In this document: in pieces, positions 1-64,000 of the stretch | How the letters are laid out: each line of letters starts with the position of its first letter | How positions within the stretch are numbered: the stretch's first letter is position 1 | NCBI GenBank assembly: GCA_949358305.1 | Contig: OX442315.1 | Span: forward strand, 34,870,427 to 34,934,426 | DNA: 64,000 nucleotides | Reading direction: 5' to 3' | Source: Strigamia acuminata | Taxonomy: Eukaryota > Arthropoda > Chilopoda > Geophilomorpha > Linotaeniidae | Program-made: the position numbers and the translations under genes | Notes under the pieces: generated by a model | Seen by the model: only the letters and a program-made list of their open reading frames with translations | Told to the model about the DNA's origin: nothing | The model's database searches: none

Positions 1-479
1 TTCAGATGACCGTGTTGCAGAAACTGAATTTCAACGCGCTTATCACAACTGAACAGTTCGTCATTTTCCCTTTGTCTTCAAAACCAAAAAAATCATTAAG
101 TAACCATTTTAATATCAACCGATTCAAACTTACTTGTTAGATTCTCCTAAAAATATACTCCAAGTACGAAGCCGGCGTCCGGGTCTTGAATTCCGCAATG
201 TAGGTACTTTTTTACACACGTTAGAATTCTCTTCTTTGTCGGATCTGGCGGTCATTTGTCATTTGGCAAACTGCTACGGTTAATAATTCCTTTTCCTTTT
301 CCAACTCCATTGACATTTGCCTGAAATTGATTGGATAAATTAAAATGAAAAATTTGTTCGTGAAAATAATATCGAATTTTGACGACTTTTTCAGACCTCG
401 TAAATTTCACACGACTCGAACTACCTTCTTGTCAACTCCATTTTCAGTAAATTTTGGAACCTTTTAATCCACTGTAACC

Positions 480-665
480 TCATTTCACCTCAATATAAAG
501 CCATCTATGTAAAAAAAAAACCTCACACCGTCGACTCTTGCTAAACAGCAAATAAATCACCTAAACGACATCTAACTTCTAAAACCAGAATAAACGCTAA
601 AGTCTATAGAATTTAACAAAATCAAGTTTATTAAAAACACAACAAGCTGGCGACGAGGCTTATTG
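480..665 (+). mobile_element. possible end of an LTR with primer-binding site
   Basis: A TATA-like CAATATAAAG lies near 492, an AATAAA near 551, and the stretch ends with CACAACAAG followed by CTGGCGACGAGG (649-660), which resembles the primer-binding site of some gypsy elements. A similar CTGGCGTCGAGG stands at 3522-3533. No matching second LTR is visible, so this is a weak call. The rest of 1-1379 shows no gene I can support. Confidence 0.25.
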
Positions 666-1409
666 AGGATTCGAACTCGCGCGTCGGAACAACAACACGT
701 TTTGGTCAAGATATGTATCGTTTTTGCTTTTCTTCATTTTGTTTAATATTCGAACTGATGTACACTTTATATCTTTAGCAAGCAAGATGATGATTGAGCC
801 ACAGTTGAAATAGGCGGCTAAGAAAAGCTGTAGGGTCGCCGGGACCACAGTTATTGACCACAGTTATTGGAGGATCGTCCGCCAACTACTTTTGACTGGA
901 AGTCAATCTGCCTGTTAATATTCACCACGTTGTGTTTTTTATACGCATGTAAGGAAGCTGTGAAAAACAATTGAAAAAATGTTTGATAAGTGGTCAGGCA
1001 GTCTCTAATATTTTAAAATAAAAATTCTGTTTTCTTCAAATGAATGACCGCTTTTTTGTTCTGCATTGACGTCAAACGCCCAACAGAACATCATTAATGT
1101 AAACTATTAAAATCCCACTGACCATGTTTTACTGATTTTCCTGTATTTATTTAAATTTGCAACGTGACTCTCAATCTTCCAAATTAAGAAGTTTAATTGT
1201 TTCATTTGATATTTCTACAGAATTTGATAATTCTGAAGAAAAGTAAAAATAGAAAATTTTGAAATATTTCTTTATGCTTGTTTTTCCACTGTAAAAATTG
1301 CAGATAGGTCACATTTTAAGACAAAGAAAGAAAGATTGTGGATCGGGGTATTGCTTTTACCATTAAAATATTTTACAATTAGCACAAACACAGGTTCCTA
1401 AGAGGAGTC

Positions 1410-1601
1410 ATGGAGATTTTTAACTTCATAAAACCAGTGTTTGAAGTGAAATATTTCTTCATCCGGGACTGGATTCGGGATCAACGAATCCTTGTTAAGT
1501 TTATTAATGGAAAGGAAAATCCAGCCGATATTTTTATCAAATGGCTATCACGGGATAAATTTGAACCATTTAGGGATCAGTTTCTATGTGATATGTTGTA
1601 G
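1410..1601 (+). pseudogene. Ty1/copia polyprotein remnant, RNase H C-terminus
   Basis: This 63-codon fragment carries the end of a copia-type RNase H: a KYFFIRD block, then NPADIF, then SRDKFEPFRD, in the order found at the C-terminus of copia polyproteins. Everything upstream (gag, protease, integrase, reverse transcriptase) is missing or unrecognisable. A purine-rich tract (AAAAGGAGGAG, about 1654-1664) and a TGTTGGAGTGG sequence follow, as expected for a polypurine tract and LTR start. The DNA just upstream (from about 1315) matches that before a second copy near 4270-4450, so these are two degraded copies of one family. Confidence 0.75.
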
Positions 1602-1667
1602 TTTTTAATCATATCCCGATCTATTATTGTTTTTTTAGTGCAATTACACAATGAAAAGGAGGAGTTT

Positions 1668-1924
1668 GTTGGAGTGGTTTCATTTGTATAATTATAAACT
1701 CTGTATAATGTTGTGTTGGTTTGCTTTGTATTGATAGTTTCCCAGTGTAAGTGATTTACGCATCAATGCTGTGTATTTTTCATTTATTGTTAATTAATAA
1801 CATGATTGCAGTTGCCAAAGATGCTGGCTATTCTATGGCAACCTAACACAAGCACAGTCAGGAGAAATTGTGGAAATAGTTGAGAGAAAGAGAAAAGGAT
1901 TCCAATAAGAGACAATAAAAAGTT
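1668..1924 (+). mobile_element. partial 3' LTR of the copia element
   Basis: It starts with TGTTGGAGTGG straight after the polypurine tract. Bases from about 1803 match 4503-4636 (shared words such as TGCTGGCTATTCTAT and AGAGACAATAAAAAG). The match to the second copy stops after GTTGGA at 1924 and resumes near 3138, showing that 1925-3137 is inserted or rearranged DNA. Confidence 0.5.
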
Positions 1925-3137
1925 GGACGCGGCCAACAACTGTTTTGTGATGACCTGTGGTGACCTCAAATATTCCTATTTGAGTGCGCACCATATTTCC
2001 AAATTGTCTTATAAATATATTCAACAAGCTTATATGTCTTGTTTCAATGTAAATTGAAATAAAACATACATTAATAAAATATAAAACAAGACACAATATT
2101 GCCTAAATAATATTGTGTTTTGCAGCAAGTTTTGGCCCGGCAACAGCGTCAACCAATCACGTTACGGCGTGCATTGCTTTGATGATGCTGCTAGGCGTGT
2201 GCCTGGGCGGAGCATCCCTTCCCCTCGCGCGTGCCCGGCTCGATTGTTGCACACGACCCGAAGGCGGCCGTGTGTGATCTTCATGCAACTCGTCATCTGC
2301 GCAGCTTTTCTGAGCAGATTTAGAAGTGAGCCAAACGGTTTTGGCCCACTCTTCCCGCACTCTTGATTCCACCTCCAAACTGTTCACAACCGTGTCAAAC
2401 TTCTGCCAAAACTGCAAAGTGTGATCTGTGATTCTTGGACGAATTGAGTTTCATCGCTGGTCTGTACCCACTGTACGGAATAGCAACTTTCTAGCTTGAA
2501 TTACTACACGTAATTTAAGCCATTTCTGTGTGTGAATTGACATTGAGCTTGCTCTGTCAATTTGTAGTTCTTTGTGTCGAGCTTGCTCCACAAAGAAATC
2601 TGTGTGAAACTAACATCGAGTTTACTCTGTTAGTTTGAAGGCTTTGTGTTGAGTTTAACTCCACAAAGCGAATTGTGTTAAGACGGATTGTTACGTCGAG
2701 CTTGCTCCGTAATAATCAGACCGCTGTGTGCAAGACGTATTCTCGTGTCGAGCTTGCTCCGCGAGGATTTTTAGTATATTTTAGCAACGTATTTTGGCGT
2801 TGAGTTTACTCCGCCAAAATCCCGCGCTCACACGACGCCATCGACGCCATCTTGGAGCCAACGGTCAACTGTGAGTGTACATTTGAAGAAGAAGCCAGAT
2901 CGACCCCAAACATTTTAAATAATACCTCCTTTGTATTTTGAACGATTAAAACTATCTAATTTTTCCTTTACTCTGTGTAAAATCATTCCCCTAGACAAAC
3001 ATTTGGCCACAGAGTAGAAGTCCTGTACGGCATCTCTACGACGATTGCTTATTGAATTTACATAATTTAATAAGTAAAAACCCGGATCGCCGCAGACCAG
3101 TGGTCGAATATCATGGCCAGACCTGGACCATTAGATT
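1925..3137 (+). mobile_element. insertion inside the copia LTR, probable LTR/leader of another retroelement
   Basis: Comparison with the related sequence at 4503-4720 places about 1.2 kb of extra DNA here. It holds an AT-rich stretch with a TTTCAAT/ATTGAAA hairpin (2042-2059), a GC-rich block (2115-2420), the hairpin array (2494-2820), then AT-rich DNA. No clear target-site duplication or TG..CA ends were found. A gypsy RNase H fragment lies about 430 bp downstream, so the leader or LTR of a gypsy element is a reasonable guess. No coding sequence is recognised. Confidence 0.4.
2494..2820 (+). repeat. array of eight hairpins, seven with one constant tip
   Basis: Seven hairpins share the tip GAGC-TT-GCTC (or GAGT-TT-ACTC; hairpin 4 has one extra base) behind a TC/TT linker, each on a different 8-10 bp stem: 2535-2562, 2568-2597, 2607-2636, 2641-2669, 2686-2717, 2739-2768 and 2791-2820. 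A leading hairpin with another loop (TACAC) is at 2494-2520. Stem sequences differ yet pair fully. The four non-Watson-Crick pairs (2498/2516, 2690/2713, 2741/2766, 2746/2761) are all G-U if the + strand is the RNA; on the other strand they would be A-C mismatches. Tip variants are compensatory (GC to TA at the fourth base). The function is unknown. Confidence 0.85.
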
Positions 3138-3566
3138 CTACAGATATTAACCAAACTCAACACACAAAAGACGAAAATAACTTTACACCATGTTGTTTTC
3201 CGACAGCAAAGAAATTTTCTTGCATTTGTTAATCTTTTGAGCACTTTTGCAACTTACCGCTTTTAGGCCAAGACAGACTGACATTAAAGCGTTTTCGGAC
3301 TTTGTTAAATGTATTTTTGGCACAATGAGCAATCAAACCGTAAGTAACTGTCCATTGGCAGCACATAAAAGGAAATAGTGCATGGAAGCAGAACGATGCT
3401 TTGTGTCAAGTGCAGAAATGTGGGGGAAATTCCCTTCTTTGGGGTGTAGCAGTTTATGGCTGCAACAGTCTCAAACATAGGCTGAAAATCAATTTGCAAG
3501 AATTGCAACCTAAACAAGAGGCTGGCGTCGAGGTGTACAACATACCCTAAAATAAAAGAGAATAAA

Positions 3567-3930
3567 TTGGTGAAAACGACAGCTTTAGTTCTCCAGTTTT
3601 ATAATTTGGACAAGGTTTTGATTTTGGCGACAGATGCGTCTCCATTCGGGGTGGGAGCAGTGTTGGCTCACCCCGATAATGGGGCCAATGAACAGCCGGT
3701 GGCTTATGCGTCAAGGTCATTAAGTGCTGCAGAGCAACATTATTCACACCTCGATAACCGTGAAGAAGTTTAATGTATATTTACAGGGAAGGCACTTCAT
3801 TGTGTACACGGACCACAAGCCCCTGCTTGGGATTTTTGGCAAAGATCATCCGATCCCGGAGGTGATTTCGCCGAGATTGCTTCGATGGTCCCTGCTGTTG
3901 TCATGTACGAGAAATGGTTTAGCAATGCTG
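3567..3930 (+). pseudogene. Ty3/gypsy RNase H remnant, frameshifted
   Basis: The first frame (to about 3770) shows the RNase H catalytic-Asp block ATDASPFGVGAVL followed by PVAYASRSLSAAEQHYS. The continuation, VYTDHKPLLGIFG then PRLLRW, is in another frame, so a frameshift near 3770 separates the halves. These are the standard landmarks of gypsy RNase H. No reverse transcriptase precedes it and no integrase follows, so the fragment is dead. Confidence 0.78.
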
Positions 3931-4183
3931 TTTAACTGTATTCGTTGCTTTTATGTGGTCGAGCGTGGTCGAGCTCGTGCCTTCAATTGCAATACAAGTC
4001 ATGTGCCCGTCGGTAAAGAATTATTTGCTGATCTTGACTCAGCTGCGGGTTCCCCTGAACCCCAAAAGTAATAATTGTTTGGTAGAATTGTAATAATTTA
4101 AAATAAAAATTCTGTTTTCTGATTTTTAGAAATTTCTAGTTAGAGGAAAGTGAAAATTTAAAATTTTCATTGCAGTACCAGGT

Positions 4184-4640
4184 GTGCGCCAGTCCAGCAT
4201 GGGGTTTTGTGTCGGAAAGGCAATAGTAGAACAAGTTATTAATATTGAACAAGAAATATATTTATATAAAGACAGTCAGAAGGTTAACCCAAGAAGTTTT
4301 AAAGGAATGAAAATTGTTGAAAGATTGTTTCTTTCTGTCCATGTATTAAAGAATTGCTTTACCATTAAAAGATTTTACCATTGGCACAAACACAGGTCCC
4401 TAAACGAAGTTATGGAGATTTTTAACTTCATAAAACACTGCCTTTGGCTGAAATTATCACAAACAATATGGACTTGAAATTAAGAAATAATTTAACTTCA
4501 TTGCAGTTGCTAAAAATGCTAGCTATTCTATAGCAACCCAACACAAGCACGGTCAAGAGAATAATTGTGAAAATACTTAAGAGAAAGAGATAAAAGGATT
4601 TCAATAAGAGACAATAAAAAGTTGGATATTTAACCATAAG
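4184..4640 (+). mobile_element. second degraded copia 3' end
   Basis: 4370-4440 repeats 1380-1436 (CACAAACACAGG, GGAGATTTTTAACTTCATAAAA) and 4500-4636 repeats 1803-1924. The RNase H coding part and the LTR start between these blocks are deleted. It serves as the uninterrupted reference for the insertion at 1925-3137. Confidence 0.5.
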
Positions 4641-4649
4641 AAACGAAAA

Positions 4650-6199
4650 CAACTTTCCACCATGTTGTTGTTTTCCAACAGCAAAAAAAATTTCTTGGCA
4701 TTTGTTAATCTTATGAGGATTTTTGCAAATCTGGAGAAAGCCATTTTGAAAAAGTGAAAGCTTATCAAAGGTTTACAAATATTTTAGTTTAACACTAGAA
4801 CAACCATACTGGTCAAAACGACAGGCACAGCTGTTTAAAACAGCTGTAGCAATAAACCCAATGGGTTTCCAATTGTGTTTTTTGATGCTTTACATCATAA
4901 ATCAGCAAACGAGGCATTTTTCTTAAAGAAGAATAAAAGAAATTAACCTAGAACGACTGAAACACCTAGGGACGTCCCCAACAAAGATGAAAAGACCACT
5001 CCTGGCTGGCAAAAGTCCTGTTCCACGAGTCATCCAGAAAAAGGTGACTGAATAATTTTACGGTCCCAGAGAAGTCCAACCAAGAGCATTTGAAACATTG
5101 ATTACAATTAATAGAGCAAGAACCTTGAAGAAAATGGCAAGGATAGAAATAAGACGGTTAGGTTTCAGATTTGGCAAATAAGGTTCATCAATCTCCTCAT
5201 CAAGCAGAAGCAGAAGCAAAACCCAAAGTCGAAGCAGAGGCAAGGCAGAAGCAGAAGCAGCTACAAATAGTTTTGAATGTACTATTTCAAATCAATGGAG
5301 AAATTGATAATAAATAAATAAAAATTCATGACAAATTGGTAAATGCTGCAGCGTGCAGCCTTACAATACCAACAGCAACAACAGCTCTTTTAGCATTATC
5401 TAGGGATGACCAGAGGTAGACCAACAGACAATCAAAATGTTCAACAGCCCTTGCTGTTTCATAATTGCTATTGAGAAAAATCGTATATTTCGCCAAAATG
5501 TGGCCTTTACCGGTAAGTTTTCCACAACAGTTGGATTTTGGAAAATCAGATTACATTTAAAAATTGATATTAAATTATATAGAAAAAATATATATTCGAA
5601 TCAAGATTAGGCACAAAATGGAATCAAATCGAACAAACCACAATTATTTTTTAAATTAAAATAAAAAATTAATTAAATATGAAACACACCTATTCACAAA
5701 TGTGATTCCAACATCCAGACTGAATGTGTATTCTAAACCAAACGGAAAAAACCAAATAATTTTGCAATGTCACTAATCTCTAGAATTTTCTACTACTTTC
5801 TTTCCGCAGTAAATTTTATTGGTGAAAAACTCATGCTTTTTCGTGTAAAAACAAATCGAGTGTGGCGCCATCTTTTGCCCAAGATACATGAAGCGATGTG
5901 ATTGGCCAACTGCGGGAAGAGCCGTGACCTATAATGCTGCCTAGCAACGCGCGATGAATTCTGGGATAGCTGGGCACAAGCAGCCATCTTGAATTTGGTT
6001 GTAAAAACCAAAACTATTGTTTACATAAACTTCAAAAACCACTTGTTGTTGTTTCAGCTTTTGATGACGGTTTGGGCCAGTTTTACGTGACCATTTCGCC
6101 TAAATTCCGCACTAAAAACCGTAAAAATGCACAACATGTTCGATGACGTCATTTCTTCTCAAAAATTCAAAACAAAAAACAACTATTCATTCGATATTT
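4650..6199. other. intergenic, no gene recognised
   Basis: Mostly AT-rich with no recognisable coding. 5870-6010 is more GC/CpG-rich and contains CAAGATGGCTGC on the minus strand, resembling a first exon or promoter, but I could find no conserved protein or convincing splice partner. Confidence 0.4.
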
Positions 6200-6205
6200 T
6201 TTATT
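6200..6205 (-). terminator. RPSA poly(A) signal
   Basis: AATAAA on the minus strand, about 30 bases past the RPSA stop codon. Confidence 0.6.
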
Positions 6206-6234
6206 TTTCCTAATTAGGAAATTACATTGTAGTT

Positions 6235-8073
6235 TTACAGACTCCAATTGTCAGCTCCACCACCGCCCCACTCGTTAGTCGGGGCTTGAGCGGCCGGTTG
6301 CGCAGGCACGGATGCGGACCAATCATCGGCAGGCTGGTTCGACCACTCCTCGGTCGGCGGGAAAGTCGTCATCCCAGTAATCGGTGCAGGAACCGGCTCA
6401 GCCGACCACTAAACAAGAAAACAAATAAAAATCAACACCAGAAACAAACAAACAAACAAAAACATCAAACACACGTCAGTCACGGTTGGTTCCGCGGGCG
6501 GGATCTCGGGTGCGTTCCACTGCTCGGAAGGAAACTCGGGCTGTTCCTTCAACGCCTTGTCCGCGGCCGCAGCTTCTTCCTTTTCGGCCTGCAATCATAA
6601 ATTGTGAGTTTTAATCGCAAATCGCGTTTGAAAAATCAATCGTAAGTCACTTCTTCGGGGTCGCGGTAGAAGAACAGATCGACCATGACGTCCCATTTGA
6701 TTTCGCGACTGATGGATCCACGGAGACGGAGCACTTCGCGGGCCAACAGCCACCACATCAAGCCGATCGAGTGCGCGCCCTTGTTGTTGCATGGAATTGC
6801 GATGTCGACGTATCGCAGCGGCGAATCGGTGTTGCAGAATGCAATCACGGGGATGTTGACGTAAGATGCTTCCGTTACGGGTTGGTGGTCTTGACGAGGG
6901 TCTGTTATGACGAGTAGACGGGGTTCACGAAATGCAGCCTGAGGAAAGGAAAAAAAATTGAAAATGTTGAATTTCATTCGTTTTCGGTTATTTTCCACGT
7001 TTTTAAATTAGTTTTCTGTTATTTTTTGGGTGTCTTTGTTCATTTTTCTATTATTTTAGCGAATTTTGTTGGTTTTTTTAAAATTATTTTTGGCGATTTT
7101 AGGTTTTTTCCTTCATTTTTCTATTATTTTGGCGAATTTTGTTGGTTTTTAAAAATTATTTTTGACGATTTTAGGTTTTTTCCTTCATTTTTCTATTATT
7201 TTGGCCAATTTTGTTGGTTTTTAAAAATTATTTTTGACGATTTTGTTGGTTTTTAAAAATTATTTTTGACGATTTTAAGTTTTTTTTCCTTCATTTTGCT
7301 ATTATTATGGCGATTTGTTAATTTTTCTATTAATTTGGCTATTTTTGTTCCTTTTCTGTTATTTTTGGCGAATTATGTTGGTTTTTTAAAATTATTTTTG
7401 ACAATTTTAGGTTTTTTTCCTTTATTTTGCTATTATTATGGCGATTTTTGTTCCTTTTTCTATTAATTTGGCTAGTTTTGTTCCTTTTGTGTTATTTTTG
7501 GCGAATTTTGTTGGTATTTTAAAATTACTTTTGACGAATTTAGGTTTATTCTTCATTTTTTAATTAATTTGGCGATTTTTGTTCCTTTTTCTGTTATTTT
7601 TGTCCGTTTTTTGTTAATTTTTCCGTTATTTTTGTTAATTTCTCCGTTATTTTGAATTATATTTTACCTGGATTTGATTGGTAAAAGTACCGGGTGTGAA
7701 ACGACCAGCAATCGGGGTTGATCCAGTGTAAGAAGCGAACTTCAGAACAGCTCTCTGACCGTACGGGCGGGACGAAATAACGCAAATATCAGCCGGGTTC
7801 TCGATCGCTACAATCGCGCGTGCCGCCAACAACAACTTCTCCCATGTTTTTCTCAAATTGATGACATGTACACCTAAAAATCAAGTTCACATTAAACTCA
7901 ATTTTTTTTTTTATTCTTTTGTTTAATTCGGTTATTTTACCATCGGCTTTCCTCTTAAAAACGTACTGCAACATTTGATAGTCCACATTTTGTGTTCCGA
8001 TGTGAGTACTGCACGCTAATAATCTGCTAACATCGTCTTCCTTAAGAGAAAGCGCTTCCAAACTTCCAGACAT
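6235..8073 (-). CDS. RPSA: 40S ribosomal protein SA (laminin receptor homologue)
   Basis: Component of the small ribosomal subunit (uS2 family), needed for 40S maturation. Five coding exons read on the minus strand: 8073-7941, 7873-7668, 6938-6651, 6588-6475, 6408-6235; all introns GT-AG and in phase; 304 residues against 295 in human. The N-terminal [15 protein letters not shown], the core [13 protein letters not shown] and [11 protein letters not shown], and [20 protein letters not shown] are almost universal in RPSA. The C-terminal exon has the animal-type acidic/Trp tail (EEWS, DDWS, NEWGG, ending NWSL). The start is the only ATG in the conserved context. A minus-strand tract CACTTCCGCTCC (8308-8297) upstream could be a 5' TOP transcription start. 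Divergent from GGA. Confidence 0.97.
7020..7640 (-). repeat. T-rich tandem repeat in RPSA intron 2
   Basis: About 70-75 bp degenerate units on the + strand containing TTGGCGAATTTTGTTGG, TTTTTGACGATTTTAGG and TCCTTCATTTT, drifting into shorter units after 7260. It fills most of the intron between RPSA exons 2 and 3. Open reading frames here are by-products of the repeat. Confidence 0.85.
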
Positions 8074-8667
8074 TTTCCACAAAGATGGTGACACCACGTG
8101 TACCGGAAAATTCGCTCGTTATAAACCTGTTTCGAGGGAACATTTTCATCGTTAGTTTTTGAATAAAATCATAAAATAACGAACTCAATTTCACGTGGAT
8201 CGATTTTAATTCGATCGATCGTTAATTTTATACGTTTTTAACGCGAACGGAATTACTTACTTTTACAGAAAACTCTACCACACTCGTTGGAGCGGAAGTG
8301 ACCAAATTTCAACAGGCACGGTATTCTGGGAGTAATCCCGCATTTAAAAATTTAATGCCATTCGACGCCAGCCGTAGAATTAAAAATAAATACAAGTTTA
8401 AATTTATTCAGGAATTAAAAAAAATATTATTACAAACAAAACTTAAATTAATGTAGAGAAAAATACTTTTAATCATCTGCGCATGCTCAAATGAATAAAT
8501 CCTTTTTTTTCTATCACTAAAACCCCTGTGTTGATTATTGAAGTGAATGAAATATTTAAATTTAGAATTTATTAATTAATTAATATTTGCATAATGATAT
8601 TCCCCTGATAAAAAAAACGAATTATCCTGCTCTGACTTGGTCATTTCCCCTGACACCCGAGTTCAAA
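8074..8667. promoter_or_regulatory. shared divergent promoter RPSA / GGA
   Basis: 594 bp separate the two start codons. A GC-richer stretch (8270-8310) includes CGGAAGT (ETS-like) beside the likely RPSA start; GCGCATGC (8480-8487) resembles half an NRF-1 site. No TATA box is obvious. 8380-8460 is plain AT-rich DNA. Confidence 0.5.
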
Positions 8668-11600
8668 ATGGCGGACGAAGAAGAATCTTTCGAGTCTCTA
8701 CTAAGTAGGTTTTAACAGAAAAATAAGCAACATAAACGATATTTCACGCATTTAAAAGCACTAAAACTCTCATTTCACCCATACATTTGTATAAATAATT
8801 CAAATTTCCACATAAAAACCAAACTGACATTACAAACACTAAAAAGGCGTCTTTTTTCTATTTCCGACAGACAGAGCCACGAATCCGATGAATCAGAACG
8901 AAGATTGGGACGCGATTAAAATGTATGCAGACAAAGTAAATGCCGGAGGAGACATCCAGCACACGGCCATTCGACTAATCGCTCACAAGATGCAGTCTCC
9001 TCAGGAAAAAGAGGCACTTCAAGCACTAATGGTTTAAACAAAAAATTATTGGAAAAAATTGAAAAAAATTGAAAAATTAATTTTTTTGATTTAATTTCAG
9101 GTGCTGGAGCATTGTGCGTGTCAATGTGACCGTCGTTTTCATGACGAGATTGGTAAATTTAGGTTTCTAAACGAAATGATCAAACTAGTATCGCCCAAGG
9201 TAAAAGAAAAGGAATTTAAGTAAAAATGTATGACTCACGTTTTCGTTTTTGGTTTCAGTATTTAGGTAATCGCACACCGCTGAAAGTGAAGAGAAAAGTA
9301 TTAGAAATCATGTACAAATGGACGCACCAATTGCGTTACGAGAGTAAAATCTTGGAAGCGTATCAGATGTTGAAGCAACAAGGCGTCATCACCGAAGACC
9401 CCGTGTATTTAGACGAGGTGATTTAAGTCGTTTAAATTTAAATCTATCGGTTTTAATTGCTTTCTTTCAGTCAGTTAAAGCGTCGCCACCTCCGAGGCCG
9501 AAAAATGCGGTTTTCGAAGACGATGAAAAAGCTAAAGTTCCGATTAAAATTACTAAAACGCTTTTTTTATACTAAAAAAATTGTTTTTGTTGTTGAAAAT
9601 TTTAGTTATTACAAAAATTGCTGCAGAGCAAAAATCCCGAAGATTTACAAGCAGCGAATCGGTTGATAAAGAACATGGTGAAAGAGGTAGTGAGTATTTG
9701 CTCGAGTAAAATGAGAATTTGGGTTTATATTTGATTTTTACGCACGAATTGTGGTTTTGCAGGACGAAAAACGGATCGAGAAGGTGTCTCGGCGCGTGAC
9801 TGAGTTGGAGACTGTGAAGAATAACGTTAAAGTGTTGGGAGAAATGCTGGCGAATTACAAGAGCAGCAACAGCCGGTCGGAGGATTTGGAATTGATGAAA
9901 GAGTTGTATCAAAGCTGCGAGCGATTGAGGCCCAATTTGTTTCGTTTGGCGAGCGAAATGGATGAAAAAGAGGAAGGAATAGCTGATATTCTTAAGGCCA
10001 ATGACGATCTGAGTCGCGTCATGACTCAATATAAACGCGTAATAGAAGGATGCATTGATGAAAGCGCTTTATCTGGTAAAAATGGTCGATTGAAATGAGA
10101 TTTTGCATGTGGGAATGTGTATTCAATTTACGTTCAAGTGCTTCTGTATGACGGTAGAGGAAAGATAATACATGTTTACATGATTGGTAGTGATGATTTC
10201 ATCTAAATATTAACTTTTGCACCTGTTTATCAACAGAAACAATCATTTTTGAACATAAAAATGAACGTTATCATTATAAACAAAAGTTTTTTGCACATAA
10301 ATTGCAGTTTTTGTGAAAATATAAGTATTTTTGCAAGTAAATTCAGTTTTTGTTCCAAAAAAATGAATTTGTGTATATAAATTGATGTTTTTGTTCCAAA
10401 AAATGAATTTTTGCAGATAATTGCAGTTTTTATCCAAAAAAAATGAATTTTTGCATATAATTGCAGTTTTTGTCCAAAAAACTATATTTTTCCAAGTAAA
10501 TTCCATTTAATTTGCGTAAAAACGCATTTTATACATAAAATTACCGATATTTTGTTGAAAATAATTATTTGAACACAAAAGGTTGATTTTTCCACCTTAT
10601 TTAAATTGATTAAATTTTTTCCATTTTCAGGTCAGTTATCTCTTCTCGATTTGGGTTCGCCACTCGCCGAATGCAACGGCAAATCTCTAGCAAGCGATCT
10701 ATCTCTTTTGGACGATCAACTGCTCGGGTTCCGACTCACAGACACGAAACCGCACGAAGCTTCGAACGTCGTCTCAAACGTGGAAAGACGCGTTTCGTTT
10801 AACAAAATGGATCTAAAAGAATTAGACGAAATATTCAGCAACACAGACGCACCTTCTCCTTCCATGGCGCTTCCCATCGGCGACGCGGGTCTACTCGGCC
10901 CAAATCTCACCCCTTCGGCCACGATGCTTCGACCGCTGCAACCGATCCAAACGACCATCAAACCGGTCGCCATCGAGCCGCCGTCGATCCCGAAAGCGCA
11001 CAGGGGCTTCGAAGTGTTAGACGAAATCGGCCAATCGTTACTCAAACAAAGTCTGCCGCCCACGATCGAAATCGGCGCCGAATTTCCAAAGTATTTGGTC
11101 GAAAATATTCGTATTTTGTATTTATAAACGTTATAAACTCTTTTTTAGAGTTGTTGATAAGATTCCGTTGAATCAAATGGGGCGGAAACCGAATTCGAAT
11201 TCGAACTCGAAGCCCGGTTCGCCGGCGCTGAAAAGGTCGACGGTCGACGGGGAGAAGAAGTCGTCGACGCCGACGCAAAGTCCCGTTCACGAAATGGTGT
11301 CGTTGAGTGATATTTTCGTGCCGTTCGAGTCGGTGCGGGCGAGTACGGCGAAGCCCGTGACGCTGTACGATAAGAATGACGTAACGGTCGTGCTGCATTT
11401 GACGACTAACACGCCGCGCGATGACGTGAGGGTTTTGGTGGTGACCACGCTCAATAAGAATTGCAGTAAACCGATTAAGAATATTAATTTCCAGGCTGTT
11501 GTACCAAAAGTGAGGCTTTCTTTGGTTTGGGTTTGAGGTGGTTGGAGTTTGATTTGATGTTTGATTTTTTTGTTTTTTTTAGAGAATGAAAGTGAAGTTA

Positions 11601-12296
11601 CAGCCACCTTCAGCGACTAGTCTCCCAGCTTATAATCCTATTTTGCCGCCATCTGCAGTCACGCAAATTATGTTATTTGCTAATCCCAGAAATGTAGGAA
11701 GTTGAAATTCAGTATTTAATTATTGTTTGAGTTTAGTAATAATTTAGTGAGATTAAGTGATGATTTTGTTGATTCAGTGAAAATAAGTGATGATTTAGTT
11801 GATTTAGTTAATTCAGTGATGATTTAGTGAAATTCAGTGATGATTTAGTGAAATTCAGTGATGATTTAGTGAAATTCAGTGATGATTTAGTGAAATTCAG
11901 TGATGATTTAGTGAAGTTCAGTGATGATTTAGTGAAGTTCAGTGATGATTTAGTGAAATTAAGTGATGATTTAGTTAATTCAGTGATGATTTAGTGATGA
12001 TTTAGTTGATTCAGTGATGATTTAGTTGATTCAGTGATGATTTAGTTGATTCAGTGATGATTTAGTGATGATTTAGTTAATTTAGTGATGATTTAGTGAA
12101 ATTCAGTGACGATTTAGTGAAAATATGTGACGATTTAGTGAAATTATGTGACGATTTAGTGAAATTAAGTGGTGATTTAAATTTTTATTTCTCCTCGCAG
12201 GAAAAAATTCATCTAAAATATAAAATCGGTTACACGTTCGACGACCAATTAGTGAGCGAGGAAGGCGAGCTAGACGGTTTACCGGAAACGACGTAA
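8668..12296 (+). CDS. GGA: GGA-type clathrin adaptor (VHS-GAT-hinge-GAE)
   Basis: Monomeric adaptor that recruits clathrin and sorts cargo at the trans-Golgi network under ARF control. Eleven exons: 8668-8704, 8871-9031, 9101-9199, 9259-9417, 9471-9536, 9606-9686, 9763-10075, 10631-11090, 11149-11509, 11583-11693, 12201-12296; 647 residues. VHS about 5-150 (AHKMQSPQEKEALQAL, FRFLNEMIKLVSPKYLG, YQMLKQQGVI); GAT about 170-305 (LLQSKNPEDLQAANRLIK, then helices with LMKELYQSCE); hinge with a clathrin box LLDLG (about 310-314) and an acidic dileucine DDQLL (about 333); GAE about 525-647 (VTVVLHL, VVPKRMKVKLQPPS). Animals have one to three GGAs; I cannot assign it to GGA1/2/3. Its 3' end faces AP5Z1. 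Confidence 0.96.
10243..10510 (+). repeat. degenerate tandem repeat in GGA intron 7
   Basis: Units of roughly 40-50 bp built on AATTGCAGTTTTTGTCC and AAAAATGAATTTTTGCA. Confidence 0.75.
11720..12180 (+). repeat. 21-bp minisatellite in GGA intron 10
   Basis: Unit AGTGAAATTCAGTGATGATTT, with variants (AGTTGATTCAGTGATGATTT, later AGTGAAATTATGTGACGATTT). It fills the whole intron before the last GGA exon. Confidence 0.95.
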
Positions 12297-12438
12297 CGCC
12301 TCAACAGATGAACTTATAACAAATGTGTGAATTTTTTTTTAATGAAGTGTGTGGAAAAAAAAAATGTCCTTTACGAAATATACATTCCTTGCTTAGATTT
12401 TATCTCAGAGAGTATATAAATTAAGAATACGTAAAATG

Positions 12439-12466
12439 AATAAAATTCGAAAATAATATAAATAAA
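12439..12466 (+). terminator. GGA poly(A) signals
   Basis: Two AATAAA hexamers (12439-12444 and 12461-12466), about 145 and 165 bases past the stop codon. The second ends 11 bases before the AP5Z1 stop codon on the other strand. Confidence 0.6.
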
Positions 12467-12475
12467 ATCACATCG

Positions 12476-12481
12476 TTTATT
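12476..12481 (-). terminator. AP5Z1 poly(A) signal overlapping the stop codon
   Basis: AATAAA on the minus strand contains the TAA stop (12479-12477). No other AATAAA appears for the next 140 bases. Confidence 0.45.
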
Positions 12482-15400
12482 GCAATTTCGTCAAACTTTT
12501 AAGCACAACCGCTACAGACAAAACCTCACGATGATATTTCCCATTCAAAACCTCCACAGGAGGATCAAAAATGGCCGACGCCGCCCTAAAATAACAAAAA
12601 CATCAATAACACTTTTTTTTAGCAATTCAATCGTTACATTACAATGGCATTTGCAAAACCGCGATTAACTGGGAAATCCTGGAATAAACGATCGATTTCT
12701 CGATTTCGCAAACATCGAATTTATTTATCTGTCGAGCCGTTTTGGTCAACGTGAGCGACGTCCGCGCCAATAAATCCTGACTGCGCGTCGATAACTGAAG
12801 TTAAACAAACAAAATATTAAATTTTAGCTTCGTTTTAAGCCATTTAAGGCATTTAAAGCGAAACCTTGGCTAAAGTACTGGTCAGAATGGTGATGAGTTT
12901 GGCTAAACTCGAATTCCATTCCTCCGTGTCGATTATTTCGTGTAACGCGCATTCCAGCGCCTCGTAATAAGCCGCGATCAACGCCGGCGTGCAGTTGATG
13001 TTGTGCGTTGTGGACGTGTATTCGCCGACGACCCAGACCAAGTGGATGTAGAAGGCGCTGCATTGGTGGAAGTTGTGAACGTTCGTTAGGAAATCGAGTA
13101 GATCGGACAATGCTTCGATGACTAGGGTTGGCCGGCGTGCGAATACGCGGCAAATGTTGTCCGATAAAATTCTGCAAATTTAAAAAATTAGATGAAAATT
13201 AGAGTTTTGTCGATTGGATGTTACGATTGAATGTTTGGTCCGTATTCGGTGGCCAGTTGGAGGAGTAAGCGCGCTCTTTCGAGCATGGCTGGAAGAAGAC
13301 GCGTTAAGTGGTCCGTTGTGTCCATGGATACGATGATGTCGAAGAAGTGACTGGAATTTTTAATGTTTACAACTTATTATTTAAAAGATGGTTCAATTAA
13401 GAGGAAAAAATTGAATTACCGTAGTAAAAATGGAACTACGTCGCCACAATTGATTACTCGTGAATGGTTGACTAATGGTTGGATAAATTCGTGAAATTCC
13501 TCCAATCTGCATCGTTTATTTTCGTTTAAATTATTTGTTTTTGTTTATTCCGTTTTAACAGAGGCGGGACGAGGTTCGAGGCAATATTCAAAATCACGCA
13601 CCCCATTAACCGTTTTAAGAAGTAATAATGCTGTTTAGGTGTCAAATAAAAATAAAATGCAATTTTTTTATTGCAAAATGCAATTTTTTAGTGCAAAATG
13701 CAATCTTTTAGTGCAAAATGCAATTTTTTAGTGCAAAATGCAATTTTTTAGTGCAAAATGTACTTTCCCAATACTTTATGCATTTTTGTATACATAAATA
13801 TCTATTTTTCGCTGCAAAGATGCATTTTTCGATGCAAAAAATGACTTTTTTATGGCAAAAAATGACTTTTTTATGGCAAAAAATGACTTTTTTATGGCAA
13901 AAAATGACTTTTTTATGGCAAAAAATGACTTTTTTATGGCAAAAAATGACTTTTTATGGCAAAACAGCCATTTTTAAATGAATCCATGCAAATATACCCA
14001 AAACTCCCCTAAACACCTCGTCCCACCAATTTTTTGTAGCTTACCTGGCAATTGTGTCGCCAATCCCGCATTTACTACGCAACATAAACGCAAACATGGA
14101 TCTGAGAGCCGGATTATTTATTTGTGGAAGAACGGACTTATCGGTGGCGAAAAGCAAAGAAATCGTCAAACACGGCAAATCCACGATCGTGTGAAACATT
14201 TCCACCGACACATTTGCCGTGAACAGCACCGGCAACAAAGTAACGAACTCTTCGAAAAATGTCCGCGGTCGCCACGCCAAAATCTAAACAAAACAAACAA
14301 CTCAATTAAAACAAACAAAAATATCCCACCGCAAATTAAATATTCCATCCAAACCTTAAATATACTTGGAAAAAATTGCACGATCAAATTATCATTCTTC
14401 TTCAGTGCACTCAAACTATTTTTTAAAAACTGTATGACTTCGAACGACGTGACGGCGTCGCGATAATCGGTCGAAATCGACCTCAAGACGCCCTCTATCA
14501 TGACCGTCGAATCATAGGCGACTATTTCGCCATGATGCAGCGCAAATGCAGCGACGGACATCAAAATAATTTGTTTTTCCAGAGTGTTTGGCGTTATCGG
14601 AGCGTACTGATCGTATAATCGTTTGATGGTGCAGAATATCGAAGCTGATCTTGCGGGATCCAACTGACACACTAAATCGAGTAATTGCACGCATTCCAAG
14701 ACGCACTAAAATTAAAGAAATAAAAAAATAACGGAAGTTAATGTGAAAATTAAGGTAAATTTTAGTTGTACCATAGATTGAAGGTATGAATCTTCTTTGT
14801 AAATTACACGACGCTCGCACTGCATTAGAACACGCACGCAGTAATCCGAAACTACGGCCACTAAATCGGTGGCTGAATTTGGGATGGTTGATGTAATGAT
14901 GGCGGATAACCATGATCTAACAGCTGAGAAAGTACTTATGTTGCCCAATTGGTCGGAGGAATAGTATTTGGCTACGAAATGGATACATTTTTTTAGTTAA
15001 TGGTGTTTAATTTTAAGGTTTTGTTAATTTTAAGATGGATTTTCTTCCCTGTTGGATATTTGGATGCACAAAAGCAATTCTTACGGTAAAAATTGGATTT
15101 TTAAAGTAAAAATTGGATTTTTAAGGTAAAAATTAGATTTTTAAGGTAAAAATTGGATTTTTAAGGTAAAAATTGGATTTTTAAGGTAAAAATTGGATTT
15201 TTAAGGTAAAAATTGGATTTTTAAGGTAAAAATTGGATTTTCAAAGGTGAAAATCAAATTATAAAACAAAATTGGATTATTTATCTGTAATATTGAATTT
15301 TGTGTACTGGATTTTCCATTTTCAATGTCCCTTATCACAAAAATAGAAATCTGGCAATCTTAACCACGTATACCTAAATTCAAAATGGTGAAGAATTCTT

Positions 15401-16277
15401 GAGTTTGAACTCCATCCAATTCAGTGACAAAAGAAACGGAATCGCGGCGAAATAAATTATTCGAATGCGGATTTGGCAACTGACGAATCGATGCGTTCCG
15501 TAACATGTTTTTCATCAATCGATTAAAAGTGATTACCTGTTCTGAAAAAAAAAATTAAAAATTAAAAAACAAATACAAGCAAACTCCGATATCTAACCTG
15601 AAGTTAACGGCAACGGTGACGATTTAGCCGTACACAATTGCGCTACAAACGAAATAATCTTAGTGTGACAACTATTTCCCAAATTCTCTTCCGTTATTTT
15701 TCTACCAAAATTAAAAAAAAAAAATTAAAATTAAAAACCAAAAAATCAAAAAATCCATCAAAATCACCCAAAAATTTTCCTAAAAACATTCTCATTCGCC
15801 CACACTTTTCGATCTTGTAATAACAACAACGACAAAACATTAGTCGAGCCTTTTTGATCGTCTAAACCGTAAACAATATCCCGTAAATCAACATTGAGCA
15901 ATGGCGACGATTCCTCGAGAATTAATAAACACAAATGGCGACAAACGGCCGATATTGACTGATCACAAGTCAATGAAGCGAGAGCTGTAGCAACGTCAAC
16001 CGGCAATCTAAAAAATATTCAAATGTGTTTAAAAAACAGTCGCAGAAATTGCAATTTTGAGAAGTTACAAGCGCCGACGTGTGCAGTACATGACAAGAAA
16101 CATTTGTCGTAAACATTCAACATCGTCTGCTGATTTTGAGATTTTATCGTGAAATCTCTCCACTTCATCGTCGCTGAGTCGCCTGTAAATTTTAATTAAT
16201 TAGTGGAGGTTCTTTTTTAATTTAATGGCAGAATATTACCTATACTTATTGATGATCGAGTCCACTTGGGGTGTCAT
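12477..16277 (-). CDS. AP5Z1: AP-5 complex subunit zeta-1
   Basis: Helical-repeat large subunit of the AP-5 adaptor, which with SPG11/SPG15 acts at late endosomes/lysosomes. Thirteen exons on the minus strand: 16277-16240, 16182-16069, 16007-15768, 15701-15598, 15541-15374, 14971-14772, 14705-14355, 14283-14045, 13506-13420, 13350-13225, 13171-12865, 12794-12643, 12585-12477; all in phase; 744 residues (human about 807). Conserved landmarks: HGEIVAYDS, SFEVIQFLKNSLS, EFVTLLPVLF...EMFHTIVDLPCLT, WVVGEYTST, LSTRSQDLLART, KYHREV. An in-frame upstream ATG at 16292 would add MRSVD. Two introns hold large minisatellites. The identification rests on remembered family sequence, but agreement runs through nearly the whole length. 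Confidence 0.93.
13660..13965 (-). repeat. 20-bp then 21-bp minisatellites in AP5Z1 intron 8
   Basis: Two adjacent arrays: GCAATTTTTTAGTGCAAAAT (20 bp, about 5 copies to 13760) and ATGACTTTTTTATGGCAAAAA (21 bp, about 6 copies, 13840-13965). Both have inverted halves (TTGCA..TGCAA-like). Confidence 0.95.
15080..15250 (-). repeat. 20-bp minisatellite in AP5Z1 intron 5
   Basis: GGTAAAAATTGGATTTTTAA, about 8-9 copies, nearly identical apart from the outer units. Confidence 0.95.
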
Positions 16278-18593
16278 ATCTACTGACCGCATATCACATT
16301 TCGATATGTCACGTGTTGTTATCGCAGTATCTACCATCTTCTCTCATAGTTTTGCACAGGGAAGACATGGGCACATCCTATCACAGAAGCGGATGGCGAC
16401 AGAAAAGCTCCTCAGCCAGGAGACCAATGAAATTAAGACACAAACCAGGAATGACTAACGTGTAACACCATATCCCCACTAAATAAGTGCCCATTTCTCC
16501 ACCACATTAGAAAAACCAGTTAAGTTGAGGTTCGCGGGGGGTCAAGGGGGGGCGCTAGCCCCCCCTTGTTAGGAAAAAAAAGAAAAAAACACTAGAACAC
16601 GCGAAAAACCAAGAAACGGCATTAGTCACTCCTGGCTGAGGAGCCTTTCTGTCGCCAGGCGCTACTGCATTATAGGCAGACGTGCTGGAAAACAACCAAG
16701 CATCATTACTAAATAACGTTCATAAAAGCATAATTGTGTCGAAAGAAGTCGGGTAATTGGTTTATTGGGTGAAAATGAAGGAATTTGAACTGCCGCCCAC
16801 TTAGAAAACTTAAACGACGATATAAACTCGCACAAATTCATAGTTAGGCTTATTTTTTGTCTTCCGCGTAATTTTTATTGCTTTAAATAAATGATATCTT
16901 GTATACTTCATGAAAATTGCATTGTAAATTTATTTCAAAACCCTTGTGTTTCATACATTTGTTTTCTAAATACATAATTTCGAGTTTGCCCAGTAAAATT
17001 TGCCATCTCGTGATGGACTTCAATCAACCCTTTGGATCCATCCACCGAGTAATGGTTCTCTCAACTAAATTTGAAATGTAAGAAGCAACTATGACAATGA
17101 GATTCTTCTCTTCCCACTTTTAATTCGCCTATACATACATTTTTTATTTTTTAAATTTAAATTTTTTTTTTTCCATTTTATTTACTTATTTATTCATTTT
17201 TTTGGTGTTTTTTCTGTTTTCTTTTTACTACCATATTTTTATTTCTTCGTGTTGGATACTTTTCTCTATAATAGAAACCCTTAAATTTTTTTTTTGTTTA
17301 ATCATCTCAAAAGAATTCCATTTACTCTTTAAACCTACGTAGTTATATAAAATGAAAGAAAATAGAAGGAAAACATTCATCAACCACGATGCATATTTCA
17401 ATAATGGCGACACAATTTCGCCGCATATTCACCGGGAAGACGTTCAACGTAGTGTGAAATCCGCGGCGAAATTCGTGTTCCAAAGGGCAGCCTTCATTTG
17501 ACCAATAAATCCAAGCAAAATACACTAAATATTATATCTCCAACTGGCGTGTGACCACCATTTTGTCCAAAAAACATTAGTTACTTACGAGACCAGCAAA
17601 GTAACCGAACACTCGCAACAATAATTCGCCACCAGGGGATCGACGAACACAAATTTCAAGTTTAAAATTAATAAAAATTATAAAAAATCAATACCCCATT
17701 TTGTTTTCAAAGATATTTTAGACACAATTTCAATTTGTGACGCTTAAAAGTCCGAAAAAAAGCACCAAAAAATTACAATTTCCAAGATTTCATTCTAAAA
17801 AAGTTAGGAACTGAGAAATTTACTCATGCAAAGTGGACACAAACATCGATAATTATATCTCATTTTAAAAAATAATAATAATATCAACATCGACCACTCT
17901 AAAAACATTAAAACTCATCATTTCGTCAAATAAAAACCACCCTTTCGAAGTAAAAAAAAAAATAATAATAATAATAATGAAAAAAAATACATGATAATAA
18001 TTAACATTAACATCGTGATAGTTGGAAAACATTTTTTCATCCTAAACCACATACAATGAGAAAAAAGAAGAAAATTAAAAACAAATAATCGATTAATGAT
18101 AAATAATAAACAATGCTAACAAAAATCAGCCCATTTTCCTGAGAAACGAAATCTACAAACCGTCAAACGAGGAAGAGGAGACCAAATTTTAAATTAATTA
18201 ATTAATTAATTAAAAAAAAAAAGAAAAAAAGAAAAAAAAAGAAAAAGAAAAAATGACAGCGTACAATTTAATTTTTCTTCGTATTCGTTGCACAGAAATG
18301 GTAAGGCACCGACACAGATTTTGAACCATTACCACTTTGTTCAATGAGTCCATACTCGTTCGGAGAGCGTTAAAACAGACAGGAATTTGAAGAAACCAAA
18401 CCAAAACCGACTACGTTTCGTGCTACAATTTTTTTTCTCGATCCGCATTGATCTGTCGCCGGTGCGTCGAGCGTACCATTGACAAATATAAAAAAATAGA
18501 AATTGTTGTGTTGTTCGAGTCTGTCATCACGGCTTCCTTTTTTCTCTTCTTCTTGATGTTTTTCTTCTTGTTTCTTCTCCGCCGCGCAATTTG
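16278..18593. other. intergenic between AP5Z1 and the HhH gene
   Basis: No conserved coding. 16394-16655 holds an inverted repeat around a G7/C7 hairpin. 17150-17300 is T-rich and 17940-18260 is A-rich, with AAT triplets and an (A)nG tract. Part is probably 3' UTR of the HhH gene; the nearest minus-strand AATAAA signals I see are beyond 1.3 kb from its stop. Confidence 0.5.
16394..16655. mobile_element. inverted repeat with G7/C7 hairpin
   Basis: GGCGACAGAAAAGCTCCTCA continuing into GCCAGGAG (16394-16421) is mirrored at 16627-16655. Inside, CAAGGGGGGGC / GCCCCCCCTTG with loop GCTA (16543-16568) forms an 11-bp stem. The arrangement suggests a small non-autonomous element just upstream of AP5Z1. 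Confidence 0.5.
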
Positions 18594-21500
18594 TTACTCC
18601 GACTTGCTTTTCTTCGTCAACGGTTGTTCGTCTTCACCGTCGTTTGTATCTTCAGTGCCCGATTGGGTTTCGTCCACGTGACTACTTGTCTCCTCGTCTG
18701 GCTCCGATTTGCTCGTTGACGCCGAACTGTCTTCTCCGTTCTCGGACGTTGTCACCACTGCGGACGACTTTGTGTGCTCTACCTAAATTCCAAACCAAAT
18801 TTAAACATTCCATCGCAAAACTACGTGCCAAGAATACATGCAGAGTCGATCTGCGCGTATTATTTGTACACCTATGGACAAAAAAATCTTCACATGCTGT
18901 CAGGCTGCTTCAGTTCCAAATGAGCAGTTCATTTTTCTGCCACCGGCGGCTGGAGCAGTTTACTTTGAAAAAATTCATTCGTAAATGCATTGCGATATAA
19001 TTTCAATGTAATTTTAGTGGTTTGCATTTGCGTTTCGCAAATTATCACAGCTTTGATTAACTTGCTGAACGTCGTGAAAACATTTGATTACATCATTGGC
19101 GAGGCAATCATCAAAATCTCGCTCATTTCGTTAGCTAAGCTAAACCAAATCGCTAATTCTTTAAAATACGCGAATTCTAGCTTCGCTGAACACGCAAAAT
19201 GTTATCAGCGAGCCAACCACTGCGAGCAAACGTGGAGAAGAATTATTATTTTCGCCAGATATATTATCATTTTCCCAATAACTCACGTTGTGATCGGTTC
19301 ATCGACTGATGGTTCATCGAACCAGATGCTATCGTAACACCTGGCCACCTGCGGCATGCTATTCCGAGTGCAAATCCCCCTTTTACACGGCGAAACACGT
19401 CGGTCTAAGTGAATTTACATGAATGCTCACTCGGGATCCTGGTAGGTTTGTTAAAATTCATTGTCTCGTCGCTGTTTATGCGTTATACTGAACCAGCACA
19501 ATAATGGAGACCTGCCCATTAACTCGGAGCCCATTTGCCACCTTCTTGAACTTGACGTAATGTGAGTCTGCATTCAAAGAGTGATTTGCTTACTAATGCA
19601 TTTAACTCGCCACTAAAAGGAACATTTAATTCTCTAATTTACTCGGAAACCTCGCGTAAAACTCGTCGCATGTATTCTTGGTTTTCCACCATTTAAAACA
19701 AATCACAATCCCGCAGAAATCAAACCTGAGAAGCGGCAGATTTGCCGTTTTTAAGTCCGTCTTCGTCTCCCACTATGGGCATGAGGTTTAACAAAGTAGG
19801 ATTCAATTCTCTAACAATGTAATGAGTCCACAAAGCCATCTCCACTCGATGGGCCGTCCAATGGCGAGATTTATCTGCATCAAACAAAAAAAATTGAAAT
19901 CTTATTGAAATTTTATGCAAATTGACGTTAGGGCCCCCAAAAGTTACAATATCGTCTCGATAGACCATTGGAAAATTATGATGTAATGCAATTTCGCTCC
20001 GCCCGCAATAAGAAAACTACAAATTAACAATTACTACGTTTACGTGGTAACAGTTTTCCAAATAAGTGAAGATTCAGATTTTATTTATCCAATTAACCGT
20101 ATTTTTACATGAAGTTAGTTTTCTGGTAAACTTGACGTCGTATGTGAATTACCCATAATGCATTTTGATCATCTGGAGCAACAAAATGGTTGTCGATCAA
20201 TTTTAGCCCCTCAACAAATCAAATTTAGCTCATGGAACTTCTCCCAACAGCAAGAAACATTACAATTTGTTATAAAACAAACGAATATATCATTTTTGTT
20301 TATAATCGGTACGAAATATTACGGTCAGTATGGCACTTTTACGCATGCACAAGTGTTTACATGTAGTTTGCAATGCGCAAAACGCCCAAAATCTACCTCG
20401 TACAACTGGAATTTAGTTCTCCAAATAAATCTTTTCTGGAAAATTAGTTTGTTTATACGATCAGTTTTCCAGAAAAGTAATATTCAGATTTTCAGTTTTC
20501 TAGATAACTGAGCACATGTAAACATGGTAATTGTTATAATGTTATTTTGCAACGGTTTTTCTCATTTTAATTTTAATTTAAAAGAAGTTTTCGACTAAAT
20601 CTGTCTTCCCCGCACGGATACTAACCACATTCATTGAGTCGTCCGGCAACGGTCTGAATTTGGCGAGCAAAACTGAGGTATTCCTGCACGGTGTAATCGA
20701 CAGAATCCACGTTTGGCATGCACAGGACACATTCATCCGCCATAAATGGGGCGCATTCTGGAGAAGCCGCTGCTAAAATTGCTAAAAAATGGTCAAGAAA
20801 AATAAATAAACAACAAAATCTTCCCACAAAAAAAATAAAAAAAAAGTATAATTCTTTTAAAAAATATATATTTTACCAGATGCAGTTCCAGGTCCAACTC
20901 CTTTGAGTGTGCACAAGGCTGGAACGGCTCGGGCCAAATTAGGGAGACGCTTGAAAGCTTTACGCGAAGCTTCGGTGACCGTCAACTGGGTGTTCATGCG
21001 AACAAGATCCGTCAAGCGAGGACGCCATTTGCCCCTCTGTTAAAAATATAAACATCTTTTGTTATTTTCTTGTTTAATCCAGCCCTTGATGTGTGCAAAT
21101 GTCATCATCTCAAACGCACCTAGTATTAACATTTTGAAAAAAAAAACGGGGGCAAGAAAAGCAGCTGGCTGAGGCCAAGGACCAACTCGCCCCTATTTTA
21201 CATCTGACCCTCTTTATGATAACCTAAGATTCCTTTCAGTTGTGCAGCCACAGCTGCAAACACCATAAGTCGTCTATGAATTTATCCCAGCACACAACAG
21301 AGTAAAAAAAAAAAGAAGTTTTTCTCCGTTGATCTTCTTTTCATATTAGAACAAGTTAAGCTGCAATTGGCCAATTCAGTGTTTGGACGAACTATATACT
21401 GGAAATTGCTGACGTTCCTTGCTCTTGTCACATTTAAGGTACTGTTTCTATGGCAACAACATCTGGCACCCGTCAACAACTGGGTTTTCTGCGATTTCCC

Positions 21501-24500
21501 CAGTTCTTATGCAAATATTAGGTTGTATCCTCGATGCAAACCCTAATGTCCCAGTTCGGAAGTCTTTGGGTTATCATCGTATTAATCCAAAGACCTACAA
21601 CTTCACGTGTTTTGAATAGCGTTGTACACCTATGGACAAAAAAATCTTCACATGCTGTCAGGCTACTTCAGTTCCAAATGTGAAGATTTTTTTGACCATA
21701 GGTGTACCTATTACAAACATCCGAGTTACGATCTTTCAGAGATACAAACTTCACAGCAGCGCATAAGTTAGTTTGCGTGTCTAGCACTGCAAGTCTGCCG
21801 TTGTACTTTTCAAATGTTTTCTTTAATTAGAATTAACAATTTTTCAATTTTGTACACCTTTGCTGGACTTACGAACACGTTCTCGGAACAAAACTAATTT
21901 GTGTGTAGGGGACTTACTTATACTTCCAGATCTCGCTCGTCTCGTAATCTCGGTCCTTTTCAGTCTCAGGATCTCGGTCTCGACAAAACGAGATTTCATT
22001 ATTACGAGATACAATAAAAATCGTACAACTCAAGTTACGAGTTGCAATGTGATTTGTACGTTTTTATTGTTTTTTTGTTGTTGAGAATAAATCTCGTACG
22101 AGATCTAGTCTCGGAAAACCGAGACTTGAAAACGACCGAGATGCTGGAAGCATAGGCCTTACTGTATTCGGTTTATATTCAGTTATTCGGCCGATTCTTT
22201 ATGTTTAAATAAATTCTAATCAATAAAATAATTTAAAATAAAAAAATCTAGTCAATACAGCATACTGCAAAGACTTAACGGGTGTAAATTGTCACCCAAC
22301 AAAACTTAAGACAATCACGACCACAAAATAAAGTGTAAACGATGCTGAGAGACCTTAATAGTACTACAGAGTGATTTCAAAAGAAAAAACTAAATGACAC
22401 CAATTTAATTTTGTTTTCGGCATTTATAGAAAATTATTCGGCTATTCAGCTTTTTTGATACTCGCTTCAACCCCGTTTCCAAAGCCTTTATGACAGGAAA
22501 AACGATCAATTGGCTCGCCCACCTTCCTCGATGTTTATCTTCCGGAAGCTGTTGACTTCACTTCATGGTTAGAAAACTGTATCAAAAACCATCTGTAATT
22601 GATTTTCTGTGAATGAATTTAATAGCAAAGTGGAGTACTAACTTCCATCTCATTTCTCAACGTTTTTCCTATTTCCTGTTACTACAGCATAACAGAAAGA
22701 TAAAAAAAAAGCATGTAAAGATGCCACTGGAATAGTGAGGTCACCTTAACCCAATGGATGGTGGGTCAATATACTGACGAGGCAAAGAACAAGCAAAGAA
22801 AACAGTAGTCTAAAGCTCTTTTCCAGTCCTCCATGTATTGGGTCTTAGGAATGGAGCCAATTTATTCAATTTATGGGCCCTTAAGGCCCCAGAAGTGGTT
22901 TACTGTATATAAATTTCTACTTTTTCTATTAAAATATAATAAATTGCAAACTTAAAACCCATTTTCTTGTTTGTAGAAGAATATTGGGACAGACAAGTTG
23001 CCCATTCATACTGGGTGATGATGGGGTGGATGGATTTCCACATCTGTCTAGGAGCAGGGAGACAATTTGTTGGAAATAAACATATGTTTTAATTTTTTTA
23101 ATTTTTTTTTACTGTGATTAAAAGGTTTTCATTGGTTGATGAAGTTTTGGGATTGTGGGATTTGATGGGGGGTGAATTGAAAAATGGTGGGTGTAGTAGG
23201 AAAGTGATTCAGTAGGGAGTAAATGCATTTATTGGCTAGTGATTGCAATTTGTGCTTTGTGGAATGGGATGCAACAAAAAGAGAGATGTGTTTGGACGGA
23301 AAGGACCAAATTCATCAGGTTTTCTTAAGTTTTGTTTAAATTTGTCTAGTTTTATTCAAATTTAGTCGGAATGGGGTTAAAATTAACTAAAATTTCGTTA
23401 AAATAATCGAATTTTAACTCGAATTTAGTTAAAATGACCGAATTTTAACTCGAATTTAGTTAAAATGACCGAATTTTACTCGAATTTAGTTAAAATGACC
23501 GAATTTTACACAAATATTGTCAAAATAATCAAATTTTATCCGAATATTGTCAAAATAATTAAGTTTTATCCGAATATTGTCAGAATAATTAAGTTTTATC
23601 CGAATATTGTCAGAATAATTAAGTTTTATCCGAATATTGTCAGAATAATTAAGTTTTATCCGAATATTGTCAGAATAATTAAGTTTTATCCGAATTTTGT
23701 CAATTTTCTCCAATTTTCACAAATTTTTCTCCAATTTTCACAAATTTTTCTCCAATTTTCACAAATTTTTCTCCAATTTTCACAAATTTTTCTCCAATTT
23801 TCACAAATTTTTCTCCAATTTTCACAAATTTTTCTCCAATTTTCACAAATTTTTCTCCAATTTTCACAAATTTTTCTCCAATTTTCACAAATTTTTCTCC
23901 AATTTTCACAAATTTTTCTCCAATTTTCACAAATTTTTCTCGAATTTTCATAAATTTTTCCCCAATCTTCACCAAAAATTACCAAAACTTTCTTCAATTT
24001 AATGCAACTCCATAACCAAAACAAAACAAAAACCCATTTCCCTCCAAACCATCAATTCCACTTAACAATTCCCCTCCCAAAACAAAATTAAACACCAAAA
24101 CCATCTTTCAAAAACACACACACCAAAATAAAAAAACCCTCTCAAAAAACCCCCCATTCTTTTATCTCTCGCCCGAACCAACCAGCCTGCACGAAAAAAC
24201 AAAACTGCACATCAGGGGACCCCGAACCCCACGAAAAAAAAAAAAAAAAAAAAAAACCAAAAAAAAGGCGGAGCGTATCCCATGGAAACACGAAACTCGC
24301 TGGCACGAGGCCCGAGCGCCTCACTCGGCTCGACTCGGCCGCGATCGATCGGCAAACGACTTTACTTTCTTTCGCAACGTCCACGTGCACAAAATCTTCA
24401 CTTTATTTACTATCTATTCGGAGCACTAGGTTAAATTTCGAGCCGAGTTGCGAGGCAAATTCCATGTTTACGACGCCAACAGGATGTTAACAGGGGGATT

Positions 24501-27500
24501 GAAAAGCGAGGGATGTTCGTTCGACGTTTCGCTCGTTTCCAAGGAAACGCAAAACTGTGCGAGCGAAAGCCCCAGGCGGGTGCGCGCGTGGCACCAGACC
24601 GATACTTTATCGAGTCGACTCGGGCCTTCGTTTTCCATCGATTTTGTGATCTGCGCACGAGCGAGGCGAGCGAGAGAGAGAGCGCTTTGCACAGTGTGCG
24701 CTTAAGCTACCTACCAACACGCTCGTTTTTTTACAACCCATTTATTTAATACTGGGGAAGAAAAAATATGGAAAATATATTTTTTAAAAAAAGAAAAAAT
24801 TATTTAATGGATGGAACGTTAATTCGTGTTAAGTTTGGTTTTTTTTGTTTGTATTTTTTTTTTTGTGGGGGGAAAAAAGATGGGAAATGGAAAAAAAAAA
24901 ATAAAATAGAAAAGAGGGCACACCCGAGCGCGCAATTCGCTTCCATTTACCACGTTCGCCTTTTATCGATTGCCCAATTTCCCCCGAGTCATTACGGGCA
25001 TAGAAACGAACCAACAGACCCTTCTGCAAAGATGGATTACACTTTGCACGGATTTTTCTCTCGAAAACTATCCACCATGATAAAGGAAAATAAAAACAAA
25101 TAAATGAAATAATAACGTGAGGGTTTTCATAAAAGATGATACAAATCCGGAAAATAAAACCCAATTTTCCTCTTTTTTGTTTAGTTGTTTTGTCTATGAA
25201 ATTTTCAAAAAAATAAAAATAAAAATAAAACATATATATATATATATATATATGAAAAAAATAAAATAAAAATAAAACATATATATATAAATAAAATTAT
25301 TTTTGTGTTTGTTTTTTTCAATTTAATCCATTCTGTTTGTGATCATGGAAATCTTTCCATGCGCAATTCGACCACTTGTTGCTCGTTCCATCCAAATCGC
25401 ACATGTATGAATTCGCACGAAAGTCTTACGTCAAGGGTCGGCGAGTAATTTTAAGCGGGGTCCGGATACTATTGAAAATTTTTATCGAGGTCCAGAAAAA
25501 AAAACTTAAAAACCTTACTAAAAACCTAAGAAAACGGAAAAAACACTTAAAAACCAAATAAACCCCCCAATAAACACACACAACCCAAAAAATACCAGCG
25601 CTGTCTTACGTCGTCACCATGTGAAGTTCCATTTCCGGTACGAGATTCGTTAACTTTTATTTACATTAAAAAAAAAAAGCGACTCACGACGATGTAAAAC
25701 ATAAGCTTTAACAACCAAAACATGTTTTCATTACTCATTTTCCTCGATCAATCTAATTCATTCATTTAAAATCGATGTAAAAAGATGAGTAAATACGATG
25801 AAGAATTGGGTCAAATCCCGTCCGACTCTTTCCATCGTTGCGTAAATTCGAATAATGGCGGTTAATTTTAATGTTTAGCATTTATTTTGCCTTAAACATT
25901 AAAATTAGTCGATTTTTACTTAACCCAGAAAAAAATACATCGAGTTACAATTGTTTTATTGCGTAAAGTTGACGCGAGGAAATTTTATGATGAAATTCGG
26001 CTGCACCAAAATTTCCTCGAAAAAGTACAACACACGTCGTAAACTCCGCATTAACACAACACCAAACAAAATCCAGTTACCAACCACTCAAATAACCACC
26101 GATTGACCAAAATATCTCAATTAAAAGGCAAAAAAACATCGTTACGGTCACCCCGGATCCCAGCACTAAAAATGACGTCACAACGGCTAAAAATCAATAA
26201 AGCAGTTCCTAAATAACCCAAAAAATTGATTATTATGGTCTGCCCGGAATAAACTGACGTCACAAACGTCAAAAATCAGCAAAACGGTTCCTAAAAACCC
26301 CAAAAAATCGATTATTTAGGCACGTGCGTTATTTTTTTGCGTGATGCGTTGCGTTATCCACAAAACAACGCAATAACGGACCAACAACGCAAAAATAACA
26401 ACGCGACAACGAAAATGGTGCTATTTACATGTATTGTGTGTGAAAATAGTGCTATTTACACGCAGTGTGTGCGAATATGGTGATTTTTACGCGTATTGCA
26501 TTCGAAAATAATGATTTTTATACTTATTGTACGTGAAAATGGTGATTTTATACGTGTTTTGTATGAAAATGGTGATTTTTACACGTAATGGTATTATTTA
26601 CATGCATAATGTATAAAATTTGTGTTTTTTTACACGTTTAACGTGCGAAATTTTGTTTTTCACACAAAAACTGTGTAAAATGACCCTTTTTTCACATTTA
26701 ACGACCGTAAAACACGAACAAGGCGTGTAAATGGTGTAATAAAGTGTTTTGTGGTCGCCGATGTCGTATTTGTACAATTGTAGCCACCAAGAAAGTTTCA
26801 AATTACACACTGAACAATATCGCGTTATTGTATTTTTTCCGTTATCATGTTATTTTTTTGCGTTTTGAAATAACGCAACAAAATAACCAAAAACATTTTA
26901 AAAAATATCGATTTTCCACACATCCAATTTGATAAAAAATAAATAAATAAAAAAACTTACAGCTAACTTCCATTTCATAACTTGGACCAATTCATCATGA
27001 GTAATGTGCCTCTCTTTACGAGACTGAATCAATTTGGGCAGCTCATCTTGATACCTAATAAAACAAAACAAAATAAAATAAAATAAAAATAAAATAATTA
27101 TTGAAAAGAAAGAAGCAAAATCTTCGCATTCTAGCCACCAGGGGAAACTCGCACCACTCGCGCAACGTTAATTGCCCATTAAAACACGTCAAAATCGGTG
27201 CAAACATCGACTCACTCACTCACGTGTTTATTTCAAACATTTAATCGCACTGCGTGGCTCGCAGAACTCGCGGGATAGACCCAATGCGAGCGAAAACTTT
27301 TGCCCATTTCGCACACAATGAAATTAGGCTTAGCGGCCTCGGCCTCGCTCGGTCTTTCTCTCTCTCCCTGCGAGTGCACACAAAAGACTCGCCCAACATT
27401 TGCTTGCCAGAAAAGAGGAGAGAGACGAGACGCGCTTCCTGTCAGGGGCCCGTCGACTATTGATTGCCACGTGACATGCGCTTCAATTAATATCGGCGCC

Positions 27501-27748
27501 AACAGTTGAATCGGCCGACGAGTTTTGTGTTTTTCCAACCACAAAGCCCAAGGTTCAACGTCCGGCTGCGCTCGCTTTTCGCCTATCACTTACCACGAGT
27601 CTAATTTCAGTAGTTCTTCGGGTTTCTTGTTTTTCTGTTGCGCCTTTAATCGCACCGCATCCTTGTACACCGTCAGGATATATTTCCATTCCTGTGGCGT
27701 GCCACAAGTGAAGAAAGTTCGGCTGTCTGTCTTACACTCCGCAGCCAT
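18594..27748 (-). CDS. uncharacterised conserved protein with helix-hairpin-helix motif
   Basis: Six exons on the minus strand: 27748-27594, 27054-26961, 21036-20877, 20781-20626, 19874-19726, 18782-18594; all GT-AG and in phase; 300 residues. N-terminal part (WKYILTVYKDAVRLKA, ELPKLIQSRKERHITHDEL, MKWKLARGKWRPRL) is helical and basic. A helix-hairpin-helix of the DNA-glycosylase type follows (LCTLKGVGPGTASAILAAAS, residues about 124-143), then MADECVLC, YTVQEYLSFA and ALWTHYIVREL. The tail (about 240-300) is acidic and Ser/Thr-rich and ends KKSKSE, a possible nuclear signal. I recognise the HhH fold but no named family. A catalytic Lys/Asp of HhH-GPD glycosylases could not be placed, so a DNA-binding or pseudo-enzyme role is possible. 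Intron 2 is 5.9 kb. Confidence 0.85.
18867..18922 (+). mobile_element. left part of a TACACCTATGG MITE
   Basis: Matches the first 56 bp of the element at 21624-21706 and then diverges, so the right terminal repeat is missing. Confidence 0.6.
20026..20535. mobile_element. MITE with AACAATTAC..GTTTAC ends
   Basis: Imperfect terminal inverted repeats: AACAATTACTACGTTTACGT at the left and the complement of AACAATTACCATGTTTACAT at the right, continuing with related GTTTTCCA and ATTCAGATTTT words. No coding capacity. Lies in intron 4 of the HhH gene. Confidence 0.7.
21624..21706. mobile_element. 83-bp palindromic MITE
   Basis: Terminal repeats of 28 bp (TACACCTATGGACAAAAAAA with TCTTCACA) differ at one base between ends, around a 27-bp centre. 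TA at each end fits a Tc1/mariner-type target. A partial copy lies at 18867. Confidence 0.8.
21917..22156. mobile_element. MITE with CTTCCAG ends and repeated TCTCG words
   Basis: Ends CTTATACTTCCAGATCTCG and the complement of CCTATGCTTCCAGCATCTCG. The interior is unusually full of (T)CTCG/CGAGA words in both orientations. Confidence 0.6.
22160..23340. other. HhH-gene intron 2 sequence without recognised features
   Basis: AT-rich single-copy-looking DNA. No exon with conserved coding, no strong inverted repeats seen. Confidence 0.4.
23350..23960 (-). repeat. 30-bp and 21-bp minisatellites in HhH-gene intron 2
   Basis: First block: about 31-bp units with AAAATGACCGAATTTTA, becoming a 30-bp unit (AATTAAGTTTTATCCGAATA core), about 7 copies to 23697. 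Second block: CTCCAATTTTCACAAATTTTT (21 bp), about 12 copies, 23705-23960. The long peptide repeats readable here in several frames follow from units divisible by three. Confidence 0.95.
24280..24720. promoter_or_regulatory. CpG-rich block inside HhH-gene intron 2
   Basis: A sharp GC- and CpG-rich patch (CACTCGGCTCGACTCGGCC, GGGTGCGCGCGTGG, GAGCGAGGCGAGCGAG) within AT-rich intron, similar in composition to the gene's own promoter region (27230-27750). It could be an internal promoter or enhancer. No convincing coding exon seen. Confidence 0.4.
25230..25290. repeat. (AT)n microsatellite
   Basis: Two (AT)n runs separated by A-rich AAATAAAA units. Confidence 0.85.
26320..26900. mobile_element. 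AACGC-rich repeat element
   Basis: Starts near CGTGCGTTATTTTTTTGCGT and is built of AACGCAATAACG-like words. The middle (26400-26600) has diffuse 50-60 bp units with ATGGTGATTTTTACACG. An inverted relative is at 60628-61066 (ACGCATCACGCAAAAAAAAT). Confidence 0.6.
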
Positions 27749-28123
27749 CGCCGAAAACGCTTATCGAAATCGCCGCTCGTCGCCCATAGAGGGCGAGCCC
27801 GGCATCTCGAACAAAGGCAAGGCTCAGCGCGCGTCATTTCCGGTATAAAGTTTCGAAGCGTAACCGAATAAAACTAATTATTTTGCCACTTTATTTTTTT
27901 CGCAAAAAAGATCGATTTTTTAAGAAAGGTTTGAAAAACGAATCTCTGAGGCTTTAAAAACCCATTTTAAACCCTTGAAAATGCGCGTTTGAGGGAAAAC
28001 GGCGCCATGCTCGATTCCTCGTGTGGCGATTGGTGGAGGATTTGTACACTCTGGCTTTAGGGCCAATCACGAGCATCGACCGGCAAACATGAATATATGA
28101 TTGGCATCTCGGCGCACTGGCAC
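27749..28123. promoter_or_regulatory. shared divergent promoter HhH gene / CEP95-like
   Basis: 375 bp lie between start codons; the 27720-27850 part is CpG-rich. Two CCAAT-type signals (ATTGG at 28029; CCAAT at 28063) flank the middle. Confidence 0.5.
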
Positions 28124-29968
28124 ATGGAGGAGTTTGATTACGAAAACGGTAGTGAATAATGATCGATGCTCAGATTTTAACATTTTTTTTGCTCAAATTT
28201 TAACATTTTTTCAGCTTGTGTGACGTTGGGGAATAATTTAATCATGGATTTAAAATTGCCCGTGCCGAGGCTACAGTCGATCTATCAAATCACGTCCACA
28301 TTTTACGCGCATTTAGTGGCGGCCGTTGGCGGCACTTGGCCGATTGGTATTAAAAACATCAAAGAATTAAACACAAATCCTATTAAATAAACATAAAACA
28401 CGCGTATTAAATTGCAGGTGTGATTCGTTTTCCAAAAACCGCCTTCGACGATCTTCATAACATTCGTTTGGTGTTGAATTTGATGGAAAACAAACATCTA
28501 AATAGGAAATTACCGCATATAAATGCAGAAAATCTAATTATTCCCGACGCCGTGTCGATTTTCAACTTGTTAGAGATCTTTACCAAATATTTACACTTGT
28601 TTCCATCACCGAAAAACACCGGTAAACAATTAAATTCGATTTTTAAGACGATTTTGTAATTATTTTAATTTTATTACTTTTTTAGTTTTAACTCCAATTC
28701 CACCGCAAGGGGACAGCTCGACCACTTATCACGTGTGTCCGAACGGGGGAAAAATCGATACGAAACGAGTGAAAGAAACGAGAGATTTGCATCGAATGCC
28801 GAGATCTCAATCCACAACTTCGTCGTCACCTTATCCTTCATCCGACGCTCGAGATGAAATTGTAGAGCAGAGTTTGAGCTCGTCCGACAGCGAATTGCCG
28901 CTCGAGTTGAGGTTAAATCGATGGAAACGTTTAAATTTTGCCAATTTTTACACCAAATACTATTTTTATTTTTTTAGATTCAGTCCGAAACAAGTGCGTT
29001 TTCAACCGTCACATCACACGAGGAAAATCAAGTCGCGCAATTGGAAACAGAGCTTCGGTTGATGTTCATTTTTCTCATTTTTGTTCGATTTTATCGATTA
29101 AATTTGCGTTTTGTTTCAGTTCGTGCTGCTCAAACGTACGGTTTTCACGTTTCACAACCAAAACTCGACGGAAAACGTCGCGGAAATGAATCCGGGGTCG
29201 ATTTAGTCGATTATTTGAAGGAAGAACTTCCAGAAATTCGTGTACCGCGTGAGGAAACGTTGTGGCACGATTGCAGGCGCCGTGTTGTGTTAAAAACGAA
29301 ACGAGATCCCGTTTTCGAGTATTTGAAAAACGGTGTCGAGAAACACGAAGCGCTGCGGAACCATTATTTGAAACAAACGGAAGCGCGATGCAGAAAGGTG
29401 GCGAGTCGGGCGACACGATGAATAAATTTGTAGTTTTTCGTTAAATAAATGCGATTTTTTAGTTAAAGATGGACGCCAGGAAGAAAAATTATCATAGAAT
29501 TAACAATATTTTGTTGGACGAGAAGATACTCAATTGTAATGTGAAAAAATTAGAAAACGAATTCCGAAATCGGACGAAATCGAACGCTTTTGCGATCCAA
29601 AATAAAGAGGAAATAGTAAATAAACGAAATAAAAGTTTTATGTCAATTTATTAAATTTAAATATATATTTTTTTTAGTTATTTAATGATGTTTATAGCGA
29701 AGGTGTGGCCGCACAACGCGCCAAACTCGAGCAGATAATCGAGCGAAGAGAATCCGAGCGATTCGCGGAAAACGAGACGGAAATGAACGAAATAATTTCG
29801 CGATTCAACGCGGTTGGAATTTCGTAGAGAAAGCAATTTTTTATTTGGATATTACAATATTGTTCTTAATAGATAAACGACATAACCGTCGTAGAAGATT
29901 TCCATTTCCGACAAGCGGATGGAGAACGAATTAAAGACGACTTGTGGAAAGCCAAGTACATTTTATAA
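28124..29968 (+). CDS. CEP95: CEP95-like centrosomal protein
   Basis: Nine exons: 28124-28148, 28215-28346, 28418-28621, 28686-28911, 28978-29057, 29120-29397, 29463-29615, 29678-29812, 29873-29968; all in phase; 442 residues. The N-terminus (VTLGNNLIMDL, FPKTAFDDLHNIRLVLNLM, INAENLIIPDAVSIFNLLEI) resembles the CH-like domain that opens CEP95. The middle is Ser-rich. The C-terminus (FNDVYSEGVAAQRAKLEQ, EDFHFRQADGERIKDDLWKA) follows the closing coiled coil of CEP95. Human CEP95 is nearly twice as long, so the linker is reduced here. An in-frame ATG at 28097 would add nine residues. The stop is 21 bp from the BUD31 stop. Family call is moderate; the gene structure is firm. Confidence 0.75.
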
Positions 29969-29989
29969 ATCACCGATGACGTCATCGAA

Positions 29990-31030
29990 TCAACCCGAAC
30001 ATCCTCTGCAACCGCAGTGAACACACTCGACGATTTTTCCCTGTAAAATATCAAAAAAATTAATTAAAAATCACCGAATTCATTCATTTTATAAACATTA
30101 TTGCATGTAAAACGACACAAACCTCTTCTAATTTGCTTTTCGGCACCCTGCAGATGCAATTCGTGCCGAAATTCGTATCCCGGGTTTGAATGCACTGCAA
30201 ACAACACAAGTTTTCGTAGCCTTGTTTTTTCCATTTCGCGATTAAATTTTTGTCCGCAATGGCTTCCTTGATACAGTAGTCGTACAGTTCTATTTCAGAA
30301 GTAAAAAAAATATGAATTAGTGAATATTTTTCGCATTTTTCTTTAATTTTTCAATATTTTTCTTTAATTTTTCGTATTTTTCTTTGATTTTTCAATATTT
30401 TTCGTATTTTTCTTTGATTTTTCAATATTTTTCGTATTTTTCTTTGATTTTTCAATATTTTTCGTATTTTTCTTTGATTTTTCAATATTTTTCGTATTTT
30501 TCTGTGATTTTTCAATATTTTTCGCATTTTTCTTTGATTTTTCAATATTTTACGCATTTTTCTTTGATTTTTCGTATTTTTCTTTGATTTTTCAATATTT
30601 TACGTATTTTTCTTTGATTTTTCGTATTTTTCTTTGATTTTTCAATATTTTACACATTTTTCTTTGATTTTTCAATATTTTTCTTTGATTTTTTCGCATT
30701 TTTCTTTGATTTTTCAATATTTTATACCTCTACCGATCGCTTTACCTCGACTGATCGCTTTTCTCCGGTAGAATAAGTCGTAAATATATCGTGATCGTTG
30801 ATGATGGATTTTAAAAATTGGCCACAACGTTTCGACACGTCTCTTGCCTTCGTGCGGATCTGCTTGCGCTGTGGGGAAATGAAACATATGTTTAATAAAA
30901 TGTTAATTCGTTATTTTATTTATTAATTTTTTTTACCTTCGCGCATTTTCTCTTCTAATTCGTCCAACGTCGGTTCGATCAATTCCCATCCATCGGGCGG
31001 TGTAGTTTTACTGCGACGAACCTTCGGCAT
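29990..31030 (-). CDS. BUD31: BUD31 (G10) spliceosomal protein
   Basis: Small zinc-binding protein of the activated spliceosome, extremely conserved in eukaryotes. Four exons on the minus strand: 31030-30937, 30868-30746, 30289-30123, 30040-29990; 144 residues, the same as human. Starts [20 protein letters not shown]; has [20 protein letters not shown] and [20 protein letters not shown]; ends in the cysteine-rich module ([27 protein letters not shown]). Intron 2 contains a 30-bp minisatellite. The 3' UTR must run antisense into the last CEP95-like exon. Confidence 0.98.
30330..30725 (-). repeat. 30-bp minisatellite in BUD31 intron 2
   Basis: Unit with CGTATTTTTCTTTGATTTTT then CAATATTTTT (30 bp), about 12 copies, with shorter variants lacking one ten-base block toward the gene-proximal end. 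Confidence 0.95.
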
Positions 31031-31449
31031 TGTGTTTTACAAGATTAAACACGTTAATAATAAACCAGAACTGGAATTCAGCAACTTATAAGCGAATTAA
31101 ATACGTTAGGTTTACGACAACGCACAATTGTCAATAAAAAGTCACGGAGCGACACCTAGTGATAAATGTCATGTCATTTTTCTCAACAACGCTTCATCTA
31201 ACATGAATCAAATAAAATCGAATAAAATCCAAATTAAATCCATCAAATTTAATATTTCCGAACAAAAAAGTACGACCTTCAAAATAAATACTTAATAAAT
31301 CATACTCAAATCTCACTAATCAAAATAAATTCCATTATAATTACGAATTAAAGCGTTTTATTTACGTCAGTGAACCGCCATCTTTGAAATTTGGATCCAA
31401 AAAATGAGTTTATTTCTCTTTAAATTTATTTCAACAATAAATACACAAC

Positions 31450-32874
31450 TTAATGATCTTGAAACATTCTTCTGAAACATTTTTCCTTTCTTCTCTCCCT
31501 TTTTTCCTTAAAATTCTCCACCCGTCTCCTCTGACTCCGCGTCGTCTTCGGCTCTCCACGTTTCCTATAAACGTTTTCCACAGCTTTCAAATCACCGGGC
31601 GAAAAATGCGTAACCCTGGCAACCTTCTCGCTCTTGGTTCCCACACCCAACCCCTTTCTGTCGCGTTTCAGCACCGTTTTAACCGGGTACTTCCTTCCGT
31701 CTCCTTTCGGCCCGAGTCCCTCCTCCCTATTCCAGCCGTCTTTGAGCAACAGCCGAAACCCGACGTTGTGTTCCGGTATTTGATACACGGCGGAGTCTTT
31801 CACTTCCGGTTGCGAACAAAATAAATGCAAAGTCGATGTCTGGTGAGAGAAAGGCGTCGTTGTCTCAAATTTTTCTTCGCAGACTCCGCAGTAGAAGTTG
31901 ATTTTGTCGTTATTGCCTTCTGTTTTGGTCGATTGTTCGAGTTTGCGCTGTTTGATCATTGCTTCGACGTGTGTGAGTTGTTTGGCGACATTTTTGTGTC
32001 CACAAGTGTTTGCTATGGCTACTGCATCGCGTCCGGATTTGTCGGTTGCGGTGATGTCTGCGCCGTGGTTGACGAGGAACTTCGCTGCTTCGACTGCACC
32101 TTGGGCGGATGCGCACATCAAGGCTGTCCAATGGAATGTGTCGGTGATGTTAATGTCGAATCCACTGAATAAAAAGTAAAAATTTGATTATTTTAAGCAA
32201 AAATTTGATTATTTTAAGCAAAACTTTGATTATTTTAAGCAAAACTTTGATTATTTTAAGCAAAACTTTGATTTTTTTAAGCAAAAATTTGATTTTAAGT
32301 AAAAATATGATCAATTTAAGTTAAAATATGATCAATTTAAGTTAAAATATGATCAATTTAAGTTAAAATATGATAAATTTATGTAAAAATTACATTAATT
32401 TGAGCAATTTGATCAATTTATGCAAAAAATTGATCAATTTATGCAGAAATTAAATCAATTTATGAAAAAATTTGATCAATTTATGCAGAAATTTAATCAA
32501 TTTAAGCAAAAATTTGATTGTTCAAGTAAATATCTGGCAACCTTTATATAAATCTAATATAACAACCTCATTATATAGTCCTTCAGTCGACTGATGTCAT
32601 TATTTTGTGCGGCTTTGAAGAATCCGATGATATTCAAAGGTTGTGTTTTCTTCTGAGGTGTTGGTCTTTTACGTTCACTGACTTTAATTACACGGGGCGT
32701 TATTGGCCTTGATTTTTTCTCTATCTGCTGCACTGGTGATTTAATTACTTCTTCATAAAATTCTTTAATTTCCCTGCCGTCAAGTGCTTTTATCTCAACA
32801 TTTTTGGCTGTGCTTGTCGATGATGTCTCTAGTTTGCTACTTTCCGTTGACTGAACGAAATATTTCCAATACAT
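31450..32874 (-). CDS. GPANK1: G-patch and ankyrin repeat protein GPANK1
   Basis: Two exons: 32874-32567 and 32164-31450; 340 residues (human 356). N-terminal low-complexity part, then ankyrin repeats (NIIGFFKAAQNNDISRLKDY; DTFHWTALMCASAQGAVEAA; ADITATDKSGRDAVAIA), a Cys/His segment (FYCGVCEEKF...H..HL), a G-patch (VGFRLLLKDGWNREEGLG, then KGDGRKYPVKTVLKRDRKGL) and a basic C-terminus. This order is diagnostic of GPANK1. G-patch proteins usually bind RNA or activate DEAH helicases; the precise role of this family is not established. The single intron is filled by a 21-bp minisatellite. Same strand as BUD31 (419 bp away) and TSR3 (288 bp). Confidence 0.95.
32175..32525 (-). repeat. 21-bp minisatellite in GPANK1 intron
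   Basis: AAGCAAAACTTTGATTATTTT and related AAGTTAAAATATGATCAATTT units, 20-21 bp. Confidence 0.92.
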
Positions 32875-33162
32875 CTGTTCGGAAGAAGAATAAATTTTTA
32901 TCTTTTGAGGTTAATAATTATTTTAAGCACACCAACCTTTGAAATACTTAATTGAAGAAGAATATCACCGTGAGCCCCAAGAAGTGGGTTATCAATACGC
33001 GGCCATTACGAAATAGTAATCCAAAATGGGATCCAAGGTTAAGATCCAATGACGTCATAAGTTTGTAAGCTCACATAAATATCAATATAAACAAGTTATT
33101 TATTTCGTTTTCTTTCTACAGGTTTAATTTATCAGCATTTTTATAGAAAAAATAAATATAAT

Positions 33163-34275
33163 TCATTCTTCCTCAACTTCATCATCTTCACTGCTGGAGC
33201 TCGTTTCTTCCTTTACGTGATTCGGATTGAAATATTCCAATTCCTCGTCGGATCCAGGAAGATCCATAAAATCTACACAAAATAAACAAATTAACAAATT
33301 GCAACAAACACGTCAATAATCGCTGCTATACCTCTTTTTTCTTCCACCGTTTCACATCTCTTTATATATTCGTTTTGTGCAGCAACAACCTCCGCACTCG
33401 TAGTGCATTGTGTGTAAACAGAAAGAACTTCTTTATTCAACTTAATAAAATTCTTCCCCCACTTAAATTTATTCAAAAACATGTCCGCAATGTCCTCATA
33501 ACCTAAAAATAAATAATTACATCAATTATTGGCCCAAAACGGTCCTTTTAAGCCGCTAAAATGTACAAAAACACTTTTTAAGCCTATAAATTATTATTTT
33601 TAAAACTTTCTACAGCCTGGCAGCCATTTTGTTAATGCACCTGTTAAATGCAAGCCAGCAGCGAGAGCTTCGACGCAAGATAATTCGCAGGGCCGACCGT
33701 ATTTAACCGGATTACTGGCTAATAAATACGGTAGTAACCGTGGATGACCACATTTCAATTTAGAAAATGGCGTGTCCTCCAAACGTGCCCACGAACAATC
33801 GACCACTGCGATTCCATGTTCAGCTATCAACGATCTAGTAAATAAATACAAAATATTTTAAAAAAATGTCAAAATTATTGTTTTAGTGCGCCATTTACTT
33901 GTCATCGGGGGCGATGCATTTGGTGGCAGTGGGCGTCAATACGATCCCTCCGAATCTTTGTTGCAAACGGATTATTTTGACCAATCCGAAACGTGATAAC
34001 TTTCTGCCGGTGCATTTCTTCGGGTCGCATTGCTCCAAGTCCCACATGCAGACGGGGAACGGCACCGGGCATACGTCGGGCGATTCATCATCGGATCTGC
34101 AAAAATGTTTTAATTTTTAGTTAGTTTGGTGATTTATAAGGGTGAATAATACGTGCAGTTTTAATCTGGTGTCGAAGTCGTCTAATTCGTCCTTCGGTGG
34201 GTTTCGTTTCCTCGTTTTTTTAGTCCTTACGTCTCGTTTGCGGGTTGAGTTGGTCGGACGGCTGCGTGCGGCCAT
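33163..34275 (-). CDS. TSR3: 18S rRNA aminocarboxypropyltransferase TSR3
   Basis: Transfers the aminocarboxypropyl group of S-adenosylmethionine to the hypermodified 18S rRNA pseudouridine late in 40S maturation. Five exons on the minus strand: 34275-34157, 34096-33899, 33834-33641, 33502-33332, 33272-33163; 263 residues. Landmarks: [81 protein letters not shown], then an acidic tail. Exon 1 is basic ([11 protein letters not shown]) and less certain: only a GC donor (CT then GCACGT) keeps the frame into exon 2, whereas the nearby GT donors run into a stop. Divergent from NTAN1. Confidence 0.95.
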
Positions 34276-34678
34276 TTTGGTAGATCGAAAACCAGAAATG
34301 GTGTATACGATTGAGATTTTTAATATTTTATCTATTTCTTGTGTGTGTTAATTTTTCACGATTTATATTCTATTCATAAAAAAAAATATTATTTAGATTT
34401 TAATAATTTCATAAAAATTAATGCGTCGTTTGGCGACCGATCCGTTGTCTACTTCCTGTTTACGTTTCGTTTATTTTTTTTTTTAAAAATGCAATGGCGG
34501 CGTGCGATGGGAGGAATAAATTGATAAAAAACAAGATTTCAAGAGGAAATATTATTTCGACGAATGGATGACTAGTAAAAAGAAATATCCAGATTAATTA
34601 ATAAATTTTAATAGTAAAGTAAACGATTTTTATTTTTTATCTACCGCAATATATTTAAAATTGTTTTTTAATTTTTAG
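34276..34678 (+). promoter_or_regulatory. TSR3/NTAN1 divergent promoter and NTAN1 5' UTR exon
   Basis: NTAN1 coding begins exactly at a 3' splice site (TTTTTAG then ATG at 34679), so its first exon is non-coding. That exon probably includes ATGGCGGCG (34491), which opens a 25-codon upstream frame. Candidate donors are at 34575 (GTAAAA) and 34614 (GTAAAG). Confidence 0.55.
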
Positions 34679-37600
34679 ATGCCGTTGCTTTTCACTGGAC
34701 AATCTCTCGTCGATTTTCCTCGGTCGGTTAAACATTTGTACGAATTTATGCCGGACTTGAAAGTATAAATTAAGAATAAATACATTTGTACAATTTTATA
34801 ATTCTGTTTCATTTTTTATTTGATAGCAAAATGCCGGTTGGTTTAGTTCGCGCGCTCCGAAAGTTGTTGGTCCTGTTGGTCTTTTGTACGTAGCACAACG
34901 AGAATTTGCAGTGACGTTTCCACACGACAGTATACGATGCTTTGTTATTGTTTATGTGCGGATCAGTAATTTAATTGTTTTTAATTTTTTTAGAATGCAT
35001 TTCCGTAATCGGGAGCGATGATGCTACAACGTGTCTTATCGTCTCGCTCCGTCATTCCGGTAATTTGGTGCAATGTTAAGGGTCGTCAGAATGTTTTAAT
35101 TTATCACTTTGTTTGGGTTGAAGTAAAGCTGTTTTTTCGTATTATTGGGGTCGGTTGATAAGTTTTACGGGGCTGGGTTTGATTATAACATGAAAAATGC
35201 AATTTTTATCAATCAAATGCAATTTTAATCGAAAGACTACAAATTCTTATATGCAAAAATGTAACATCAAGCTTAAAAAAGGCAACGTATATATCGGTAT
35301 ATATAAAGCCAATTTCTTTTAATAAAAGGTAAAATTGTTCATTAAAAAATGCATATTTTTTAAATAAAAAATGCACATTTTCGTTAAGAAATGAACATTT
35401 TTTTTTATTAAGAAATGCACATTTTTCATTTAAAAAAACGCGAGTTTTCACTTAAAAAAATGCAATTTTAACATTAAAAAAATGCATTTTTTCATTTAAA
35501 ATATGAATAACAAATAACAATTTCTTCACAAATTCTGAAATTGTCTTCATTACAATGTTGATATAAAGATACCTTTATGTTTGGCCTTGTAGTTGCCACT
35601 CAAACAAGGACAATTATCAATTATGCATCTCGACAGATTTGACCCAATCTCTTATGTATGTGACGACTGACAAATCTACTAATTATTTCAACACGATTAA
35701 ACAACCCATGAATAATTGATGCAAAAAATCCCATCTTTTAATTTTTTAATTTTTTAATTCACCATTAATTTCCTTTAATTTTTTTTTTACAATAAATGAC
35801 ACGTCAAATAAATATTTTTATTCTTAAATTTCAGTGTCAGGAGTTACGTGTATATTACACTTCGATGGAGGTGGTTTGGATGAAGCCATCGCCGACATCT
35901 TATCCAAAATGGAATCCCTTTCATCGTCATCTCCTTCCGCTAAGTATAATAACAAAATCAAAAAACCAATCGAAATTAATTAATTTTTTATTAAACATAA
36001 AGATACGAAGTGCACATAGTGGGTGGCTTCGAAGACGACCGACAGATATCCGAAGATTTAATTCTCTCATTATTACGTGAGTAGTAATTGAAATACGAGA
36101 ATATTTTAATTTTATTTCTGAAATTGCAACGTTTTTCCTGTAACAGAAGCGCTAGACAAACATCCGATGCAGTTGGATGTGCTGACATTGTGTGTTGGAG
36201 GTATAAAATTTTTTTTTAAAAAATTAATAAACTTGATTATATTTTATTTTTGGAATCATTTTGAGCAAATTCGATACGAAAATAAGTATAAGTCATGAGC
36301 TTTTAGGTTTTGAAGCGGTTTTTAAGCTTCAGAACAGTGATATCTATTTTTTTCTTTCATTTCCCCGTACTCCGAAAGTTAATCGATTTTATTATTAATA
36401 AAATATTGAAATTAATATTTGATGCTGGATTTTTTTGGAGGGGAAATTAATTTGGTTTTGATCATTTTTTTTTTAATTTTTAGTCAATAACTCGTATTAA
36501 TTTGCTCAAAATGTGTTCGTTATTAATTATTGTTTAACTAAACATAAATAGTATATAAAAACATCTATTTCAACGCGAACTTTTTTATAATTAGGGCCTG
36601 GATAAATGCATAAATGCATACGAATTATTTTTATTCAATAAAAAGCCAAAATTGGCTATAAATGCATATTTTCCGAAAATGAGAAAATAAATGCATAAAT
36701 CGCCATTCATCGGGAAAAAACGGCGATATGTAACATGTACGTATCAATTTTGTATCGTGTACACATGCTTGCGTTTGGAAAACTGAGGATTTCGCCAAAA
36801 ACAGACACCAGGGGAAGTCACTAAATTAGTGTCTGGAAAAAGTTTTAAGAAATAAGTAAATAAAAAATTAAATAAATAGAAAAAAATGAATTGTAATTAC
36901 TAATTACAATTCATTGACATCAAGAACATTTTGAAATGGCATGAAGTTGTTACTTAACACTTGATTTCACTCGAATAAGTTTTTTTATTTTGCATATTTT
37001 TATTTTTATTTTGCATAAAATGGAATTTTTGGTGCATATTTTATGCGCATAAAATATGCACCAAAAATTCCATTTTATGCGCATAAAACGAATTTTATTT
37101 GCATAAATATCCGGGGTTTATTTATAATTAATAGAGTGATTTAATGACATCAATGGCGTTTTTAAACTATCGTTTTGACCACGATCGTTGGATCGAAAGG
37201 CCTATGGTTTTAATTAATTGTTTGTAAGTTTAAAAGTGCCATTAATGTCATTAAAATACTATTAATAAACAAATAGCGATAAGAAAAACTCAATTTTTAT
37301 GGGTTTATGCTCTTCTGAATAATTCACAAGAGTTTAATGCTATACAGTCGAACCTCGTTATAACGAATCGCAAGGGACCCGAGAAATCGGTTTGTGCTGA
37401 AAAAATTCAATTTCATCATAAAAATCATTAATTTTTCATGTACAGTGTGATTTTTGAACGAATGGATGTTTTTCCAGTAGCTGCATTCCAAAAGTCATGT
37501 TTCAAGCATTTAAATGTTTGTGTTTTTACTTTGTGATGCTAAAAAATAAAAAAACATAAACACAGACACCTAAAACACTTGAAACACAATTTTTTGCATG

Positions 37601-40600
37601 CCGCTAGTATTTTTCAAAATAAAATTAAAAAATAAAATTTTCTGACACATTACATGTGGACAATTGTCAATGGCATTAATAATGTTCAACTTGTGGTATA
37701 TCGATAATTCGTTATATCGCGATTCGTTATAAATAGATCCCGGATATTTATGCAAAATAAAATTCGTTTTATGCGCATAAAATATGCACCAAAAAAGGCA
37801 AAAATTGAAGTGTAAATGTTACATATCGTTAAAAAAAACCCAAATTGCCGTTTTTTCTCGGAAAAATCACAATTTATGCATTTATTTCTGATTTTTGGAA
37901 AATATGTATTTATAACTAATTTCGGTTTTTTATTGAATAAAAATAATTTCTATGCATTTATAAGGCCCGGATAAATGCATAAATGCATAGGAATTATTTT
38001 TATCCGGGGTCTAGTTATAAAGAGTTTCGATTGTATCAAAAATTCGTTTTAATGCGATTTGTTATAACCAGGTTTGACTGAATTTGTGAATAATATATAT
38101 AATATGAATGGAAAAAGCGACTCTTTGTAGAATTAGCAATTAATTGTCACAGGGAGTCGCTTTTTTTGCGGTTGCGGTGCAAGTCATCCGTGGGGATCCA
38201 TTGATAACGTTTTCGCGAACCGGAACTTGCGTGATCAAGGTCAATCAACCCCTAGACCATTAGATTTAGGAAAAAAATCCCTAATTGCAGTGTTGTAGAG
38301 CACTGGGTCATTAGTCTAGAAACTGAATTGCTCGACGCGCCAGAAAATCAATCCGTTGAAAAAAGGATAGGGTTATCGATGTTTTATGATTTTTTTTTTG
38401 TCTAAAAAGTTTAGTTTTGAGTCTAAAGAAACATTTAGGCACCAAAAAAAAATATTTTTGCATGAAAAAAATATTTTTGTATGAAAAAAAATATTTTTGC
38501 AAGAAAAAATAATATTTTTGCATGAAAAAATAATATTTTTGTATGAAAAAAAATATTTTTGCAAGAAAAAATAATATTTTTGCATGAAAAAATAATATTT
38601 TTGCATGAAAAAAAATATTTTTGCATGAAAAAATAATATTTTTGCATGAAAAAAAATATTTTTGCATGAAAAAAAAATATTTTTGCGCAAAATAAGCATA
38701 TTTGTGCACAGAATAAGTATATTTGAACAAAAAGAAGCATTTTTTGGACAAAAAAAGACATTTTTGCACGAAAAGAAAAAACGAGAATTTTTTATTAAGA
38801 ATATCCATATTTGCATTTAGACAGTACATTAATGAGCCTTAATAACGCAGTTTTATGCTCGAATAATCAATTTTTTATCTAAAATAATTATTTTAATGTC
38901 TTATTTTTTTGTCTCTCTAAGATTGTAATTTCAGAATTTTAACAAAAAAATAAAGAAATTGGATTGAAAATCAAAATCAAATTTTGCCCAGCAATTTTGG
39001 CCTCGAACTATCTCATCTCTCCATCAAATTGAATTAAATTGATTGGCCGAAAACACGTGATTTCCGGTCCGCGAAAACATTCCCAGTGGATTTAGCCATT
39101 AAGCCAATTTGCCAATTGCATTCCGTCATACCACCAGACTTATACTCTTACGGTACGCCTCTGACGTCACTTTATGTCTAGTTCTACCATCAAATAGTAA
39201 ATTCATTGAAAGTTTTATTAAACTTCCTAATGGGTTTTGCTGTTATGTTATCAAGTTCGGGTTTAACCCGTATTGTCTTTCGGAAACTGATGATTACACG
39301 TAAAAATGGTAGTAATTAGAGGGATTACTAGTAAAAAGTATAATTAATACCCCCCGATTCCATCGGCTTTTTTAAAGCTGATTTCTCATCAATTTATCCT
39401 ACTAATGATGTCTATTTTGCTCATTTTTATTTTGCCACATTTACATCTTAGCTTTGCAATTTGGACGGGAAATGCACAGAACTGTACAGTAAAAATAAAA
39501 ATTATTCATTTTGTTTAAATTTTGTAATACAGGATTACATTTTTCGACTTTAAAGTAAACAAACTAGTTGTCTTTAAATGCGAAATGGGTTATGTCATAT
39601 TTCACTGATGTACATGGAAGGGTTAGGGTTAAAGTGCGGGATGAGCGCAGATGTCACTTCCGTTGCGCAAACACTTCCTTTGTTGAGCATCCGTGTGTTT
39701 GTTGAATGTGAAAGTTCTCATCACATTTTTAGTTGCAAAATATTTTGTTTAAATTTTGCCAGTTTTATTCAAAAAGTAAGTAAACTGGGACCAACTCGCA
39801 TTCCCAGTCCCATTGGCTATTAACTTGTGCACGGAAAATTCTATTTTGTTGAATTGAATTGCACAATTGTGTTTGTTTCTGTAGTGGTTGCTGGTTGGCA
39901 GTTGATACTGCGATATAGAAAAGTAATTTTTAACGTGGAGTTGACGCTGAAATGATTAGATTGGATACCGAGATCGCGTGACTTGGTTTTTCAATTGGTT
40001 TTCCGAGTATGGGTTAATAACTTTATTTATTGTCGTGGATTTTCTACAGGTGGGACTTGTTATTGGTTAGAATAACAAGCGAAATTAATGACCAATTGTC
40101 TAGCGAAACCGCATGTTTGAACTACGTGATCGTGGAAATAATGGCAGTGCATGCATGTTTCAGGAGAATAAGAATTAGTTTTCCGTGCGAAAATGTGTCA
40201 GGAGCAGTTCAAAACTTAGAATTTTGGAATTATTAAATGTATAAATGTATTGATTTTTCAAGAGTTTGTTAATGTCAAACAAAATTGTTTTAAATTTGTG
40301 GAAAATTAGCAAATATTGGCTCAAATCTTTGGGAAATTAGCAAAAATTTGCTCAAATTTGTGGAAAATTAACAAAAATTGGCTCAAATTTGTGGAAAATT
40401 AGCAAAAATTGGCTCAAATTTGTGGAACATTAACAAAAATTGGCTCAAATTTGTGGAAAATTAGCAAAAATTGGCTCAAATTTGTTTAAAATTAACAAAA
40501 ATTGGCTCAAATTTGTGGAAAATTAACAAAAATTGGCTCAAATTTGTGGAAAATTAACAAAAATTGGCTCAAATTTGTGGAAAATTAACAAAAATTGGCT

Positions 40601-42665
40601 CAAATTTGTGGAAAATTAACAAAAATTGGCTCAAATTTGTAGAAAATTAGCAAAAATTGGCTCAAATTTGTGGAAAATTAACAAAAATTGGCTCAAATTA
40701 ACAAAAATTGGCTCAAATTTGTGGAAAATTAACAAAAATTGGCTCAAAATTGGCTCAAATTAACAAAAATTTGCTCAAATTTGTGGAAAATTATTAAAAG
40801 TCTATTACTTTTGTCATAATTTATAAAATTTATGAAAAATTTATGAAAAATTTATAAGATTTGTCGAAATTTGTAAAAAAAATAATTTTGAAATTTGTCT
40901 AGATTAATAAAAAATTTATAAAACAAAAAAAAAACAAAATTTATCAAAAATTCATAAAATTTGTCAAAATTTATATTAAAAGAAAAGGCGTATATTACCA
41001 GTTTATTACAGATTCCATGCTTTCTTATTTTACCTTAAGGAAGTAAGGAATCGGTTGTGTACAATATTACGTAGTTAACTTCTAAATTTGTTGTTGTTTG
41101 TTGTTCTGCATTCTCATTGGCTTTATGAGATTGAGATTTGGTCGTTGCGCAGTAGCTTTCATCATTTTAATGCAATTTCCTCACCTCTTCGTTTCCTTGG
41201 TGCACTCTTATCTTCTCTCAGTCCAATTATCAAACTCTATACCACGAGCAACTTATCTTCAAAATCCATTTTTATTTTCTTTCTTGTAATCTCAATTATC
41301 TTCTTTTAATAACCCAAACGGCTCAAATTTAAAAAAAAATAAAGAGATGTAATAATAAGTGTATTTTATTTTCATTAAATTTTAGAAGCGAACACTGAGA
41401 TTCGAGGTGGAATCAATCATCCAATCATCACTGGACTTGGTAAGGCATTTCCTTTTACCCACTCTGTTTCTGGCAACTTAGAAGGGGGGATTTTTAATTG
41501 TTAATTTCCTGGGAGAGAGATGGTTTCCGAGGAAACATGATGAAGCCTAATGAGCAGCTTGGGTCATATATCAAAAGATTTTCTAAAATTCATATTTCAC
41601 CTACTCGAATAATAAACAGCTCAAAATAGTCCCTAAAACTCCTGTTTGTACCATATTTTTGTGATTTTTTTACAAATTTTTTTTAATCTATTACTTTTTT
41701 TTTAGTTTTTTGTTACAATGTTTAATCAAAATACTATTGGAATGTTGTGTATACATTACAGTATGGCAATGTGGTATTCTGTAGTGTGGTGCCACATGAA
41801 TGACGCCAATGATTATTTAGTATACTTATGTAGTGTCATGTAACCATGTCCACCCCATGTACAGTTTTAACTTTCCGTCCGAATAAAGCCACCCATAGAG
41901 TAAGACGTGCTTCGAGTCGGCCGAACACGGCGGAAGTGTCGGCAATTGCCCGCTACTGGCACACCATAGTTGCACGGTACTTGGTTTTGGCTATACCGGG
42001 CCGTTCGGCCTGTTCGGCCATTCGGTGTTTAACCATGTGCTGTCATGACATAAAATTTGCTTATTGCACACAAGTGAATAGTGCCATTACTGTGATATTT
42101 CAGTCTGATTTTGGCACAACGATATACAATCCGACATAAGCCATTTCCCAAAAAGCCTCTGTAGAAAAGCCAGAAGAATTAAGTTAAAACAAATATGCAT
42201 CTCTATACTCGAGTTGCACTCAAAAAGGCACCTCACAATGGGTACTCCCATTGGTCGAGCCAGTTTACTACTAACTCCAGACTGTATACTACTACTAGGA
42301 GAAGTAGTTTTGTTTTTTATTTATTGTTGTGATTGTTATGACTAATTTAGTTTATGTTATTTTGATTTTATTCAATAAAAAATGTTATTTCCATCATTAA
42401 AATGAAGTTTCACACATTAAAAAATGTCAAACTCATGTTTGTTGTGTTTATTGCTTACATCGCCTGGAAGTTTGAATTTTAGGCTGTTGCGTAGGCAATC
42501 GATTACAATGTCTGTACATTGTAATGCGATTCTGGTGTTTGGGTCTACTTTTCCGGATCACTTTACCAGTAAACTGGCTCGACCAATGGGAGTACACATT
42601 GTGAGGTGCCTTTTTGAGTGCAACTCGAGTATAGAAAACATTCTCTTTAGTTATTTACGGAGTAT

Positions 42666-42708
<43 letters not shown>

Positions 42709-45700
42709 TTTTCTAGGTGTTAATACAAAATCGGGAGAAGTGTTTCCGGCAACTTTTCCAGACAAAGGTCCCGAAATGGCGCTGCGTTGCGCAAGACACC
42801 TGACTGGATCCCAGCAGGTGAATAATTAGCCAATTGGTGGTTGTTGTGTGTTGTTTACACATTCGTAGCTGTCGCTTGTTTCCATGGATACCATTGGCAT
42901 TCCTTTGCTGCCTGCAATTTTTTCCTCGCATGATGGAATTTCATTATTGCCTTGATTTTTTTTTTATTTTTTAGATGTTGGACATTTATGATAGTAACTC
43001 GAGTCTTTTACGAATTGGTCCCTTTAAGTATGACCCGTTACAAGGAGGTGATTTATGGTTGTCTCAATCCGATTCTTTTATTCTTCAAGTAAGTATTACA
43101 CATCCTTGGTAGAAATAAATCCTCCTCTTTGACATCAATTTCTCATGACTGATGAAAATATTTAAGTTAGGGTTTAAATATTTGTTTGATTTCTGGAGAT
43201 GAAAACTTGAGCATTAATTAAGTTTTGTCAACTGAGTAAATATTTAAGATAAAAAAAAATTGAAAGCAAATATCAGTTGCGAATCAATTCTTTACTTTGG
43301 TACTGTGGATAACTAACTGTGAAATAAAAGTGTAGCAAATACAGTGGGGATTATTATAACCTAGAAACTGTTTTGCGTAAAGCAGGTCTGGGAAAAACAG
43401 TAGGCGCATTCAATAATTTCTCGAATTTTTAAACGAACAAATAAATATCGGTAATGCATGGACGCATTACATATTAGACTTCTAAACCCCTTATACACTT
43501 TTCTGTATAGACGCCGAAGTCGCAAAAGTGCGATATACACGTCTAAGTAGTGTAATTTCCATATTACAACCTGCTTCCGGCAATGGCGTCATATTACGTA
43601 AAAGTGAAATGAAGCCAGAAGTGCGAGGACGGACGGACAGACGGACATGACCGTTTTAATAGACTTTCTAAACATCAGGTTTAGAAGTCTTAAAGCGTCG
43701 TTTTTGAATGGAATTGATTGCTTCGTATACTACGTTTACATGCACGGAATATTTCGAGTGAGATGAAATATTCGTGTGCACAACTGTCATGTAAACAGGG
43801 ATGACAAGGATTATTCGAGTAGTGAATAATCCCTCGCAGAAGGTTGTTTAATTCGAGTGAACTCGAACTATTTTTATTTCGCATGCGCGCATCGCTATCG
43901 GCACTTCCGCATTGGTCGAAAATCACGAATTATTTTCTGCACGTAAAAACAACAATTTGATTTTTTCACCACTCGAATTATTCGCCACTCAAAATATTCG
44001 GTGCATGTAAACGTAGTAATATAAACGATTGCTTAACTGCCAAACTTGATCTGGGATTCCAGATCAAGTTCTAGGTCATCACCCACGCAAGTCTTATTCT
44101 TTTTTTGTTTGTTTTAGTCCTAATAATTATTAGGACGTGCTGCTTCGGCTTCGTGACTACAGTCTCCGCCCGGTGTCTTGATGCCAAATTCAAACACTAA
44201 ATTCCATTTGATGCACATGAAAACACAAAAACCTAAAGTTGTTTATTGCACACGCGTGACTAGTTATTATTTCTAAAAATCATGTATTTTATTGCCCTTA
44301 TGTTTGCGCAGACAGGGATTTTCAGTTTAATATTGGCACCAATGTATCGAGCGCAGCCTAGGATTACCTCGACGATGAATGCTTCTTGCGTTGGGAAAGA
44401 ACCTTTGTATACCAATAGAGCACGAACTAAAGATGTTACATGTTTACCTTTGCAAAATGGAACTAATGCGGATGTAAATACGTATTTCATAAAAACTGAA
44501 GGTTGTTTGGATGACTGTTTTGCAGCACATTGAACTAACTGTGTAAGTAGGAGGTACCGTATTTTACCGATTAAGAGTCGCCCTCGAATAGTAGCCGCGG
44601 CTGAGACACCAAGAATAGCGTATTTTTGCAAAAGGACGATATTGTTTCCGTATTTAACCTCACGAACGATGAACGTACGCTTTGGTCTTGACTCTCAGAC
44701 TTCGTTTGTTAAATTAAGCAAATATAACAAACGTAAAACCGAAATTGTAATTGCTGACAAAAATGGCAGTTTTGAATAAGAGCTGTGGCTCTTAATTGAT
44801 AAAATACGGTATTCCTGATCCTAACGTATGCTCTTTAAAGAAAAAGTTCACTTTTGACCTAAGAAGTGCAATCTTGCAAAAAAAAACCGTGTTGAGTGAT
44901 GTCGTACGAGTGCGGTATGTGTCGCAGGAGCAAAATTGGCTCGGTCACCTTACCTTTTGACCTGTCAATGGAGTCAAAGATGCTTCGTCACTTGATTTGA
45001 GGACACTTGTTTAAGCTGCATTTGGTTGAAATAGGATTAAATGCGCTTAATGACATTGGAAAATATATTGTCAGCTTTTGGTTCAGTTCTAGGGTAGCTT
45101 TAAGGGGGAATTTACTTTGTTAATTCCTGAAATTCATCATCTACAGCAGGGCTTCTTAAACTGTAGGTCGCTACACCGCTGGGAGTTGCTTAAAGGTGTA
45201 AACACAAGGGAGCGGGTTAAATTCCAAAGCTTGCTTTTACTTGAAGAAGCGGCAAAAAACTCGCACGCTTGAGCAAACGCAAGTTTGCATTTTTATTCAA
45301 AGTTTTGTTTTGAAGCGAACTTGTACTCACCCGCTTCGATCAAACTGAGTTTGATTTACCAGCTTCAAGCTTGCTGGTGTTTTGGTCATGTGACTTTGAC
45401 AGCCAATCAGAATCGTGAGGAAATTCTTGGAGGAGATTTTGGCGGCAATTTCTAACTAGCTTGAGTTTGCCAGCTAAGCAGGTAAGCCAAAAGCGGGTCG
45501 AGTGAGCTCGTCAATGATCCCGCTTTAAACTTGTACTAGCAAGCTTTGGAATTTTACCCGCTCCCTTGTGGGAGTCGCGAAAAATTTGGAAACTTGTGTG
45601 CACCTTTATATACCTACATACCCGAACACTAGGGGTCACGTAAAAGAGGTTGTGAGGGGATTTCTAAGTATCTCTTGCTTGCGACCTTGCTTAACCTTCC

Positions 45701-48700
45701 CATAGCCAAGCCTAGTTTCCACCATTGCTAGCTAAGGTCGGTCAAATCGGCCTTCTTTTAAAATGCTTCTGCGCATGTGCAGAATCACATTTTTCCTGGT
45801 GCAATCGCATTTTTCCTGGTAAAAGCACATGTTTTAGGACTAATTTTAATACGCCACCTAGTGCAAACAGATGGCAAAGCAGTGTACGGCGCTCCCATTA
45901 AGGGTGTTTTATGTTATAAATATTAAATTATCTTAATAATAATTGAAAAACTATTTGTATTTAGACATTATAAAATAAGAAAAAAAAGTTTTTGAGGAAT
46001 ACAAGTTAACCTCATTAACTAATTATCAGAAAAAAAAGAATTACAGTGATTTTTCCACTTCTGTAATTTTTTTGACCTACCATGGCTATGGGAAGGTTAA
46101 CGCTCCGAGCAAGCGCAGTGACATTTGCATGTTTTCGCCTGTTCATGCATTTAAGCACTTCCTCCCTTTTCTAATTTCCCCTGAATTACGTAATTACCGT
46201 TTCAATGTTGTATTAACTGAAGGCAAAAACAAATCAAGCCGTTACTTAATTTTAATACTAATTATTTATGTTTTCAATGCATCGCTATTTGCCCCTGTAA
46301 TTGTCTATTCACTTTACCCAACAATTTCTTGGGACAAATTAATTGCAAAATTTAATTATTTTTTTGTGTACCGTACTTATATAATTATTTGCTCGTGTCT
46401 TTCATCGAGATACATTTTCTGAAATATAATTTTATGGTTGCAATTTAAATTTCTTTCCTGGGGCGTCTAAAATTATTGGCTCAGCAATGTTGTCATTGCA
46501 TATTGATTGAATTTGTGCTGCAATAAAGGTTGAAATGAAATTAATTTAATTCGTTGATGATGAATTCTCGTATTTCAATAACATCAGGTGTTTTTTTCTC
46601 TTGAAAAGTAGGCTACTGTCTTTGGGTACTGTATATATTGGCGAATAATGCGAGTTAGGAGTTTTGTATGAAAATAAGTTCTGAAATAGCATGTCCACGT
46701 ATAATGCGAACTGTTACTTTTTTCCCGTAACATTCTGAATAATGCAATACGAATTAACGAAAGAAAAATTTATTTATTTAAAACAAAATGTCAGAATTCA
46801 TGAAATTCTTCTTCATCTTTTGAGTTTTCAAACATTTTATGTATAAATTCATCTGCAGGATGAATGTTTACGTTTATATTGGCTCATTTTCAGGCTAAGT
46901 AGGTTTGTTTATCTTTTTATTAAGGCCCAAAAAGTTATTTTGGGCTCCACAGTTAGCGAGATCAGGAGATTATGAACTGATCAAAAAAAAAATTCTATGA
47001 CCAATTTTAAGGGTAGTTAGAATGTTTTTACTTTTAGCATGCGTATGAGTAGGGAAACGGTGGCGCAATATGTGTTTCCTAGTTGGCGTGAACTAGGGGT
47101 TACAAACCCTCTTAACGAATAAGTGTACAAATATTCATATACAGTAGGTGCGTTCAATCTGCTATTAGAAAGTCACTTAACTGCCTGAACTGCTTTTCAG
47201 AGGGCGGAAGTGACGATGATTACGTCTAAGCTTGTTAATCCGATCCGCCTGATCCGCAAATCCGCGGATCGGAGCGGATCGGATCGGGTGCGGATTAGAC
47301 AAAACTATCCGGCCGCCATTGTTTTGCGGATCGGATAGGCGCTTAATCCGCACGACCAATCCGCGGATAGGAATCCGCTGATCCGCGGATTGATACGCAC
47401 CATCCGCCAATGGCCGAAAATGGCCGAAAATGACTGAAATTTGTCAAAAATGTTCCGAAAAAGACAATAAATTGCTGAAAACGACCGAAAATGTTGCGAC
47501 AAATAACGAAAACCACTTAAATTCACCACGTAAATTGATAAAAATGTTGCAAAAAATAACGAAAATGTACCGAACATATGATATGAGAAACGTGTGCGGA
47601 ACGTTACGTTTTGGTACGTTTTTGGTGTTTACGTCATTTTGGGTATTGGGTGTTTTTCCGCTTTTTCGTCAGTCTTTTCCGTGATTTCTGTTATTTCTTC
47701 TTCGTTTTTGGCGTTCCTTCGTCAATTTGGGTATTAAGCAGAACGTTTTCGGGTGTTTTAGACGTTTTTGGTCGTTTTTGGTCGTGTCTGTCGCATTCGT
47801 AGTCATCCGCAATCTGATCCGCGTATCCGCGGATCGGATCGGATCGGCCGGAGATTGATCCGGATTGTGCAGTTCATCCGCACGGATCGGATCAGATTGG
47901 CTTTACGCCCATCTGCGAGATTCGGATCGGATGCGGATTTCCCGTGGATCCGCACCGATCCGATCCGCTAACAAGCTTAATTACGTCACATTTTGACCAA
48001 GTAAAATCACCTAAGTGACTTTCAGGAAAGTAACTGGAAAGTTCCTTTTCCACCTTTTAGAAGGCACTTACATGTGCGTGCGCATGCGCATTGCACATTT
48101 GACAAAGCTACAGTGGCAGCCATTTTGTTCTTGATCTGACTGGCTAAAAAATGACGGTAAATTCACGTGTGGCACACGGTAAGTAAGTGCATTCAATGAA
48201 AAGTAACTTTGAGGAAAGAAAGGAAAGTGAAAGTCACTTCTTAAATGCACCTAGTGTACTCTGTGCAGACTAGACCTAGCATTGTCCGTACAGCTGTGTG
48301 GTTTGGACAGGTTTGGAGGTCCCAACCTAATCTCAGCAATATTTAATTCTCTCTCCCATCCGAACAGCTGATAGTCCAGACAACTTTCTGGGATCCGTCC
48401 TATGTCCGGTCTACACAGAGGAGTAAATTGTATATCTCTAGATGCAACGCAACGCAAGAAAAAATTAGTCAAACGCAATGCCGAGTCTGTTCACACTGTA
48501 TAGGGCACATGTGAACGGATATGAAACAATTGACGTTGTGTCTGGCCAATCAGATGGTTTCAATGAAACCTGGAATTGGATCTAGTTCTAGAACTATATC
48601 CAGAATCCAAAAATGGCGGTCTGTTTGCATGTGGCAAAGTCTCGCCAACCAGACTTGAATCGACGAGAGTTGGAATCGATTGTGATTGGTTGGACGCAAG

Positions 48701-51700
48701 ACCTTACCTTGCGTTGCGTCGCTTACTTCAACTTGGAGTTGAAGTAGTAATTGGATTCAATGTCAAGAATTTTTGGACGCAAGCAGCTTGCGTTGCGTCA
48801 GTTTTTTTGCGTTGTGTCTAGTGTGAACACAAGTGTGAACTTACCTTTACACTTTTTTTTATTTTTTAAGCTCAACATATAATGCGAACCCATAACTTTA
48901 AGGTGGTGTTTTTCACCATAACTTTTTTGCATTATCTGCGATTGTATACAGTAGGTGCAGTAAATCGTACTAGCCATAAGTAACATCATTTATTTGTTGT
49001 TCATACTTGTATGATTAATATTTTGCTTCATTACTTCGCAAAATTTACAATTTTGAAATTTCGGTAAGGATAGCAAGTAGGATATCCCTTTTCTCTTTTA
49101 AATGGTCAATAGAAACTGCACATTTGTTTGCTGAGTCATTGATTGAACTTTGAGGAGGGACTGCATCAATAATAAAAATGTAATTTCCAGTCGAGCTCAA
49201 ATTTCTCATCCGTGTGGTTTTTAGTCGACATTATTTTTCTATTTTAATACGTATTGATCTGAAAGTAAGTGCAGAATCATAACAACGGTGCTTCCTTATA
49301 GGAAGCAGGAGTTCTGCAGTCAACGTAACCGTGAATTCTTATTTTTAGATGAAAGGGTATTGATCGGAAAATACTGCATTTCAAAATTGTTCTCTGGCAC
49401 CTAGCATGGGAAGCTAGCCTAAGATCGACAGGCATTAGGCCGACAACAGATGGGCCAGGCCAGGAGGTCGTAGGTTGACAACCAGTAGGCCGTAGGTTGA
49501 CCACAGAATAGAACATACAGAATGGCAACTCGGTGTCGGTTCCTTTGATGTTGCTGAGGCTCAAGAGCGTCATGAAAACGTCATATTTCAGTGGCGCCAC
49601 TGCGTTGCCGGCCTGTAGATCACCATGAAGATTCATTAGGTGCATTCAATATCGATAAGGAGAAGTGACTTCTTTCACTTATTTGACTTCTCACAACCGG
49701 ATATGACGACTTTTGTGTCATATCTCTGATAAGTCGTTTTGAAAGAAGTCAAATAAGTGAAGTAAGGAGAAGTGAAAAAATAGTTACTTCTTCTTATGAA
49801 TAAGTCACTTAAATAATGGTGCATATTTGCATATTGCCTGGTTTCGCCTCGTTTTGGAAATTTTTGGCAATTTTTGGCCGCCATCTTTTCCGATCTAATT
49901 CGATGCCTAAAACAAAAGAAATATGTGCTCTAAAATTCTAAAAACCACATGAACTTCTAATTAACACAAGAAAAAGAGATGCATGTGGTTTTTAGAATTT
50001 TAGAGCACATATTTTTTTGACGAATGCGAGATTGACATTTGCTGCGACCGCATGCTTGTTGACAAATTTTCTCCGTGTTTTTCTCCGTTTTAAGCGCGTT
50101 CAAACATAAGTCACTTCTTTCAAATGACTTATTTGATCAACTTAAGGAGAAGTCACTTCTCCTTATCGATATTGAATGCAGCTATGGTTTTCTTGCAAAT
50201 TTGAACACAAGAATGCCTTTTAACCCCAAGTAAAGAAATCATTTGTTAAACATGAAATAAGTTGTAAGTTTTAATAAGATAAGAGTTGTTTCATCATCTC
50301 TTGTCATCTGCATTTTTTTACATACAGGCCGGCCACTAGTGGCGCATGGGCCTCACGTCAGACGGGGAGTTGCCATTCTGAATGTTTTATTCTGTGGGTC
50401 GACAACCGGTTGGCGGTTACAGGCCTACAAATGGTAGGCAGTAGACCCATAACTGATGGGCCGTAAGCCGACAATCAGTAGGGTGTTGGCTGACAGCCAG
50501 GGCTACCTTAACCTTTGGATTAACTGGGCTGCAGACTAGGGGCACCTCCTATAAAGAATCTTCGTGAGTGTTCGTATATAACTTGTCGCATGTAAAAATG
50601 ATTTTTTTTTAATTACGACAAAGGGCAAGGGGGCCTGATTTTTTTTTAACCCAGGACTCTGAAAAGTGTTAAGACTATACTCTGTCCCGACACAACGTTG
50701 TCCTATTCCCCAATTGGTTGAGCCGGGTTACGCCTAACTGTGGACTGTGCTCTACTATGCGGAAAAGTAGTTCTGCTTATTTTCAATAAATTTTAGTGTA
50801 AAAAAGTGATTAGAAGGATGGATTTTATTTAATTGGTAATAAAATATTTATTATATTTGTTAAATTAAGCTTTTTTCCCCTTCTAATCAATCAAACTAAG
50901 TTAGCATAGTTTAACTTTGGCTGAAACGAGTGTTGGTAATCAATCGTCTAATTGATCACAATGTCTGGAGTTCGATTACAATTCTGGTGTTATAGGCTAC
51001 TTTTTTGTGCCACTACACCAGTGATACGGCTTGAATTAGGACAACGTTGTATCGGCACAGAGTATATTATCTACAATCGTTAGGTGATAGGCCGACAATC
51101 CATAACCAGTAGACCAGGGTTTCCCAAACGGTGAAGCACGAGCTGATTATTGTTGGGGGCGGTCACCCATCATACATGCCTAAATAAAACAAGCGTATTT
51201 TGCAAACTTTTATAAATTTTTAACCAAAATTATATAAAATTATATAAAAAATTATACACAGTTTTATGCAAATTTATATTAAAATTTCAATTTTCCTTTT
51301 TAGTAGTATATTTTTTAAAAATTTAATGCACTGGTAGATGAAGTGGGGCGCAGAAGATCGCCTTGCTTAAAAAGTGGGGCGCGATGCTAAAAAGTTTGGG
51401 AACCCCTGCAGTAGACTGATAACCAACAAACGGTCGGTCGACGATTGATAGGCTGAAAACGAATAGGCCGACTAATTAAGTTTAGGGCTGGACGACCTAC
51501 TGTTATTCAACCTGGTGCAGTCGACCTGATGGCGATTGTGCGAACATGTTGACATAAGGGCAGTCAATCTAAAAAGTCTTGATGTGCTGCTGCGTCCCTG
51601 TCCCTGCAGACGTTGCCTTCTTAGAACGAGTTTCCAGAGTCTGTTAATTATTCGTTGAAATGTTGAAGCAAACTTTTTTTAAACCTTTGAAGCAAACTCC

Positions 51701-54700
51701 ATTTGAATTGCGCAGTTGTGAACGCACTCTTTTCGAAGCTTTCGAGGCGTTCCTGTTATTTGCTTTTGCTTCAGCCGTGTTTGACACACCTTTTAGCCTT
51801 TGAGGTGAAAGAAAATTGTACTCACTTGCACGGAGCATGCGCAATAGCTAGTTGTATTCTTTGCAAATCATACAGGTTATGTTAGACATTATTGTTTGTT
51901 TATTTCTGAAATCGTGCTATAATTTAGCGTTAACACAGTGGTATTTCTAGCGTGTAAACACTTAATCTTGATAGCTTTTCTAAAGGTAAATAAAAAAAAT
52001 AATCAATGTGATGCTTTATTGCATGTTTTATGAGTTCTGAGCAAACGTGCTACACTCGTTATTACTTTGCGTCAAACTGAACGCCGTGTTTGTGCATTTA
52101 ACACATTAATGGTCATACGTGAGCTTCTGTTTTGCTTTTCATTAGCTTTTTAGCTTTGAAATGTGGGATTTGTAAGGAAGTAAACCTGTGTTTAGAGTGA
52201 TTTATTTGTTTTTCGGTGAAACCTTGTCACGGCGCACCTGATCAAGCAAAAGGAAATAAATTAGAAATATTTTTTATTTATTTATTCTAGTCAGTGAATT
52301 GGTCTTTGAGATTAAAAAATTATTTGTTTGTTTATTTTTCTTTCTTCGTAAATTAGATTATTTTGTTTGTGTAATTTTTATTGCATAAAACATGCGAGTT
52401 GTATTGAAGTCCTGAAGCAGTGCCTGGGACAATAATTGGCTTCTTTATTCTGCAGTTTTGTACTGTTTTGCAAGTATATTTGATTAATTTAATCAATAAT
52501 TTAAAAAGGAGTTTGTGCTTGTTTTGCGTGATATTTTTAATAAAATGGGTTTGATATAAGGGGTAGTCACAACTCACAAGATATTCAAGCAAACTAATAT
52601 ACACGATTTGCTAGATTAAAAGTGCTGGTGTATTGTAATTTTATGTTGATTTCTAATGTTTTTAGACGTCGAAACCCTATGTTTAGAAAGTCTAATAAAA
52701 CATACTGTCCGTCTGTCTGTCCGTATCAACTCCTCCAAAACGAAAGCAGCTAGAGCCAAACGGGCAACTGCAATGAACTCAGCATACCTTCAATAGGTGC
52801 CTAAGGAATTTTCGTATTTCTCCAACTATTTTTTTAATTTTTTTTAATACATTAATTTAGACGGACAGATGTATTTCTATATACGTGTAGAAGGGGTTTA
52901 GAAGTCTAAGATGTAATGCTTACATTACAGATACAATCGCGTGTTTAGTCGTGAGTTTAAGTGGATTTTCAGTAGGCGCATTCATAAAATCATTTTTTAA
53001 ACCAGTCTAAATGTAGAATTTTGCATGTAAAATTTAACATTTAGACTGGTTTAAAAACTGTGTGTGTTACATATTCAACATTTAACATATATGTTGTGAC
53101 CCGAATATTATTAGTCTAAACTGTAATATCTTTGTGTTGCTCGCCAACACACATTCATTGTTTGCAAGTAAATAAACTGGTTCGTCTCGCCGCCATGTTG
53201 GGCTGAGACTCTTCACTTTTTTTGCCATCCAAATTTGTGTTTCTATTCCTCTGGCTGATCAGCCACATTACCAGTTGCAGTACCACATCAATGTCTGCAC
53301 TGGGATGCAAATTAAGCGAGGAATGCAAATCTTAAAGTGACGATGAAACAATATGCCAAAACAAGTCTAAATGACTATGAATGCTCCTATTGATATTACG
53401 TAGTAGATGTAATGTGAATTTAGCGCAATTTTTCAGTAATTTTTAGTCGATTTTCAGGAACGTTTAGTCAATTTTTAGTAATTTGAAACCGTTTTTAGTA
53501 TATTTATTCGATGTTTACTATATTTAGTAGTCGATGCTTACTGCATTTAGCCAATTTTAAATATTTTTAGTCGATTTTTAGTAATTTTAGTCGATTTTTA
53601 GTAATTTTAATCGATTTTAATAATTTTTGTCGATTTTTAGTAATTTTAGTCGACTTTTAGTCGATTTTTATTAATTTTAGTCGATTTTTAGTAATTTTAA
53701 TCGATTTTAGTAATTTTAGTCTATTTTTAGTAATTTTAGTCGACTTTTAGTCGATTTTTAGTAACTTTAGTCGTTTTTTATTAATTTTAGTCGATTTTTG
53801 TTTATTTTTAGTGAATTTTAAGTCATTTTATGTCAATTCTAAATAAATTTTGCCGATTTTTAGCCATTTTTGTCGATTTTCAGACAGAAAAATTAAATTT
53901 TTTACTTACAGTTGCTTCACAATGCAATAAAAGTATCATAACTTACATTCTTTATATTTCTTATTTTAATATTTACTCACCTCCATGATTTGACGCCCGG
54001 TCCACCTTGTGTCGCCCTCTGTGATGCAATATTTGGGGCCAGGGCACCCACCTGAATGCGCCCATGATTCTCTTGTATTAGTAAACTCTAAACTAAAACA
54101 TTTGTCTAAACAAAATGAATTCCGTTCGACTTTAGAAGTGACTTCTTCTATCACATCTTTTAATCAATTATTCAAATGGTCCAAAATAATGAATGCCAAG
54201 ACCACAATATCCTTTAAGACTCTTCTGAAGCCAGGAGTGGTATTAAATTATTGTTAGTTGCCACGATTGTCAAGAATTTATTTATGAAACAACCAAACAA
54301 ATTACTTTTGGTCACGGTGGCTGCATTCGAAAGTCTTTTTAACCAAACTGCTTGTATAAAATTTGGTGTCGTTTGATCCGGTCAGCTAAACTGGGGATTA
54401 TCTCAATCTAACTTGAAAAATGAAAAATGGCTGCCCATTTAGTCTGCTTTCAGTGTTGGGCTCGCTAACAAAAAATTACCATCGCTATTGTAGAAGCACT
54501 ATTGCTATAAAGTGGACATCTTGAATAAATATCAAATCGTTAAAGCAATTTTTCTTAGGCTTACCACTGCTCTAACTTCTTGCGCACCTGCTCAGAGACT
54601 TTTTAGCAGTGGGAATTAATTAATTAATTTGCACAGCAACTAGAAATCGTTTGAATGATAAAACCTTTGAAATTTTGCTAATTTTAAAAAAAAATTAATC

Positions 54701-57700
54701 TTTGGAATAAACAACATTTAATTAAATCCGTACAATAAATTTTTCAAATGTTTGTAGTAGATAAAACTAAAAATAAAAGAATTTAAAAGAATTTATTGTT
54801 TAAATAGTTAGCAAAAAACTCGCAAAATGTTAGCAATAAAATATATATAAATAAATTAGCTAACTGGTGTTAGTTAGCGATAGCGACAATTATCAAAATG
54901 TAAATTTTAGTTAATTTTAGCGAAAAAGCGAAATTTTTGCGAAAAAGCGAAATTTTTGCGAAAAAGCGAAATTTTAGCGAAAAAGCGAAATTTTAGCGAA
55001 AAAGCGAAATTTTAGCGAAGCTATTCTTGTTGGTTAGTGAGCCCAACGCTGGCAGTTAAACGGCCTTTAGAAAACCATAGTTGTTCAAAAGACCGTCTAA
55101 AATGTTTGTTTAGACTGGTTTAAAGAAGATAAACCCGAATAAAAGACTTTACGAATGTAGCTAGTTACATGCCTGGGAATGACATTTGCAGGCAATTGTG
55201 AGTGCAAAAGCACCTGGCATGCGCTAAGTCCACATAAATCCTCATCACCCATTAAAGAAACATTTTTTGAATTCACGTTTAATCCTCACAACATGGAACT
55301 CCATTCTACGTCACACGAGTGACATTTCAGAAGAATCCAGTAATATTTTTGTACAACTTTATTCCCTTTATTTCAATGCGTACGAATCTTTTGCACTTTT
55401 AAATCCCAGCCACAATTCATGATAGCAGAGTGACGGCATGTATGCGCGCTTACAGCACTGCTGGATGATTGCAGATGGCATTATGCCACATACAAAAGGG
55501 CTTTATCTAAAATGCAAAGGATGACTTTGCCTTAAGCTGGATATGCGTCGGGGCAAAAACCAAGCCCAACATTGAAAAACATAAAGTAGCACATGCCGCA
55601 ATCTTCTGGTTGCTCATTTGAACAGCTCTTACAAGTTTCTTTATTGGATAGCTGGACTCTTGTCACTATATTTAGGGCCATTCTCAAATTTTGTTTGATA
55701 ATACGGTTTTTGGTTCTATAAATGGTAAAAACAGATGACATAAACGTGTTGATGTGTAATTAAGTACATTCAAAGTTTCTTTTTTGGCCATCATTGGTCA
55801 GAGCAATCACATGATTCAAGTGTGTAAAATTCTGGACTTTTCCAGGCTAATACCATGTCCACACCAACCGATCGAGTTTGGCTTGATCTGATCCGTCCGA
55901 TCAGATCCAACTGAACAGAGTTCCAATATTCACTTGGATGGAGTTGTGTCCACACCAAAATGTGAAAACCAAACCGGGTTTTAGTAGCAACAGGTTTTAG
56001 AAACACCTCACTACAATGGCTGCCATTTTATTATTGAATAATGCGCAACAATGAAATGCTACAGACTGCTGACATTATTTAATGAATTACAACCCGAATC
56101 CAATTATCGAATCGAGTTGTGGGAACTCGATTGACGAACGGAGTTCAGTGTTCACACCAATCTCGGATCTAGATCCGCAGCTTCGGATGAGATCCAATAG
56201 CTTGGTGCGAACATGGTATTAGATGCATCGGAAAAAACTCAACAAACGGGTCTAAAAACAAACCCATTCACGGTTAGGCATTTTGTATAACTGTGTAAAT
56301 AGCAATTCATAACATTAGGGGGTTTCATTATACAGAGTATGAATGATTTTGCAATTTTGTGATTTTGCATCAATCACAAAATCATTATTTTTTGATGCCT
56401 CCAAAAATGGGATTACATTGAATTAACCCAGTCAATTTTGCAATTGTGTGATCTGGACAACTTTGTGATTTTTGAGTATTGCCATGTGATATCTGTTCCA
56501 CCAATCACATTAACATTCACTAAAGTACAAGAGAGTGAAAACACAAAATCCCAAAAACATCTAAAAGGTAGTTTTTGTGATTTTGATAAGAAGTGATTTT
56601 GAGGCTTGTGAAATTCAAAACAAAATGGAGGCATCCAAGCTCTATCTAAGTGGCCAATTTGTATCCTTGTATATCATTAATATGCTGATGCATCCATGAC
56701 TGTATAACAGCTAGGAATCTCAATTAATGACTCTGGTGCAATCTGTGAAACTTATATTTATTAAAATGCACCTTATTAAAAAAAAAATTTGTTCCATCAC
56801 ACAAATAGAACTAGTGATATTGCATCTCATTTTAAAATTGGTTGGAGATAACTAAAACCAAATATGGTGGATAGGAAGTCATGTGACTATTTAAAAAATT
56901 GCAAAATTGCAAAATCATGAGATTGTTTTTGCAACTAATTGTTAATCACAATTTATGATGGGTGATGGGCACTTGGATTGAGCTTGGCTGCTGTCATTTT
57001 GCCCAAATAGCAAAACTACCTTTGATTTTGTGATTGTGTATTTTTTCTATTTTGTGTTTTTGCAATTATGCACATGATTGGTGGAACTGATACCATGTGA
57101 CAAATCCAAAAGTGCAAAATTGCTAAAGTTGCAAAATTACAAAATTGCTTAATTAATGAAACCTCCTATTGTATCATAGAGTTACTAGGCTACAACTACC
57201 TAGCAACGTTGCTCACTTTTTTATTGTATTGAACCAGTCTACAACCGAAATCTAAAAGTGCAGACATCTTTCTTGCTGCCCATGATGACGAGGGCTATTC
57301 ATTGTCACTCTGAATGGTAGTGCAACATACATCACGCATACTATTATTTTGACCGTTTTTATAAATGGCATAAACGTTATAAACCGAAACTTTGAATGCG
57401 GTTTTTCAAGTGGTTTATACTAAAAACTAACACTAGATTGCACAAACTACTTGAAAAAGCTACTCTAGTTGTCATTTCTGTCTTTGAAGTTTTCAACGAT
57501 GGTTTATGGCTGTTTTGGTATCCAGTCTATATATAGAAGCACTAAAACCTCTGAATGCATCTACTGTTAAATAGATGACAAGTATTGATGAAAAACCTCA
57601 GAAAGCCCTTTTTTCGGTATATTTTAAACATTTCCCCAAAGGTTTGGAGTTAGACCGAGAGAATCGATTTTGCATTATCAATATCTAGAGCTGGTCCTGC

Positions 57701-60700
57701 TACATGATGCATCACACCATATACAAAACCTTAGTGGCAACATTATTGTACAAAGGATTTAAAGAAAATATACAGCTGGAGGTTATCTGGTATCATTCTA
57801 TCTTGGTGAACTGTAAGTCCTCCATTTACTGCTTGGAACAGCAACATTTGCAGTGATTGATATTCAAAAAATGCTTTTCAACTGACCAATAGCGAAGCAA
57901 AGCAAGCTAAAACTGGTAAAAGCAAGTGAAACCAAGTGGAAAGCGACTAATGTATATTTTAATTGGTAACAAGATTAACACTCAATGCACTTGACCTTTG
58001 TAGAGTTTGTACGGTGGAAGCTGGGTTGTTAATAAAATATACTACTCCCTGTGCCCATTTGAGAGTTGGTAGTGCTTTCATTAAAGGTTAAGTGCACTGA
58101 TTGTATTTTCTTGTTTATTATTAAAATTTGCAATAAAAAATTAGTAGTTGGTGGCTTCTAGAGGCGTTTAAGCCACCAGACTATGGACTTATTAGCAATC
58201 AATTTTCAAAATCCCGGTGGCATGGGAGGGGTCATTGAATTAAAAAATTTGGAAAGTGAGATTTTTGAACGAAGAAAATTGTCGAAATTTGTCGGAGTTT
58301 ATTAGAAATTTGTCGAAGTTTATTGGAAATTTGTCGAAGTTTATTCGAAATTTATTGGAAATTTTTCGAAGTTTATTGGAAATTTATTGGAAATTGGTCG
58401 AAGTTTATTGGAAATTGGTCGAAGTTTATTGAAAATTGGTCGAAGTTTATTGGAAATTTATTGGAAATTTGTCGAAGTTTATTGGAAATTTGTCGAAAGG
58501 TTTATTGCAAATTTGTCGAAGTTTATTGCAAATTTGTCGAAGTTTATTGCAAATTTGTCGAAGTTTATTGGAAATTTATTGGAAATTTGTCGAAGTTTAT
58601 TGGAAATTTAGGGGAAATTTGTCGAAGTTTATTGGAAATTTATTGGAAATTTATCAAAGTTTATTGGAAATTTGTCGAAAGGTTTATTGCAAATTTGTCG
58701 AAGTTTATGGGAATTTGGTCGAAGTTTATGGGAATTTGGTCGAAGTTTATGGGAATTTGGTCGAAGTTTATGGGAATTTGGTCGAAGTTTATGGGAATTT
58801 GGTCGAAATTTATCAAAGATTTGTCAAAATTTATTAAAAATTTGCCAAAATTTATCAAAAATTTGTCAAAATTTATCAAAAATTTGCCAAAAGTTATCAA
58901 AAATTTGTCAAATGTGAAGTGTAATCTGCAGTTTGAATTTGGATAGGTGTTTGCTCCTGTCGATCTAACGCTTATCAAATGATCGACCGACCGGCTGATT
59001 GTCTTCCGGTTGAAATTACCCCATAAATACATGCTGCTAGGTAACAACTTTGTACCCTACACTTGTTAACGTGATAAAACAAGCACTCCCTGTCCTTTAT
59101 TGCAACAACAAATCTCAGTTCACCAACAAGACATTTATGTCCTACAGTACTCGTAGTTCCTCTACCAACTTACACGTCTCATGCTGTCACTTCATTTCAA
59201 TCAAAACCAACACAATTACAAAAATTTAGATCAATCCTATTCCCCTTATTAATAAAAACATTTTACAAATTTCTAATTTGACATGAAAATGACAAATTTA
59301 ACGCGACGACGCTACAGATCGATAGTTGGCTGGAAACAGTAATGAGCTAGAGGTAAAAAAAAATAAAAATAATGTACCAGTCTGGCTTGTTCTTGGATTC
59401 AATCAATTTGAATCTAAATGTATGTTTTTCGTTGGTTTTACTGACCAATTTCCTCTCAGCCAAAAAAAAAAAATTGAAAGATTATAAAACAAATGTACAG
59501 CTGCATCCTGAAAGTGATTTATTAATAAAAACACTAAGTCACTAGTAATTGTAGAATTAATCAGTAAGGCGCATTCAAAAAATTATTTTAAGTTTTAGAT
59601 TGATCAAAAATATAAATATTGTAAGTTTAAAATTTTAAAATTTTAAAATGCATGCCGGTTAAGTTTATCGCTTGCTTTGTCAGGACAGAAAATCTATTGC
59701 AATGTCTGTACTTCTATTTATATCTGCATATTTGTATACCGGTAATGGAATTCTGGTGTTTTGGGTCTTTTTTTATGTATCACTACAAGTGAAATGGCTT
59801 GGCCAATGGGAGCCAAGATTCCAGGGCTTCTCTTGAGTGTGGAAAGAGTATAGTCATAGTGGGCACTGGGCATGCACGCAACATTTAAACAACAAAACGA
59901 CCAAACGGCAATTCTGAACACGCTTTCCGGTGTTTCTGAATTTATTGCAGTTTTTATTCATTTTGATTCTTGTTCCAACCCTTAAGCAAGATATGGAAGA
60001 GGCATTTAAAACAATATTTGTTGATATGGGAACCAGTATTTCGATTTTTATTAACAGAAAACCCGTTGAATTTTCAATTTTTGTTTGGGTTTGCAGATTG
60101 AATTGAATTAATGAATACACTGAACGTGTGGCACAGGTATCAATTAATTTACGGCATGTGCATTAGCCAGTAAATACACGTAAAGGAAATTCCATCAATT
60201 ATTCATTTGAAAATCATCTTTAAACTGTTTAATCTTAATCTGGTCATAGTTTTCAGTTTTTCGGGGTAAACAGCCTCATGAAAGATGGATATAAATGGCT
60301 TCGAGTGAAGTTTTGTGCTTGCACGATCATTATCTTAAAATTTTGATAAGAATCTGAAGGTTTGGGAAATAAAAGTAATTCTAAGAATTTGCCAATTTAC
60401 GACGAAGATGTTGTCGCCAATGGCTTCGTTGGAGTGGGTGTCGGGTATTGTCTTTTCCGTGTTACGACGCTATAAAAGCGTAGATGTACACTCCAGGACT
60501 TAGTGTCGAAATATTTCCAGCCAACACGGAACGCGTTAAGAGACTAAAAAAATAAAATTAAAAACAAATTGGAGATTTGTTAATAAATATATTGGTTTGT
60601 TCAATAGGTTGTTTTTTGTCCAATACCGTAACGCGTTGTTGCAAAATTAACGCATTGCGTTATTCCAAGATAACGTGAAATTTCAGCAGAAATTTTGACC

Positions 60701-63112
60701 AGTCAAAATGATTTGGCTTGGAAAATTTGAAAAAAAATCAAAATTTTCTTCTCATTGTTAATATCGACTCATTATAATTTCTATTTTTATATTGTTTACG
60801 GTTATTTTACATGTAGATTTCAAATAAAAAATTAATTTTGCCATCAGTCTGGTCCTTCTATAAAATATCAGGTGGTCAAAAAAATTTGACCTGGAGTGTA
60901 CGTGTAAAAATCACCATATTGACAAACAACGCGTGTAAATAGCATACATGTAAATAGCACCATTTCCGTTGTCACGTTATTTTGGCGTTATCGCGTTGTT
61001 GTTCTGTTATTGCGTTGTTTTGTATATAACACAACGCATCACGCAAAAAAAATAACGCTCATACCTAGCTGTCAATGTCTGAACTGTTGCTAAGACGAAC
61101 TCATTCCTAGCACGTGTTATTATTGGCTTACATGATCATCTGATCATTTTATTTGTATCAACACGCTGGCAAATCAACCAGCCAACATGAATTAGTGGGT
61201 ACTCTGAGCGGATTAGAGGTGTAAATCGCACAAGAACCTGCATTCTGCGGTTAGGTATGTGCATAAATATATTTAAATAACAAAATATGTTTATACATAT
61301 TCACAGGCATTTAAGAATGAAAGCAAGCCGTTTCTGTTTAGCGTTTAATGTCATGCAAATTAAGATTTAAACAAGTGCAAATGTGTTTAAAGGTCAAGTG
61401 CACTGAGTGGGATTTTTACATTTTCTGAAAGCCGTAATAAAAAACCAATAATTATTTGGGAAAAAATTAAATTGTTGGTAATAATTATTTTATAATAACA
61501 ATCCAAAAACGTAGTTGACAAAAAGCAATGCATGATGGTCGCAGACGTCTTGCCTTGCGTCATCAGTTCGTATACGACTGTCGATTCAAAATTCGATTCG
61601 CAATTTTTTTTAAATGATTTACGATGGTTCTAAAATGACTTTTTAATGTGACATTGATAGCAGGATGAAGACATTTTTTAAAGGATTTTCAATCAATCCT
61701 GTCATTCAAAAACAATGGATGAGGTCAGACATCTTAGATCCAAGAAGTGGATTCAGGTCAAATAAACTTCAGAACTGACTACGTCATGCTCTATTTCGCA
61801 TTTCTTTTTGTTTCCTATGTTTTGGATTATTACCATAAAATAATTACGGTAACAATTTAATTTGTTTCCGATAATTGTTGGTTTTTTTTTATTACGGGCT
61901 TTCAGAAAATGTAAAAATCCCACTCGGTGCATTTGACCTTTAAATGACCTCTCGAACTCACCTATAGTCCATGCCCGGTGTCTTGACTCTTGATGCCAAC
62001 TTCATACTGCGCATCCCATTCTGTACAGATGATTTTCTAATTCCAGTAGCTATTTAGCAGTGTTAAGCCTTATACTTTACATAATAATGTTAAAATAAAG
62101 TATGTAAGCAAGAATAAACTCATTAACAAAAGTAATTTACACCACGCTGCCGACATTTTGTTGCTTTACTTCCTTTATGTGCAATAATGTTAATGTTAAT
62201 GTGTTTGAATTTGGCATCAAGATACCTGGCGTAAACTGCAGTAACCATCGTTACCCTATTTTAAAAGTAACCTATACTCTGAGCCGATACAACGTTGTCC
62301 TAATTCAAGCCATATTACTCCTAAAGGCTCGTTTACATTGTTGATGCGAACTTTCGCGCATGAAAGTTCGTGTGACAACCCTTCGCACGCGAAATTTCAG
62401 AGTACACTTGAAGTCTACTTTTTTGCTTCGCTTGGAAAGTTTGCACGCGTTGGCCAATGACAGACGAGATAGCGTATGTCGTCACCAACTTCACAATTGA
62501 ATCAAAATGGCAGCACCACGTTGGACAAGTGAAACGAGACTTCACTTCATCACTTCTCTTTGCTTCATTGAGAACATGAGAAGCAAATTTTTTCATGTGA
62601 ATTTTTGGGCGCGACCATTTCGCATGCTAAATTTCGCAACAATGTAAACAGCCTTAACTGTGGAAAAGTAGTTGTTTATTTCCAATTAATTTTAATATAA
62701 AGAGTGATTAGAATGATAGATTTTATTTATTTGGTAATAAAAAATTTATTTATTTTTGTTCTGGGCTACTTTTTTGTGCCACTACACCAGTGATACGGCT
62801 TGAATTAGGACAACGTTGTATCGGCTCAGAGTATAGCAGTGCAGCGCATTACTTTTTGTGACTAACGATGCCAAGCCCACTTGCTTATACATTCCTATCT
62901 ATCATAGTGTTTTCTTTTTTCTATTTTTCAAGCATCTATCAACGTCTCCTACAGCTGAGCCCCCACATTTCGTGGCTCAAATCCGCGCAGCAATTCGCCA
63001 AATACAACTTCATCCCTACCCTAGCGTGACTGTATTTCCGGGCAACGAACCGCACATCTTTCGCAAGGACCCCGCTGGACATTGGCTCGCACACAAGAAT
63101 CAATTCAACTAG
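34679..63112 (+). CDS. NTAN1: protein N-terminal asparagine amidohydrolase
   Basis: Deamidates N-terminal Asn to Asp, feeding the Arg/N-degron pathway. Ten coding exons: 34679-34762, 34827-34929, 34994-35059, 35835-35943, 36003-36076, 36147-36200, 41386-41439, 42717-42817, 42975-43088, 62933-63112; all GT-AG and in phase; 312 residues (human 310). Starts MPLLFTGQ. The catalytic cysteine lies in SDDATTC (residue about 76; Cys75 in human). Also VGPVGLLYVAQREFAVTFP, VHIVGGFEDDRQ, RIGPFKYDP and STSPTAEPPHFVAQIR. The last intron spans 43089-62932, against 60-800 bp for most others, and is packed with transposons. Exon sequence itself shows no damage. Confidence 0.97.
35190..35500 (+). repeat. irregular tandem repeat in an NTAN1 intron
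   Basis: Loose units with AAAAATGCACATTTTT and TTAAGAAATG, 20-30 bp, between exons 4 and 5 of the listed coding series. Confidence 0.7.
36594..37116. mobile_element. MITE with GGATAAATGCATAAATGC end and internal palindrome
   Basis: Left end GGGCCTGGATAAATGCATAA; right end GCATAAATATCCGGGG; the same two end types occur at 37739-38009. Contains the 68-bp perfect palindrome at 37013-37080. Confidence 0.65.
37013..37080. repeat. 68-bp perfect palindrome, no spacer
   Basis: Two 34-base arms meet at GC|GC (centre 37046/37047). The right arm begins GCATAAAATATGCACC and the left arm is its exact complement. Confidence 0.95.
37345..38080. mobile_element. pogo/mariner-like element with a nested MITE
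   Basis: Ends CAGTCGAACCTCGTTATAAC and the complement of CAGTCAAACCTGGTTATAAC. A copy of the 36594 family is inserted at 37739-38009 in the opposite arrangement. No transposase frame. Confidence 0.65.
38435..38710 (+). repeat. 20-22-bp minisatellite in an NTAN1 intron
   Basis: TATTTTTGCATGAAAAAATAA and a TTTTTGTATGAAAAAAAA variant, about 12 copies. Confidence 0.93.
38720..40280 (+). other. NTAN1 intron without recognised features
   Basis: AT-rich DNA between the minisatellites. Short open frames are present but show no conserved coding or splice context. Confidence 0.4.
40290..40795 (+). repeat. 31-bp minisatellite in an NTAN1 intron
   Basis: Unit: GGCTCAAATTTGTGGAAAAT followed by TAACAAAAATT (31 bp), about 15 copies; a few shortened units near 40690 and 40740. 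Confidence 0.95.
42203..42634. mobile_element. 432-bp MITE with ~70-bp terminal inverted repeats
   Basis: Ends CTATACTCGAGTTGCACTCA and its complement; terminal repeats run about 70 bp to AGTAAACTGG. Related copies: 50676-51066, 62273-62835 and a 3' half at about 59740-59853. All share TATACTC ends and the interior TTCTGGTGTT. Confidence 0.85.
42664..42712 (+). repeat. (TTTA)n microsatellite abutting an NTAN1 splice acceptor
   Basis: About 12 TTTA units end directly at TTTTCTAG, the acceptor for the exon at 42717. Confidence 0.95.
43474..43692. mobile_element. MITE with AGACTTCTAAACC ends
   Basis: Ends AGACTTCTAAACC..GGTTTAGAAGTCT. The interior carries GGACGGACGGACAGACGGAC. An inverted, related copy is at 52662-52908. 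Confidence 0.75.
43728..44018. mobile_element. MITE with TACTACGTTTACATG ends
   Basis: Left TACTACGTTTACATGCACGG and right the complement of TACTACGTTTACATGCACCG, then AATATTT(C/T)GAGTG in both arms; 291 bp. Confidence 0.8.
44135..44205 (+). mobile_element. fragment of the GCCCGGTGTCTTGATGCC MITE family
   Basis: Shares GCCCGGTGTCTTGATGCCAA with the end of the element at 61963-62244. Confidence 0.45.
44555..44811. mobile_element. MITE with TACCGTATTTTA ends
   Basis: Left TACCGTATTTTACCGATTAA; right complement of TACCGTATTTTATCAATTAA; 257 bp, TA-flanked. Confidence 0.75.
45203..45570. mobile_element. MITE with CACAAGGGAGCGGG ends
   Basis: About 40-bp terminal repeats beginning CACAAGGGAGCGGGT at both ends; interior with several AAGCTTG/CAAGCTT words. 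It sits inside an older sequence starting GCAGGGCTTCTTAAACTG, which looks like a hAT end. Confidence 0.75.
45575..47140 (+). other. NTAN1 intron without recognised features
   Basis: No conserved exon. 46610-46780 contains TAATGCGA words, also near 48870-48900, suggesting another old dispersed repeat. Confidence 0.35.
47142..48256. mobile_element. outer element with CAGTAGGTGC ends
   Basis: Ends CAGTAGGTGCGTTCAA and the complement of CACTAGGTGCATTTAA, flanked by TA, followed by AAGTCACTT-type words in both arms. It is interrupted by the element at 47227-47979. Confidence 0.6.
47227..47979. mobile_element. 753-bp GGATCG-rich element with 8-bp target duplication
   Basis: Terminal TAAGCTTGTTA inverted repeats, flanked on both sides by ATTACGTC (47219-47226 and 47980-47987), a perfect 8-bp duplication as for hAT elements. 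Outer parts are dense in CGGATCGGATC words. No transposase. Confidence 0.85.
49637..50184. mobile_element. nested MITE with TAGGTGCATTCAATATCG ends
   Basis: Terminal repeats of about 38 bp (TAGGTGCATTCAATATCGAT left, TAGCTGCATTCAATATCGAT right). Interior has further GAAGTGACTT/AAGTCACTT words and a hairpin at 49919-50014. Confidence 0.75.
49919..50014. repeat. 33-bp-arm perfect hairpin
   Basis: Arms 49919-49951 and 49982-50014 are exact complements (core GTGCTCTAAAATTCTAAAAA) around a 30-base loop. Confidence 0.92.
50676..51066. mobile_element. TATACTC-family MITE, uninterrupted copy
   Basis: Ends TATACTCTGTCCCGACACAA and the complement of TATACTCTGTGCCGATACAA. Gives the empty site (CGCCTAACTGTGG, 50731-50743) for the insertion at 62325. 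Confidence 0.8.
51115..51408. mobile_element. hAT-type MITE with perfect 8-bp target duplication
   Basis: Ends CAGGGTTTCCCAAAC and GTTTGGGAACCCCTG, typical hAT termini. Flanked by CAGTAGAC on both sides (51107-51114, 51409-51416). 294 bp, non-coding. Confidence 0.92.
52662..52908. mobile_element. second AGACTTCTAAACC-family MITE
   Basis: Inverted relative to 43474-43692; shares GTTTAGAAAGTCTA and the CTGTCCGTCTGTCTGTCCG tract. Confidence 0.75.
52970..53392. mobile_element. element with CAGTAGGCGCATTCAT ends
   Basis: Left CAGTAGGCGCATTCAT, right complement of CAATAGGAGCATTCAT. Interior contains a hairpin around AAATTTTAACATTTAGACTG/TAGACTGGTTTAAA words. Confidence 0.6.
53410..53880 (+). repeat. 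20-bp AT-rich minisatellite
   Basis: AGTAATTTTAGTCGATTTTT with heavy drift toward both edges. Confidence 0.9.
54539..54700 (+). pseudogene. hAT transposase dimerisation-domain remnant
   Basis: Reads KYQIVKAIFLRLTTALTSC, APAQRLFSSGN, then after a stop and small deletion ATRNRLNDKTFEILLILK. This is the pattern (S.APAQRLFS..G...RN.L) ending hAT transposases. Stops and losses make it non-functional. Confidence 0.8.
54905..55025 (+). repeat. 19-bp tandem repeat inside the hAT element
   Basis: AAATTTTAGCGAAAAAGCG, about 6 copies. Confidence 0.92.
55848..56222. mobile_element. MITE with CTAATACCATGT ends
   Basis: Left CTAATACCATGTCCACACCA, right complement of CTAATACCATGTTCGCACCA; 375 bp; interior rich in GATC-containing words (GATCTGATCC, CTAGATCC). 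Confidence 0.8.
56225..58255 (+). other. NTAN1 intron, no conserved exon
   Basis: 56330-57180 is full of TTGCAAAAT / ATTTTGTGATT words on both strands, probably an old large inverted repeat. TGCACTTGACCTTT (57979-57992) and AAAGGTTAAGTGCA (58084-58097) are ends of the 61391 family. Confidence 0.4.
58265..58915 (+). repeat. 21-bp minisatellite in the last NTAN1 intron
   Basis: GAAGTTTATTGGAAATTTGTC, with successive variants (TTGCAAATTTGTCGAAG, GGGAATTTGGTC, CAAAAATTTGTC). Local homogenisation of neighbours is clear. Long peptide repeats here are artefacts. Confidence 0.95.
58950..60480 (+). other. NTAN1 intron, only a partial TATACTC-family copy
   Basis: 59740-59853 matches the right half of 42203-42634 (TTCTGGTGTTTTGGGTC, CCAATGGGAG, GAGTATAG). 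No exon recognised. Confidence 0.5.
60487..60900. mobile_element. element with TACACTCCAGG ends
   Basis: Short terminal repeats TACACTCCAGG / CCTGGAGTGTA. Apparently inserted in, or overlapping, an AACGC-rich element (60628-61066). Confidence 0.5.
60628..61066. mobile_element. AACGC-rich repeat element, second copy
   Basis: Inverted relative of 26320-26900 (ACGCATCACGCAAAAAAAAT, TAAATAGCACCATTT). Confidence 0.55.
61391..61939. mobile_element. MITE with >55-bp terminal repeats and TTAA duplication
   Basis: Ends AGGTCAAGTGCACTGAGTGG and the complement of AGGTCAAATGCACCGAGTGG, continuing through TTTTTACATTTTCTGAAAGC. TTAA on both sides (61387-61390, 61940-61943) fits a piggyBac-type target. 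Confidence 0.85.
61963..62244. mobile_element. MITE with GTGTCTTGATGCC-type ends
   Basis: Imperfect terminal repeats (GCCCGGTGTCTTGACTCTTG left; GCCAGGTATCTTGATGCC as complement of right). Confidence 0.45.
62273..62835. mobile_element. TATACTC-family MITE interrupted by a second MITE
   Basis: Ends TATACTCTGAGCCGATACAA on both sides. Its sequence continues across 62325-62654 exactly as in the copy at 50676-51066. Confidence 0.88.
62325..62654. mobile_element. nested PIF/Harbinger-like MITE with TAA duplication
   Basis: Ends AGGCTCGTTTACATTG and CAATGTAAACAGCCT; TAA on both sides (62322-62324, 62655-62657) against one TAA in the empty site at 50735-50737. 330 bp, non-coding. Confidence 0.88.
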
Positions 63113-64000
63113 ACGACCTTTTGTTGTTTTACTCGCAAGAAATGACTTTTCAAGTGGGAACGCATTTTCTTTTTATTATTTGAACTATACAAAAAAAAAG
63201 AACACAAGATCGATGATATTAGCTCGCCATTTTTATTATTATTATTATATTTATACACAAAAAATAGACGAGGCTTGTTGATGATCTAACATAGTGACTT
63301 TTCTTTTAAAATGTATCGTTTTATTAATTGTTTGTTTTCAACCGTCGATTCGGCTTTACACTTAGTCGCATCACTTGAAAAATGGTACGAAAAAACATGT
63401 TGTAGAAAAAACTTGATTTTATCAAAAAAATGGGCGAATCAGAAGGAAAAAACGAAATTTAGATTCGCCCAGTTGTCAGATTTTTATTTTATTCAGCCGA
63501 ATCGATGATAAAAGATTGGGGTCAGTATAACACAAGGATGACATAACATAATCAGCTTCGATTGTAAAGGGAGGACTCGGAGGAAATTAAAAAGGAAGTT
63601 ATGGGCTTTGAAGAAAGAAAGAAAGAAGTGCTAGCTTCGCTTCACTGAGTTCATGCGGTCTATCCAATGATGGAAGGCACATTACTAAACCCTGTACAAT
63701 CCCGCTTTAGTCCCCATCTCCATGTTAAACCAATGGGAAATTAATGTTGCATTTTAGTGATTAAAATGGCTAAACGCCAGTTGTTGTGATTTTTCTCTTT
63801 TTTCTTTCATCCTAAGCAATCACTCCTTGTGTTAGATTTTGGCATCATAATAAATGATTGCAGCAATAAATCTAAATGTTGATTAAGTTACAAAGGCGCT
63901 TGAACCCTTTTGGAATTCTTCATCCAGTGAAATCTCATTAAAACAAAGCTGGAGGGGGCTGGGAGAACAACTAAGTTATTGTGAGGAAAAGAATTCCCCT
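63113..64000 (+). other. NTAN1 3' UTR and downstream DNA
   Basis: AATAAA signals at 63849-63854 and 63865-63870 are possible ends; an earlier end cannot be excluded. No other coding recognised. Confidence 0.45.

Follow-up and report, generated by a model that had tools for sequence, protein, structure and literature searches.

A tandem array of bulged hairpins encoded by the LTR of a Ty3/Gypsy retrotransposon as a candidate cis-acting leader RNA

Structure of the hairpin array

The stretch of DNA analyzed in this work (64 kb in total, hereafter the window) contains, between positions 2494 and 2820, seven hairpins with a near-constant tip on stems of varying sequence. An initial annotation had proposed an array of eight hairpins at this place, and both RNA folding and the positions of the tips agreed with this reading, with seven like-tipped hairpins and a different leader. 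The tips were located at 2545, 2579, 2618, 2651, 2698, 2750 and 2802. No further site with this pattern was found on either strand of the whole 64 kb. Six of the seven matched GAG[CTTG/TTTA]CTC exactly; the tip at 2651 (GAGTTTAACTC) had one A added.

The folding energy of the region 2490-2824 was -103.7 kcal/mol, compared to a mean of -78.8 kcal/mol for shuffled sequences (z -5.62; equaled by none of 100 shuffles), and all eight hairpins appeared in the RNA folding of this region. Since the minus strand also folded well (z -5.15, near the plus-strand value), folding alone gives no verdict on the strand.

The lead hairpin H1 (2494..2520; plus strand, as for all the others) consists of 11 bp closed by a UACAC loop (GCTTGAATTAC-TACAC-GTAATTTAAGC), which is unlike the loop of the other seven; it reached -10.8 kcal/mol on its own, with a z of -6.03 for 2490-2524. 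The remaining hairpins, delimited by folding together with the tip pattern, are variants of one module. H2 (2534..2563) has a 9-bp stem, a UU bulge and GAG[CUUG]CUC, and H3 (2568..2597) and H7 (2739..2768) carry the same tip on a 9-bp stem with a UC bulge, as does H6 (2686..2717) on a 10-bp stem. The tip GAG[UUUA]CUC is found in H4 (2607..2636; 9-bp stem, UC bulge) and H8 (2791..2820; 9-bp stem, UU bulge), and H5 (2641..2669), the fourth of the seven, combines an 8-bp stem and a UU bulge with the tip GAGUUUAACUC, which contains the extra A. The module can thus be written as stem-UY-GAG[CUUG/UUUA]CUC, in which 8-10 bp of lower stem are followed by a 5'-side bulge of two nucleotides (TT or TC), three constant GAG/CTC pairs and a CUUG or UUUA loop. 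Single-hairpin folding energies were modest (-10 to -13 kcal/mol). With respect to the initial annotation, the lower-stem length of 8-10 bp was reproduced, while the stems are not unbroken into the tip, being interrupted by the bulge in every one of the seven. Likewise, the two tip forms, GAGC-TT-GCTC and GAGT-TT-ACTC, were both recovered, but the proposed 2-nt loop is better described as a CUUG/UUUA tetraloop with covariation between its first and last positions.

A model of the hairpin recovered all seven copies in the window and gave no match better than E 3.4 elsewhere in it. None of 4227 Rfam families matched the segment 1500-3500 at E values up to 1. Further, the units of the array repeat at 72-73 and 52 nt and have flanks in common, which indicates that they arose by tandem duplication.

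Covariation of stems and tip

In the six exact hairpins of the window, 95.2% of the cells were paired, and both sides had changed in 10 of 14 pairs (5.8 in shuffled alignments). The covariation score was 0.79, compared to 0.30 +/- 0.07 after shuffling and 0.11-0.23 for slid versions. The number of pair types (17 vs. 13.8 when shuffled) was reached by 58 of 500 shuffles and is not clearly above chance. A model built from these six hairpins (R1) was run over 42 loci at E values up to 5 and yielded 103 matches, the weakest of which were near chance. Among their 51 distinct rows (alignment A2), 91.7% of the cells were paired vs. 68.4% after shuffling, with a score of 0.652 vs. 0.219; pairs changed on both sides showed no separation from the shuffles (10 vs. 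9.8, reached by 365 of 500).

Because the R1 alignment is fitted to the structure, we also examined copies occupying the same slot of the array and hairpins defined by the tip motif only. In the same-slot copies, 25 of 27 changed pair cells still paired, compared to 12.6 expected, seven of them through two-sided changes. This count takes distinct arm pairs only and leaves out the L055 row of clade D; when rows with identical arms but another bulge or tip were treated as separate and that row was included in H4, pairing was kept in 28 of 34 cells. Two rows (L009 and L014) fit H3 and H5 equally, and assigning them to H5 or omitting them changed the result to 24/26 (11.9 expected) or 22/24 (11.2 expected), respectively.

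The tip motif TYGAGYTTRCTCYR occurred 992 times in the searched genome (237.5 Mb), compared to 35 occurrences of its reversed control. Its loop was CTTG in 575 cases and, by subtraction, TTTA in 396, and the mixed pairs CTTA and TTTG were found 8 and 13 times (reversed controls, 3 and 11). Because the members of a family are related to one another, neither these genome-wide counts nor those of slots and rows represent independent events. Twenty chromosome-1 loci were fetched via the tip motif; in three of them (L012, L021 and L023) a good stem was lacking, and these appear to have been picked up by chance.

Among the 32 distinct slot rows in the window's family, 30 had a TT or TC bulge, the other two being one TA and one GT, the latter in a hairpin of another clade. 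In the lower stems, G-U cells outnumbered A-C cells by 42 to 12, an excess that favors the plus strand as the RNA. The initial proposal that structure has been kept over sequence is thus borne out by covariation at three levels: within the array, between slot copies and, as described below, in a second clade of LTRs.

Host element, putative leader and relatives

The array lies in a solo LTR of 1139 bp (TGTGGTGACC...GGATCGCCGCA, TGTGG...GCCGCA, with TG...CA ends) on the plus strand at 1956..3094, as delimited by alignment with other copies. The flanks of these limits carry a target-site duplication, GACC, at 1952..1955 and 3095..3098, and 4-bp duplications were found at three more loci (L014, AAGT; L022, GATG; L055, CCAC). 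At L055, a window-type LTR is nested in a second-clade LTR between the CCAC copies, and at L008 a tandem array with a 280-bp period (1-1058) lies directly upstream of the LTR insertion. Elsewhere in the window, similar sequence pairs flank the LTR (~1350-1435/4353-4435 and 1855-1925/4549-4625), by eye remnants of a copia-like element, and the minus strand carries two host genes, one represented by an exon of the ribosomal protein S2 family (6636-6998) and the other encoding a G-patch/ankyrin protein (31453-32121). Their known relatives are all distant, which places the species far from those in the protein set searched, and as judged from these genes and relatives the genome is that of an animal.

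A genome search with window positions 2400-2900 returned at least 54 matched stretches (40 of 274 candidates were scored), many of which formed pairs with a spacing of about 11.8 kb, in the manner of LTR pairs. Two LTR pairs were 99.8% and 99.9% identical, which indicates that the window's family probably moved recently. In several copies, CTTGGGGGCCCGTCCGGGAT directly follows the 5' LTR, and its last 18 bases, TGGGGGCCCGTCCGGGAT, are exactly complementary to the 3' end of tRNA-Pro(AGG) plus CCA, the gene for which is present in the same genome. A purine run (the polypurine tract, PPT) precedes the 3' LTRs. The ORFs of one element encode Retrotrans_gag, zf-CCHC and RVT_1 domains, with Integrase_H2C2 and rve downstream; RNase H was not among the domains named in the ORFs scanned within the two sequence pieces of this one element. 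With a gag carrying a zinc knuckle and reverse transcriptase (RT) ahead of integrase (IN), the element is, as judged from its sequence, a member of Ty3/Gypsy (Metaviridae), which agrees with the initial view of an RNA array belonging to an LTR element. The orientation of the array is that of the primer-binding site (PBS) and gag. Its place had been surmised to be between the LTR and gag; instead, it is located within the LTR, upstream of the PBS.

The PBS of the window's family and that of L045, a member of the second clade, differ in a single base and match two distinct tRNA-Pro-like 3' ends, CGGACGGGCCC and CGGACAGGCCC, located at C3:13883648 and C8:3406234. Each version of the primer site seems to follow its own tRNA version, the first of which corresponds to a confirmed tRNA gene.

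After integrase follows a third ORF of 756 aa, the first half of which is RS-rich by eye. Copies of this ORF include L029:14-2281 (minus strand, 756 aa) and L058:4335-6014 (plus strand, 560 aa), the C-terminal domains of which are conserved, with 39% identity over 231 aa, and predicted to be helical. Genome-wide, 872 candidate places were listed, and many open frames of about 750-770 aa were present among the 150 scored. No relatives of the third ORF were found.

Upstream of the array, a conserved block, GGCCCACTC (2343..2351, plus strand), contains a CCCACTC core common to nine aligned LTRs (L044, which carries an insertion, was left out of this alignment) and is a putative promoter or start region. 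Downstream, ATTAAA (2945..2950, plus strand) is a putative polyadenylation signal, with A(A/T)TAAA-like sequences at the matching place of the aligned LTRs, and is followed by CCCCTAGACA (2988..2997, plus strand), which is similar in eight of the nine, the exception being L037. Both the start and the poly(A) site remain putative assignments made from conservation only.

From the block to the end of the LTR, the plus strand is free of ATG for 752 nt (2343..3094; 0 ATG vs. 12 CAT), a putative 5' leader within the LTR. In 2000 dinucleotide shuffles of this stretch, the mean number of ATGs was 11.5 and the minimum 4, never 0. In L002, the sequence is ATG-free for 844 nt, from the block to the gag ATG. 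Among the 31 loci carrying the block (L054 lacks it and was excluded), no ATG was found in 11, one in 15 and two or more in five (L014, 2; L015, 3; L047, 2; L020, 4; L037, 16), and 13 of the 15 single ATGs lay within about the first 60 nt. For L015, L046, L048, L020 and L037, in which no end motif was found, a default length of 800 nt was used. Overall, putative leaders of about 680-980 nt with few or no ATGs were observed in the window's family and in the second clade, and CAT occurred in them as often as normal. Given this ATG-free stretch from the promoter-like block onward, the most likely place of the array is a 5' leader scanned by ribosomes on the sense strand. The LTR position, the conserved block and the scarcity of ATG point to the leader, and the scarcity of ATG but not of CAT, the G-U excess and the orientation shared with the PBS and gag point to the plus strand. 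The leader position proposed in the initial annotation is thereby supported by the promoter-like block upstream, the PBS and gag start downstream and the ATG-poor stretch between.

The window's family comprises 23 loci, with seven hairpins in nine loci, five in twelve, two in L009 and five in L055. A second clade (L013, L016, L044-L055, L059 and L060) has LTRs whose first bases are the same as in the window's; the two members tested, L013 and L016, gave no blastn match to the window's LTR at E 1e-5, and short blocks were shared in global alignment. In L045, a tRNA-Pro-like primer site comes directly after the 5' LTR. Three hairpins with GAG...CTC tips were present in 14 of 15 second-clade loci, with one in L045, and two of the three have a larger internal loop. 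The 13 distinct sequences of these two slots (alignment A4, from which an unrelated GAG...CTC outside the slots, L048:1157-1196, was excluded) had 98.2% of their cells paired and a score of 0.406 vs. 0.198; their number of pair types, reached by 112 of 500 shuffles, was not in excess of the shuffled alignments. Compensatory changes in other copies, the absence of which had been named as grounds for abandoning the RNA reading, were thus found. L020, L037 and L038 contain one or two hairpins with window-like tips. In L095, a single locus of a related family bearing the third ORF, the module gave no match (E up to 10) in the readable part of the sequence, 701 of 901 bases, of which the leader's share is a guess; the module is thus not universal in the group.

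In the second and third clades, a further hairpin with a loop of approximately UAACG and compensating stems (TCTCGGGTAACGCCCGAGA, CTTTGGGTAACGCCCAAGG, TCTCGAGTAACGCTCGAGA) was noted ahead of the arrays, at L013 (oriented position 711), L020:813, L052 and L054.

L058 is a 7.4-kb relative in which gag, the third ORF, a primer-site-like stretch and a PPT are present, and RT and IN were detected neither by tblastn nor in its ORFs. It lies between LTR matches at C13:726068 and C13:733544, and its two LTRs match the second-clade LTR at 82% over query positions 1-519, an extent spanning all three hairpin slots (this refers to the extent of the match only). L058 therefore appears to be a non-autonomous yet gag-bearing element. 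LTR pairs at a similar spacing were also seen at C1:60765022/60772372 and C5:16157186/16164647.

Candidate functions and known systems

The combination of a free stem with a constant bulge and tip has the look of a protein-docking hairpin, and its repetition that of a multi-site platform. We tentatively favor, at somewhat below even chances, a Ty3/Gypsy cis-acting leader RNA in which the tandem array of bulged hairpins docks one protein, likeliest Gag, for packaging. The LTR would encode, in R or R/U5, a transcribed 5' leader in which the module is repeated; the stems would act only as scaffolds, drifting freely while remaining paired, and bulge and tip would form the constant, recognized part. 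The hairpins, five or seven in most copies, would be equal docking sites for one RNA-binding protein, probably the CCHC nucleocapsid (NC) part of the element's own Gag, and docking would recruit and package the genomic RNA. The potential for structure, the covariation, the LTR location, the ATG-free leader of the window copy and the alignability of the L058 LTRs were obtained directly, and from these we infer sense transcription, protein binding, the partnership with Gag and the packaging outcome. L058 has no detectable pol and has kept its LTRs through the hairpin slots, which implies that cis signals matter there; since the pol serving it is not its own and Gag has a zinc knuckle, Gag-driven packaging is our first choice, followed by control of translation or transport and then by strand transfer. 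The varying number of hairpins, mostly five or seven, fits additive docking sites.

A more specific version, possible although doubtful, is a natural 'tandem aptamer', in which equivalent modules would bind a dedicated element protein, duplication would tune their number and the stems would diverge against recombination or mispairing. Its partner would be Gag-NC or, less likely, the product of the third ORF with its RS-rich half. If true, it would represent a repeated-aptamer array evolved by the retroelement itself.

It is rather unlikely, although with a real chance, that a docked host or element RNA-binding protein controls scanning to gag, or RNA export and localization. Repeated hairpin export and localization elements occur in other retroelements, the leader is free or nearly free of ATG up to the gag start, as if scanned, and hairpins of -10 to -13 kcal/mol leave scanning plausible. 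However, an ATG-free leader only shows that ribosomes probably scan through it. A role in reverse transcription appears improbable: the array would lie in R, at both RNA ends, and aid minus-strand transfer or dimerization in a TAR-like manner. The conserved block and A(A/T)TAAA flank the array, which would place it between the putative start and poly(A) sites, in R, and residual conservation in long R regions is linked to stem-loops in PMC3601003. Strand transfer, however, needs identity between the two R regions and not a constant tip on changing stems, and the tips are not long self-complementary kissing loops.

We regard as very improbable a reading at the DNA level, in which the array would consist of palindromes bound by a DNA-binding protein, as Su(Hw) binds its sites in the gypsy insulator of Drosophila. 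Gypsy carries 12 Su(Hw) sites over a 460-bp stretch of its 5' transcribed untranslated region (PMC7800606); the array is similar to this stretch in place and size, and its tip is near-palindromic. Nevertheless, the variable lower stems keep their pairing via double changes that DNA sites would not need, so that sequence-conserved sites free of a pairing requirement, as in an insulator, are not what was found; in addition, a cruciform would be symmetric, unlike the excess of G-U over A-C. Hardly credible, finally, is functionless decay of tandem palindrome copies with pairing restored by template switching. Tandem duplication of the units, with shared flanks, is in its favor, but template switching would erase the bulge and the wobble pairs, both of which persist, 25 of 27 changed cells in the slot copies still pair vs. 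12.6 expected, and the tip recurs in the second clade (L013 and L016) beyond blastn similarity to the window's LTR. The initial annotation had named the decay of a single palindrome as an outcome that would count against its reading; the persistence of bulge and G-U pairs, with most changes remaining paired, speaks against such decay.

Under the favored reading of a docking array for packaging, the leader RNA of an LTR retrotransposon would here have a structure supported by covariation, and it would illustrate how RNA docking sites multiply and diversify within a mobile element. The 992 exact tip motifs in one genome amount to many natural variants and, together with the clear separation of a stem free to vary from a constant part for recognition, mean that a binding partner could be sought directly.

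As far as they are known, the packaging regions of Ty1, Ty3 and retroviral psi are compact folds of unlike stems. Like the array, these leaders are structured 5' RNAs by a tRNA primer site, upstream of a gag that encodes a CCHC protein; in contrast to them, one bulged module is repeated here and its stems are interchangeable. PMC4974528 describes packaging of Ty3 as NC-dependent and calls the structure of its RNA uncharacterised. Like the array, the gypsy insulator is a series of repeated protein sites, located in the 5' untranslated region that a Ty3/Gypsy element transcribes (PMC7800606), but its DNA sites are read as sequence, whereas the array keeps pairing and leaves the stem sequence free. 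TAR is a hairpin with a short pyrimidine bulge. Stem-loops of this kind resemble the present module in that bulge and possibly in their position in R, and they differ in that TAR is one hairpin at the start of the RNA, served by an element-encoded trans-activator, rather than an array. Long R regions with stem-loops have been noted (PMC3601003).

With regard to the loop, GAG[CUUG]CUC corresponds to a CUUG loop closed by G-C, the UUUA variant swapping the pair. In CUUG tetraloops, the first and last bases pair, and such hairpins are general stable loops in rRNA; the array differs in that its module is repeated and has a bulge that stays constant. A small-RNA-like segment (tRNA or 5S) is also carried inside the LTRs of Helenus, Ajax and Cassandra; according to PMC10886601, these segments act as promoters and derive from known RNAs, and a function as tRNA or 5S finds no support in the folds predicted for Helenus and Ajax. 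The array, in contrast, has no Rfam match and its pairing is conserved. Among the matches listed in a search of open-licence papers, judged by titles and the starts of abstracts, no repeated bulged hairpin array of such design was found, in line with the initial annotation, whose author was aware of no described element of this kind.
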